Shown here: piece after piece, positions 1-43,213 of the stretch | How the letters are laid out: the number at the start of each line of letters is the position of its first letter | Numbering within the stretch: the stretch's first letter is position 1 | Origin: Candidatus Omnitrophota bacterium | Lineage (GTDB): Bacteria; Omnitrophota; Gorgyraeia; Zapsychrales; Zapsychraceae | Direction of reading: 5' to 3' | Assembly (NCBI GenBank): GCA_023247445.1 | Contig: JAHFGL010000018.1 | Coordinates: 1 to 43,213 of the forward strand | Length of the DNA: 43,213 nucleotides | The notes under the pieces: model-generated | What the model was told of the DNA's origin: nothing | Database searches by the model: none | Seen by the model: only the letters and a program-made list of their open reading frames with translations | Position numbers and translations under genes: made by a program

Positions 1-1
1 T

Positions 2-805
2 GATCAGGTACGTTTTGAAGTGACCGCGCGCCTGCTTGATCCAAAATTAGAAATCATCGCGCCTTTACGCATCTGGGAATTTAAAACGCGCGATGAAGAG
101 ATTGATTATTTAAAATCGCACGGCATTACGATGGAAGTCACCAAAAAAAGTCCGTACAGTGTTGATATCAATTTATACGGACGAAGTATTGAGGCCGGCA
201 AACTCGAGGATCCGTGGTTCGAACCACCCGAAGAAATTTATAAGATGACGGTGAGCCCATATAAGGCCCCGAATAAACCGACATACGTTGAAGTCGAATT
301 TGCTAAAGGATTGCCGACAAAAATTAATGGCAAATCTTACAAACCTGTTGATCTTATCAACAAACTTAATGAAATCGGTGGCGCCAATGGTATTGGCCGA
401 GTTGATATGATCGAAAATCGATTGGTGGGAATTAAATCGCGCGAAAACTATGAAAATCCCGCCGGGACGCTAATACAGATCGCACACCAAGAATTAGAGG
501 CGCTTGTTTTAGATCGCGAAACGCTGCACTATAAACAACCGTTGTCGCAAAAGTATGCGGAGTTAACTTATTACGGACTTTGGGAAACACCTCTTAAAAA
601 ACAATTGGACGCTTACTTTAATAAAATTCAGCAGAAAGTCTCTGGAACAATTCGCCTGCGATTATATAAAGGAAATTGTGTCGTCGTTGGCCGCAAGTCA
701 CCCAACTCAATGTACAAAGAAGAACTCGCGACCTACGGTGCCAAAGATAAGTTTGATCAAAAATTGTCGGAAGGGTTTATTAAAATCTGGGGAATGCCTT
801 ACTAG
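2..805 (+). CDS. argG: argininosuccinate synthase, C-terminal part (5' end cut by window)
   Basis: Open frame from base 2 (DQVRFEVTARLLDPKLEIIAPLRIWEFKTRDEEIDYLKSHGI...), typical ArgG C-terminal half; followed by argH two genes later. Confidence 0.93.
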   Translation, partial: DQVRFEVTARLLDPKLEIIAPLRIWEFKTRDEEIDYLKSHGITMEVTKKSPYSVDINLYGRSIEAGKLEDPWFEPPEEIYKMTVSPYKAPNKPTYVEVEFAKGLPTKINGKSYKPVDLINKLNEIGGANGIGRVDMIENRLVGIKSRENYENPAGTLIQIAHQELEALVLDRETLHYKQPLSQKYAELTYYGLWETPLKKQLDAYFNKIQQKVSGTIRLRLYKGNCVVVGRKSPNSMYKEELATYGAKDKFDQKLSEGFIKIWGMPY

Positions 806-885
806 CTGTCAGCCATCAGCTGTCAGCTTTCAGTTGCTATCAGCTGGAAGCTGCTGATAACTGAAGGCTGGAGACTGAGAGCTGT
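804..885. repeat. interspersed palindromic repeat, family A (AGCTGTCAGC/CAGCTGATAACTGA type), copy 1
   Basis: ctgtcagccatcagctgtcagctttcag...atcagctggaagctgctgataactgaaggctggagactgagagctg; self-complementary motifs; second copy at 3014-3094. Confidence 0.75.
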
Positions 886-889
886 AAAA

Positions 890-1651
890 ATGGTTAAAAA
901 ATTAAAAAATAATCTGTTACTTGAAAAGATCCCAGAACTTTTTGATAAAGAAAAACGAGGTAAGGTTTTAGATTTAGGCTGTGGACGTGGCCATTTTTCT
1001 GACCGGATCCATCAACTTGGGTTTGATGTCTTGGCCGCTGATGTCGCTGAACGTTATTTTAAATACAAAGATTTCGGAATCAAATGGGTTCATTGCGATT
1101 TATCGAAGCATCTTAACTTTCCCGACAATACCTTTGATTACGTTCTTTTTTTAGAAGTCATTGAGCATCTGGAAAATCCATTTGCAGTCGTCCGTGAAAT
1201 CAGCCGAGTGCTAAAGCCCGGTGGCTCTTTATATATTTCAACACCAAACATTTTAAACATCGGTTCACGATTTCGATTTTTGTTTGAAGGCTGTTTCGAT
1301 TTTTTCCGCGAGCCGGTTCTAGATTATTCTAAAGTTTACGAAGAGCTTTATCCAGGGAATCTTCAGAACATGCATTTAATTCCCTGGCGCTATCATGAAC
1401 TCGAATACATGCTCGATCGCTGTGGTTTAGATGTAACTAAAATTGAATCGGATCGCATTTATCATCACATGAAGCCGCTGTATTATTTGCTGTGGCCGAT
1501 ATTGAAATTACAAACCAGCAGCAAAGAGCGTCGCTCGCTTAAAAAAGGCGGGATGGATTTCCGCCGGATTCATAAAATTTTATTTTCGGATCCAATACTA
1601 TTTGGTCGGCACTTAATTGTCCGTGCCACCAAGAAAGGTCCACATGAGTAA
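890..1651 (+). CDS. class I SAM-dependent methyltransferase
   Basis: VLDLGCGRGHFSDRIHQLGFDVLAADV motif I, EVIEHLENP and VLKPGGSLYISTPN motifs. Confidence 0.88.
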   Translation: MVKKLKNNLLLEKIPELFDKEKRGKVLDLGCGRGHFSDRIHQLGFDVLAADVAERYFKYKDFGIKWVHCDLSKHLNFPDNTFDYVLFLEVIEHLENPFAVVREISRVLKPGGSLYISTPNILNIGSRFRFLFEGCFDFFREPVLDYSKVYEELYPGNLQNMHLIPWRYHELEYMLDRCGLDVTKIESDRIYHHMKPLYYLLWPILKLQTSSKERRSLKKGGMDFRRIHKILFSDPILFGRHLIVRATKKGPHE

Positions 1652-3014
1652 ACTATGGGGAAGTCGTTTTGAAAAAACTACCGATGCCTTAGCTGATCAA
1701 TTTAGCTACAGCATTGGCTATGACTATCGTTTGGCTATTTACGATATTATTGGAAGCATCGCGCATGCGAAGATGCTCGCCAAATGTAAAATCATTTCCA
1801 CCAAAGACAGCGCGAAGATTGTCGCCGGCTTAAAAAAGATTGGTCAGCAGATTGAAAAGGGGAGTTTCAAATTTGATCCCAAGGCTGAAGATGTGCACAC
1901 CAACATTCAATCAGCGCTTAAAAAAATTATCGGCGAGGCGGCAGACAAACTGCATACCGCACGTTCACGCAATGATTTGATAGTCCTCGATATAAAAATG
2001 TTTTGCATGCATGAGCTAACGAATACGGTTGAGCTTGTAACGCAACTACAAAAATCTATTTTGGCCTTTGCCGAAAAAAATAAAGATGTCATCATCCCGG
2101 CGTATACGCATTTACAGTCAGCACAAGTTGTTTTACTCGCGCATCATATGTTGGCGTACGTTGAAATGCTCGAGCGAGACAAGACACGCCTGGAAGATGC
2201 GTTCATCCGAACCGACAGCATGCCACTGGGAAGTTGCGCGCTTTCTGGAACAACGCTGCCGACGGATCGCCATTTCGTGGCTCATCAATTAGGATTTACG
2301 CACACGACCGACAATAGCATCGACTCCGTCAGCGATCGTGATTTTATTATCGAATTCTTGTCGACGCTTGCGATCTTAGGCGTTCATGCCTCACGCATGG
2401 CGGAGGATTTGATTCTTTGGGCAACACAAGAATTTAATTTAGTCGATATCGATTGGGCCTTGTGCACTGGATCATCGATTATGCCGCACAAAAAGAATCC
2501 AGATATTTTGGAATTGATTCGCGGCGAATCAGCGACGCTCATCAGTAATCTTAATCAAGTGTTGATTCTGATGAAAGGCTTGCCGCTAACTTACAATCGC
2601 GATATGCAATTAGATAAGCCGCCGTTATTTGAATCAGTGGATAAAACAAAATTGATCTTGCAACTCTTAGCCAAGACCTTTGCAACGCTTAAAGTCAATT
2701 CGCTCACGCGTGAGCGAATTCAAAACGAAGCCTTTTTTACCGTTGACATCATGGAATATCTCATCAAAAAAGGCGTGTCGTATCGCGAAGCGCATGACAC
2801 GGTTGGACGAATTGTTAAGGGCTGCTTAGATCAGGGCAAACAGATCGCTGACTTAAGCAAATCTGAACTTAAAAAGTTTCATCCGAAACTCGAAGAGGAT
2901 GTAAAAAAACTTTTAAATGCAAAAGTTTCTGTTAAAATTAAACAATCTTTTGGCTCGACGAATCCAATTTTAGTAGACGCCCAACTGAAAAACTGGGGTA
3001 AAAAACTTAAGTAG
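1644..3014 (+). CDS. argH: argininosuccinate lyase
   Basis: MSKLWGSRFEKTTDALADQFSYSIGYDYRL..., signature GSSIMPHKKNPDILELIRG; ATG at 1644 preceded by AGAAAGG, preferred over the 1617 start of the ORF track. Confidence 0.97.
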   Translation: MSKLWGSRFEKTTDALADQFSYSIGYDYRLAIYDIIGSIAHAKMLAKCKIISTKDSAKIVAGLKKIGQQIEKGSFKFDPKAEDVHTNIQSALKKIIGEAADKLHTARSRNDLIVLDIKMFCMHELTNTVELVTQLQKSILAFAEKNKDVIIPAYTHLQSAQVVLLAHHMLAYVEMLERDKTRLEDAFIRTDSMPLGSCALSGTTLPTDRHFVAHQLGFTHTTDNSIDSVSDRDFIIEFLSTLAILGVHASRMAEDLILWATQEFNLVDIDWALCTGSSIMPHKKNPDILELIRGESATLISNLNQVLILMKGLPLTYNRDMQLDKPPLFESVDKTKLILQLLAKTFATLKVNSLTRERIQNEAFFTVDIMEYLIKKGVSYREAHDTVGRIVKGCLDQGKQIADLSKSELKKFHPKLEEDVKKLLNAKVSVKIKQSFGSTNPILVDAQLKNWGKKLK

Positions 3015-3094
3015 CTCTCAGCTTTCAGCCATCAGCTCTCAGCAGTTTCCAGCTGAAGCAACTGATAGCGGACAGCTGATAACTGACAACTGAT
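3014..3094. repeat. interspersed palindromic repeat, family A, copy 2
   Basis: agctctcagctttcagccatcagctctcagcagtttccagctgaagcaactgatagcggacagctgataactgacaactgata; shares blocks with 804-885. Confidence 0.75.
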
Positions 3095-3098
3095 AAAA

Positions 3099-4355
3099 AT
3101 GCACGATTTTAAATTTAGAAATGGTGAACTCCACGGCGAAAACGTTAAAGTAAGCACGATCGCAAAAAAAGTCGGCACGCCATTTTATCTCTACAGCCAC
3201 AATACTCTCGTTGACCACTTCACAAAAATAGAGCGCGCCTTTGCCAAAGTAAGTCCTATTATCTGCTTTGCGATGAAATCAAATGGCAATCTCGCCGTCT
3301 TAAAAACATTAATTAATATCGGAGCCGGCGTTGATATTGTTTCAATTGGCGAGCTGCGTAAAGCTTTGTTGGCTGGGGCCGATCCTAAAAAAATCGTCTT
3401 CGCCTCCGTTGGCAAAACAGAAGAAGAGATCATCGAAGCTATCAAAGCTGGAATTTTATTCTTTAATGTTGAATCTGAACCAGAACTTCAAGAAATCAAT
3501 CGCATCGCCAAAAAACTAAAAACAAAATCAAAAGTTGCCTTGCGGATTAATCCAGATGTGGCCGCCGCAACCCACGAAAAGATCACAACTGGAACTTTAA
3601 AAAAGAAATTTGGGATTGATCTACGAACAGCGCACGCGATGATGAAAAATCGCAAAAAATATCCAAACATCATCTTTGCCGGACTTCATTGTCATATTGG
3701 ATCACAGATTATTTCAAAAGAACCTTTTATTCATGCGATTAAACGTGTCATTGAATTTATTGATGTGCTTAAAAAAGATGGTATTGAGCTTGAATATCTT
3801 GATATCGGCGGAGGGCTAGGGATTATCTACAAAGATGAGAAACCGCAGACGGCCCAGGATTTTGCGGATGCGATCTTGCCATATTTAGAAAAAACAGGTT
3901 TAAAAATTGTGATGGAGCCGGGACGATTTATTGTCGGCAACGCTGGCATCTTGGTCACCAAGGTTTTGTATTTAAAAGATAATGGTGTTAAGAAGTTTTT
4001 GATTGTTGATGCTGGGATGAATGATTTGATTCGACCAGCGATGTATGATGCGTATCATGAAATCGTGCCGGTCAAAGAAACTACGGTCAAGAAAGAAAAA
4101 CTCGATGTTGTTGGACCGATTTGTGAGAGCGGAGACTTCTTTGCGCACGATCGAATGTTGTCCATTATTAAAAATGGAGAACTTTTGGCCATCATGAGCG
4201 CCGGCGCTTACGGCTATGTTATGTCGAGCAACTACAACGTCCGCGGCCGCGTGCCAGAGGTGATGGTTAAAGGCAATAAATTTGAAATCACTAAAAACCG
4301 CGAAACATTTAAAGATTTGATGCGAGGGGAAAGGATCCCTTCATTTTTAAAATGA
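3099..4355 (+). CDS. lysA: diaminopimelate decarboxylase
   Basis: PLP-dependent fold III decarboxylase: ICFAMKSNGNLAVLK, HCHIGSQI, GGGLGI, EPGRFIVGNAG, GPICESGDFFAHDR. Confidence 0.97.
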   Translation: MHDFKFRNGELHGENVKVSTIAKKVGTPFYLYSHNTLVDHFTKIERAFAKVSPIICFAMKSNGNLAVLKTLINIGAGVDIVSIGELRKALLAGADPKKIVFASVGKTEEEIIEAIKAGILFFNVESEPELQEINRIAKKLKTKSKVALRINPDVAAATHEKITTGTLKKKFGIDLRTAHAMMKNRKKYPNIIFAGLHCHIGSQIISKEPFIHAIKRVIEFIDVLKKDGIELEYLDIGGGLGIIYKDEKPQTAQDFADAILPYLEKTGLKIVMEPGRFIVGNAGILVTKVLYLKDNGVKKFLIVDAGMNDLIRPAMYDAYHEIVPVKETTVKKEKLDVVGPICESGDFFAHDRMLSIIKNGELLAIMSAGAYGYVMSSNYNVRGRVPEVMVKGNKFEITKNRETFKDLMRGERIPSFLK

Positions 4356-5185
4356 AAAATTTATCTTTTACAAAAATGTCTGGGGCAGGCAATGATTTCA
4401 TCGTCATTGATGCGCCGAAAGAAAAATTGGATCTAAAGAAATTGGCGATTAAAGCCTGCGACCGCAGTAATGGAATCGGTGGCGATGGCCTGCTTGTTTT
4501 AAACAAATCAAAAGAATCCGATTATAAAATGCGTATCATCAACGCTGATGGATCAGAGGCGGAGATGTGCGGCAACGGCGCACGCTGCATGGCCGCTTAT
4601 ATCGTTCTTAATCGCAAACCAAAAAAGAAATTATTCTCGATGGAAACCTTAGCCGGCGAAGTATTGGCCGAAGCCAAAGGTGAAACCGCGATTGTCCGTC
4701 TAAGCAATCCCAAAGATTATAATCCATCGATTACAATCAAAGTTAATGACAGAGATCTTCACGTTACCTACATTGACACCGGCGTTCCGCATACAATTGT
4801 GTTTGTTGATCAGTTGCCGGGAATTGATGTCAAAACGCTTGGATCGATCATTCGTAACCATCAACAATTTAAGCCACGCGGAACCAATGTCAATTTCGTT
4901 GAGCAAATTGATGCGGGATTGGTCGCCGCTCGAACCTACGAACGTGGCGTGGAAGATGAAACAAAAGCGTGTGGGACGGGAAGTGTTGCCTCGGCCATTG
5001 TTTCATATTTAAAAGCAAACCCGCTTGTCTCATCAATGAAAAAATGTCAGATGAAAGTAAAAACAACCGGTGGTGAAATTTTGGAAGTAACCTTCGATCT
5101 TCACGGCGATCAAATCACCAATGTCTGGCTTAAGGGAAGTGCGCGGTTTATCGCCAAGGGTGAATATTTCTTAAACAAAATATAA
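4352..5185 (+). CDS. dapF: diaminopimelate epimerase
   Basis: MSGAGNDFIVIDAP, ADGSEAEMCGNGARCMAAY, ERGVEDETKACGTGSVAS; overlaps lysA by 4 bp (ATGA). Confidence 0.97.
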   Translation: MKNLSFTKMSGAGNDFIVIDAPKEKLDLKKLAIKACDRSNGIGGDGLLVLNKSKESDYKMRIINADGSEAEMCGNGARCMAAYIVLNRKPKKKLFSMETLAGEVLAEAKGETAIVRLSNPKDYNPSITIKVNDRDLHVTYIDTGVPHTIVFVDQLPGIDVKTLGSIIRNHQQFKPRGTNVNFVEQIDAGLVAARTYERGVEDETKACGTGSVASAIVSYLKANPLVSSMKKCQMKVKTTGGEILEVTFDLHGDQITNVWLKGSARFIAKGEYFLNKI

Positions 5186-5198
5186 AAAGGATCAATCA

Positions 5199-6077
5199 AT
5201 GTTCAATGGTTCAATTGTTGCGATTGTCACGCCGTTTAAAAATGGTCAAGTGGATGAAGCCAAATTAAAAGAGCTCGTTGAGTTCCAAATTAAAAATGGC
5301 ACGTCTGGAATTGTTCCGTGTGGAACAACAGGCGAATCACCGACACTTTCGACCGCCGAGCATGAACGCGTCATTGAAATTTGTATCAAGGCCGCCAAAA
5401 AACGTGTTGCCATTATTGCCGGCACAGGATCCAATTCTACCGATGAGGCGATTCATCTAACCAAAAATGCTGCCGCGGCCGGGGCAAATGGCGCGCTCAT
5501 TGTGAGCCCTTACTATAATAAGCCAACGCAAAAAGGATTGTATCTTCATTTTAAAGCGATCGCTGACAGTGTCGACATTCCTATTATTCTTTACAACATT
5601 GCCGGGCGAACAGGTGTCAACATTGAACCAGCCACAATTGCTAAATTAGCCACGGATTGTAAAAATATTGTTGGCGTAAAAGAGGCATCGGGATCGCTTG
5701 AGCAAATGGCCACAATCAAACTGATGTGTCCGAAAGATTTTATCTTGCTTTCCGGTGATGATGCACTAACATTGCCGCTACTTGCCATTGGTGGAGTTGG
5801 AGTTATTTCCGTTGCCGCCAACATCATTCCAGCGGATGTCGCTAAAATGATTAAACATTTTGAAGCTGGAAATTTAAAGAAGGCCCAAGAATTGCACTAT
5901 AAAATGCTTCCCTTGGTTAAAACTTTATTTATCGAGACAAATCCAATTCCTGTCAAAACTGCCGTTGGACTGATGGGACTTTGTAGTGGCGATGTGCGTC
6001 TGCCCTTATGCGCAATGGCTGAAGAGAATTTAAAAAAACTTAGAGTAGCGCTTAAAACTTATGGATTGCTAGGATAA
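5199..6077 (+). CDS. dapA: 4-hydroxy-tetrahydrodipicolinate synthase
   Basis: VAIVTPFKNGQVDEAKLKELVEFQIKNGTSGIVPCGTTGESPTL, YNKPTQKG, ILYNIAGRTGVN, VGVKEASG. Confidence 0.97.
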   Translation: MFNGSIVAIVTPFKNGQVDEAKLKELVEFQIKNGTSGIVPCGTTGESPTLSTAEHERVIEICIKAAKKRVAIIAGTGSNSTDEAIHLTKNAAAAGANGALIVSPYYNKPTQKGLYLHFKAIADSVDIPIILYNIAGRTGVNIEPATIAKLATDCKNIVGVKEASGSLEQMATIKLMCPKDFILLSGDDALTLPLLAIGGVGVISVAANIIPADVAKMIKHFEAGNLKKAQELHYKMLPLVKTLFIETNPIPVKTAVGLMGLCSGDVRLPLCAMAEENLKKLRVALKTYGLLG

Positions 6078-6096
6078 GATTTCAAAAGGAACCATA

Positions 6097-6483
6097 TTGA
6101 AAGATATAAAATACGAAAAATTTATTATTACAATTTCAAACGAGATACAACTCCTAGGTCTAATCTTATTAATTTTGTTAGTAGTATTATTCGGAGCGCT
6201 ACAGTATGTCGATGGCAATAAATTTTTTTTACTTTTATCTTTTGTTATTGGTTTCTTAATATTAAGTAGAATACGATGGGCTCCAAATAAAAAAGATGAT
6301 TTGCCAACATTAGGGCCTATTTTCACTCTTTTCAATAATACAATTCCCACTCTATTTATTCTAATAAGTTTAGTCGTGTTGGCATTCTTTCAGTTTCAAA
6401 ATAAACAATATTGGTTTGCATTGCTGTCTATCACAGGACCTATAATTTTTGCTTATCTGGGATATTTAGAATCAAAAAAGTAA
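6097..6483 (+). CDS. hypothetical multi-spanning membrane protein (TTG start)
   Basis: 128 aa, hydrophobic segments LLGLILLILLVVLFGALQYV, FFLLLSFVIGFLIL, TLFILISLVVLAFF; AAAGGA upstream of TTG; AT-rich relative to neighbours. Confidence 0.65.
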   Translation: MKDIKYEKFIITISNEIQLLGLILLILLVVLFGALQYVDGNKFFLLLSFVIGFLILSRIRWAPNKKDDLPTLGPIFTLFNNTIPTLFILISLVVLAFFQFQNKQYWFALLSITGPIIFAYLGYLESKK

Positions 6484-6539
6484 ACTGTAAGCGTATACTA
6501 GGTTTTACATAGGATACAATAATAAAGGAATTAAAAGCT

Positions 6540-7259
6540 ATGATCAATTTAGCCATAAGCGGTTGTCAGGGAAGGATGGGACAACGGATTACCCAACTTG
6601 CTCTTGCCGATAAAAACCTTAAAATCACTACCTTGCTTGAGCACAAGAATCATCCCAAAGCTGGCGAAGCCGTAAGTGGAATTAAGATCAGCACAGATAA
6701 TAGCGCGATCAAAGGGGCCGATGTCTTGATTGAATTTACCCTGCCGGAAGGATCACTTGAAAATTTAAGCGCTTGTGTCAAACATAAAGTCGCGATGGTG
6801 ATTGGCACAACCGGGTTTACGCCTGAGCAAGTCAAAAAAATTAAAGCAGCTTCCAAGAAAATTCCTATTGTCTTTTCCTCTAATATGTCTGTCGGCGTTA
6901 ATCTTGTCTTTCGCTTAGTTGAGCTGGCAGGACAAAAGACAGGGAAAAATTATTCGATCAACATTGTCGAAGCTCATCATATTCATAAAAAGGATGCGCC
7001 TTCGGGGACGGCAAAAACGTTAGCGGAATATGCCGAAAAAGGTTCCGGCCAAAAAGTTACCGACTTTAAATCCATTCGTGAAGGTGAAATCATCGGTGAT
7101 CATGATGTGATCTTTGAAAGCGGGGAAGATATCATTAAAATTTCTCATCACGCCAAGAATCGAGACATCTTTGCCAAAGGCTCACTAGTCGCCGCAAAAT
7201 TTCTGGCAAAAAAGAAATCTGGGCTGTTTAATATGCAAGACGTATTGGGGTTAAAATAA
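6540..7259 (+). CDS. dapB: 4-hydroxy-tetrahydrodipicolinate reductase
   Basis: INLAISGCQGRMGQRI, EFTLPEGSLENL, GTTGFTPEQ, EAHHIHKKDAPSGTAKTL. Confidence 0.97.
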   Translation: MINLAISGCQGRMGQRITQLALADKNLKITTLLEHKNHPKAGEAVSGIKISTDNSAIKGADVLIEFTLPEGSLENLSACVKHKVAMVIGTTGFTPEQVKKIKAASKKIPIVFSSNMSVGVNLVFRLVELAGQKTGKNYSINIVEAHHIHKKDAPSGTAKTLAEYAEKGSGQKVTDFKSIREGEIIGDHDVIFESGEDIIKISHHAKNRDIFAKGSLVAAKFLAKKKSGLFNMQDVLGLK

Positions 7260-7277
7260 AATTGGAAAGGATCACAA

Positions 7278-8459
7278 ATGACCATGACTGCTGAAAATTT
7301 TAAAATCGAATTTGCTGATCGCTTAAAGGAATTGCCGCCGTACCTTTTCGTTGAAATTGATAAAGCCAAACGCGAGGCGATGGCGCAAGGCCGCGATGTG
7401 ATTAATTTAGGTGTTGGAGATCCTGATTCAGCGACACCACCACATATTGTTACTGCCATGATTGAGGCGGTTAAAGACGGCAACAATCATCATTATGCCT
7501 TTGATGCCGGGCTGCCACAACTGCGTCAAGAAATTGGCAAATGGTTTGAAAATCGCTTTAGCGTTAAATTAGATTCTGACAAAGAAATTTATCCTTTGAT
7601 TGGATCCAAAGAAGGATTAGCGCATTTGCCCTTTGGGATTATTAATCCTAAAGATAAAGTCTTGTTAACTGATCCAGCGTATCCAGCCTATCGACCATCG
7701 CTGCAATTCGCCGGCGCAAAGATTGTTAGCGTGCCCATTAAAGCGAGCAATGATTTTATTCCTGATCTTGCCAAACTTGCTGAGTACAAAGATATTAAAG
7801 CGATCGTAATTAATTATCCAAATAACCCAACAGCGGCCACAGCGACACGTGAATTTTATGAAGGACTCATTAAACTCGCACACGAGAAGGGCATCATTAT
7901 CATTTCTGATATGGCGTATTCAGAAGTGTATTACGACGGCGAAAAACCACTCAGCATTTTAGAGATCGAAGGCGCCAAAGATGTGGCGATTGAATTTCAT
8001 TCTTTCTCCAAAACATATTTTATGACCGGCTGGCGAATGGGTTGGGCTTGCGGGAATCCGACGCTTATTGCCGCGCTTGCTAAAGTAAAAACCAATTTTG
8101 ATTCTGGTATTTTTCAAGCCGTTCAAGTTGCCGGGATCGCCGCGCTTAAAAGTAATGATGATGTGGTGGAAGAAATGCGTACGCTTTATCAAGAACGCCG
8201 TGATTTATTTATTAACGGACTGCGTTCAATTGGCTGGAAGATTACACCACCTAAAGCGACCTACTATGTCTGGGCCAAGATTCCAAAAGGATTTAATGAT
8301 TCGATGGAAACCTCGAAGGCTTTCCTTGAAAAGGCTGATATCGTCGCGACACCTGGTGTTGGATTCGGTGAAGCAGGGGAAGGCTACGTGCGCATGACGC
8401 TAACCGTTTCCAAAGATCGTCTCAATGAAGCTGTTGCTCGTTTAAAAAAATTTTTGTAA
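7278..8459 (+). CDS. dapL: LL-diaminopimelate aminotransferase (class I/II aminotransferase)
   Basis: FADRLKELPPYLFVEIDKAKREA, DVINLGVGDPDSATPPHI, YPNNPTAA, SFSKTYFMTGWRMGWACG; placed in the dap cluster with no dapD/dapE present. Confidence 0.9.
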   Translation: MTMTAENFKIEFADRLKELPPYLFVEIDKAKREAMAQGRDVINLGVGDPDSATPPHIVTAMIEAVKDGNNHHYAFDAGLPQLRQEIGKWFENRFSVKLDSDKEIYPLIGSKEGLAHLPFGIINPKDKVLLTDPAYPAYRPSLQFAGAKIVSVPIKASNDFIPDLAKLAEYKDIKAIVINYPNNPTAATATREFYEGLIKLAHEKGIIIISDMAYSEVYYDGEKPLSILEIEGAKDVAIEFHSFSKTYFMTGWRMGWACGNPTLIAALAKVKTNFDSGIFQAVQVAGIAALKSNDDVVEEMRTLYQERRDLFINGLRSIGWKITPPKATYYVWAKIPKGFNDSMETSKAFLEKADIVATPGVGFGEAGEGYVRMTLTVSKDRLNEAVARLKKFL

Positions 8460-8474
8460 ATCAATCTCATCTTC

Positions 8475-8555
8475 CGTCATTCTGAGGCCGCAAGGCCGAA
8501 GAATCTCAAAACACTTAAGAAATTCTGAGATCCTTCGCTTTCGCTCAGGATAACG
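8475..8555. repeat. interspersed palindromic repeat, family B (CGTCATTCTGAG...GAAGAATCTC / GAGATCCTTCG...CTCAGGATaACG), copy 1
   Basis: Long imperfect inverted repeat between dapL and folK; related to 13992-14060. Confidence 0.85.
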
Positions 8556-8574
8556 ATAAAAAAAATAACAAACA

Positions 8575-9006
8575 ATGGCCATTGTTTATATCGCCCTGGG
8601 GTCAAATCTAGGCCGTCGTGATCAAAACATTCACGAAGCACTATCTTTGCTTGAAAAAAACTCTATCAAGATATCCAAATGCTCAACCACTATCGAGACA
8701 GAACCGGTGGACGGGCCGCCGCAAGGAAAATTTCTAAATGCTGTGGTTGAAGGTGAGACGTTATTATCTCCTTACGAACTACTACGCGTGCTGCAATCAA
8801 TTGAACATGAGCTTGGTCGTGTGCGAACAACTAAAAATGGTCCACGCACAATCGATCTCGACATCCTTCTTTATGATCAACTAACCTTAACGACCGATGA
8901 ATTAACAATCCCACATCCTCGAATGCTCACACGCAATTTTGTTATGATGCCACTTAATGAAATTGCGCCAGCGGTCGTTGAAAGATTAGGCCATGCGCGT
9001 CGTTAA
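8575..9006 (+). CDS. folK: 2-amino-4-hydroxy-6-hydroxymethyldihydropteridine pyrophosphokinase
   Basis: YIALGSNLGRRDQNIHEAL, ETEPVDGPPQGKFLNAVVEGET, GPRTIDLDILLYD, IPHPRMLTRNFVMMPLNEIAP. Confidence 0.95.
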   Translation: MAIVYIALGSNLGRRDQNIHEALSLLEKNSIKISKCSTTIETEPVDGPPQGKFLNAVVEGETLLSPYELLRVLQSIEHELGRVRTTKNGPRTIDLDILLYDQLTLTTDELTIPHPRMLTRNFVMMPLNEIAPAVVERLGHARR

Positions 9007-9838
9007 ATCAATCCAACCACTTCGCCAACTTATTAAACAAGCAAAACAAAAAGGCAAGACCATTGGTTTTGTTCCAACGATGGGCGCGTTGCACGAAGGC
9101 CATGCATCGCTACTCAAAAAATCGCGCAAAGAAAATGATATTTCAATTTTAAGTATATTTATCAATCCAACTCAATTTGGTCCCCATGAAGATTTAAATA
9201 AATATCCTCGAGAATTTAACCACGATCGACGGCTCGCCGAGCAGGGGGGTGTTGATATCCTATTTTATCCGTCGGCAAAAACAATTTACCCGAGAGAGTA
9301 TTTGACATACATCGAAGTTAATGGTATTACTAACCTATTGTGCGGATGCACCCGACCAGGACATTTTAAAGGAGTCACCACAATCGTCGGGAAATTGATC
9401 AACATTATCAATCCCGATTGTATGTATGTTGGACAAAAAGATGCGCAGCAAGCAGTTGTCATAAAGAAGATGGTCAGTGATCTAAATTTCGATGTGGACG
9501 TAAAAGTTTGTCCCATTATCCGAGAACCTGATGGTTTAGCAATGAGCTCACGCAACCGATATCTTTCACCCCAACAACGAAGAGAAGCCCCCATCCTTTC
9601 TCAATCACTCAAAAAAGCTAAAAAAATTATTTCATCCGGAGAGCGTAATCCGCAAAAAATTATCCGCTTGATTACTTCGAACATTAAACAAAACAGCACA
9701 GGTATGATTGAATATATTGAATGTGTTAACGCCGACACGCTAACTCCACTTAAAATACTGACGGGAAATATCCTTGTTGCCTTAGCCGTTAAATTTGGGT
9801 CAACACGACTCATTGACAATATGGTTGTCCGCTCATGA
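8993..9838 (+). CDS. panC: pantoate--beta-alanine ligase
   Basis: TIGFVPTMGALHEGHASLL, SIFINPTQFGPHEDLNKYPR, GVTTIVGKLINIINPDCMYVGQKDAQQ, REPDGLAMSSRNRYL. Confidence 0.97.
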   Translation: MRVVKSIQPLRQLIKQAKQKGKTIGFVPTMGALHEGHASLLKKSRKENDISILSIFINPTQFGPHEDLNKYPREFNHDRRLAEQGGVDILFYPSAKTIYPREYLTYIEVNGITNLLCGCTRPGHFKGVTTIVGKLINIINPDCMYVGQKDAQQAVVIKKMVSDLNFDVDVKVCPIIREPDGLAMSSRNRYLSPQQRREAPILSQSLKKAKKIISSGERNPQKIIRLITSNIKQNSTGMIEYIECVNADTLTPLKILTGNILVALAVKFGSTRLIDNMVVRS

Positions 9839-10662
9839 GCCGTAAACAAGGGAAATTACGAATTGGGATTGTCGGCTGTGGCGCCATTGGTTCACGGATT
9901 GCCAAAAGTATTCGTACAGATTTAAAGAAGGAATGCCAACTGTCTGGCTTATTTGATATTAAGGGAGAAAAGATTAAAGAACTCGAGAAGAGTTTATCGC
10001 TTAAAGGTATTTCTAAAAAATCTCTGGAAGATTTAATCAAAAGTTGTGATTGCATGGTTGAAGCCGTTAGTGCTGATAATACTAAAGAAATTATTCAAAA
10101 AGCTCTTAAAGCAAAAAAGAGTGTCTTGTGTATGAGCGTTGGTAAACTTCTAAATGCCCCAGAACTTTTTCGTCTCGCTGAAAAAAATAAATGTTCGCTT
10201 TTGCTGCCATCTGGGGCCATTGCAGGCTTAGATGCGATCAAAGCGGCCAGCCTCGTTGGCATAAAAAAAATTACGTTAACAACACGTAAACCTTCAACAG
10301 GATTTCGCGACAATCCTTATTTCCGTCAGAAGGGCATTGATTTATTCAACATTACTAAAGAAACCGTCCTTTTCGATGGAACTGTTGATGAAGCGGTAAA
10401 ACTATTTCCTCAGAATATTAACGTAGCTGCGACACTGGCCTTAGCTTGCCAGGCGAAAGAAAAAATTTCGATTCGTATCCTTACGTCGCCTGATTACACA
10501 ACAAACTCACATGAAATTGACATGCTTGGCGATTTCGGACAGATTACAACTCGAACGAACAACGTTGTTTGTCCGGACAATCCCAAGACAAGTTATCTCG
10601 CTGTTCTTTCAGGAATACAAACGCTTAAACAATTTTGTACTGGCATTTTAATCGGTACATAA
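9835..10662 (+). CDS. aspartate dehydrogenase-like protein (NAD-binding, NadX/DUF108 family)
   Basis: RIGIVGCGAIGSRIAKSI Rossmann motif; MVEAVS, LLLPSGAIAGLDAIKAA, TRKPSTGFRDNPY, FPQNINVAATLALA; 4-bp overlap with panC. Confidence 0.82.
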   Translation: MSRKQGKLRIGIVGCGAIGSRIAKSIRTDLKKECQLSGLFDIKGEKIKELEKSLSLKGISKKSLEDLIKSCDCMVEAVSADNTKEIIQKALKAKKSVLCMSVGKLLNAPELFRLAEKNKCSLLLPSGAIAGLDAIKAASLVGIKKITLTTRKPSTGFRDNPYFRQKGIDLFNITKETVLFDGTVDEAVKLFPQNINVAATLALACQAKEKISIRILTSPDYTTNSHEIDMLGDFGQITTRTNNVVCPDNPKTSYLAVLSGIQTLKQFCTGILIGT

Positions 10663-10689
10663 AATGAACAAGAAAGGAGGAAACACAAC

Positions 10690-10938
10690 ATGATGAAGAA
10701 AGTCGCTAAAGTCGGTATCAAGAAAGAAAAAGGTTATCTCTATTTCGTTGACAAGAATGGAGACGTCTCCTGTGCTATGATGGCACGTGGTAACAAAAAA
10801 GGGGGAAAACCAAAGAAGGTAGCTAAGGTTGGTGTAAAAAAAGAATCAGGTTACCTCTATTTCATTGACAAAGCAGGTGACATTTCTTGCGCCAAGATGG
10901 TCCGAGGCGGTAAGAAAAAGGCTAAAAAAAGAAAGTAA
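10690..10938 (+). CDS. small basic two-repeat protein of unknown function
   Basis: 82 aa; two tandem ~37-aa repeats KKVAKVGIKKEKGYLYFVDKNGDVSCAMMARG / KKVAKVGVKKESGYLYFIDKAGDISCAKMVRG; strong SD AAAGGAGG at 10673-10680. Confidence 0.85.
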   Translation: MMKKVAKVGIKKEKGYLYFVDKNGDVSCAMMARGNKKGGKPKKVAKVGVKKESGYLYFIDKAGDISCAKMVRGGKKKAKKRK

Positions 10939-10960
10939 ATTGGCCTTATAAACAAATACG

Positions 10961-11012
10961 ACAGCCCTTGACATTCCAGGCTAACGCTGAAAATGTCAGG
11001 GGCTGTTGATTT
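10961..11012 (+). terminator. stem-loop terminator after the two-repeat gene
   Basis: ACAGCCCTTGACATT (10961-10975) / AATGTCAGGGGCTGT (10992-11006), 15-bp stem with one G.U, followed by a weak T-rich tail. Confidence 0.7.
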
Positions 11013-11013
11013 A

Positions 11014-11130
11014 TAAATTCCAAACTACAAGCACCAAATCACAAACAATAAATAAATTTCAAATCACAAACATTGATATTTGAAATTTTGGTCATTGAAA
11101 TTGTGTATTGTTTGGTATTTGGAATTTGTA
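11014..11130. repeat. interspersed AT-rich inverted repeat, family D (AATTCCAAACtaCAAGCACCAAATCACAAAC ... TTGTTTGGTATTTGGAATTTG)
   Basis: Arms at ~11014-11070 and ~11078-11130 are imperfect reverse complements; lies upstream of uvrA and is partly translated in the ORF-track version of uvrA. Confidence 0.75.
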
Positions 11131-11147
11131 TATTGGAGAATGAAAAT

Positions 11148-13946
11148 ATGCAATCCGAATTTATTACAATCCGCGGGGCCAAAGAGCACAATCTCAAAAA
11201 CCTCGATCTAAAAATTCCCCGCAATCAATTTGTGGTTGTGACCGGATTAAGTGGTTCGGGAAAATCATCGCTGGCGTTTGATACCATTTACGCCGAGGGT
11301 CAGCGCCGTTATGTCGAAAGCTTATCCGCCTATGCCCGCCAATTCCTAGAGCAACTGCAAAAGCCAAACGTTGAATATATTGAAGGCTTATCGCCAACGA
11401 TTTCAATTGAACAAAAGACAACAAGCCGTAATCCGCGATCGACGGTCGCGACTCAAACAGAGATTAATGATTATTTACGTTTACTTTTTGCACGCGTCGG
11501 AACGCCGCATTGCTATGAGTGCGGCAAAAAAATTGAACGCCAGACAACCCAAGAGATCGTTGAACAGATTCTAGAGCTTCCGCAAGAAACTCAAATCACA
11601 CTCTTAGCGCCGCTAATCCGTGGACGAAAAGGGGAATATCGAAATATCGGCAGCCAGGTAGCGAAGGCTGGCTTTGCCCGAATAAGAGTTAATGGCAAAA
11701 TCCAAGATGTTAATGAAAAAATAAAATTAGATAAATACAAAACTCATAACATCGAAGTAGTAGTCGATCGACTCACAATCAAGCCCACCGTTAAAAAGCG
11801 TCTGACTGATTCCATTGAAACGGCTATTAAAACAGGCAATGGTCTAATGATCGTCGATTTTGACGGCAAGATGGCTGAAAGAATTTTTAGTGAACAATAT
11901 GCCTGTATTGACTGTGGGACAAACATTTCAGAGATCGAACCACGAACATTTTCATTCAACTCACCGTACGGCGCCTGTCCTGGATGTAACGGCCTTGGAA
12001 CAAAAATGGAAATCGATCCCGAAATCCTTGTTCCTGACAACGCTAAACCATGGATCTACGCGGTGGCTCCAGGAAAAATGACACATCGTGGATACTTAAT
12101 GTATTACCGAGCGGTGATGCGAGAATTAGGGCGCGCCTACAAAGTTGATCACGAAAAGCCATATAAAGATTTATCAAATTCATTTAAGAAAATTGTCCTG
12201 CACGGATCCGATGACGTAATCTGGGGAAAACCTTATGAAGGAGTCATTAATTATTTAGAACGGATGTTTCGCGAAACCGATAATGATTGGCTTAAGGATG
12301 AGATCACAAAATACATGTCGGTTCTGCCATGCCCAACGTGCCAAGGGTCGCGTCTAAAAAAAGAAAGTCTGGCGGTTAAAATCCAAAATTTGAATATCGC
12401 GCAGCTGACATCCGTTTCCATTAAAGAAGCTAAAGATTTTTTCACAAATTTAAATTTCACCAAAGATAAAAAAGCAATCAGTGAACAAATCTTAAAAGAA
12501 ATTCTACGTCGTCTAGATTTTTGTATCGATGTCGGACTCGAATACTTAACGCTCGATCGAAAGAGCGCGACACTTTCCGGTGGCGAGGCAGAACGCATCC
12601 GCCTGGCCACACAAGTTGGGTCGGGCTTAGTCGGTGTCATCTATATCCTTGATGAGCCTAGTATCGGACTGCATCAACGCGATAATGATCGATTATTACT
12701 AACACTTCATGCCTTGCGTGATTTAGGAAACACTTTGATTGTTGTCGAACATGATGAAGATACTATTCGTAAATCTGATTATGTAATCGATCTTGGTCCG
12801 GGGGCGGGTGAACACGGAGGAGAAATCATTTACGCCGGAGATGTGGATGGATTATTAAAGTGTAAAAAATCTTTAACCGGTCAATACTTAAACGGTGAAC
12901 TTAAAATACCTGTTCCGCAAAAACGCCGGGCAATCGACAAAACGAAACAACTAAAAATTTCTGGCGCACAGGCGCACAATTTAAAAAATATCGATGTTTC
13001 GTTTCCTTTGGGAACATTTATTTGTATTTCAGGGGTTTCTGGTTCTGGCAAATCAACGCTCGTTGATGAAGTTTTATATAAAGCCTTGGCGCAAAAATTT
13101 TATCAGGCGCGTGAAAAGCCAGGAAAGCATAAAAAAATTGAGGGGATGGAGCACATCGACAAAGTCATTGTTGTTGATCAATCGCCCATCGGACGAACGC
13201 CGCGCTCAAATCCAGCAACGTACACGGGTGTGTTTAGCCACATTCGCGATATTTTCAGTCAACTGCCCGAGTCTAAAATGCGCGGCTATAAACCCGGCCG
13301 GTTTAGTTTCAATGTCAAAGGCGGACGCTGCGAAGCCTGCGGTGGTGATGGGATTCGAAAAATTGAAATGCACTTTTTACCAGATGTTTATGTAGAATGC
13401 GAAATCTGCCATGGCAAACGTTTTACCGAGCAAACCTTGGAAGTCCAATTTAAAGGAAAAAATATTGCTGATGTTCTTAATCTTTCGGTCGTTGAGGCGC
13501 TTAACATTTTTGAGAATGTTCCGCGGATCAGAAATGTTTTAGAAACATTAAATGATGTTGGACTAGGTTATATTAAACTTGGCCAACAAGCGACGACGCT
13601 TTCTGGAGGAGAGGCACAACGCGTTAAATTAGCTAGCGAATTATGCAAACAGGCCACCGGCCAGACATTTTATATCTTAGATGAACCTACGACAGGGCTA
13701 CATTTTGCTGATGTCCACAAGTTGCTGGAGGTTTTGCAACGCCTCGTTGATCGCGGCAATACAGTTCTGGTCATTGAACACAATTTAGAAATTATAAAAA
13801 ATGCTGACTACATCATCGACTTAGGTCCTGAAGGAGGCGATCAGGGAGGCAAGGTTATTTTTGCCGGTTCTCCTGAAGAACTCATCAAACAAAAATCTTC
13901 CTATACTGCTCAATATCTAAAAAGTTTTTTAAAGACAACTAACTAA
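11148..13946 (+). CDS. uvrA: excinuclease ABC subunit UvrA
   Basis: ITIRGAKEHNLKNLDLKIPRNQFVVVTGLSGSGKSSLAFDTIYAEGQRRYVESLSAYARQFL, zinc-binding CxxC modules, LSGGEAQRVKLASEL. ATG at 11148 preferred because the longer N-terminus is repeat-derived. Confidence 0.98.
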   Translation: MQSEFITIRGAKEHNLKNLDLKIPRNQFVVVTGLSGSGKSSLAFDTIYAEGQRRYVESLSAYARQFLEQLQKPNVEYIEGLSPTISIEQKTTSRNPRSTVATQTEINDYLRLLFARVGTPHCYECGKKIERQTTQEIVEQILELPQETQITLLAPLIRGRKGEYRNIGSQVAKAGFARIRVNGKIQDVNEKIKLDKYKTHNIEVVVDRLTIKPTVKKRLTDSIETAIKTGNGLMIVDFDGKMAERIFSEQYACIDCGTNISEIEPRTFSFNSPYGACPGCNGLGTKMEIDPEILVPDNAKPWIYAVAPGKMTHRGYLMYYRAVMRELGRAYKVDHEKPYKDLSNSFKKIVLHGSDDVIWGKPYEGVINYLERMFRETDNDWLKDEITKYMSVLPCPTCQGSRLKKESLAVKIQNLNIAQLTSVSIKEAKDFFTNLNFTKDKKAISEQILKEILRRLDFCIDVGLEYLTLDRKSATLSGGEAERIRLATQVGSGLVGVIYILDEPSIGLHQRDNDRLLLTLHALRDLGNTLIVVEHDEDTIRKSDYVIDLGPGAGEHGGEIIYAGDVDGLLKCKKSLTGQYLNGELKIPVPQKRRAIDKTKQLKISGAQAHNLKNIDVSFPLGTFICISGVSGSGKSTLVDEVLYKALAQKFYQAREKPGKHKKIEGMEHIDKVIVVDQSPIGRTPRSNPATYTGVFSHIRDIFSQLPESKMRGYKPGRFSFNVKGGRCEACGGDGIRKIEMHFLPDVYVECEICHGKRFTEQTLEVQFKGKNIADVLNLSVVEALNIFENVPRIRNVLETLNDVGLGYIKLGQQATTLSGGEAQRVKLASELCKQATGQTFYILDEPTTGLHFADVHKLLEVLQRLVDRGNTVLVIEHNLEIIKNADYIIDLGPEGGDQGGKVIFAGSPEELIKQKSSYTAQYLKSFLKTTN

Positions 13947-13954
13947 AAAAATCC

Positions 13955-13963
13955 TGATATAAT
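13955..13963 (+). promoter_or_regulatory. extended -10 promoter candidate (TGaTATAAT)
   Basis: tgatataat just upstream of the TPR gene; no convincing -35. Confidence 0.4.
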
Positions 13964-13991
13964 AACCGCCATGTTTCATATAAAAACTCTC

Positions 13992-14060
13992 CGTCATTCT
14001 AAACGCAGTGAAGAATCTAAAAATATAATTGAGATCCTTCGGCTTCGCCTCAGGATGACG
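13992..14060. repeat. interspersed palindromic repeat, family B, copy 2
   Basis: cgtcattctaaacgcagtgaagaatctaaaaatataattgagatccttcggcttcgcctcaggatgacg; same arms as 8475-8555. Confidence 0.88.
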
Positions 14061-16535
14061 AAGCAAATTCTATCAGTCCTCATAATTCTTTTCCTCCTAG
14101 GATTAAACTGCATTCCCACAATCAATGCCCAACAGGATGACAATGAATTATTTCTAGTCGCTGAAAAAGCATTTGAAGATGGATTCTATGATGTGGCCAT
14201 GCGTTATATTGAGCAGCTTCTACAAAAGAATCCACAGACACAAAGACGCGTTCAAGCCAATCTTCTCTTAGGCCAATGCTATTTCTTTAAAAGCGAATAT
14301 CTAAAGGCCTATGATGTTTTCCAAAGCCTTTTGTCCTATTCAGAGTATAAAGACGCAACGCTATACTGGTTGGGAGAAACTTATTTAAAGGGATCTGACT
14401 ATAAGCAAGCCGCAAAACAATATCGTGAGCTCATCGACAGATTTCCTGATTCCTCTTATGTGCCACAGGCTTACTATTCGCTCGGATGGTCATATTTTGA
14501 AGAAAATAATTTTAAAGAGGCCAAAGAGGCCTTTATTGGACTGGTCAAAAAATATGCCAAGCACCAATTAGCCGAAGATGCTTATTTCAAGTTAGGAGAA
14601 ATCGAACATAATCTTCATAATTATGAAAATGCCGTTGGGTTTTTTAAAGATTTTATTATTAATTATCCACAATCGCATCGTCATGCGGAAGCTTACTTCT
14701 ATATAGGGGAATCGTATTATTATTTAACCGATACACTCAATGCGATTAGTTATTATGCCAAAGCCGCCGAAATTGCCTATGATAACAAACTGACCCTCAT
14801 GGCCAAAGTCAGCTTAGGTTGGTGTTATTTAAAATTAGAAAAATTCCAGCTGGCCCAGCAATACTTTGATGAAGCTTTAAAATTATCTCAAGAAAAAGGA
14901 ATCCTCTCTGATGATGTCTACTTAGGAATGGCCAACCTTTACACAGAAACAAAAGATTATCAGAAAGCTCGCGATGCCTACAATCAACTCATTGAAAGAT
15001 TTCCTAACAGCCACCGTCTTGCCGAGGCTTATTTAGGAAAAGCCAATACGCATTATCTATTAGAAGATTATGAAAATGCCATCAAAACATATCGGACCAT
15101 TATTAACAAATTTTCTGCAAATAATAATTATCAAGAAACACTCGAGAAGGCCTATTTTGGATTAGCCTGGTCGTATCTAAAAATAGGCAATATCGACTTG
15201 TCTGTTGAGACCTTTAAAACGATTAAAGATCAAAGTGAAAACAAAACAGTCAAAATTAGCGCTTTGACCCAAATTGCCGATGCCTATCAAGATGTTGGTC
15301 AGCTAGAAAAAGCCATTGATATTTATGATCAAATTCTTCGCGATTATTCTGATAGTCCGTACACCGATTACGCTCAATACCGCCAAGGAATCGCTCTTCT
15401 TAAAATGGATAAAACAGAAATGGCAACGTTATCCTTCCAAAGTTTAAAAACAAATTTCCCCAATAGTAAATATTTAACCGATGCCAAATACTATTTGGCT
15501 GTCGCTTATTTTAAAAAAGGAGACTGGGTTAGCACAAAAGAGCAGGTCCAAGAATTCATGAAAAATTTGCCAAATACCAATGAGTTTTTACCAGAAGCAC
15601 AGTATATCCTTGGCCTGTCTTATTTTAATTTAAATGAATTTGAAAAAGCACTAAATACGTTTCAAAGCATCATAAAGAATTATCCAGAACAAACCGCTTT
15701 AGTTAAGAATTCAGAAATCAATATCGCCAAATGTTTTTATAAACTTGGGAATATTAAAGAAGGCTTGGCAAAATTTAAATTCATTATTAGCAAATATCCA
15801 AAATCAGACATTGCGCAAGAAGCGCTAATCTATGTCGGAGATCACTACCTTGAATCATCTGATTACGACAACGCGATCGTTTCTTATCAACAATTTATTA
15901 ATAATTTTCCAGGCAGTAGTAAACTCAATCTCGTTCGTTATGAACTGGGTCAAGCCTATTTAGGGAAAGATGAATATGATCAAGCCATTAATATTCTAAA
16001 ACTTATTGATGATCCGAAACAAGCTGAGTTATATGCGAAAGCGAAACTCGCGATTGCTGACATTTTTTCTAAGAAACTCGACCCTGAATCAACAATTGAG
16101 ACTTATCAAAATATTATTACAACATCACCAGAATTTAAACGTGATGCCTTCGTTAAAATTGCCCAAGTCAACAAACTAAATAAAGCCTATGACAAAGCCA
16201 TGGAGGCTTATCAATCAGCTTTAAAATCTGAAAAAGGTTCAAGTCAGACAGAAAATTTTGAAATTCAATTTCAAATGGGAGATACGTATGAACTGGCTCA
16301 TCAAACCAAAGAAGCCATTGATACGTATTTAAAAATACCTTATCTCTATCCCCAAGAATTATCATTAATCATCAAAGCTTATTTAAGAATTGCACGTTTG
16401 TTTGAAGATAACGAGCAGTGGGAAGAGGCGAAGACAACATATCAAAAAATTCTCACCTACAATACGGAAGAGTCTAAGTTTGCTCAAGAACGTCTAGAGT
16501 GGATCAATAATACGATAAAGTTATTAAAGAATTAG
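14055..16535 (+). CDS. secreted/periplasmic tetratricopeptide-repeat protein
   Basis: Signal peptide MTKQILSVLIILFLLGLNCIPTINAQ then many TPR units (AYYSLGWSYFEENNFKEAKEAFIGLV...). ORF-track start at 13971 would translate the repeat (RHSKRSEES...). Confidence 0.9.
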   Translation: MTKQILSVLIILFLLGLNCIPTINAQQDDNELFLVAEKAFEDGFYDVAMRYIEQLLQKNPQTQRRVQANLLLGQCYFFKSEYLKAYDVFQSLLSYSEYKDATLYWLGETYLKGSDYKQAAKQYRELIDRFPDSSYVPQAYYSLGWSYFEENNFKEAKEAFIGLVKKYAKHQLAEDAYFKLGEIEHNLHNYENAVGFFKDFIINYPQSHRHAEAYFYIGESYYYLTDTLNAISYYAKAAEIAYDNKLTLMAKVSLGWCYLKLEKFQLAQQYFDEALKLSQEKGILSDDVYLGMANLYTETKDYQKARDAYNQLIERFPNSHRLAEAYLGKANTHYLLEDYENAIKTYRTIINKFSANNNYQETLEKAYFGLAWSYLKIGNIDLSVETFKTIKDQSENKTVKISALTQIADAYQDVGQLEKAIDIYDQILRDYSDSPYTDYAQYRQGIALLKMDKTEMATLSFQSLKTNFPNSKYLTDAKYYLAVAYFKKGDWVSTKEQVQEFMKNLPNTNEFLPEAQYILGLSYFNLNEFEKALNTFQSIIKNYPEQTALVKNSEINIAKCFYKLGNIKEGLAKFKFIISKYPKSDIAQEALIYVGDHYLESSDYDNAIVSYQQFINNFPGSSKLNLVRYELGQAYLGKDEYDQAINILKLIDDPKQAELYAKAKLAIADIFSKKLDPESTIETYQNIITTSPEFKRDAFVKIAQVNKLNKAYDKAMEAYQSALKSEKGSSQTENFEIQFQMGDTYELAHQTKEAIDTYLKIPYLYPQELSLIIKAYLRIARLFEDNEQWEEAKTTYQKILTYNTEESKFAQERLEWINNTIKLLKN

Positions 16536-16544
16536 GAGGATTGT

Positions 16545-17219
16545 ATGGGCAGTGGTCTTTGGGGGATGTCAGCTTGGGATTTTATTAAAGCGGGGGGACC
16601 GCTTTTAATCCCAATTTTATTATGTTCATTTTTTGCTCTCGGTATTTTTATCGAAAAAATTTCTTATTTTGCCAGTATAAAAACGGATGTCGTTCTATTA
16701 AAAAAGAGGGTATTTGATTTAATCAAAAACAATCAAATTATCGAAGCCATCAAGCTCTGCGAATCTGACCGTTCTGCCGTTGCAAAAATCCTAAAAGCTG
16801 GTCTCTTAAAATTTGGATCCTCCCGGGAAGATATTAAAGAAAGTATAGAAGCTGTTAGTTTACTTGAAATTCCAAAATTAGAGATACGCTTAGGGGCTTT
16901 AGCAACAATTGCCCACATTAGTCCACTCCTAGGCTTATTAGGAACAGTGGCCGGGATGACATCGATTTTTCATACCATTCAAATACGCGCGGCTTCTTTA
17001 AATCCTGTAACCTCCGGTGATTTAGCAGGAGGGATCTATGAGGCTCTATTAACGACGATTGCTGGACTCATGGTTGCAATCCCTGCTTTTATCGCTTACA
17101 ACTACTGTATCGCTCGAACGAATCATATCATTTTAGAGATGGAGCGTGTGGCAACGGAGTTAGTTAACTTAATGCATCACATATCAGAAGCTAATAGCGG
17201 GGCCCAAGTAATCGAATAG
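16545..17219 (+). CDS. MotA/TolQ/ExbB proton channel family protein
   Basis: Three TM segments; LATIAHISPLLGLLGTVAGMTSIFHTI and GDLAGGIYEALLTTIAGLMVAIPAFIAYNY motifs. Confidence 0.95.
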   Translation: MGSGLWGMSAWDFIKAGGPLLIPILLCSFFALGIFIEKISYFASIKTDVVLLKKRVFDLIKNNQIIEAIKLCESDRSAVAKILKAGLLKFGSSREDIKESIEAVSLLEIPKLEIRLGALATIAHISPLLGLLGTVAGMTSIFHTIQIRAASLNPVTSGDLAGGIYEALLTTIAGLMVAIPAFIAYNYCIARTNHIILEMERVATELVNLMHHISEANSGAQVIE

Positions 17220-17225
17220 TTACCC

Positions 17226-17630
17226 ATGCAATTTAAACGACATTTCAAATTAGACTATAGCCCAGCACAAATCCTTACGGTTCCACTGATCAATGTGATT
17301 TTTTTATTACTTATTTTTTTTATTTTATCCCCATCGCTTACTATCCAACCCAGCATTAATGTCAAACTACCAAAAGCTATTACTAGTGACATCGTTCAAG
17401 AAAAAGATTTTATCATCACAATCACCGGCGAAGATGTTGTTTACTTAAATGGAAAAGTAACAACCTTAAAAGAATTATCCAAGCGTCTCAGTAATAATGA
17501 CATTAAAAATAAACCGCTATTAATTAAAACTGATCGCCGATCTTCCGTAGGTCGCATCGTTGATATCTGGGATTTATGTCGAAGTTTAGGGATAGAAAAA
17601 ATCAACATTGCCACTAATCAAGAAAATTAA
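17226..17630 (+). CDS. ExbD/TolR family biopolymer transporter
   Basis: One N-terminal TM (ILTVPLINVIFLLLIFFILSPSL) followed by periplasmic domain NVKLPKA...ITGEDVVYLNGKVTTLKEL. Confidence 0.92.
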   Translation: MQFKRHFKLDYSPAQILTVPLINVIFLLLIFFILSPSLTIQPSINVKLPKAITSDIVQEKDFIITITGEDVVYLNGKVTTLKELSKRLSNNDIKNKPLLIKTDRRSSVGRIVDIWDLCRSLGIEKINIATNQEN

Positions 17631-18067
17631 TGACTGTCTTAAAAGCTAATTTAAACCCGCAGATCTCTAACGGACTGCTCTTATCTGCCGGGATTCATCT
17701 TTTTATTATAATATTTTTTGCTTTCACTTTCCCAGCACCTAAAGAAAACTTTCAACCAAAATTATTCTTCTTGGGATCAATACTTAAAAAACAAGATGTG
17801 GTTGCCCACAGCACGTTTCAAAATAAAAAAATAAATCGTGTAACGGAACCAATCACTTTATTTGAATCAAAATTGAGCCAAGACGCCTTTACAACCACCA
17901 AACCACCTAGCGGCTATTTACTCCCGCGTGAACCAAAGAGTATTACAAAATCAACTTTTCCTGTTACCAATAATAATCAAACGAAAAAACCAACAAAAAT
18001 ATCTGATCCCGAAAGCAATCTCCCAGAAACGTCCTATCAACCTTTAAAACTCTACCCCCATGATTAA
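17630..18067 (+). CDS. TonB-like N-terminal anchor protein lacking a recognisable TonB C-terminal domain
   Basis: SNGLLLSAGIHLFIIIFFAFTFPAPKENFQPKLFFLGSI, TonB-type anchor in ExbB-ExbD-TonB order; ends after a polar/proline-rich tail. Confidence 0.6.
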   Translation: MTVLKANLNPQISNGLLLSAGIHLFIIIFFAFTFPAPKENFQPKLFFLGSILKKQDVVAHSTFQNKKINRVTEPITLFESKLSQDAFTTTKPPSGYLLPREPKSITKSTFPVTNNNQTKKPTKISDPESNLPETSYQPLKLYPHD

Positions 18068-18335
18068 AATTGATATTACCTGGGCGATAACCATCTATTT
18101 GTTTTTAACTCTTATCCTTGTCTTTGCATTGTGGTTGTTTTATACTTGTCGTGGAAGTAGTGATGAGACGGACATTCGTCATTTGTATCAATGCTCGTAT
18201 TGCACGTATCTTTTTTTCGACTATACCAAAACCGAGCTGCCCATGTGTCCGCGATGCAAAAGTTATATGACAATAACTAGAACACCCTTATCACAGGAAA
18301 AAAATGGTGGTCTTAAAATAAAAAAGATTAGTTAA
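18060..18335 (+). CDS. membrane-anchored zinc-ribbon protein
   Basis: TM ITWAITIYLFLTLILVFALWLFYTC then CSYCTYLFFDYTKTELPMCPRCKSYM (CxxC...CxxC). Confidence 0.7.
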   Translation: MIKIDITWAITIYLFLTLILVFALWLFYTCRGSSDETDIRHLYQCSYCTYLFFDYTKTELPMCPRCKSYMTITRTPLSQEKNGGLKIKKIS

Positions 18336-18336
18336 A

Positions 18337-18714
18337 ATGCTTAGAAACTTAAAAAAAAATAAACAAGGATTTGTTTTTGTCATGATATTGGTAACTATCA
18401 TTGTCATGATGGTTCTTGTTATTAGCGTTATTAGTGTAAATCTTACGCATACCATGGCCACCGAAGGAGAGATCAAGCGCATGCGAGCGGAACAAATAGC
18501 TTATGGATATAGAGACGTTGCCAGGCATTGGGCCCATACTACACTTGATGACCAAGATTTGATCGCAAGCAATGGTTTTAGGAGAACTGGTTTTTGGTTC
18601 AACCAATCCGTCAAAATAGATGGAACACTTTATAATCCCATTTACTATATGACAATTGATAATACTGACGGACTTTATGGGACTTCTCCACTAATAATTA
18701 ACGTTGTTTACTAA
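18337..18714 (+). CDS. PilX/GspK-like pseudopilin, paralog 1
   Basis: MLRNLKKNKQGFVFVMILVTIIVMMVLVISVISVNLTHTMATEGEIKRMRAEQ: prepilin-like G|F then hydrophobic helix. Confidence 0.7.
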   Translation: MLRNLKKNKQGFVFVMILVTIIVMMVLVISVISVNLTHTMATEGEIKRMRAEQIAYGYRDVARHWAHTTLDDQDLIASNGFRRTGFWFNQSVKIDGTLYNPIYYMTIDNTDGLYGTSPLIINVVY

Positions 18715-18758
18715 CACGCTTTTTAAAAACTGATCTTTAACAAAAGGTTTTACTTAGA

Positions 18759-19118
18759 ATGCTTAGAAATTTAAAACGAAACAAGCAAGGATTTGTTTTT
18801 GTCATGGTTCTGGTAGTAATTATTACCATGATAATTCTTGTCGTTAGCGTTATTAGTGTAAATCTCACACATACGATGGCCACCGAAGGAGAGGTCAAGC
18901 GCATTCAAGCCGAACAATTAGCTATTGGTTACAGAGACCTTGTTGAGCAACTTGCTCATGAACAGCTAGACAATCAAAATCTTATCCAAAGTATTGGTCC
19001 AGGCACGCAATCAAACATAATGGATGGAACAACATTTAGCACTTCTTACTCCGTATCAATTACTGACAATAGCGGAATTCATGGCACCCACCCCATGACA
19101 ATTAACGTTATTTATTAA
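18759..19118 (+). CDS. PilX/GspK-like pseudopilin, paralog 2
   Basis: MLRNLKRNKQGFVFVMVLVVIITMIILVVSVISVNLTHTMATEGEVKRIQAEQ; N-terminal half near-identical to 18337-18714. Confidence 0.7.
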   Translation: MLRNLKRNKQGFVFVMVLVVIITMIILVVSVISVNLTHTMATEGEVKRIQAEQLAIGYRDLVEQLAHEQLDNQNLIQSIGPGTQSNIMDGTTFSTSYSVSITDNSGIHGTHPMTINVIY

Positions 19119-19191
19119 TACTTCCTTACGAAATTTTCAATTCGTTCTATCTAACCAAAAATCCTCTCCTTAGAAATAATCTTAAAACAAA

Positions 19192-19220
19192 TTGACAGAA
19201 CTATTCTATAATAGTTTAAT
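19192..19220 (+). promoter_or_regulatory. promoter candidate TTGACA-N17-TTTAAT with palindromic operator AACTATT-CTAT-AATAGTT (19199-19216)
   Basis: Read directly from sequence; a third half-site AACTATT lies at 19222-19228. Confidence 0.6.
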
Positions 19221-19257
19221 TAACTATTAGATAATCAATATAATATATGTAATTACT

Positions 19258-19434
19258 ATGAAAAGACTTATGGACATAGAAGATTTGGCCAATTACCTTA
19301 AACTACAAAAACAAACAATTTATAACTGGCTAAATCAAAAAAAAATTTCTGGCATTAAGATTGGTGGGGTTTGGCGCTTTGATAAACAAGAAATCGATAA
19401 ATGGTTAAAATCTAAATCCAGAAAAGCAAGATAA
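19258..19434 (+). CDS. small helix-turn-helix (excisionase/MerR-like HTH_17) DNA-binding protein, not in the ORF track
   Basis: 58 aa: MKRLMDIEDLANYLKLQKQTIYNWLNQKKISGIKIGGVWRFDKQEIDKWLKSKSRKAR*, canonical HTH_17 pattern (Y-LK...TIY-W---K-I-G-K-GG-WRF-K-EID-WL). Confidence 0.9.
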   Translation: MKRLMDIEDLANYLKLQKQTIYNWLNQKKISGIKIGGVWRFDKQEIDKWLKSKSRKAR

Positions 19435-19440
19435 AAAATT

Positions 19441-21003
19441 ATGGAAGATAAAAAAACACTAGGGATTTACTGGGGGAAAGATTTTCTATATTTTATTGAA
19501 GCCTCTCCTGTGACGAGTCCTAAAAAAATTTTCTGCCTTCCATTTCAAGAAGAAAAAAGTCAAAGCTTTGATGGTATCACCTTAATTCCCGCCGATCCTC
19601 AATTGCCGTTTCTTATACAAGATTCCGTAAGAAAACACAAAATCACGTCATCCGTTGTTAACCTGTCTCTTCCAACAAAAGATATTATCTTTCGTTCTTT
19701 TGTCATCCCCTGGATGCAACCAAATGAGATTAAAGGGGTCGTCGACTTTGAGGCCAGCAAATATATTCCGTTCCCCCTGGAAGAATTGTCCTACACATTT
19801 CATCCGCTTACCTTTACGGAAGACAACGCAAAGAAAATGCGCATAATTTTTGTCGCCATAAAAAAAGACACGTTGGAAAACTATTCTAACATTTTGTCCC
19901 ATGCCAACCTATCGGTTGATGTCATTGAACCTTCTTTTCTAAGCTTGATCCGCGTTTTAAGTCTTAAAAATAATATACCGCTTGATCAAACAACAGCTAT
20001 TGTTGAAAAAGGAGAAAACATTGGAAAGATTATTATTGTTGATCAAGGGGTTCCTCAATTTGTCCGAGAATTCCAATTTTCCATTGCTCAAACAGGGATG
20101 AAGGGGATTGACCCAAAAGTTATGGCCACTCGGCTAGTCAATGAAATTAGAATCTCTTTTGATTATTTTAGTCGACAGGAAGCTGTCCTTAAGGTTAAAA
20201 AAATATTCTTTTTGACCGCCACCGATTCTGGGCCACTACCCAAAATCCTAGAAGAAGACTTAGGCATTTCAACTGTTGGGGTTAATTGTCAAACCATTCT
20301 TGGAAACAACTCTGTTGATCAAATCGGATATCTAAGCGCATATGGTGTTGGGGTATTTGGCTCGACAAATTCAGCGGTTAATTTTGATTTAGCCATGGAT
20401 AAGCCTCAATCCTTTTCAGGAGGTGGGGCATCCTCGCAAGGTTTTAAATACAAAATAGAGGCTATTATGGCGGCTGTCCTTCTGCCCTTAATTTTAGGAG
20501 CATTTATTTTTTCTTTCAATACCCTTCGCAGCCCTAAAGATCAACTCAATGATTTAAGACAAAAATTAGGGACATTTCAGACAGCAGAAACGGAAAAAAT
20601 TAAAGAGAAAACTGTTAGTCTCATGACTAAATTTGATAATTTTAAAAAAGTCCCACTAAAAAGCAATGTAACTTTACTATTAAAAACCACCCCAGCATTA
20701 CTACCAGAAGGGGTGTGGCTTAAAAGTCTTGATATCAATTATCTCTACATCCCAACTAAAGATGCTACAAAACAAAGCACAACCCCAGGCAGCACAGAGC
20801 CTAGAGCTAACATTGAACTCAACGGCTACAGTTATATCGAAAATACTAAAGGGCAAGTTCTTTTAGTCAACCGATTTCGAAGCAACTTAAAACAGAGTCA
20901 AGATTTTGCACAATTTTTTACTGACATTGACTTAGAGACCGTTAGAATTGAAAAGGTTGATCAATATACCGTAACTTCTTTTAGGATTAGGGGCCAGCAA
21001 TGA
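19441..21003 (+). CDS. pilM: PilM-PilN fusion (GspL-like): actin-like pilus assembly ATPase + TM + periplasmic domain
   Basis: N-terminal PilM domain (KTLGIYWGKDFLYFIEA..., VNLSLPTKDIIFRSFVIPWM, FEASKYIPFPLEELSY) followed by TM IMAAVLLPLILGAFIFSFNTL and a PilN-like domain. Confidence 0.85.
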   Translation: MEDKKTLGIYWGKDFLYFIEASPVTSPKKIFCLPFQEEKSQSFDGITLIPADPQLPFLIQDSVRKHKITSSVVNLSLPTKDIIFRSFVIPWMQPNEIKGVVDFEASKYIPFPLEELSYTFHPLTFTEDNAKKMRIIFVAIKKDTLENYSNILSHANLSVDVIEPSFLSLIRVLSLKNNIPLDQTTAIVEKGENIGKIIIVDQGVPQFVREFQFSIAQTGMKGIDPKVMATRLVNEIRISFDYFSRQEAVLKVKKIFFLTATDSGPLPKILEEDLGISTVGVNCQTILGNNSVDQIGYLSAYGVGVFGSTNSAVNFDLAMDKPQSFSGGGASSQGFKYKIEAIMAAVLLPLILGAFIFSFNTLRSPKDQLNDLRQKLGTFQTAETEKIKEKTVSLMTKFDNFKKVPLKSNVTLLLKTTPALLPEGVWLKSLDINYLYIPTKDATKQSTTPGSTEPRANIELNGYSYIENTKGQVLLVNRFRSNLKQSQDFAQFFTDIDLETVRIEKVDQYTVTSFRIRGQQ

Positions 21004-21608
21004 TGAACATTAATCTTGATAGTTTAAAAAACATCAATGTTAACGATCTAAAAGAAAAAATAAAAAGCAGACCTGAAATATTCATTAGAATTTTGTTGAT
21101 TGCTATAACGTTGTTTGCCACAATGTATATCTATAAACGGCATACTGGGATGGTTGGAGAATTGACAGAAGAAACTCAAAAAATGCAGGAAAAGTTAGCT
21201 GCTGTCGAAAATCAAAAGAAAGTCCAACAAGAATATACTGATTTTATGAAGAGTTTACCCAAGTCACTTCCAACAGATCAAGTCATTGATAAAATATCTG
21301 ATTTTGCTGTAGCTCGGGATGTTCAAATAACATCATTTTCTCCAACAAAAAATAAAAATGATGCCTTTACAGAAATGGCAACCTTAAGCATCAATGTCAC
21401 CACCCAAGACTATAACAACATGATCTTATTTATTAAAGATATTGAAGAATCACCTTATAGCTTGCGCATAGAAAAATGGTTAGGAAAATTAAGCGATAAG
21501 TCCTCCGAGAGAGAAGAACTAATCGACAGCCCAGGACGACCTCAACAAATTATTGGTGGAGTAGAGGCCAGCATTGAAGTGGTCTCCATGAAATTTAAAG
21601 ATGGATAA
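21000..21608 (+). CDS. PilO-like pilus assembly/T2SS protein
   Basis: N-terminal TM, coiled coil (ELTEETQKMQEKLAAVENQKKVQQEY), KSLPTDQVIDKISDFAVARDVQITSFSPT, IDIEESPYSLRIEK-type ferredoxin fold. Confidence 0.82.
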   Translation: MMNINLDSLKNINVNDLKEKIKSRPEIFIRILLIAITLFATMYIYKRHTGMVGELTEETQKMQEKLAAVENQKKVQQEYTDFMKSLPKSLPTDQVIDKISDFAVARDVQITSFSPTKNKNDAFTEMATLSINVTTQDYNNMILFIKDIEESPYSLRIEKWLGKLSDKSSEREELIDSPGRPQQIIGGVEASIEVVSMKFKDG

Positions 21609-22032
21609 TAAATTATCTATACTCATAATTTTTGTAATTGTGACATTCTTTCCATTAAGAGTTTGGGCAGAAGAACCAGGCTCAATTAATAACATGGAAG
21701 GGAAAGAAGCTGTACTTGTCACGAATCCGTTTCAACCCAAATTACCTAAAAAAATTATTCCTAAAACAGAGAAAGAACCCGAACAAATATCAATAAAAGA
21801 ACCTCCACCAGTAACGCAAAACATGACACCACCAACCAAGCCCGCTGAAAAACCAGTACCTCCACCATTAACTATTACAGGGGTCGTTTGGAACACTGAT
21901 CGTCCTCAGGCTATTATCAATGGCCAAGTTGTTGACCAAGGCGATGTTGTTTCAGAGGTAAAAATTGTTTCCATTAAAAAAACAAGTATTGGCATAGAAT
22001 TTCAAGGGAGTGAATCAACCTTAACGCCCTAA
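21601..22032 (+). CDS. PilP/GspC-like pilot protein
   Basis: Signal sequence, proline-rich linker, then LTITGVVWNTDRPQAIINGQVVDQGDVVSEVKIVSIKKTSIGIEFQG. Confidence 0.75.
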   Translation: MDNKLSILIIFVIVTFFPLRVWAEEPGSINNMEGKEAVLVTNPFQPKLPKKIIPKTEKEPEQISIKEPPPVTQNMTPPTKPAEKPVPPPLTITGVVWNTDRPQAIINGQVVDQGDVVSEVKIVSIKKTSIGIEFQGSESTLTP

Positions 22033-22046
22033 AAGGAGCATTTGTA

Positions 22047-23633
22047 ATGAATTTTACAAAAACATTAAGATTGAGCTTAATGCTCGGTTTGTTCCTAGCT
22101 TGGACCCCTTTGGCCCATGCCCTACTTGATATCACCGAAAACAGTGAACTCGTTAGTCCTGAATATTCAAAAACAATTTCCATGGATTTTAAGAGTGCTG
22201 CATTAAATGATGTCCTTAAAATTTTCTCTCAACAATCCGGCCTTAATTTTATTGCGGCGACCGATGTGGCAAATAAAACAATCAATCTTTACCTAGATAA
22301 AGTTCCCGTTGAAGAAGCGTTAGAAAGAATTTTATCAGCGAATAATTTAACGTATGAACTTAACGATGACAGCAATATTTTTCTTGTCAAAGAATTAAAA
22401 CGCCCATCAAAAGAATTAATGACAAGAATATATCCGTTAAAGTTTGCCACTGTCCCATCCTCAAAAATGAATAGCACATTCTCAGGTTCCAGCGACAGTG
22501 GCTCTTCCTCAGGTTCTGAATCAAGCGATAGTGGTGAATCTAGCTCAAGTGGGAGTGGTAGTAGCGGTAGCAGTGGCGGCAGTAGTGGCTCTAGTAGTGA
22601 CAGCGGCAGCAGTGGAGGATCTAGTTCTGGGGGCATTGTTGCTGTTATAGAAAATGTTATAACAGAAGATGGTAAAGTTATTGAAGATTCAAGAACCAAT
22701 AGCATCATTGTGACTGATATTCCGATGAACTTCCCAATGATTGAACAAACGATAGCGCGTTTAGATATTCGAATCCCTCAAATCCTTATTGAAGTGGAGA
22801 TGTTGGATATTTCTAAAAATACGGCTGATCTTCTTGGGGCAAAATTTGGAGATTCCGATAGTTTTTCACCGGTAGAATTTAAAGGAGGCGCATCAAAAAC
22901 TTCTCTTTTCCCATTTAATCAAGATAATGCCGTTGATGATGGAAAATCTTCAGGGAGTACATATACACCAGGAACCTTATCGTTTGCAGGCCTTAAATTC
23001 ACGTTAGATTTCTTAAGAACACAATCTGATACAAAAAATCTAGCACGACCACGTATTCTCACGTTAGACAACCAAACGGCGCAAATAAATGTCAGTACTG
23101 ATGAAGCTATCTCCATAACAAAATCGGATACCACTTCCGCTTCGGGATCAACAACATCTGGAAATACACCCGAGCGCGCTAAAACAGGGGTCTTCCTGGA
23201 TGTCACTCCCCAAACAAATCTTTACACGCGTGAAATTACAATGGCGATACAGCCTAAGGTTATCTTGGCCAAACAATCCGCATTTCAAGACTTTAAGGAT
23301 ACTGAAGAAAGAAAAACAAAATCTATTTTGCGAGTTAAAGATGGCGATACGATCGTCATTGGCGGATTATTAAGGACTGATGTTTCAGATTCGCGAACAC
23401 GGGTTCCTTTTTTTGGTGAAGTTCCGATTATAGGCGCTGCTTTTCGACATAAAGATAAAACAGAAAATCAACGTGAGTTGGTTATATTCATCACGCCTCA
23501 CATCTTAAAAGAAGATGGGGAGTCAAAACTCTCATCAGCTGACAAAAAAGCTTTTATCCGCGAACAAAATTTTCCATCCAAAAAATTAAAAGAAATCGAT
23601 AAAGATTTAACTCTTTTTGAAAAGAGAAGGTAA
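22047..23633 (+). CDS. type II/IV secretion system secretin (GspD/PilQ family)
   Basis: Signal peptide; STN-like NDVLKIFSQQSGLNFIAATDV; IPQILIEVEMLDIS; ARPRILTLDNQTAQI; DGDTIVIGGLLRTDVSDSRTRVPFFGEVPIIGAAFRHKDK. Confidence 0.95.
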   Translation: MNFTKTLRLSLMLGLFLAWTPLAHALLDITENSELVSPEYSKTISMDFKSAALNDVLKIFSQQSGLNFIAATDVANKTINLYLDKVPVEEALERILSANNLTYELNDDSNIFLVKELKRPSKELMTRIYPLKFATVPSSKMNSTFSGSSDSGSSSGSESSDSGESSSSGSGSSGSSGGSSGSSSDSGSSGGSSSGGIVAVIENVITEDGKVIEDSRTNSIIVTDIPMNFPMIEQTIARLDIRIPQILIEVEMLDISKNTADLLGAKFGDSDSFSPVEFKGGASKTSLFPFNQDNAVDDGKSSGSTYTPGTLSFAGLKFTLDFLRTQSDTKNLARPRILTLDNQTAQINVSTDEAISITKSDTTSASGSTTSGNTPERAKTGVFLDVTPQTNLYTREITMAIQPKVILAKQSAFQDFKDTEERKTKSILRVKDGDTIVIGGLLRTDVSDSRTRVPFFGEVPIIGAAFRHKDKTENQRELVIFITPHILKEDGESKLSSADKKAFIREQNFPSKKLKEIDKDLTLFEKRR

Positions 23634-23639
23634 TCGCGT

Positions 23640-25373
23640 ATGGCCCGATTAAAACTCGGTGAGATCCTCATCAAACAAGGACTCATTACAGAATCACAAC
23701 TTCTCAAAGCTATCGATCACCAGAAAAAAGAAAAAGGTCGTATTGGAGAAATCTTAATCAAGCTAGGCATGATTACTGAGGAACATATGGCCTCAGCGCT
23801 TGGTTCTCAATTAGGAATCCCCTATTATTCGTCGGAAAATGCAGAATTACTCCGCCCGTTACCAAATCAAGATTTAGAAAAGGTTATCCCCGCTGACTTT
23901 GCTCGTAAAAATTTCATACTTCCACTATCTAAAAATATGAATTCCCTGACCTGTGCGGTCAGTGATCCTCTTGATTTCTTAGCGCTTGATAATTTAAAAA
24001 GAATTGTTGGGGCAGAACTAAATTTGGTTCTCGCAACCAAAACAGCCATTCAAAAAGCAATTAATGATTTTTATGTAGGCGATGTCCGCTCGGCTCCAGC
24101 TACCACGATTTTGACTCCAGAAGAAACTACTATACAGAAAAAGGACGAAGCAATTGCCTCGTCAGTAAGACAACGCGTAGCTTCTTCAGAATTAAGTCTT
24201 GATAAACTTATCGAAAAAGCTGGCGAAGCGCCTATTATTAAACTCGTTGATCTTATTATCCGTCAAGCCATTGAAGAAAGGGCCAGTGATATTCACATCG
24301 AGCCTTTTGAAAATAAAGTTCATTTACGTTACCGTATTGATGGAAATTTATATGATGTTCCCCCACCAGCTGCCCATTTAAATTTGGCTATTGTTTCCCG
24401 TATTAAAATTATTGCAAAACTCGACATTGCCGAAAAAAGATTGCCGCAAGATGGCGCTATCGCTATCAAAATTGATGATCGTATGATTGATTTACGTGTT
24501 TCAACAGCTCCCACCATCTGGGGAGAAAAAGTTGTTATGAGAATTCTTGATAAAGGGGCCGTGTCTTTGGAATTGGGACCCTTAGGCTTTGATCAAAAAC
24601 AAATTGATACGATACGCAAAGCTCTCAAATTGCCGTATGGTTTATTTTTCGTAACAGGGCCGACGGGAAGTGGAAAATCAACAACCCTATATGCGGCGTT
24701 GACGGAAACAATTGATCCCACAAAAAACATCATGACAGCGGAAGATCCTGTTGAATATAAAATCGAAGGAATTAATCAAGTCAACGTTAAATCGGAAATC
24801 GGATTAACCTTTGCCACCGCCTTAAAGGCTTTTTTACGACAAGATCCTGATATTATCATGGTAGGGGAAGTTCGAGACATTGAGACAGCATCCATTTGTG
24901 TACGAGCGGCCTTAACAGGACACTTTGTTTTAAGTACCCTTCATACCAACGATGCCGCCTCGGCCATCACACGACTTATTGACATTGGCATACCCAATTA
25001 TCTTTTGACACCGTCTTTGGTCATGATTGTTGGTCAACGTTTAGCCAGGCGCCTTTGTCAAAAATGTAAAGACCCTTACGAGCCGACTCCCGACCAACAT
25101 GGAAATATAAAATTCGAAAGCGATCTTATTTACCGACCCAAAGGATGTGAGGCTTGTAATGGCTCAGGATTCCGAGGACGCGTTGTTGTGGCCGAAGTTC
25201 TCTTAGTCACGGAAGATATTAAAGCCATTATCTCCCGAGGAGGAACCTACACAGAAATTAAAGATGCCGCGCGCAAAAGTGGAATGACAACAATTTTTGA
25301 ATCTGGAATAAAATTAGTTAATAAAGGCTTTACCAGTTTCGAGGAAATCTGTAGAGTTAGCACCGAAGACTAG
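23640..25373 (+). CDS. GspE/PilB-family assembly ATPase with N-terminal MshEN-like domain
   Basis: Walker A GPTGSGKSTTLYAAL, Asp box DPIIMVGEVRD-like (DPDIIMVGEVRDIETA), CQKCKD...CEACNGSGFRGR; N-terminus RLKLGEILIKQGLITESQLLKAIDHQ...GRIGEILIKLGMITEEHMASALGSQLGIPY. Confidence 0.96.
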   Translation: MARLKLGEILIKQGLITESQLLKAIDHQKKEKGRIGEILIKLGMITEEHMASALGSQLGIPYYSSENAELLRPLPNQDLEKVIPADFARKNFILPLSKNMNSLTCAVSDPLDFLALDNLKRIVGAELNLVLATKTAIQKAINDFYVGDVRSAPATTILTPEETTIQKKDEAIASSVRQRVASSELSLDKLIEKAGEAPIIKLVDLIIRQAIEERASDIHIEPFENKVHLRYRIDGNLYDVPPPAAHLNLAIVSRIKIIAKLDIAEKRLPQDGAIAIKIDDRMIDLRVSTAPTIWGEKVVMRILDKGAVSLELGPLGFDQKQIDTIRKALKLPYGLFFVTGPTGSGKSTTLYAALTETIDPTKNIMTAEDPVEYKIEGINQVNVKSEIGLTFATALKAFLRQDPDIIMVGEVRDIETASICVRAALTGHFVLSTLHTNDAASAITRLIDIGIPNYLLTPSLVMIVGQRLARRLCQKCKDPYEPTPDQHGNIKFESDLIYRPKGCEACNGSGFRGRVVVAEVLLVTEDIKAIISRGGTYTEIKDAARKSGMTTIFESGIKLVNKGFTSFEEICRVSTED

Positions 25374-25393
25374 TATCCCAAAAGGAGCAATCA

Positions 25394-26689
25394 TTGCCAA
25401 AATTTTCTTGTGTTGTCAAAGATAAAGAGGGAAAAGCCTATAAATATGTTGTCGATGCCCCCACTCAAAAAGAGATAGTTGAAAAACTACAAAAACAAGA
25501 ATATTTTATTGTTAGTATTAAAGAAATTGTATCCGCCTCTTCAACTTCCCCAGCCAGCAAACAACAGCCGGCGATCGAGAAGAAAAGTCAGATTCAATTT
25601 AAAAATAAAAGAAAATTTAGTCACAATAAAACAAAGCTTGCTGATCTTTTGGTTTTCGCCCGTCAATTGGCAACCATGCTTGAATCAGGCGTTACATTGA
25701 CCCGCAGCTTAGATGTTATTCAATCACAAATTCAAAGTAAGCAATTTTTCAATGTTGTTGTTCAGGTTAAAAAAGATGTTGAGCAAGGCTTGTCTTTAAG
25801 TCAATCATTAGCCAAGCATCCCAAAGTTTTTAACCAATTTTGGATCAGTCTCAGTGAAGTCGGGGAAGCTTCTGGAACCATTCCGATTGTTTTAAACAAA
25901 TTAACTTTTTATCTGGAGCAACAGTCTTCATTTAAAGCGACCATTATTTCCGGAGTCTTGTACCCCATAATCTTGTTCACAGTTTCCATGGGAGCCGTTG
26001 TCTTTTTTGCCTTATTTGTTGGTCCACGTTTTGAATCTATATTTTCTTCAATGAATGTGGCACTTCCTTTAATTACGATTGTTCTTTTAGCTACTTTTAA
26101 GTTTATTAAAAGTAATCTCATCATTATCGTAGGAGTTTTAGCTGGCATCATTTTCTTTTTGGGTCAATATATCAAAACAAGTAGTGGTCGTATTGCCTTT
26201 GAAAGATTCTTATTTAATCTACCTACAGCCGGTGAAATCTTCAAACTTATCATCGTGGAACGATTTTCCTCTCAAATGGCGATTCTTTTAGATGCGGGGG
26301 TTCCGATTCTTTACGCGCTAGATATTTCAGAACGATTAGTTGATAACAAAATCTGCTCACAAATTGTCAACAATATAAAGGAAGACGTCCGAAAAGGAGA
26401 GCTATTGGTATCCCCCATGGAAAAAAGTGGATTTTTTCCTCCTATGTGTATTCAAATGATTATGGTAGGTGAGGAGACAGGTGAGTTAAGTAAAATGCTA
26501 AAACATGTTGCTAAATTTTACCAAACTGAAGTTGAAACGTTTATGAAACGTTTTGCCACCATCATTGAACCATTTATGCTTGTTTTTATGGGTTTTGTCA
26601 TTGGAACCATTGTTCTGGCAATGTTTTTACCATTATTTAATATTGCCCAACTTGGGGGTGGGACTGGAGCCGGCCCAGCTCCTCAATAG
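25394..26689 (+). CDS. GspF/PilC-family inner-membrane platform protein (TTG start)
   Basis: LLVFARQLATMLESGVTLTRSLDVI; FWISLSEVGEASGTIPIVLNKLTFYLEQQ; MIMVGEETGELSKMLKHVAKFYQTEVE; AAAGGAG before TTG. Confidence 0.95.
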   Translation: MPKFSCVVKDKEGKAYKYVVDAPTQKEIVEKLQKQEYFIVSIKEIVSASSTSPASKQQPAIEKKSQIQFKNKRKFSHNKTKLADLLVFARQLATMLESGVTLTRSLDVIQSQIQSKQFFNVVVQVKKDVEQGLSLSQSLAKHPKVFNQFWISLSEVGEASGTIPIVLNKLTFYLEQQSSFKATIISGVLYPIILFTVSMGAVVFFALFVGPRFESIFSSMNVALPLITIVLLATFKFIKSNLIIIVGVLAGIIFFLGQYIKTSSGRIAFERFLFNLPTAGEIFKLIIVERFSSQMAILLDAGVPILYALDISERLVDNKICSQIVNNIKEDVRKGELLVSPMEKSGFFPPMCIQMIMVGEETGELSKMLKHVAKFYQTEVETFMKRFATIIEPFMLVFMGFVIGTIVLAMFLPLFNIAQLGGGTGAGPAPQ

Positions 26690-26798
26690 TATAAAAAATG
26701 TTGTTTTAATTAAACGAAAATTTCTTAAATTATTCTATGATTACAAATTAATTTATTGTAAATTACTATAGATTATTAACGAAGGAGGTGGAGCCAGA

Positions 26799-26827
26799 TT
26801 GACAATCTAAATTTAGTGTGTTATACA
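26799..26827 (+). promoter_or_regulatory. sigma70-type promoter candidate TTGACA-N17-TATACA driving the riboswitch leader
   Basis: TTGACA 26799-26804, TATACA 26822-26827; predicted +1 about 26834, just 5' of the aptamer. Confidence 0.7.
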
Positions 26828-26848
26828 TTCTGTAGAAAGAAGTTTAGA

Positions 26849-26961
26849 GGTTATTGCAAAACGTAAACTACCCGTAAGGGTAGGACACAAAGCTATAAGG
26901 GCCCTAGCATTAAGGGATTTAAATATAAAAAAGTTGTTAGGGTAGCCAGTTGCCATTAGCC
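26849..26961 (+). ncRNA. c-di-GMP-I (GEMM-I) riboswitch aptamer
   Basis: GGUUAUUGCAAAACGUAAA-CUACCC-GUAA-GGGUAG-GACACAAAGC-UAUAAGGGCCCUAGCA...UGUUAGGG-UAGCCAGUUGCCAUUAGCC: P1 GGUUAUUGCAA/UUGCCAUUAGCC, GNRA-capped stem CUACCC/GGGUAG, conserved GGACRCAAAGC, second stem CCCUAGCA/UGUUAGGG, conserved GUAGCCAGUUGCC. Confidence 0.92.
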
Positions 26962-26974
26962 AAATTATTGTGGA

Positions 26975-27007
26975 CCTATTCTACGGGATGTGTGGAATGG
27001 GTTTTTT
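26975..27007 (+). terminator. rho-independent terminator, probable riboswitch expression platform
   Basis: CCTATTCT (26975-26982) / GGAATGGG (26994-27001) followed by TTTTTT, immediately after the aptamer. Confidence 0.8.
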
Positions 27008-27036
27008 AGTTAATAAGAGGTGGTTGTACAATTAAA

Positions 27037-27093
27037 TTGACACAAGAACTCCACAGAAGTAGCAAAAGTAGCTTCTGGAGCTTTTGTGGGTAT
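27037..27093 (+). pseudogene. decayed 3' fragment of a pilin gene inside the riboswitch leader
   Basis: Colinear with the 3' end of 27156-27581: TCCACAG and GGAGCTTTTGTGGGTAT occur in both at the same spacing (20 nt between) and at a constant offset of 481 bp. Confidence 0.65.
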
Positions 27094-27155
27094 GCAGCAA
27101 AGAAAAGTAGTTATTAAATTATTAATGTTGAGTATAAAACAAAAGGAGCAAAGAA

Positions 27156-27581
27156 ATGAATCTTAATAAAAAAAGTGGTTTTACCTTACTTGAAATTATC
27201 ATTGTTATCATCATTGTAGGTGTTTTAGCAAGTTTGGCTCTACCTCGATTCTTCAGTACAGTTGAGTTTTCAAGAAGTACTGAAGCTTTAACCTCGATGA
27301 CAGCCTTAAGACAATCTCTAGAAAGATGCTACCTAGCTAACGCTGGAAGCTATACTGGGACAACTCCTTGTCTTATTACTAATCTCGATCTTGAAGATCC
27401 AGGTACTTCTCCTGGAAATCACTTTACTTATACTATTTCGGGGCAATCTGCAACCGGGTATACAGTTTTAGCAACAAGAAATACACGAGATGGTGGATCC
27501 GCGACTGGTAAAATTACGTTAACACAGACATCCACAGGCGTAACACGAACAGGTGAAGGAGCTTTTGTGGGTATCAAATAA
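27156..27581 (+). CDS. type IV pilin-like/major pseudopilin
   Basis: KKSGFTLLEIIIVIIIVGVLASLALPRFFSTVE: canonical prepilin G|FTLLE motif; CYLANAGSYTGTTPC disulfide-like pair. Confidence 0.92.
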   Translation: MNLNKKSGFTLLEIIIVIIIVGVLASLALPRFFSTVEFSRSTEALTSMTALRQSLERCYLANAGSYTGTTPCLITNLDLEDPGTSPGNHFTYTISGQSATGYTVLATRNTRDGGSATGKITLTQTSTGVTRTGEGAFVGIK

Positions 27582-27609
27582 CTTGTTCTTTAAATAAATG
27601 CAGGATAAC

Positions 27610-27655
27610 AAGCAACATCGAAGTTTTGCAAGTTAAAGCTTCGATGTTGCTTTTA
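27610..27655 (+). terminator. rho-independent terminator after first pilin gene
   Basis: AAGCAACATCGAAG (27610-27623) / CTTCGATGTTGCTT (27639-27652) perfect 14-bp stem followed by TTT. Confidence 0.85.
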
Positions 27656-27691
27656 TAGATAAAAATAGAAGTTGAGGTGGGTAACCAAATT

Positions 27692-28090
27692 ATGCTTCGA
27701 AATACTTACAATAAACACTCAGAAAATGCTTTTACACTTATGGAGATCATTATTGTTATTATTGTTGTTAGCTCTATTGTTTCCATGGCCTTGCCAAGAT
27801 ATTTTAGTAGTACAGAAAAAGTAAAATCATCCGAAGCCTTCCAAATTCTTGATGTTTTACGTAGTGCACAAGTTGCGTTTAAGGCTGAAACTGGTGGCTA
27901 TGCCAACAGTGCCTCCAGCTTAGATGCTACTGTCCCAACTTCAAAAAACTTTGACCCCCCAACCGTCAGCACGACCGATCCTATTGTAAGCATCGTACGA
28001 AAAAGTTCATACACTTTAAATATCTTTGAGAATGGAACCATTACTTGTACGGGAGGAGCTGCTGGCTTATGTACAAAGCTGGGTTATTAA
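27692..28090 (+). CDS. type IV pilin-like/pseudopilin with Ala(-1)
   Basis: MLRNTYNKHSENAFTLMEIIIVIIVVSSIVSMALPRYFSSTEKVK; ATG at 27692 chosen over the in-frame GTG at 27677. Confidence 0.85.
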   Translation: MLRNTYNKHSENAFTLMEIIIVIIVVSSIVSMALPRYFSSTEKVKSSEAFQILDVLRSAQVAFKAETGGYANSASSLDATVPTSKNFDPPTVSTTDPIVSIVRKSSYTLNIFENGTITCTGGAAGLCTKLGY

Positions 28091-28101
28091 AGCTAAAAAT
28101 T

Positions 28102-28560
28102 ATGAATAAAAAAATGAAAGCTGGATTTACCTTATTAGAAATTATTATTGTCGTGGTTCTTTTGGGAATCATTGCAGGATTTGCTCTACCTAACTACCAA
28201 AAATCTATTCGTAAAGCCCACGAAAGAGATGCGATCGTACAACTCTCTTCGTTACACGCAACTAATTTAATGTACAACGCACAAGATGGTGGATTTTTAC
28301 CAGGGACTCTAGATATAACAGGAATCAATACTGGATTAGGAATAAATATTATCGCCAATGGTATGACATACGCTTATGTAGCCGGGGCCTCAAAACCAAC
28401 AACATTTTCCGCAACCGCAGTTTGGGATGAAAGTGGGACAACGAATGATTTTACAGCTCGTATTAATGAAAAACCCATCGATCCCACCAATGCCACAGCA
28501 GCGAATAGAAATCCATGCTGTTTTGCTGGAACTTGTCCATCTCTTTTAAATTGCTCTTAA
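28102..28560 (+). CDS. type IV pilin-like/pseudopilin
   Basis: MNKKMKAGFTLLEIIIVVVLLGIIAGFALPNYQKSIRKAHERDAIVQL; ORF-track start at 28045 overlaps the preceding gene. Confidence 0.9.
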   Translation: MNKKMKAGFTLLEIIIVVVLLGIIAGFALPNYQKSIRKAHERDAIVQLSSLHATNLMYNAQDGGFLPGTLDITGINTGLGINIIANGMTYAYVAGASKPTTFSATAVWDESGTTNDFTARINEKPIDPTNATAANRNPCCFAGTCPSLLNCS

Positions 28561-28581
28561 AGTAAAGGAATTACGCCAGCG

Positions 28582-28920
28582 ATGCTACGAATTCAAAAAA
28601 AGAAGGGGGCAGCTTCAATGATCGAAGTTATTATTTCCGCAATTATTTTTATCATCGCGACCTACGGAATCCTAACAACAATTTCAATGATGCGTCCCCA
28701 GAGTGGCGAGTCAGCAAGAAAGTTAGCGGCTGCTTATATAGGGAAACAAATGCTTGATGATTTACGCGGAAAAGTTGATGGCCGGACCTGGGACAGCGTC
28801 AATAGTGACTTAACTGTTGGGAACCATAATCGCACGATTGGTAACTACTTTGTAGCTTGGACAGTTGTAAACACAAGTGGAGGAAATCTGCGATACGTTA
28901 ATATGACAATCGATTATTAA
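28582..28920 (+). CDS. PilV/GspI-like minor pseudopilin
   Basis: MLRIQKKKGAASMIEVIISAIIFIIATYGILTTISMMRP. Confidence 0.78.
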   Translation: MLRIQKKKGAASMIEVIISAIIFIIATYGILTTISMMRPQSGESARKLAAAYIGKQMLDDLRGKVDGRTWDSVNSDLTVGNHNRTIGNYFVAWTVVNTSGGNLRYVNMTIDY

Positions 28921-28940
28921 GGCTACTGGTTAAATAAAAT

Positions 28941-29549
28941 ATGTCAAATAAAGGTATGACCTTAACAGAGCTTATCGTTTCTAGCATCCTCGTTGGTATT
29001 GTGATGGTAGGGATTGCTTCGTTTAGCTCGGCAATCAAACAAATTCAAACGACAAATGAAAAATCAACGCTTCTTGAAATACGAACCGCTGCCGCTATTA
29101 ACCACATTAGAAGAAGTGCTGTTCAAGCTGTAGGTTACCAAGATGATCCTGGGATAATCACCTCAGCAACAGGGGCTTCACCAGCCTATTTTTCTTTTCG
29201 CCAAGATCGAAACAATACTCCCAATAATTTTAGCGATGATACATGGGTCATCTATTCCGATGGTGGAATTGCTGGTCGAATGTATACCTGCACTCAAGAC
29301 GCAACAGCTGGTCCCGTTCCAAATTCGGGTATAGGTGGGGGTTGCGCCATTGCGACAAATTTAACCTTGTTACAAAATATTTCAACAATAAGCTATAGTC
29401 GAGTAACTGACGACGCTAGCTCAAATTTAAATCTTTATTTTGAAATAAATCTAACCACAATGGACGATATTTCCAAACCTTACCACCCTGTTAATAATCC
29501 CAAATATACCGTCAATACACGCATTATCCCACCTTCTCATAGCTGGTAA
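28941..29549 (+). CDS. PilW/GspJ-like minor pseudopilin
   Basis: MSNKGMTLTELIVSSILVGIVMVGIASFSSAIKQIQ; G|M-T-L-T-E prepilin motif. Confidence 0.82.
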   Translation: MSNKGMTLTELIVSSILVGIVMVGIASFSSAIKQIQTTNEKSTLLEIRTAAAINHIRRSAVQAVGYQDDPGIITSATGASPAYFSFRQDRNNTPNNFSDDTWVIYSDGGIAGRMYTCTQDATAGPVPNSGIGGGCAIATNLTLLQNISTISYSRVTDDASSNLNLYFEINLTTMDDISKPYHPVNNPKYTVNTRIIPPSHSW

Positions 29550-29619
29550 AAAACACATCTTTGCTATCTAAATTCTTGTTTTATTAATTTTAATTTGATA
29601 TTATAACCCACATTATACC

Positions 29620-29692
29620 GGGTCGGTAGCTCAGCTGGGAGAGCGTCTGGTTCGCAATCAGAAGGCCGCGGGTTCGATCCCCGCCCGATCCA
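29620..29692 (+). tRNA. tRNA-Ala, anticodon CGC
   Basis: GGGTCGG...CCGATCC acceptor with G3.U70, anticodon arm TCTGG-TTCGCAA-TCAGA, T-arm GCGGG-TTCGATC-CCCGC, discriminator A; no encoded CCA. Confidence 0.97.
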
Positions 29693-29802
29693 TTCTTCTT
29701 CGCCAAAGTGCTTTCGCCTTTGGCTTCGAAGAATAAACCTTTTATGGCGAAGAAGAATGTTCTACGAAGCTCAACGCAAAAGTATTTGAGCGAAGTAGAA
29801 CA
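29692..29802. repeat. nested/alternative inverted repeats directly at the tRNA-Ala 3' end, family G
   Basis: ATTCTTCTTCGCCA (29692-29705) / TGGCGAAGAAGAAT (29745-29758) perfect 14 bp; competing arm CTTTGGCTTCGAAGAAT (29718-29734); second pair TGTTCTACGAAGCTCAA (29758-29774) / TTGAGCGAAGTAGAACA (29786-29802). Confidence 0.8.
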
Positions 29803-29820
29803 CCTACTCAATTTCTAACC

Positions 29821-30594
29821 ATGCATCGTTTCTTTTGCCCACAAGCTGATTTTTCCTTAACAGAACTTATCCTTACCGATAAAAATGAAATCCACCACAT
29901 TCATAATGTCCTGCGACTACAAAAGGCCGATGAAATTTTTGTTTTTGATGGAAAAGGGAAAGAGGCTAAAGGAAAAATCAGCGCCATCTCTGCAAAATCT
30001 GTCACTATTGAGATTATTTCGCATGAGCACATTAAAAAAAATACGCCAACAATTATCTTGGCCTGTGCCATTCCCAAAAAAGGAAAATTTGAATTAATCA
30101 TCGAGAAAGCTACCGAATTAGGCGTTGATGAGATCTATCCAATTAAAACGCATCGAACTGAAATTATTCTTGATAAAAAACGTGCTGATAAAAAAACAAA
30201 TCGCTATCAGATGGTGGCGATTAACGCGGCCAAACAATCCAAGCGCCCAACGATTCCACGCATTCATCCCATTACACCATTTAATGACGCGATAAAAGAG
30301 TTAACGCAAAATTCAACCGTCATCATTCCAAGCTTATTAGGGAAACGGAAAAATCTGATAACGGCGCTTAATGAGCTTAAATCACCCCAAACTATTTCTT
30401 TTTTTATTGGGCCTGAAGGAGATTTTACTGAAGAGGAATATGGTAATGCCCAAAAACAGGGTTGTATTCCTGTCACCCTAGGTGAAACAATTTTAAGAGT
30501 CGAAACGGCTGCAATCTCTGTTATCGCATGCACCAACTCATTCTTTGCCCATGACCACATTGCCGCTCCACAAGAAAATCGCCTCTGGCGATAA
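29821..30594 (+). CDS. rsmE: 16S rRNA (uracil(1498)-N(3))-methyltransferase
   Basis: MHRFFCPQADF...EIHHIHNVLRLQKADEIFVFDGKGKEA, IIEKATELGVDEIYPIKTHRTE, FFIGPEGDFTEEEYGNAQKQGCIPVTLGETILRVETAAI. Confidence 0.95.
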   Translation: MHRFFCPQADFSLTELILTDKNEIHHIHNVLRLQKADEIFVFDGKGKEAKGKISAISAKSVTIEIISHEHIKKNTPTIILACAIPKKGKFELIIEKATELGVDEIYPIKTHRTEIILDKKRADKKTNRYQMVAINAAKQSKRPTIPRIHPITPFNDAIKELTQNSTVIIPSLLGKRKNLITALNELKSPQTISFFIGPEGDFTEEEYGNAQKQGCIPVTLGETILRVETAAISVIACTNSFFAHDHIAAPQENRLWR

Positions 30595-32425
30595 CTTAAG
30601 CGATTTTCAGCCCTTTAGGAAATTGTATAATTTCCTAAAGGGTAAAAAATCAGATAACACCATTATTTTACTATTCATCCTTGCTTTTACCTTACGGCTT
30701 GCCTACTTAATATTTTTAAAAACGCATTACTTTTTCTTCGAGCATCCCAGTGATGATGTTCAATACTATCTCGCCTGGGCTGATGATATTGCCCGTGGCA
30801 ACTGGCTGGGCACCAAGACATTTTACGGACTGCCGCTTTATCCATATTTTCTGGCCGTTTTAAAACGACTCTTCCTAAATAACAATTTATTAATACATCT
30901 GATTCATTTAATCTTGGGCTCATTAAATTGTGTGTTCATCTTTAAGATTAGCCAACAACTTTTTAAAAAACGCATCGCTGTATTGGGAGGACTTCTCACA
31001 GCGTCAAACTTTATTCTTATTTACTATGATTGTCTGGCCACGGCTGTTCCGCTCATCATCTTGTTTAGTCTAGTTATGATCGATTCCTTTCTAAATCAAA
31101 AAAATCTTACGAACAAAAAAAGCTGGTTTATTCTAGGAACATTGTTGGGGATATCCACCTTGGCTGACGGAAAATTTTTGATTTTCGCTTTCCTATTGCT
31201 CATATATCTTGTCATTACTAACAGAAAAAACATTTGGTTATTCTGCCGACAAAAATTATTTCCACTGACATTAGCATTCGTTCTTATCCTTTCAATAACT
31301 GGTCTGCGGAATAAAATCGTCGGAGGCAGTTGGGTTTTAATTAGCGCGCAAACCGGACTCAGTTTTTATGTCGGGAATAATCCGCAGGCCGATGGAATTT
31401 ATGCCAATCCAGATTTTATCCGTCCAAATCATGAAGCCCAAGATGAGGATCAAATAATCATTGCTGAATCTGCCTTACAGAAAAAGTTAACTGATCGCGA
31501 AGTCTCACAATTCTGGCGCAATCAAGCGCTAAGTTTTATCAAAAACAACCCAAAAGCTTATCTAGAATTATTATCCAAAAAATTTTTACTTTTCTTTACT
31601 GAAACAGAACGCACCTTTGATATGGATTTAATTTTCCAACGCAATTGGAAAAGGATGCTGGACATTAATCCCTACTTTGTTATTTGCCCGATAGCACTCC
31701 TTGGACTGTTCTTATCGCGTAATAATCCTAAAACTGTTGTGATCAATTTAATGATCATCAGCCAACTTATCTTTACACTTATCTTTTTCTTAAACAACCG
31801 CCACCGAGCGGCTATTCTGCCATTATTTATCATCTATGAAGCGTATGCACTTGATTGGCTGGCTAACAAGATAAGAGATAAAAACTTTCTACCATTATTC
31901 GCGACCGGTATATTTATGATTTTATTTTGGATTACTTTTCGACCAACTTTTCTTAATGCAAGAGAAGTTGATTTCTTACGCTACAGTAAAATGGGTCCAA
32001 TCTACGAACACCAGAAAAACTATACAAAAGCTCAAGAACAATATTTTAAAGCTCTTGAAATTACACCCAACGATACTAACTCGTTAAATAATCTGGCAAA
32101 TTCCTTCTTCCTTGAAAAAAATTTCTCGTCAGCAAAGAAGTATTATAATCAAGTTTTGAAACTTAACCCTCAGCATATTGATGCCCTTTATAACCTTGCG
32201 TATACTTACGAACATACCGAGCAAACCAGTGAAGCTTTAACGTTATATGCGAAGGTCACGGAACTTCAAAGAAATAGTATTGATGCATATCTAGGAATGG
32301 CGAACATCTATCAAAAAAAGGGAGATTGCCAAAAGGCTTACGAACAGTATCAACGCGCAATTGAATTAAAGCCGCAGTTTAAAAATGAAATCCAACTGTT
32401 AATAACCCAGTGTCAGAATAAATAA
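30545..32425 (+). CDS. GT39/PMT-like membrane glycosyltransferase with C-terminal TPRs (start uncertain)
   Basis: Multi-TM with LRLAYLIFLKTHYFFFEHPSDDVQYYLAWADDIARGNWLG, then NNLANSFFLEKNFSSAKKYYNQVLKLNPQHIDALYNLAYTY TPRs; annotated start overlaps rsmE by 50 nt. Confidence 0.82.
   Translation: MPMTTLPLHKKIASGDNLSDFQPFRKLYNFLKGKKSDNTIILLFILAFTLRLAYLIFLKTHYFFFEHPSDDVQYYLAWADDIARGNWLGTKTFYGLPLYPYFLAVLKRLFLNNNLLIHLIHLILGSLNCVFIFKISQQLFKKRIAVLGGLLTASNFILIYYDCLATAVPLIILFSLVMIDSFLNQKNLTNKKSWFILGTLLGISTLADGKFLIFAFLLLIYLVITNRKNIWLFCRQKLFPLTLAFVLILSITGLRNKIVGGSWVLISAQTGLSFYVGNNPQADGIYANPDFIRPNHEAQDEDQIIIAESALQKKLTDREVSQFWRNQALSFIKNNPKAYLELLSKKFLLFFTETERTFDMDLIFQRNWKRMLDINPYFVICPIALLGLFLSRNNPKTVVINLMIISQLIFTLIFFLNNRHRAAILPLFIIYEAYALDWLANKIRDKNFLPLFATGIFMILFWITFRPTFLNAREVDFLRYSKMGPIYEHQKNYTKAQEQYFKALEITPNDTNSLNNLANSFFLEKNFSSAKKYYNQVLKLNPQHIDALYNLAYTYEHTEQTSEALTLYAKVTELQRNSIDAYLGMANIYQKKGDCQKAYEQYQRAIELKPQFKNEIQLLITQCQNK
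30611..30642. repeat. perfect 14-bp inverted repeat, 4-nt loop
   Basis: CCCTTTAGGAAATT-GTAT-AATTTCCTAAAGGG, 16 nt after the rsmE stop; no flanking T-tract. Confidence 0.85.
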
Positions 32426-32469
32426 TTTACATAACACACTTTTCAAATATAAAATCTTTCCTAACTGCC

Positions 32470-32521
32470 GATCAAAGAGGCATAACCTTTTAATTATCAA
32501 CTGTTTATGCTGCTTTTGATC
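32470..32521. repeat. imperfect inverted repeat upstream of recA promoter
   Basis: GATCAAAGAGGCATAA (32470-32485) / TTATGCTGCTTTTGATC (32505-32521). Confidence 0.6.
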
Positions 32522-32532
32522 CGGATATTGTA

Positions 32533-32561
32533 TTGACAATAAAATTACCGTCGTGTATAAT
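32533..32561 (+). promoter_or_regulatory. consensus sigma70 promoter TTGACA-N17-TATAAT of recA
   Basis: TTGACA 32533-32538, TATAAT 32556-32561, exact consensus hexamers and spacer. Confidence 0.88.
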
Positions 32562-32599
32562 TCAGACCTTAAAAATTAACAATTTAAATGGAGGGTCTT

Positions 32600-33613
32600 A
32601 TGGCTGAAGCGAACAAAACTGTTGACTTGGAGAATCGAAAAAAGGCGTTGGATCTGGCTCTAACCCAAATTGAAAAACAATTTGGTAAAGGGTCAATCAT
32701 GAAGCTCGATGGCAATGTCATTAAGGACATTGATGTTATCCCAACGGGATCATTGTCGTTAGATGTTGCCTTAGGCGTAGGCGGCGTTCCCCGTGGACGC
32801 GTGATTGAAGTTTATGGGCCAGAATCATCTGGAAAAACAACTCTTACCTTAAGTGTCATTAGCCAAGTGCAGAAAATGGGTGGCGTAGCGGCGTTTATTG
32901 ATGCCGAGCATGCTTTTGATTCTGCGTATGCAAAACGCGTTGGCGTTAAACTTGATGATTTACTCATTTCCCAACCGGATACAGGAGAACAAGCCTTAGA
33001 AATTGCTGAGACGCTGGTGCGATCTAACGCGGTTGATCTTGTTGTCATTGATTCTGTGGCGGCGTTAACCCCACGTGCTGAAATTGAGGGTGAAATGGGC
33101 GATTCTCACATGGGACTTCAAGCCCGACTTATGTCTCAGGCGCTTCGTAAATTAACGGCGGCGATTAACAAATCTCATACGTGTATTATTTTTATCAATC
33201 AGATCCGCATGAAAATTGGCGTTATGTTTGGTAATCCTGAAACGACAACCGGTGGACGCGCACTCAAATTTTATGCCTCGGTTCGTATCGATCTTCGTCG
33301 GATAGAATCGATTAAGCAAGGGGAAGAGATTGTTGGGAATTTGGTTAGAGCCAAAATCGTGAAGAATAAAGTGGCCGCGCCATTTCGCGAAGCAGAATTT
33401 GAGATCCATTTTAACGAAGGGATTTCTTATACCGCGGATGTTTTAGATCTAGGCGTTAAAAACAATGTCATTGAAAAATCTGGAGCTTGGTTTAATTTTG
33501 AAGGGGAAAAATTAGGACAAGGAAAAGAAAATGTCCGTAAATTCTTAAATGAAAATCCCAAAACCCTCCACAAGGTCGAGAAACAAATTAAGACAAAGCT
33601 GGGGATTAAATAG
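32600..33613 (+). CDS. recA: recombinase RecA
   Basis: [105 protein letters not shown] 32600 after GGAGG. Confidence 0.98.
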
Positions 33614-33619
33614 CCACGT

Positions 33620-34108
33620 ATGCCAGAACCCATAAATAATATGGGGAGAGATGCGCGAAAGACATTGTCGAAGGCAAAGCTTGCGGTTGAACGGTTACTG
33701 AAAATTCGATTACGCAGCGAGAAAGAAATTAAGGACAAGTTAAAACAAAAAAACTTTAGCACGGACGTTATCGACGCAACCATTCAATACTTCAAGAAAT
33801 TGGACTTAGTTAATGACCGCCAATTTGCCCAAAAATGGATTGAATCACGCCTGCTCAAGCCCTTCGGAATTAATCGCATCCGATTTGAATTAAGAACAAA
33901 AGGGGTCGATGAAGTAATCATCCAAAAACAATTAGAAGACGCGTTGGATGATTTTCCCGAGGAGGATGTTGTGTCATCCCTAGCGCAAAGACGCGCTACT
34001 CTCTATAAGGGAATCGATAAGGCAAAGATAAAACAACGATTATATGGTTATTTGGTTCGTAAAGGATTTCAGAGCACGGCAATCTTTAAAGCATTAAAGA
34101 AAATATGA
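33620..34108 (+). CDS. recX: regulatory protein RecX
   Basis: AVERLLKIRLRSEKEIKDKLKQKNFSTDVIDATIQYFKKLDLVNDRQFAQKWIESRL; adjacent to recA. Confidence 0.92.
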   Translation: MPEPINNMGRDARKTLSKAKLAVERLLKIRLRSEKEIKDKLKQKNFSTDVIDATIQYFKKLDLVNDRQFAQKWIESRLLKPFGINRIRFELRTKGVDEVIIQKQLEDALDDFPEEDVVSSLAQRRATLYKGIDKAKIKQRLYGYLVRKGFQSTAIFKALKKI

Positions 34109-36681
34109 CAACTAACGAAATTCGAGAAAAATTCTTAAAATTTTTTGAAGGCAAAGGACATACAATTGTCGCGAGCGATTCGCTTGTGCCTAAGGATGAT
34201 CCAACCGTTTTGTTTACGACGGCGGGGATGCAACAATTTAAACGACAATTTTTAGGGCACATCGAAGGCTACACGCGCGCGGCTACTTCGCAAAAATGTC
34301 TACGTACGGATGATCTTGATAAGGTTGGCAAAACACCGTGTCATCATACGTTCTTTGAGATGCTTGGAAATTTTTCTTTTGGCGATTACTTTAAAAAGGA
34401 AGCGATTCAATACGCGTGGGAATTTTTGACGAAAGAACTGAAACTCGATGGCGAAAAGCTCTGGGTTTCTGTTTATGAAGAAGATGATGAGGCGTATAAC
34501 GAATGGATTAAGATGGGTTTTCCAAAAGAAAAAATCGTTCGCTTGGGTGATAAAGATAATTTTTGGCCGGCCGAAGCCAAAAAAAATGGTCCTAATGGTC
34601 CGTGCGGCCCGTGCTCTGAAATCTTTTTTGATTATGGCGTCAATGCCGAATGCAAAAGCAAAAAGTGCGATCCGTCATGCAACTGCGGACGCTTTACGGA
34701 AGTTTGGAATCTTGTCTTTACTCAATTCAATCGTAAAGACGGCGGTGTCTTAGAACCGCTTCCCGGGAAAAACATTGATACCGGCATGGGGCTAGAAAGA
34801 CTCGTTGCCGTTGTGCAAGGCAAAAAAAACAATTATGAAACCGATTTGTTTGAACCGATCCTAAAAGAGATAAAGAATACGTTTCCAAAAATTACAGAAA
34901 CAGATGCGAGAATTATTGCTGATCATTTAAGAGCGGTTGTGTTTGGAATTAGCGACGGTGTGCTGCCATCGAATGAAGGCCGTGGTTATATTATGCGCAA
35001 ACTAATTGTAAACATGACAAATATTTTTTTACAAGCAGGGATAGAACGACCCCTGGCCTATACATTTGTTGATACTGTGGTTAAGGTCATGGGAAAAACA
35101 TATCCCAAGCTAATCCAGGATCAAAACACTATAGAAGAGGTTATTAAGCGAACTGAAGAATCTGTTATAAAATTGACCAAAGAAAAAGTTCCAGAACTTA
35201 ATGAAATTCTTCTTAAAGAATCGGATCCAAAAAAACTGGGTAAAATTTATTTCCGGTATCGTGATACACACGGCTTATCGTTAGCAACGATTGTTACGGT
35301 ATCCCAGGAGGCTGGAATATCAAAAGACACCCATCGTGAAGCGATGAAGTATTATGATGAGCTTATGGAGCAACAAAAAGATCGTTCCCGCGCATCAAGC
35401 AAGATGACGGGAGATCGTTTCGCCGACATTGAGCTTGAGCTCGCTGGCATCGCTAAAACAAAATTCATAGGTTATGAACACGTAGAAGGCCAGGCAAAAA
35501 TCTTAAAATTATTCGTTGATGATAAGGAAGTAAACCAAGTCACAGCCGGTGATCATGTGAAAGTAATTTTAGACCAAACCCCATTTTACGCTGAAGCCGG
35601 TGGGCAAATTGGTGATACAGGTTGTTTGATTGGAAAGCAGGGCAAAATTCGCATCTTGGATACAAAAAAGCAGGACGACATTTATCTTCATTTTGGCGAA
35701 GTTGACAATGGTGAATTAAAAACAATCGAAACTGTTGAAGCTAAGATTGATGGCAAGCGTCGACTATCGATTATGTGTAACCACACCGCAACGCATCTTT
35801 TACAGGCCGCATTACGAGAAATTTTAGGAAGCCATGTTCAACAACAAGGATCCTTGGTCTCGGACGAAAAATTGCGGTTTGATTTTACCCAGCCAAAACA
35901 AATCTCGACAGAAGAAATAGCGATGATCGAAAATAAGGTTAATGAGATTGTAACGAAAAAAATAGCTGTTGAAGTTGAAAAGCTTAAACTCGAAGAGGCC
36001 AAAAAGAAGGGGGCACTCGCATTTTTTGCTGAAAAATATGGTCAAGAGGTTCGTGTGGTGACGATCGGCAACTTTTCCAAAGAATTTTGCGGCGGTACAC
36101 ACTTAAAGAATACTGGAGAAATCGAAGTGTTTAAAATCACCTCCCAAGGATCCGTTGCCCAAGGTATCCGACGGCTAGAAGCCAAAACTGGGGTAGGGGC
36201 TAAAGAATATCTCAAGGAAAAACAAAAAGAAGAGTCAGAGCGTGAAAATTCAAATAAGCTGCGCGCCGCTGTTGAAGAAAAAGAAAAAAAACGGTTATCA
36301 GAGATCTTGAAATCTGTTCATGAAGAAATAAAATTAAGTCCTGTTGTGAGTGGGACAACACTTTACATAAAGAAAATCGAACACATGGAGGTCAATAACT
36401 TAAAAAAAATCGCCGATCTTGTTAAACAAACGGCGCCATCTTCAGCGGTTGTTTTAGGCACGAACAATGAAACCAGCGCCTCAATCATCGTTTCGGTTTC
36501 TGATGATCTGGTTGCAAAAGGCATTAAGGCCAATGATTTAGTTAAAGAAATTGCGCCGCTCTTTAACGGCACAGGTGGTGGACGACCTCAGCTTGCTCAA
36601 GTCGGCAGTAAAGAAGCGGGCAAGGTTGATTCGGCCATGGCCGAGGCTACACGTTTAATAAAGGAAAAAATTACGCGATGA
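34105..36681 (+). CDS. alaS: alanine--tRNA ligase
   Basis: IREKFLKFFEGKGHTIVASDSLVPKDDPTVLFTTAGMQQFK, GRGYIMRKLI, CNHTATHLLQAALREILGSHVQQQGS, EFCGGTHLKNTGEI. Confidence 0.98.
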   Translation: MTTNEIREKFLKFFEGKGHTIVASDSLVPKDDPTVLFTTAGMQQFKRQFLGHIEGYTRAATSQKCLRTDDLDKVGKTPCHHTFFEMLGNFSFGDYFKKEAIQYAWEFLTKELKLDGEKLWVSVYEEDDEAYNEWIKMGFPKEKIVRLGDKDNFWPAEAKKNGPNGPCGPCSEIFFDYGVNAECKSKKCDPSCNCGRFTEVWNLVFTQFNRKDGGVLEPLPGKNIDTGMGLERLVAVVQGKKNNYETDLFEPILKEIKNTFPKITETDARIIADHLRAVVFGISDGVLPSNEGRGYIMRKLIVNMTNIFLQAGIERPLAYTFVDTVVKVMGKTYPKLIQDQNTIEEVIKRTEESVIKLTKEKVPELNEILLKESDPKKLGKIYFRYRDTHGLSLATIVTVSQEAGISKDTHREAMKYYDELMEQQKDRSRASSKMTGDRFADIELELAGIAKTKFIGYEHVEGQAKILKLFVDDKEVNQVTAGDHVKVILDQTPFYAEAGGQIGDTGCLIGKQGKIRILDTKKQDDIYLHFGEVDNGELKTIETVEAKIDGKRRLSIMCNHTATHLLQAALREILGSHVQQQGSLVSDEKLRFDFTQPKQISTEEIAMIENKVNEIVTKKIAVEVEKLKLEEAKKKGALAFFAEKYGQEVRVVTIGNFSKEFCGGTHLKNTGEIEVFKITSQGSVAQGIRRLEAKTGVGAKEYLKEKQKEESERENSNKLRAAVEEKEKKRLSEILKSVHEEIKLSPVVSGTTLYIKKIEHMEVNNLKKIADLVKQTAPSSAVVLGTNNETSASIIVSVSDDLVAKGIKANDLVKEIAPLFNGTGGGRPQLAQVGSKEAGKVDSAMAEATRLIKEKITR

Positions 36682-37901
36682 AAATTCTACGCCGAGGGGA
36701 ATCGTTACAAAAACTTTATAACCGTAATCTCTTTGCCCGCAAAAAGCATATTGAAGAGAAGGTTAGAGGTATCATCGATGACATCCGTTTTAACGGTGAT
36801 GATGCGGTAATTCGCTATACGAAAAGATTTGATAAGGTTAAACTTACGGCCAAAGAACTACGTGTGCCAGAAAATGAAATCAGCGGCGCCTTTCAAAATA
36901 TCACCGGGGATTTTATCGCTAGCCTAAAAACAATCCTTAACAATGTTTCAGGTTTTTATAAAAAGCAAATTCAAAAGCCATGCCGCGTGCGTGATGAGGA
37001 CGGTATCTTACTTAAAGAAAATATTCTTCCGCTGGACTCGGTTGGGATTTATATTCCCGCGGGAACGGCGCCCTTGGTCTCATCCGTTTACATGACCGCC
37101 TTGCCAGCGAAAATCGCCGGCGTTAAACGTGTAGTGATTGCAACACCACCAGATAAAAATGGCCATGTGAATCCTTACATTTTGGCGGTGGCGAATTTAC
37201 TTAAGGTAAATGAAATTTATAAAATCGGTGGGGCGCAAGCAATCGCTGCGCTCGCCCTTGGGACAAAAACAATTCCTAAAGTTGATAAGATTATTGGTCC
37301 GGGAAATATGTATGTCACCGAAGCCAAGCGTCAGCTCTTTGGATTTGTTGACATCGATATGTTAGCTGGGCCAACGGAACTTGTCATTATCGCCAATCGC
37401 TACAGTAATACAGACTATATCGTGGCGGACATGGAAGCGCAGTGTGAGCACGTTGGTGGTGTAGCCATTTTGGTCACAACCAATAAAAAACTTTTAAAAG
37501 AACTTAAAAATAAAGTTCCAAAAGGGTATGGCATCTACGCCAAAAATATCGAAGAAGCTATTACGATCGCTAACAGTATTGCGCCAGAACATTTGCAGAT
37601 TCTAACGAATAATCCAAATGCTATTGCTAATCAAATCCGTCATGCCGGAGCAATTTTCTTAGGTGATTACAGCCCGACAGCACTCGGAGATTACGCCGCT
37701 GGTCCAAGCCACGTTTTACCGACGCTAGGAACGGCAAAATTTTTCTCTGGATTATGTTTATCGGATTTTACCAAACGTAGTCACATCATTTCCTATTCCA
37801 AACGCGCGCTTGAAAAAATTAAAGGACCGATTGAAAAAATCGCGACCCTTGAAGGTTTACCAAAACATTACGAATCCGTTAATATCCGTTTTAAAAATTG
37901 A
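36678..37901 (+). CDS. hisD: histidinol dehydrogenase
   Basis: VGIYIPAGTAPLVSSVYMTALPAKIAGVKRVVIATPP, IGGAQAIAALALGTKTIPKVDKIIGPGNMYV, MLAGPTELVIIA. Confidence 0.98.
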   Translation: MKILRRGESLQKLYNRNLFARKKHIEEKVRGIIDDIRFNGDDAVIRYTKRFDKVKLTAKELRVPENEISGAFQNITGDFIASLKTILNNVSGFYKKQIQKPCRVRDEDGILLKENILPLDSVGIYIPAGTAPLVSSVYMTALPAKIAGVKRVVIATPPDKNGHVNPYILAVANLLKVNEIYKIGGAQAIAALALGTKTIPKVDKIIGPGNMYVTEAKRQLFGFVDIDMLAGPTELVIIANRYSNTDYIVADMEAQCEHVGGVAILVTTNKKLLKELKNKVPKGYGIYAKNIEEAITIANSIAPEHLQILTNNPNAIANQIRHAGAIFLGDYSPTALGDYAAGPSHVLPTLGTAKFFSGLCLSDFTKRSHIISYSKRALEKIKGPIEKIATLEGLPKHYESVNIRFKN

Positions 37902-37912
37902 AAGGATCTTAG

Positions 37913-38521
37913 ATGAAGCCACGCAAAGCCAGTTTAGAACGTAAAAGCAAAGAAACAGAAATCGTTGCTGAACTAAATATCGATGGCAAAGGCCAAACCA
38001 AAATCAAAACGCCCATCGGCATTTTAGATCACATGCTCGAGCTATTTGCTTTCCATGGCTATTTTGATTTGAATTTAGAAGTTAAAAAAGCGGATGTCCA
38101 AATTGATATTCATCACACCAATGAAGATGTCGGAATTGTTTTGGGCAAACTTTTTAAAAAAGCACTCGATGAAAAACAAGGCATTCGACGTTTCGGCTAC
38201 GCCTTTTCTCCAATGGAGTCAACCTTGGGACGCACCGTTGTTGATATTAGCGGCCGCGGCTATCTAACACTTCAAGTCGAAGGCAATGTCGTCATTAAAG
38301 ATCAGGAAGGATATTCCATTAGCTACTTGGAACATTTTTTAGAATCTTTTGCCCATGGATTAGGCGCGACGATCAATGTTCACATTTCAAAGCCCAGTGA
38401 AGATTTGCATACCAATATTGAAACGGTGTTTAAGTCTTTGGGCCTTGCCTTAGATCAAGCCACACAGATTGATCCTCGTAGAGAAGGAACAGTTCCATCG
38501 ACAAAGGGAATTATTGACTGA
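37913..38521 (+). CDS. hisB: imidazoleglycerol-phosphate dehydratase
   Basis: RKASLERKSKETEIVAELNIDGKG, GILDHMLELFAFHGYFDL, DIHHTNEDVGIVLG, YLEHFLESFAHGLGATINV. Confidence 0.97.
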   Translation: MKPRKASLERKSKETEIVAELNIDGKGQTKIKTPIGILDHMLELFAFHGYFDLNLEVKKADVQIDIHHTNEDVGIVLGKLFKKALDEKQGIRRFGYAFSPMESTLGRTVVDISGRGYLTLQVEGNVVIKDQEGYSISYLEHFLESFAHGLGATINVHISKPSEDLHTNIETVFKSLGLALDQATQIDPRREGTVPSTKGIID

Positions 38522-38588
38522 GTCACCAGTCACCAAGTCACAAGGTCACCAAAATAATGGTGACGTGGTGACCGGTGACATTGTGACC
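38522..38588. repeat. GTCACC-type palindromic repeat, family E
   Basis: gtcaccagtcaccaagtcacaaggtcacc-aaaataa-tggtgacgtggtgaccggtgacattgtgacc between hisB and hisH. Confidence 0.85.
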
Positions 38589-38599
38589 TTTATTTTATT

Positions 38600-39208
38600 A
38601 TGATAGCCATCATCGACTACGGCATGGGAAATTTACGCAGCGTACAGAAGGCCTTGGAATCTGTTGGCGCCACGGCTACCATTACGCAAAAAGTATCTGA
38701 TCTTAAACGAGCTGACAAAATCGTTTTGCCCGGCGTCGGCGCAATGCAGCCAGCGATGAAAAGATTGTCGGCGCTCAAACTTATTGAGCCGATTAAAAAA
38801 GCAATCCAAGAAGGCAAACCGTTTTTAGGAATCTGTTTGGGTTTACAATTACTATTTGAAACAAGTCAAGAAGGTGGCGCCGTCAAAGGTTTGGGAATCA
38901 TAAAGGGAAAGGTAAAAAAGTTTAAATCTTCATTAAAAGTTCCGCACATGGGTTGGAATCAATTAAATGTTGTCCAAACCAAATGCCCACTACTCAATAA
39001 TATCAAGAAGGATACCAACGTTTATTTTTGTCATTCGTATTTTGTTGCGCCAAAAGAGAAAAAAATCATCGCGGCAACAACGGATTATGGCATTGAGTTT
39101 GCCTCGGCTATTTGCCGTGATAATGTTTTTGGCGTGCAGTTTCACCCTGAGAAAAGTCAACTGCTTGGTTTAAAAATTTTAGAAAACTTTGTAAGGATAA
39201 AGACATGA
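38600..39208 (+). CDS. hisH: imidazole glycerol phosphate synthase, glutamine amidotransferase subunit
   Basis: IAIIDYGMGNLRSVQKAL, PGVGAMQ, FLGICLGLQLLFETSQEG, FGVQFHPEKSQ. Confidence 0.97.
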   Translation: MIAIIDYGMGNLRSVQKALESVGATATITQKVSDLKRADKIVLPGVGAMQPAMKRLSALKLIEPIKKAIQEGKPFLGICLGLQLLFETSQEGGAVKGLGIIKGKVKKFKSSLKVPHMGWNQLNVVQTKCPLLNNIKKDTNVYFCHSYFVAPKEKKIIAATTDYGIEFASAICRDNVFGVQFHPEKSQLLGLKILENFVRIKT

Positions 39209-39936
39209 TAATTTTTCCTGCCATCGATATTAAGAACGGCCACGTGGTTCGTTTGGTTCAAGGCAAATTCGATCAAGTGACCGAATATTCCAAGGATCCG
39301 ATGATGATCGCCCAACAATGGAAACGCATGGGTGCAACCTGGATTCATGTGGTCGATTTAGATGGTGCAAAGACAGGGCAAATGCAAAATATCCAGACGA
39401 TCTTAGATATTGCGAAGAATGTCAACATACCTCTCCAGGTTGGCGGCGGGATTCGGCGCAAAGAAGATATTGTAAGATTGATTGAAGGAAATATTGGACG
39501 AATCGTTTTGGGAACAAAGGTTATTGAAGATCGTCCATTTTTAGAGAACGTGCTGAAATTATGGCCTAAAAAGATTGCCGTTAGTTTGGACTGTTCGAAC
39601 GGTTTTGTCGCGCAACGAGGATGGACGCAAACCTCCAACATCAAGGCCGTTGATTTAGTAAAAGATTTAGAGAAAATGGGACTCAACTTTTTGATTTATA
39701 CCGACATCGCTCGTGATGGAATGTTGACAGGGCCGAATATTGAAGAGCTTAAAAAAATATTAACTGCGACCAAAATTCCGGTCATTGCTTCTGGTGGCGT
39801 TTCAAATTTAGAAGATATCAAAAAACTTTTGGCACTTAAATCGCAAGGCTTAATCGGCGCCATTACCGGCAAGGCCATTTACGAAGGCAAATTAAATTTA
39901 GACGAAGCGATCAAACTATGCTCACAAAGCGCATAA
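39205..39936 (+). CDS. hisA: phosphoribosylformimino-5-aminoimidazole carboxamide ribotide isomerase
   Basis: [64 protein letters not shown]. Confidence 0.97.
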
Positions 39937-40670
39937 TTCCTTGTTTAGATGTTAAAGATGGACGTGTGGTTAAAGGCGTCAATTTTGTTAACCTGCGTGA
40001 TGCCGGCGATCCAGTTACAATTGCCCAGGCCTATAACGATCAAGGCGCGGATGAAATTGTTTTTTTGGATATTACCGCCAGTCATGAACGCCGCTCCATT
40101 ATATTGGATGTGGTTAAACGCACCGCTGAACAAGTTTTTATGCCGCTGACAGTTGGCGGAGGAATCAAGGCAATTGCGGATATTCGCGATCTACTTAACG
40201 CCGGTGCCGACAAGATTTCAATCAATACCGCGGCGGTTAATAATCCTAAATTAATCCGCGAATCAGCTAAAATTTTTGGCAGCCAGTGTATTGTGATTGC
40301 CGTTGATGCTAAAAAATCTAGCAAAGGATGGGAAGTGTATATCCACGGTGGACGAACCCCAACGGGAAAAGATGTCATCAAATGGGTTAAAGAAGTTGAA
40401 AAGTTAGGTGCTGGAGAAATCCTTTTGACCAGCATGGATTTTGATGGAACAAAAAATGGATATGATACAGCGCTAACCGATGCCGTCTGCCGCGCGGTTA
40501 ATATTCCAGTTATTGCCTCCGGTGGCGCTGGCCAACTCGAAGATTTTTATCAGGTCTTCCATAAAACAAAGGCGGATGCGGCGCTCGCAGCTTCCGTATT
40601 TCATTATGGTGAATTAAAAATCCAGGATGTAAAAAAATATCTAAAAAAGAAAAAAATTGGAGTCCGCTGA
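39918..40670 (+). CDS. hisF: imidazole glycerol phosphate synthase, cyclase subunit
   Basis: [65 protein letters not shown]. Confidence 0.98.
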
Positions 40671-41029
40671 TGAAAGACAAGAAGATCGAAAAGATTCAAC
40701 TAACAACAAAAACACTGGGCAAACTAAAGTTTAACAATGACGGCTTGATTCCAGCGATCATCCAAGATTACAAGACCAAAGAGGTTTTGATGTTAGCGTA
40801 TATGAATCTTGAATCGATCAAGCGAACGATCAAGTTAGGAAAGACGTGCTTTTGGTCAAGATCCCGTCAAGAATATTGGGTTAAGGGGATGACCTCAGGA
40901 CATTTTCAATTTGTAAAAGATGTGTCTTATGACTGCGATTGTGATACACTTTTGATCAAAGTGCGCCAGATCGGCGCCGCGTGTCATACAAACAAAAAAA
41001 GTTGTTTCTATCGAAAAGTTAAAAAATAG
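40670..41029 (+). CDS. hisI: phosphoribosyl-AMP cyclohydrolase
   Basis: [89 protein letters not shown]. Confidence 0.97.
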
Positions 41030-41035
41030 AAAGTA

Positions 41036-41102
41036 TGTCATTCCCACGAAAGTGGGAATCTAATACTACTATTATTTGATCCCCGCTTTCGCGGGAATGA
41101 CA
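41036..41102. repeat. TGTCATTCCCxCGAAAGxGGGAATC...GATCCCCGCTTTCGCGGGAATGACA palindromic repeat, family C
   Basis: Near-perfect inverted repeat between hisI and trpE; widespread bacterial repeat style. Confidence 0.92.
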
Positions 41103-41114
41103 GAAAAGGCAGCA

Positions 41115-42632
41115 ATGTTATCCGAACAACAATTTCTAGAACTAACTAAAAAAGGCAACCTGATCCCTATCTATGCCGAAATACTTGGGGATCTAGAGAC
41201 GCCTGTTTCAGCGTACTATAAACTCGCTGCCAAAGCCAAATATTCATTCCTTCTTGAATCGGTTGAAGGAGAAGAGAAGATCGCCCGCTTTTCCTTTTTA
41301 GCCAAAGATCCCGAACTCGTTTTCCAAAGTAAAGATAATGTCGTCAAAATCACCCGCATTCAAAACGGCAAGGCGACAACCGAATCAAAACAAATCAAAG
41401 ATACACCGTTATCATTTATCCGCGACATTTTAAAACAATATAAATTTGTTAATATCGATGGGCTTCCGCGATTTTGCGGAGGGATGGTTGGCTACATGAG
41501 CTATGACATCGTGCGCTTCTTTGAAAAGATACCGGCACGAACCAAAGACGATTTAAAATTGCCAGACACACTTTTAATCTTAGCCAAAGACTTGATTATC
41601 TTTGATCATCGTAACCATAAAATCAAAGTTGTTTCGTGCGCGCATGTCAATCCGCAAGATTCCAAAGAAAAAAAGCTAAAAGCCTATAAAAAATCATTAA
41701 AAATAATTGAATCCATGATTACCGCGCTCAATCGACCCGTCGCAGTTTCAAAAAATAAAAATGGACGAAAGGCATCTGCTTCGCTAGAATTGAGGGTCAA
41801 ATCGAGCCTTACAGAGCAACAATTCACAAGTATTGTCGATAAGGCCAAAAAATACATCCAATCTGGTGATATTATCCAGGTTGTTCTTTCTCAACGTTTT
41901 GAGGTCGATTTAAAGACTGATCCGTTTAACATTTATCGATCGCTGCGCGTTCTTAATCCGTCGTCGTACATGTATTATCTTAATTTTGACGGAATTAGAA
42001 TTGTTGGATCTTCTCCTGAGCTTTTGGTTCGTTGCGAAGATGGGGTGGTTGAAACACGTCCCATCGCTGGCACACGGCCACGGGGAGCCAATGAAAAAGA
42101 AGATGCTGATTTAGCCAAAGATCTTCTAAATGATCCAAAAGAAAAGGCTGAACACATCATGCTCGTTGATTTAGGACGCAATGATCTGGGGCGCGTTTGC
42201 AAGGGCGGCAGTGTTAACGTTTCAGAATTTATGATCGTTGAAAAATATTCACATGTCATGCATATTGTCAGTAACGTCAAAGGTCTTTTACGAAACGATA
42301 AAGATAGTTTTGATGTGTTAGAAGCCACATTTCCAGCCGGGACAGTTTCCGGAGCGCCTAAAATTCGAGCCATGGAAATTATCGAAGAGTTAGAAAACAA
42401 TAGGCGCGGACTTTATGCTGGCGCGATTGGTTATTTTAGTTTTTCGGGAAACTTAGATACGTGCATTACCATTCGCACTATTGTGGCCACAAAGAATAAG
42501 GCATATGTTCAGGCGGGGGCCGGAATCGTTGCCGATTCAAATCCTCAAAACGAATTTAACGAAACAATTAACAAAGCGAAAGCGCCAATCAAGGCGATCG
42601 AGTTAGCTTATCAACAATTCAGTTCAACATAA
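41115..42632 (+). CDS. trpE: anthranilate synthase component I
   Basis: LIPIYAEILGDLETPVSAYYKLA, FLLESVEGEEKIARFSFL, GDIIQVVLSQRF, NPSSYMYYLNFDGIRIVGSSPELLVR, PIAGTRPRG, FPAGTVSGAPKIRAMEII; ORF-track N-terminus MIPAFAGMTEKAA is repeat-derived. Confidence 0.96.
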   Translation: MLSEQQFLELTKKGNLIPIYAEILGDLETPVSAYYKLAAKAKYSFLLESVEGEEKIARFSFLAKDPELVFQSKDNVVKITRIQNGKATTESKQIKDTPLSFIRDILKQYKFVNIDGLPRFCGGMVGYMSYDIVRFFEKIPARTKDDLKLPDTLLILAKDLIIFDHRNHKIKVVSCAHVNPQDSKEKKLKAYKKSLKIIESMITALNRPVAVSKNKNGRKASASLELRVKSSLTEQQFTSIVDKAKKYIQSGDIIQVVLSQRFEVDLKTDPFNIYRSLRVLNPSSYMYYLNFDGIRIVGSSPELLVRCEDGVVETRPIAGTRPRGANEKEDADLAKDLLNDPKEKAEHIMLVDLGRNDLGRVCKGGSVNVSEFMIVEKYSHVMHIVSNVKGLLRNDKDSFDVLEATFPAGTVSGAPKIRAMEIIEELENNRRGLYAGAIGYFSFSGNLDTCITIRTIVATKNKAYVQAGAGIVADSNPQNEFNETINKAKAPIKAIELAYQQFSST

Positions 42633-42648
42633 AAGGAGAAGGTGATTC

Positions 42649-42891
42649 ATGGAAGTTCGTATTCGACTACAAAAAATTGGTAAATCAGCTAAAAAGCATT
42701 ATAACTATCGAATCGTGGCTATCAGCAAAACGAATAAACGTGATGGCGCACACTTAGAAATTCTTGGGCATTATGATCCTGCAAAAAAACCAGCCGCCGT
42801 TTCTATTAATAAAGAACGTATTGCGCTGTGGGTTCAAAAAGGCGCCCAACTTAGCGACACTGTTAAATCTCTCGTAAAAAAGAATAAATAG
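42649..42891 (+). CDS. rpsP: 30S ribosomal protein S16
   Basis: EVRIRLQKIGKSAKKHYNYRIVAISKTNKRDGAHLEILGHYDPAKKPAAVSINKERIALWVQKGAQLSDTVKSLVKK. Confidence 0.97.
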   Translation: MEVRIRLQKIGKSAKKHYNYRIVAISKTNKRDGAHLEILGHYDPAKKPAAVSINKERIALWVQKGAQLSDTVKSLVKKNK

Positions 42892-42892
42892 C

Positions 42893-42951
42893 GTATAGCG
42901 ATAGCGGTTAGCAAACAAGGAAACCAAACGCTAAACGCTGTCCGCCATCGC
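42893..42951. repeat. GCGATAGCGG-type palindromic repeat, family F
   Basis: gcgtatagcgatagcggttagc ... gctaaacgctgtccgccatcgc, imperfect inverted arms between rpsP and yajC. Confidence 0.7.
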
Positions 42952-42971
42952 ATTAATAAAAGGAATTTTAA

Positions 42972-43213
42972 ATGCCAACTGATAATTTTTTGACGCAATT
43001 ACCAATAATTCCCTACATCATCATCTTTGGTATTTTTTATTTTCTCATTATCAAACCTCAACGCGACAAACAAAAGCAACAAAAAAAACTGATTGATAAT
43101 CTCAAGAAAAACGATCAAGAGGTCACATCCAGCGGTATCCATGGAACCGTCGTCCTTGTTAAAGAAAAAACCGTGATGGTACGGGTTGATGACAATGTCA
43201 AAATTGAATTCGA
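42972..43213 (+). CDS. yajC: preprotein translocase subunit YajC (3' end cut by window), not in the ORF track
   Basis: MPTDNFLTQLPIIPYIIIFGIFYFLIIKPQRDKQKQQKKLIDNLKKNDQEVTSSGIHGTVVLVKEKTVMVRVDDNVKIEF. Confidence 0.93.
   Translation, partial: MPTDNFLTQLPIIPYIIIFGIFYFLIIKPQRDKQKQQKKLIDNLKKNDQEVTSSGIHGTVVLVKEKTVMVRVDDNVKIEF

Follow-up and report, generated by a model that had tools for sequence, protein, structure and literature searches.

In a Candidatus Omnitrophota MAG (2.29 Mb, 95.6% complete), a complete leader separates a gspF-like gene (5') from the first of several pilin-like genes (3'). Coordinates refer to the window, the whole stretch of 43,213 nucleotides that was analysed; the leader occupies positions 26799-27007 and is composed of a promoter, an RF01051 aptamer and a terminator. 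The first-pass annotation had interpreted it as a c-di-GMP-I (GEMM-I) riboswitch controlling pilin and pseudopilin genes. The neighboring genes of the cluster are as follows.

23640-25373, + strand: PilB/MshE-type ATPase with an MshEN domain (Pfam MshEN, E=4e-17; motif KLGEILIKQGLITESQL), upstream in the same cluster
25394-26689, + strand: gspF/pilC-like gene (Pfam T2SSF), ending just before the riboswitch unit
27156-27581, + strand: first regulated gene, a type IV pilin (N_methyl, ComP-like; Pfam)
27677-28090, 28045-28560, 28582-28920 and 28941-29549, + strand: further pilin/pseudopilin-like genes (N_methyl match for 28045, sub-threshold for 28941; prepilin-like N-termini in the others)

The first-pass reading that the leader controls pilin genes holds up. 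The first pilin begins at 27156, and an orthologous pilin follows every leader. The genes within 27677-29549 are probably carried on the same transcript as the first pilin. A tRNA gene (29620-29692; RF00005, 66.2 bits) lies directly 3' of the pilin cluster.

The class of the element was assessed with covariance models. The first-pass annotation had expected an RF01051 match at about 26849-26961, and a significant one was obtained at 26852-26957, well above the gathering cut-off of 35 bits. The elements of the promoter and aptamer are listed below.

26799-26827, + strand: promoter, by direct reading (TTGACA at 26799-26804, 17-nt spacer, extended -10 TATACA at 26822-26827)
26852-26957, + strand: GEMM-I (RF01051) aptamer (cmscan 53.1 bits, E=1e-7; own covariance model 65.3 bits)
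26862, + strand: equivalent of Vc2 G20, here C (Rfam alignment position 11; family-alignment column 11; ungapped against the orthologous leaders)
26863-26888, + strand: P1b pairs G21-C46 (26863/26888) and U22-A45 (26864/26887), enclosing P2 (36-aptamer pair counts, base identities checked)
26868-26883, + strand: P2 hairpin, CUACCC GUAA GGGUAG, with a GNRA loop
26889, + strand: equivalent of A47, the ligand-stacking adenine, retained (alignment)
26953, + strand: equivalent of C92, retained (alignment), a predicted ligand contact

The GNRA-capped CUACCC/GGGUAG stem was present as annotated, and with it the G21-C46 and 22-45 pairs and A47-A49, so that all of these GEMM-I features were found in the window. 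In Vc2 the base-pairing partner of C92 is a guanine of the ligand. Judged by its sequence, the window element is a genuine, conserved GEMM-I riboswitch. In the class, at least one RF01051 aptamer is present in 96 of 118 sampled genomes, and about 367 were counted in all. The window genome has 10 RF01051 matches above the cut-off as well as weaker ones, some of which are fragments of insertion-bearing aptamers. The weak, split matches at G000:C10:49305-49462 and G000:C34:21704-21865 (L011-L013, L015) are aptamers interrupted after P2 by a G+C-rich inverted repeat, and comparable interruptions at J2/3 or P3 occur in the orthologous pilin leaders L223, L231, L240, L237 and L234.

Conservation of the leader was examined in 32 relatives, in which the locus was located with the GspF protein, and with a covariance model (R1) built from family aptamers. 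By the R1 model an aptamer adjoins gspF in 17 of 26 gspF loci, the window included; of the other nine, several lie at contig ends. The search for the same leader in relatives that the first-pass annotation had suggested thus returned every element, as the promoter-aptamer-terminator-pilin unit, with its terminator conserved, recurs downstream of gspF in 16 relatives. A pilin with a GFTLLEIIIVIIIVGVLASLALP-like start lies 3' of the leader in all 17 loci. The TTGACA-N17-TATACA promoter was confirmed at its annotated coordinates, although it was absent from the output of a simple promoter scan of the window because that scan demands that the -10 hexamer end in T. The call therefore rests on conservation among the 17 loci, 16 of which have TTGACA and 15 of which have it with the 17-nt spacer. 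A second aptamer in the genome, with G20 (L006, G000:C10:118100-118178), lies between a paralogous gspF and another pilin and is followed by a P2-pairing terminator of like kind.

The first-pass annotation had read position 20 (Vc2 numbering) as the G of CGUAAAC and had drawn its preference for c-di-GMP from that base. This reading was wrong. The conserved nucleotide order in Vc2, G20-x-C22-A23-x-A25 (PMC3764141), fixes the register, and in the window string A-A-A-A-C-G-U-A-A-A-C it is C26862 that is position 20, followed by G21, which is paired with C46, and by U22. The register is supported by agreement of the pair columns, as the 21-46 pair is G-C in all 36 family aptamers and the 22-45 pair is C-G in 18, U-A in 13 and U-G in 5; position 11 of the Rfam model is likewise followed by two pairs, G21-C46 and 22-45. 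A G at position 20 was rejected, as it would break both G21-C46 and U22-A45. The window aptamer accordingly has neither the G20 of the canonical c-di-GMP-I subclass nor the A20 of the cGAMP riboswitch (GEMM-Ib).

Position 20 is G in 15 of the 17 leaders, U in L219 and C in the window only. Because G20 predominates, C20 looks like a derived state within the leader group, on the evidence of a single MAG from a genus without a second genome to confirm C26862. Selection on RNA pairing was considered as a cause of C20 and rejected, since 26862 lies outside the antiterminator and terminator pairs.

We then considered the expression platform. The annotated terminator was present with its U6 tract, but its stem comprises 14 bp when G-U pairs are counted, not 8 bp, and its 5' arm is shared with a predicted antiterminator.

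26972-27007, + strand: intrinsic terminator (14-bp stem at 26972-27004, G-U counted; 5-nt loop; U6 at 27002-27007)
26871-26890, + strand: antiterminator 5' strand (P2 5' side, tetraloop, P2 3' strand and J2/3 through A48; folding and covariation)
26968-26987, + strand: antiterminator 3' strand, which shares bases with the 5' arm and loop of the terminator (folding and covariation)

In the predicted antiterminator, CCCGUA-A-GGGUAGG-A-CACAA (26871-26890) pairs with UUGUGGACCUAUUCUACGGG (26968-26987), giving roughly 18 bp that consume P2, the P2 loop, C46, A47 and A48. When the growing transcript was folded, the aptamer fold was best for 3' ends up to 26986, the antiterminator was the minimum-energy fold only for 3' ends of about 26988-26998 (with a 3.6 kcal/mol advantage at 26988-26994), and aptamer plus terminator was best from 27000 (by about 5 kcal/mol at 27004-27007), these energies taking no account of Mg2+, tertiary contacts or kinetics. 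A further hairpin region at 27049-27094, between the terminator and the first pilin start, might affect mRNA stability or translation.

The antiterminator was also supported by comparison. In the 17-sequence alignment, 93.0% of antiterminator cells were paired, versus 37-52% with slid partners. Two-sided changes numbered 9 versus 2.6 in shuffles (0 of 500 as high) and the covariation score was 0.198 versus 0.148 (0 of 500 as high), although the 17 loci are related and the shuffle statistics overstate their independence. The P2-loop helix alone gave p=0.0007 by whole-arm permutation, and covarying examples of this helix include UCUGCA/UGCAGA in L220 and CUCGUA/UACGAG in L234. Of the 17 loci, 15 were predicted to form the same transient antiterminator, as were 5 of 6 further family leaders whose terminator is of the same type. 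When the 17 loci were folded, the antiterminator was never the minimum-energy fold in orthologues L219 and L226, and the terminator was not in the full-length minimum-energy fold of L220 and L237.

By folding and covariation, then, the terminator fits with the aptamer and the antiterminator fits with neither, which is the arrangement of a transcriptional OFF switch. The first-pass annotation had named neither a direction of control nor an antiterminator. Ligand binding should most likely promote termination ahead of the pilins in this model, because the aptamer is compatible with the terminator while the antiterminator destroys the aptamer; a ligand-bound aptamer would exclude the antiterminator, which consumes P2, its loop, C46, A47 and A48. 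Control in the opposite direction, with ligand preventing termination, is known from the cGAMP riboswitch of Geobacter pilM, and the related pilM loci there are ON switches (PMC9262584). For the window we regard an ON switch as barely credible: no base belongs to both aptamer and terminator, the two occur together in the full-length minimum-energy fold, and the covarying alternative pairing destroys the aptamer and not the terminator alone. The ON reading was rejected on this lack of overlap.

The OFF switch that we prefer would work as follows. With little ligand, the emerging terminator 5' arm and loop would invade P2 and form the antiterminator, which also pairs C46, A47 and A48; RNA polymerase would then pass and the pilins would be made. 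A cyclic dinucleotide, most likely c-di-GMP, would lock the aptamer and make P2 unavailable, so that the 14-bp terminator could form and the pilins would be off. Relative to the G20 orthologues, C20 would lower affinity or shift selectivity, with C92 and A47 still holding the ligand. Taken as a whole, we consider it likely that a GEMM-I OFF switch with its own promoter controls the pilins of this MSHA/type-IV-pilus-like cluster, that c-di-GMP is its likeliest ligand, and that C20 has one of these two effects.

The occurrence of C20 elsewhere bears on its effect. When 85,488 species genomes were scanned with a sequence pattern for C20 aptamers, at least 119 loci were obtained, most of which were confirmed by R1. 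After deduplication at least 106 C20 aptamers remained (two alignments), and C92, which the search pattern did not require, was kept in 104 of 106 among the matches listed. Hosts among these matches include Omnitrophota, Paenibacillus, Saccharibacillus, Geobacteraceae, Anaerolineae, Actinoplanes and Sabulitectum, among others, and tandem C20 and G20 GEMM-I arrays before one gene were seen at L152, L070, L109, L113, L174 and L184. The genes just 3' of C20 aptamers include adhesin, chemoreceptor, GGDEF and sortase families, which are typical targets for GEMM. In Omnitrophota itself C20 is rare: the 118 genomes gave 5 matches to the pattern that also had a P2 hairpin, versus the approximately 367 aptamers. 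No DNA similar to the feature was found in the phage collection, and the C20 pattern matched 12 loci in viral contigs, where none of the 10 scanned with Rfam was a riboswitch.

We next weighed the ligand. Ten GGDEF domains were found in the genome, with Asp at the selectivity residue in nine and Asn in one; Asp marks diguanylate cyclases and Ser/Thr the Hypr enzymes (PMC9140294). No Ser/Thr Hypr GGDEF was present among the 10 GGDEF proteins, and no SMODS cyclase was found, in this 95.6%-complete genome, so that neither type of cGAMP synthase expected of a genome with a cGAMP riboswitch was seen. A DisA-type domain (c-di-AMP) is present. The Asn protein, L253 (G000:C27:18962-19411), is a GAF-GGDEF protein that also has GY for GH, and its nucleotide choice is possibly altered. 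In C. difficile Cd1, the G11C change, equivalent to G20C, keeps c-di-GMP binding (PMC9262584). Because C92 and A47 are kept, neither a Hypr GGDEF nor a SMODS cyclase was found, the orthologues have G20 and Cd1 G11C still binds, c-di-GMP is the most likely ligand as judged from sequence, and affinity or specificity may be altered. The annotated preference for c-di-GMP thus survives on grounds other than G20.

An OFF switch whose C20 has moved its preference to 3',3'-cGAMP, a cyclic dinucleotide carrying adenine at its alpha position, or has made it promiscuous, is in our judgment unlikely. From the base edges, C20 could suit such an adenine: on its Watson-Crick side, the N4-H donor and N3 acceptor of C would match N7 and N6-H on the Hoogsteen side of adenine, in the way that A20 does. 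Position 20 has been described as influencing selectivity without being a strict filter (PMC9262584), and the breadth of C20 aptamers, their retained C92 and their tandem arrangement with G20 would suit such a switch, as would the Asn of L253 and the two A20 aptamers of the window genome. Against it stand the absence of both cyclase types noted above and the G20 of nearly all orthologous leaders. The A20 aptamers are L001:1501-1587 (G000:C23) and L010:1501-1575 (G000:C10), although this genome yielded no Ser/Thr Hypr GGDEF. Aptamers that resemble L001 appear to form a group, delimited by sequence resemblance alone, whose members differ at position 20: the window genome has A, G006 (L017) has C and others have G.

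Position 20 contacts the ligand in Vc2. For mutation of Vc2 G20 a loss of binding of up to 30,000-fold has been quoted (PMC4744006), and for these two reasons the window copy might have lost much or all of its function. A decaying riboswitch that senses nothing at physiological levels, its terminator acting as a fixed attenuator, would also agree with the variation of orthologues at key positions (U20 in L219; U92 in L228, L221 and L234). We consider such decay improbable, more so than altered selectivity, as the rest of the window copy is intact in sequence, including the promoter, P2, P3, A47, C92 and the antiterminator, and as C20 aptamers that are otherwise conserved occur in many phyla.

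We can tentatively suggest, though with considerable doubt, that C20 GEMM-I aptamers are a third natural subclass of specificity or affinity beside G20 (c-di-GMP) and A20 (cGAMP), spread across Omnitrophota, Paenibacillus, Saccharibacillus, Chloroflexi, Geobacteraceae and others. Many, in tandem with G20, would read two ligands or concentration ranges, and the window pilin switch would be a recent conversion from G20. In the literature searched, from which the original studies of cGAMP-type and variant riboswitches were missing, no description of a C20 GEMM-I subclass was found.

With this locus, control of pili by a cyclic-dinucleotide riboswitch is placed in an uncultured phylum that has received little study. 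Compared with known GEMM-I elements (RF01051; Vc2, Cd1), the window riboswitch has the same fold, P2/P3, GNRA loop, G21-C46, A47 and C92, but its position 20 is C where Vc2 and Cd1 have G. Like Cd1, it has OFF logic: the aptamer can form alongside the terminator, and both compete with an antiterminator. The antiterminator of Cd1 takes the P1-forming 3' strand (PMC9262584), whereas in the window the loop and 3' strand of the P2 hairpin are used. What is unusual in the window riboswitch is the natural C20 state together with this P2-based antiterminator: the expression platform dismantles P2 itself, and position 20, known for its role in selectivity, recurs in a third natural state. With the cGAMP riboswitch of Geobacter pilM (GEMM-Ib) it shares the aptamer family, a location in a pilus cluster and a position 20 that is not G, but that base is A in Geobacter and C here, and the Geobacter element is an ON switch, in which aptamer and terminator exclude each other (PMC9262584), whereas those of the window are compatible. 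Finally, the cluster resembles systems in which MSHA-type pili are regulated via MshE/MshEN, as it also encodes an MshEN ATPase, a secretin and PilM-like, PilO and GspF-like proteins. MshEN is a c-di-GMP-binding family. Because the cluster has both this ATPase and the riboswitch, c-di-GMP could, by sequence, act at two levels, on the MshEN ATPase and on the pilin mRNA; to MshE-type regulation the window adds an RNA switch before the pilin genes.

Follow-up and report, generated by a model that had tools for sequence, protein, structure and literature searches.

A riboswitch-family leader ahead of pilin genes

The window (the whole stretch of 43,213 nucleotides analysed) is part of an Omnitrophota metagenome-assembled genome of 2.29 Mb in 75 contigs. 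The closest relatives of its PilB belong to Candidatus Omnitrophota / Omnitrophica WOR_2. It encodes a type IV pilus / type II secretion-like operon that also includes PilM, PilO, a secretin and PilB/GspE. Only a tRNA-Ala and a c-di-GMP-I riboswitch (RF01051) scored above the Rfam thresholds when the window was scanned for RNA matches. Gene calls and profile matches place the riboswitch between the PilC/GspF gene (25394-26689) and five pilin-like genes (27156-29549). The first controlled gene (27156-27581, forward strand) encodes a type IV pilin or GspG-like major pseudopilin (PF07963, PF16732, TIGR01710, TIGR02532). Four further pilin-like genes on this strand (27677-28090, 28045-28560, 28582-28920 and 28941-29549) are presumed to share its transcript. 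Three of them match pilin or N-methylation models; no such match was found for gene 28582-28920, which is pilin-like by its N-terminus and position. An earlier sequence-only reading had named the pilin and pseudopilin genes as the target, and the gene calls and orthologous leaders back this assignment.

The PilB ATPase (23640-25370) begins with an MshEN c-di-GMP-binding domain (PF05157; NF053729, a c-di-GMP motif, at 64.3 bits against a cut-off of 38), a predicted second, protein-level c-di-GMP input in the operon of the riboswitch. Elsewhere in the window, the adjacent genes 18337-18714 and 18759-19118 have nearly identical N-termini (MLRNLK(K/R)NKQGFVFVM...); a gene for a minor pilus component was probably duplicated here recently.

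The RNA element is a real leader of the GEMM-I riboswitch family. The RF01051 match (26852-26957, forward strand) spans the full model (1-87) with 53.1 bits (E 1e-7), clearing the curated cut-off of 35 bits, and it falls where the sequence-only reading had expected it (approximately 26849-26961). With P1 (GGUUA, 26849-26853, pairing with UAGCC, 26957-26961), supported by the RF01051 match and folds, the aptamer occupies 26849-26961. The parts listed in that reading are present, i.e., the P2 hairpin (CUACCC-GUAA-GGGUAG with a GNRA loop, 26868-26883), the core GGACACAAAGC, P3 and GUAGCCAGUUGCC. The alignment also places the J2/3 pocket strand (A-C44-A45-C46-A47-A-A) at 26885-26891, part of the predicted duplex with 26968-26987. 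Pocket residues A47 (A26889), C92 (C26953) and G21-C46 (G26863-C26888) are all kept. In Vc2, C92 pairs with the second G of c-di-GMP. The RF03167 family (c-di-GMP-I-GGC) fits some copies in the genome better, but was rejected for the window copy.

Upstream lies a predicted promoter (TTGACA, 26799-26804, a 17-nt spacer and TATACA, 26822-26827). The leader had been credited with a promoter of its own, and most orthologous leaders keep the pattern TTGAC(A)...TATG(T/C)TATAC. It is followed by GUAGAA (26832-26837), which is complementary to UUCUAC in the terminator arm. In most orthologous leaders GUAGAA lies 5 nt from TATAC, and a similar element occurs in some paralogs. Given this fixed spacing and the paralogous occurrences, GUAGAA is probably a start-site or discriminator element, perhaps only partly transcribed, and possibly one used in Omnitrophota promoters. 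Its role is ambiguous: among the orthologs, its pairing with UUCUAC is stronger in cis than when permuted (-7.8 versus -6.4 ± 0.34, p 1e-4). If transcription starts near 26834, the RNA would contain GUAGAA only in part.

The base at position 20 and the ligand

In the Infernal alignment, position 20 (Vc2 numbering) is C26862, at model position 11, the G20 column. The sequence-only reading had taken the G of CGUAAAC for G20, a miscount of G21 (26863), which pairs with C46 (26888); U22 pairs with A45, in place of C22-G45. An ungapped ortholog comparison concurs (UUG-CCAAAG-GUAAAC in L123 versus UUG-CAAAAC-GUAAAC in the window). The argument that this base favours c-di-GMP over cGAMP was thus built on a misread base. 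C26862 is neither the G20 of the c-di-GMP type nor the A20 of the GEMM-Ib (cGAMP) type. The RF01051 model accommodates C20, and it is the claim of a c-di-GMP sensor that is lowered, not family membership.

The base at position 20 was counted in 130 Omnitrophota copies with recognisable 3' motifs, giving G in 116, C in eight, A in five and U in one; the share of C in this census is enriched by targeted search (four of the eight came only from a C20-targeted pattern). The other four (the window, G005, G049 and G053) are also within the untargeted RF01051 listing, so C20 accounts for a few percent. A47 is invariant (130/130), and the C20 and U20 copies all keep both A47 and C92. With the targeted pattern, 11 C20 aptamer-like sequences were located in eight genomes of the class (G155 has three, G206 two), and RF01051 also calls nine of these sequences. 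C20 thus occurs naturally and repeatedly, and a mere error is an unlikely explanation for the window base. The orthologous pilin leaders have G at this position, except for C in the window and U in G017/L121.

The genome of the window has ten RF01051 copies, with G at position 20 in seven, C in the window copy and A in two cGAMP-type aptamers (L001 and L010). The gene under L001 resembles the G005 gene under a C20 copy (L013/L158), such that position 20 varies at what is apparently one locus. GEMM-I variants were reportedly a subject of the 2017 literature.

Changing nucleotide 20 from A to G in a Geobacter aptamer shifts selectivity from cGAMP to c-di-GMP (PMC6456294), and mutation of G20 in Vc2 was reported to weaken c-di-GMP binding approximately 30,000-fold (PMC4744006). 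G20 is less conserved than A47, and wild-type Vc2 binds c-di-GMP with a KD of 0.011 nM (PMC9049102). A loss of this size, if applied to that value, would give a KD of about 0.3 uM, which is still plausible in cells. The genome encodes ten GGDEF domains, nine with Asp and one (L186) with Asn at the GHxxGD position. None of the ten is of the Ser/Thr Hypr form, and no SMODS cyclase was found in the genome. Based on the affinity arithmetic, this enzyme set and the MshEN domain of PilB, the ligand is most likely still c-di-GMP, presumably bound with an affinity reduced through C20. L186 (G000:C27:18962-19411) has GYREGN in place of GHxxGD, at the position that differs in Hypr enzymes, and the product of this GGDEF protein is possibly altered.

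A terminator arm antisense to the ligand-contact strand

Downstream of the aptamer, an intrinsic terminator spans 26972-27007 and closes with U6 (-16.9 kcal/mol, z -5.5 relative to dinucleotide shuffles). Its 3' arm, H (26990-27001, with U6 at 27002-27007), is supported by folds and lies at the same place in orthologs. The terminator and its U6 had been recognized from the letters with a stem of 8 bp; the stem is longer, with 14 pairs if U's are counted. The sequence-only reading missed the antisense match of the terminator arm with the aptamer core. The switching strand T (UUGUG-ga-CCUAUUC-UACGGG, 26968-26987) comprises the terminator 5' arm and part of the loop. This arm, UUGUGgaCCUAUUCUACGGG, is antisense to CCCGUAAGGGUAGGACACAA (26871-26890), a target that spans the end of the P2 5' strand, the loop, the P2 3' strand and the J2/3 pocket strand. 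The T-aptamer duplex reaches -24.4 kcal/mol (z -6.5).

For transcripts that begin at 26832 and end at 26990-26996, the minimum free energy (MFE) structure is the antisense fold (-38.0 kcal/mol), a result that depends on the start site, since the choice of fold changes with GUAGAA: the truncated RNA of the window with 5' GUAGAA prefers the intact aptamer, with GUAGAA pairing with T. The MFE structure of the full-length RNA is aptamer plus terminator (-48.4 kcal/mol). Because the terminator is the full-length MFE structure even without ligand, switching must be kinetic. By sequence, folds and covariation, terminator and antiterminator would be mutually exclusive and the antiterminator would disrupt the ligand-binding fold, the arrangement expected of a terminator-type strand-exchange riboswitch.

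RF01051 matches were found in all 58 relatives searched (above the cut-off in 57), and Omnitrophota genomes carry up to 14 GEMM-I copies each. The PilC-pilin junction holds the aptamer in 16 genomes of the family (L117, L118, L120-L128, L130, L133, L139, L141 and L142) and in the order-level loci L051 and L058. A search for the same leader in relatives had been proposed as a check, and it is present across most of the family, promoter and terminator included, with a near-invariant terminator arm (CCUAUUC-UAC) in most orthologous leaders. At ten orthologous loci lacking a regex match, an Rfam scan at relaxed threshold gave a single sub-threshold match (L136, 32.1 bits), and thus the leader is absent, degenerate or past the contig end there.

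In 17 orthologs, T pairs better with its own P2/J2/3 than with those of others (-20.6 versus -18.6 ± 0.5 kcal/mol, 0/20000 permutations, uncorrected for kinship). The same holds for the terminator-loop part of T (-7.5 versus -5.6 ± 0.43, 0/20000 permutations, likewise uncorrected). The loop part is free of the constraint of the terminator stem. In alignment A2, which leaves out L118 (a one-base insertion), 91.3% of cells are paired versus 36-51% in slid controls, and four pairs show compensatory changes (nine cells; C-G/U-A and U-A/C-G). Model R1 was set aside, having retained just 8 base pairs. Toehold-specific covariation (A45/G45 versus U/C) was not significant (p 0.08).

A long 5' end masked the antisense fold in several orthologs, and the MFE runs were therefore repeated without the start-site element. 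With that element omitted, 15 of 17 orthologs have the antisense fold as MFE structure when the RNA ends between T and H, the exceptions being L128 and L051. At full length, the terminator forms with P2 intact in 14 of 17. Other Omnitrophota GEMM-I copies have a P2/J2/3-antisense terminator arm at z < -2 in 39% of cases, versus 6% for a P1-strand control, and cis pairing beats permuted pairing in 84 non-redundant Omnitrophota copies (z -4.1, uncorrected for kinship). The concern of shared ancestry is lessened, though not removed, by the slid control and by the finding of the arm in non-orthologous copies. Viral contigs served as the non-Omnitrophota control, and the P2-antisense arm was present in none of five usable copies, too few to indicate restriction to the phylum.

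A second GEMM-I copy in the genome of the window (L006, G000:C10:118100-118178) precedes another pilin and a PilM-like gene, and has a P2-antisense terminator arm too.

Proposed OFF switch and alternative readings

Since T is antisense to the aptamer and this pairing covaries, we predict an OFF switch. As T emerges 5' to 3', UUGUG would be first to reach the J2/3 strand (CACAA), which in the free aptamer would be single-stranded and serve as a toehold. CCUAUUC could then displace the P2 5' strand by branch migration, and the resulting antiterminator would hold T off H, allowing the polymerase to read into the pilin genes (ON, ligand absent). Bound ligand would engage C46 and A47 and clamp P2 docking, hiding the toehold and blocking invasion, such that T would be free to pair with H and form the terminator (OFF). 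On balance we favour a transcriptional OFF switch that responds to c-di-GMP at lower affinity and, from its own promoter, sets the pilin level apart from the pilus machine. The aptamer, the terminator and the complementarity and covariation of T with the aptamer form its basis, from which we infer direction, ligand, affinity and kinetics. The use of c-di-GMP by this genome (ten GGDEF domains, MshEN in PilB) counts for this reading. Against it counts that C20 is not the known c-di-GMP base. Pilus ATPases of the MshEN type are generally activated by c-di-GMP binding, with which an OFF switch on pilins is less easily reconciled.

The MshEN domain of PilB is one reason to consider the opposite direction, in which ligand binding by the aptamer would place the 5' end (CUGUAGAA) beside T, an extra outer helix would sequester UUCUAC and block the terminator, and the terminator would form without ligand. 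This ON switch, which we regard as rather unlikely, would account for the covarying GUAGAA-UUCUAC complementarity (p 1e-4), and its outer-helix fold is the MFE structure for RNA ending at 26984 and for RNA extended at the 5' side; the Geobacter pilM riboswitch is an ON switch (PMC9262584). However, it leaves the covariation of T with P2/J2/3 unexplained, and GUAGAA is probably the promoter element described above.

The remaining alternatives turn on position 20. If this is the specificity base, as the Geobacter exchange suggests, the C20 (and U20) aptamers may sense another cyclic dinucleotide or a related nucleotide. The recurrence of C20 in eight genomes (three times in one), the apparently orthologous gene with A20 here and C20 in G005, and the retention of A47 and C92 in every C20/U20 copy all speak for this; yet the genes behind C20 copies are of the same kinds as those behind G20 copies (surface proteins, pilins), G, C and U are mixed among orthologous pilin leaders, and the genome lacks a SMODS cyclase and a Ser/Thr Hypr GGDEF. 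We consider it unlikely. Quite unlikely, in our view, is the broader proposal of a natural C20 (and U20) GEMM-I subclass with a ligand that is neither c-di-GMP nor cGAMP, combined with a platform used throughout the Omnitrophota, where the terminator arm attacks the ligand-contact strand as its toehold. We also consider it quite unlikely that C20 reflects loss of function or an assembly error, leaving an unresponsive aptamer and a constitutive attenuator. Such a reading could draw on the fact that this is one base in one MAG contig, on the cost of G20 mutation in Vc2 and on the natural GEMM-I Bc1, which is unresponsive to c-di-GMP in vivo (PMC11218506), but the other features of aptamer and platform are intact, T still matches its own P2, and C20 is found again in other genomes.

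Compared with Vc2 and Cd1 (c-di-GMP-I, RF01051), the window leader shares the aptamer fold, GNRA loop, A47, C92, G21-C46 and C44, but has C20 instead of the G20 of that class. Cd1 likewise uses a transcription terminator; its antiterminator involves its own C87/G86 at the aptamer 3' side (PMC9262584), whereas the one predicted here pairs with J2/3 and P2. GEMM-Ib (cGAMP) riboswitches of Geobacter, including pilM, have the same fold and pilus genes among their targets, and differ by A20. Control of pilus genes by GEMM-I is therefore already known from pilM (PMC9262584), an ON switch with its switching strand before its A strand, in contrast to the predicted OFF switch of the window. In neither the Cd1 nor the pilM platform (PMC9262584) does a terminator arm lying downstream invade J2/3 and P2. 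In strand-exchange riboswitches (group 3, PMC10907184), e.g., ZMP, a downstream strand also invades an aptamer helix via a toehold; in the window, the predicted toehold is the ligand-contact strand itself, and invasion would build an antiterminator rather than a terminator. A literature search of limited coverage found no link between Omnitrophota and riboswitches. As far as this partial literature shows, only the C20 pocket and the P2/J2/3-antisense terminator arm are new.

Whether a GEMM-I aptamer recognises c-di-GMP or cGAMP is decided by base 20, and natural C20 copies allow the effect of a pyrimidine to be tested directly. The platform hints at a design that may be general in a little-studied phylum, in which the terminator arm reads the ligand-contact strand and sensing and switching involve the same nucleotides. 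Under the favoured reading, the pilins would gain a c-di-GMP input separate from that of the motor ATPase of the operon, which carries a c-di-GMP-binding domain itself.

We also identified an extra strong hairpin (27041-27088, -20.6 kcal/mol, z -3.1) downstream of the terminator and ahead of the pilin start codon; it is not evident in relatives and is possibly an RNA-stability or processing element.
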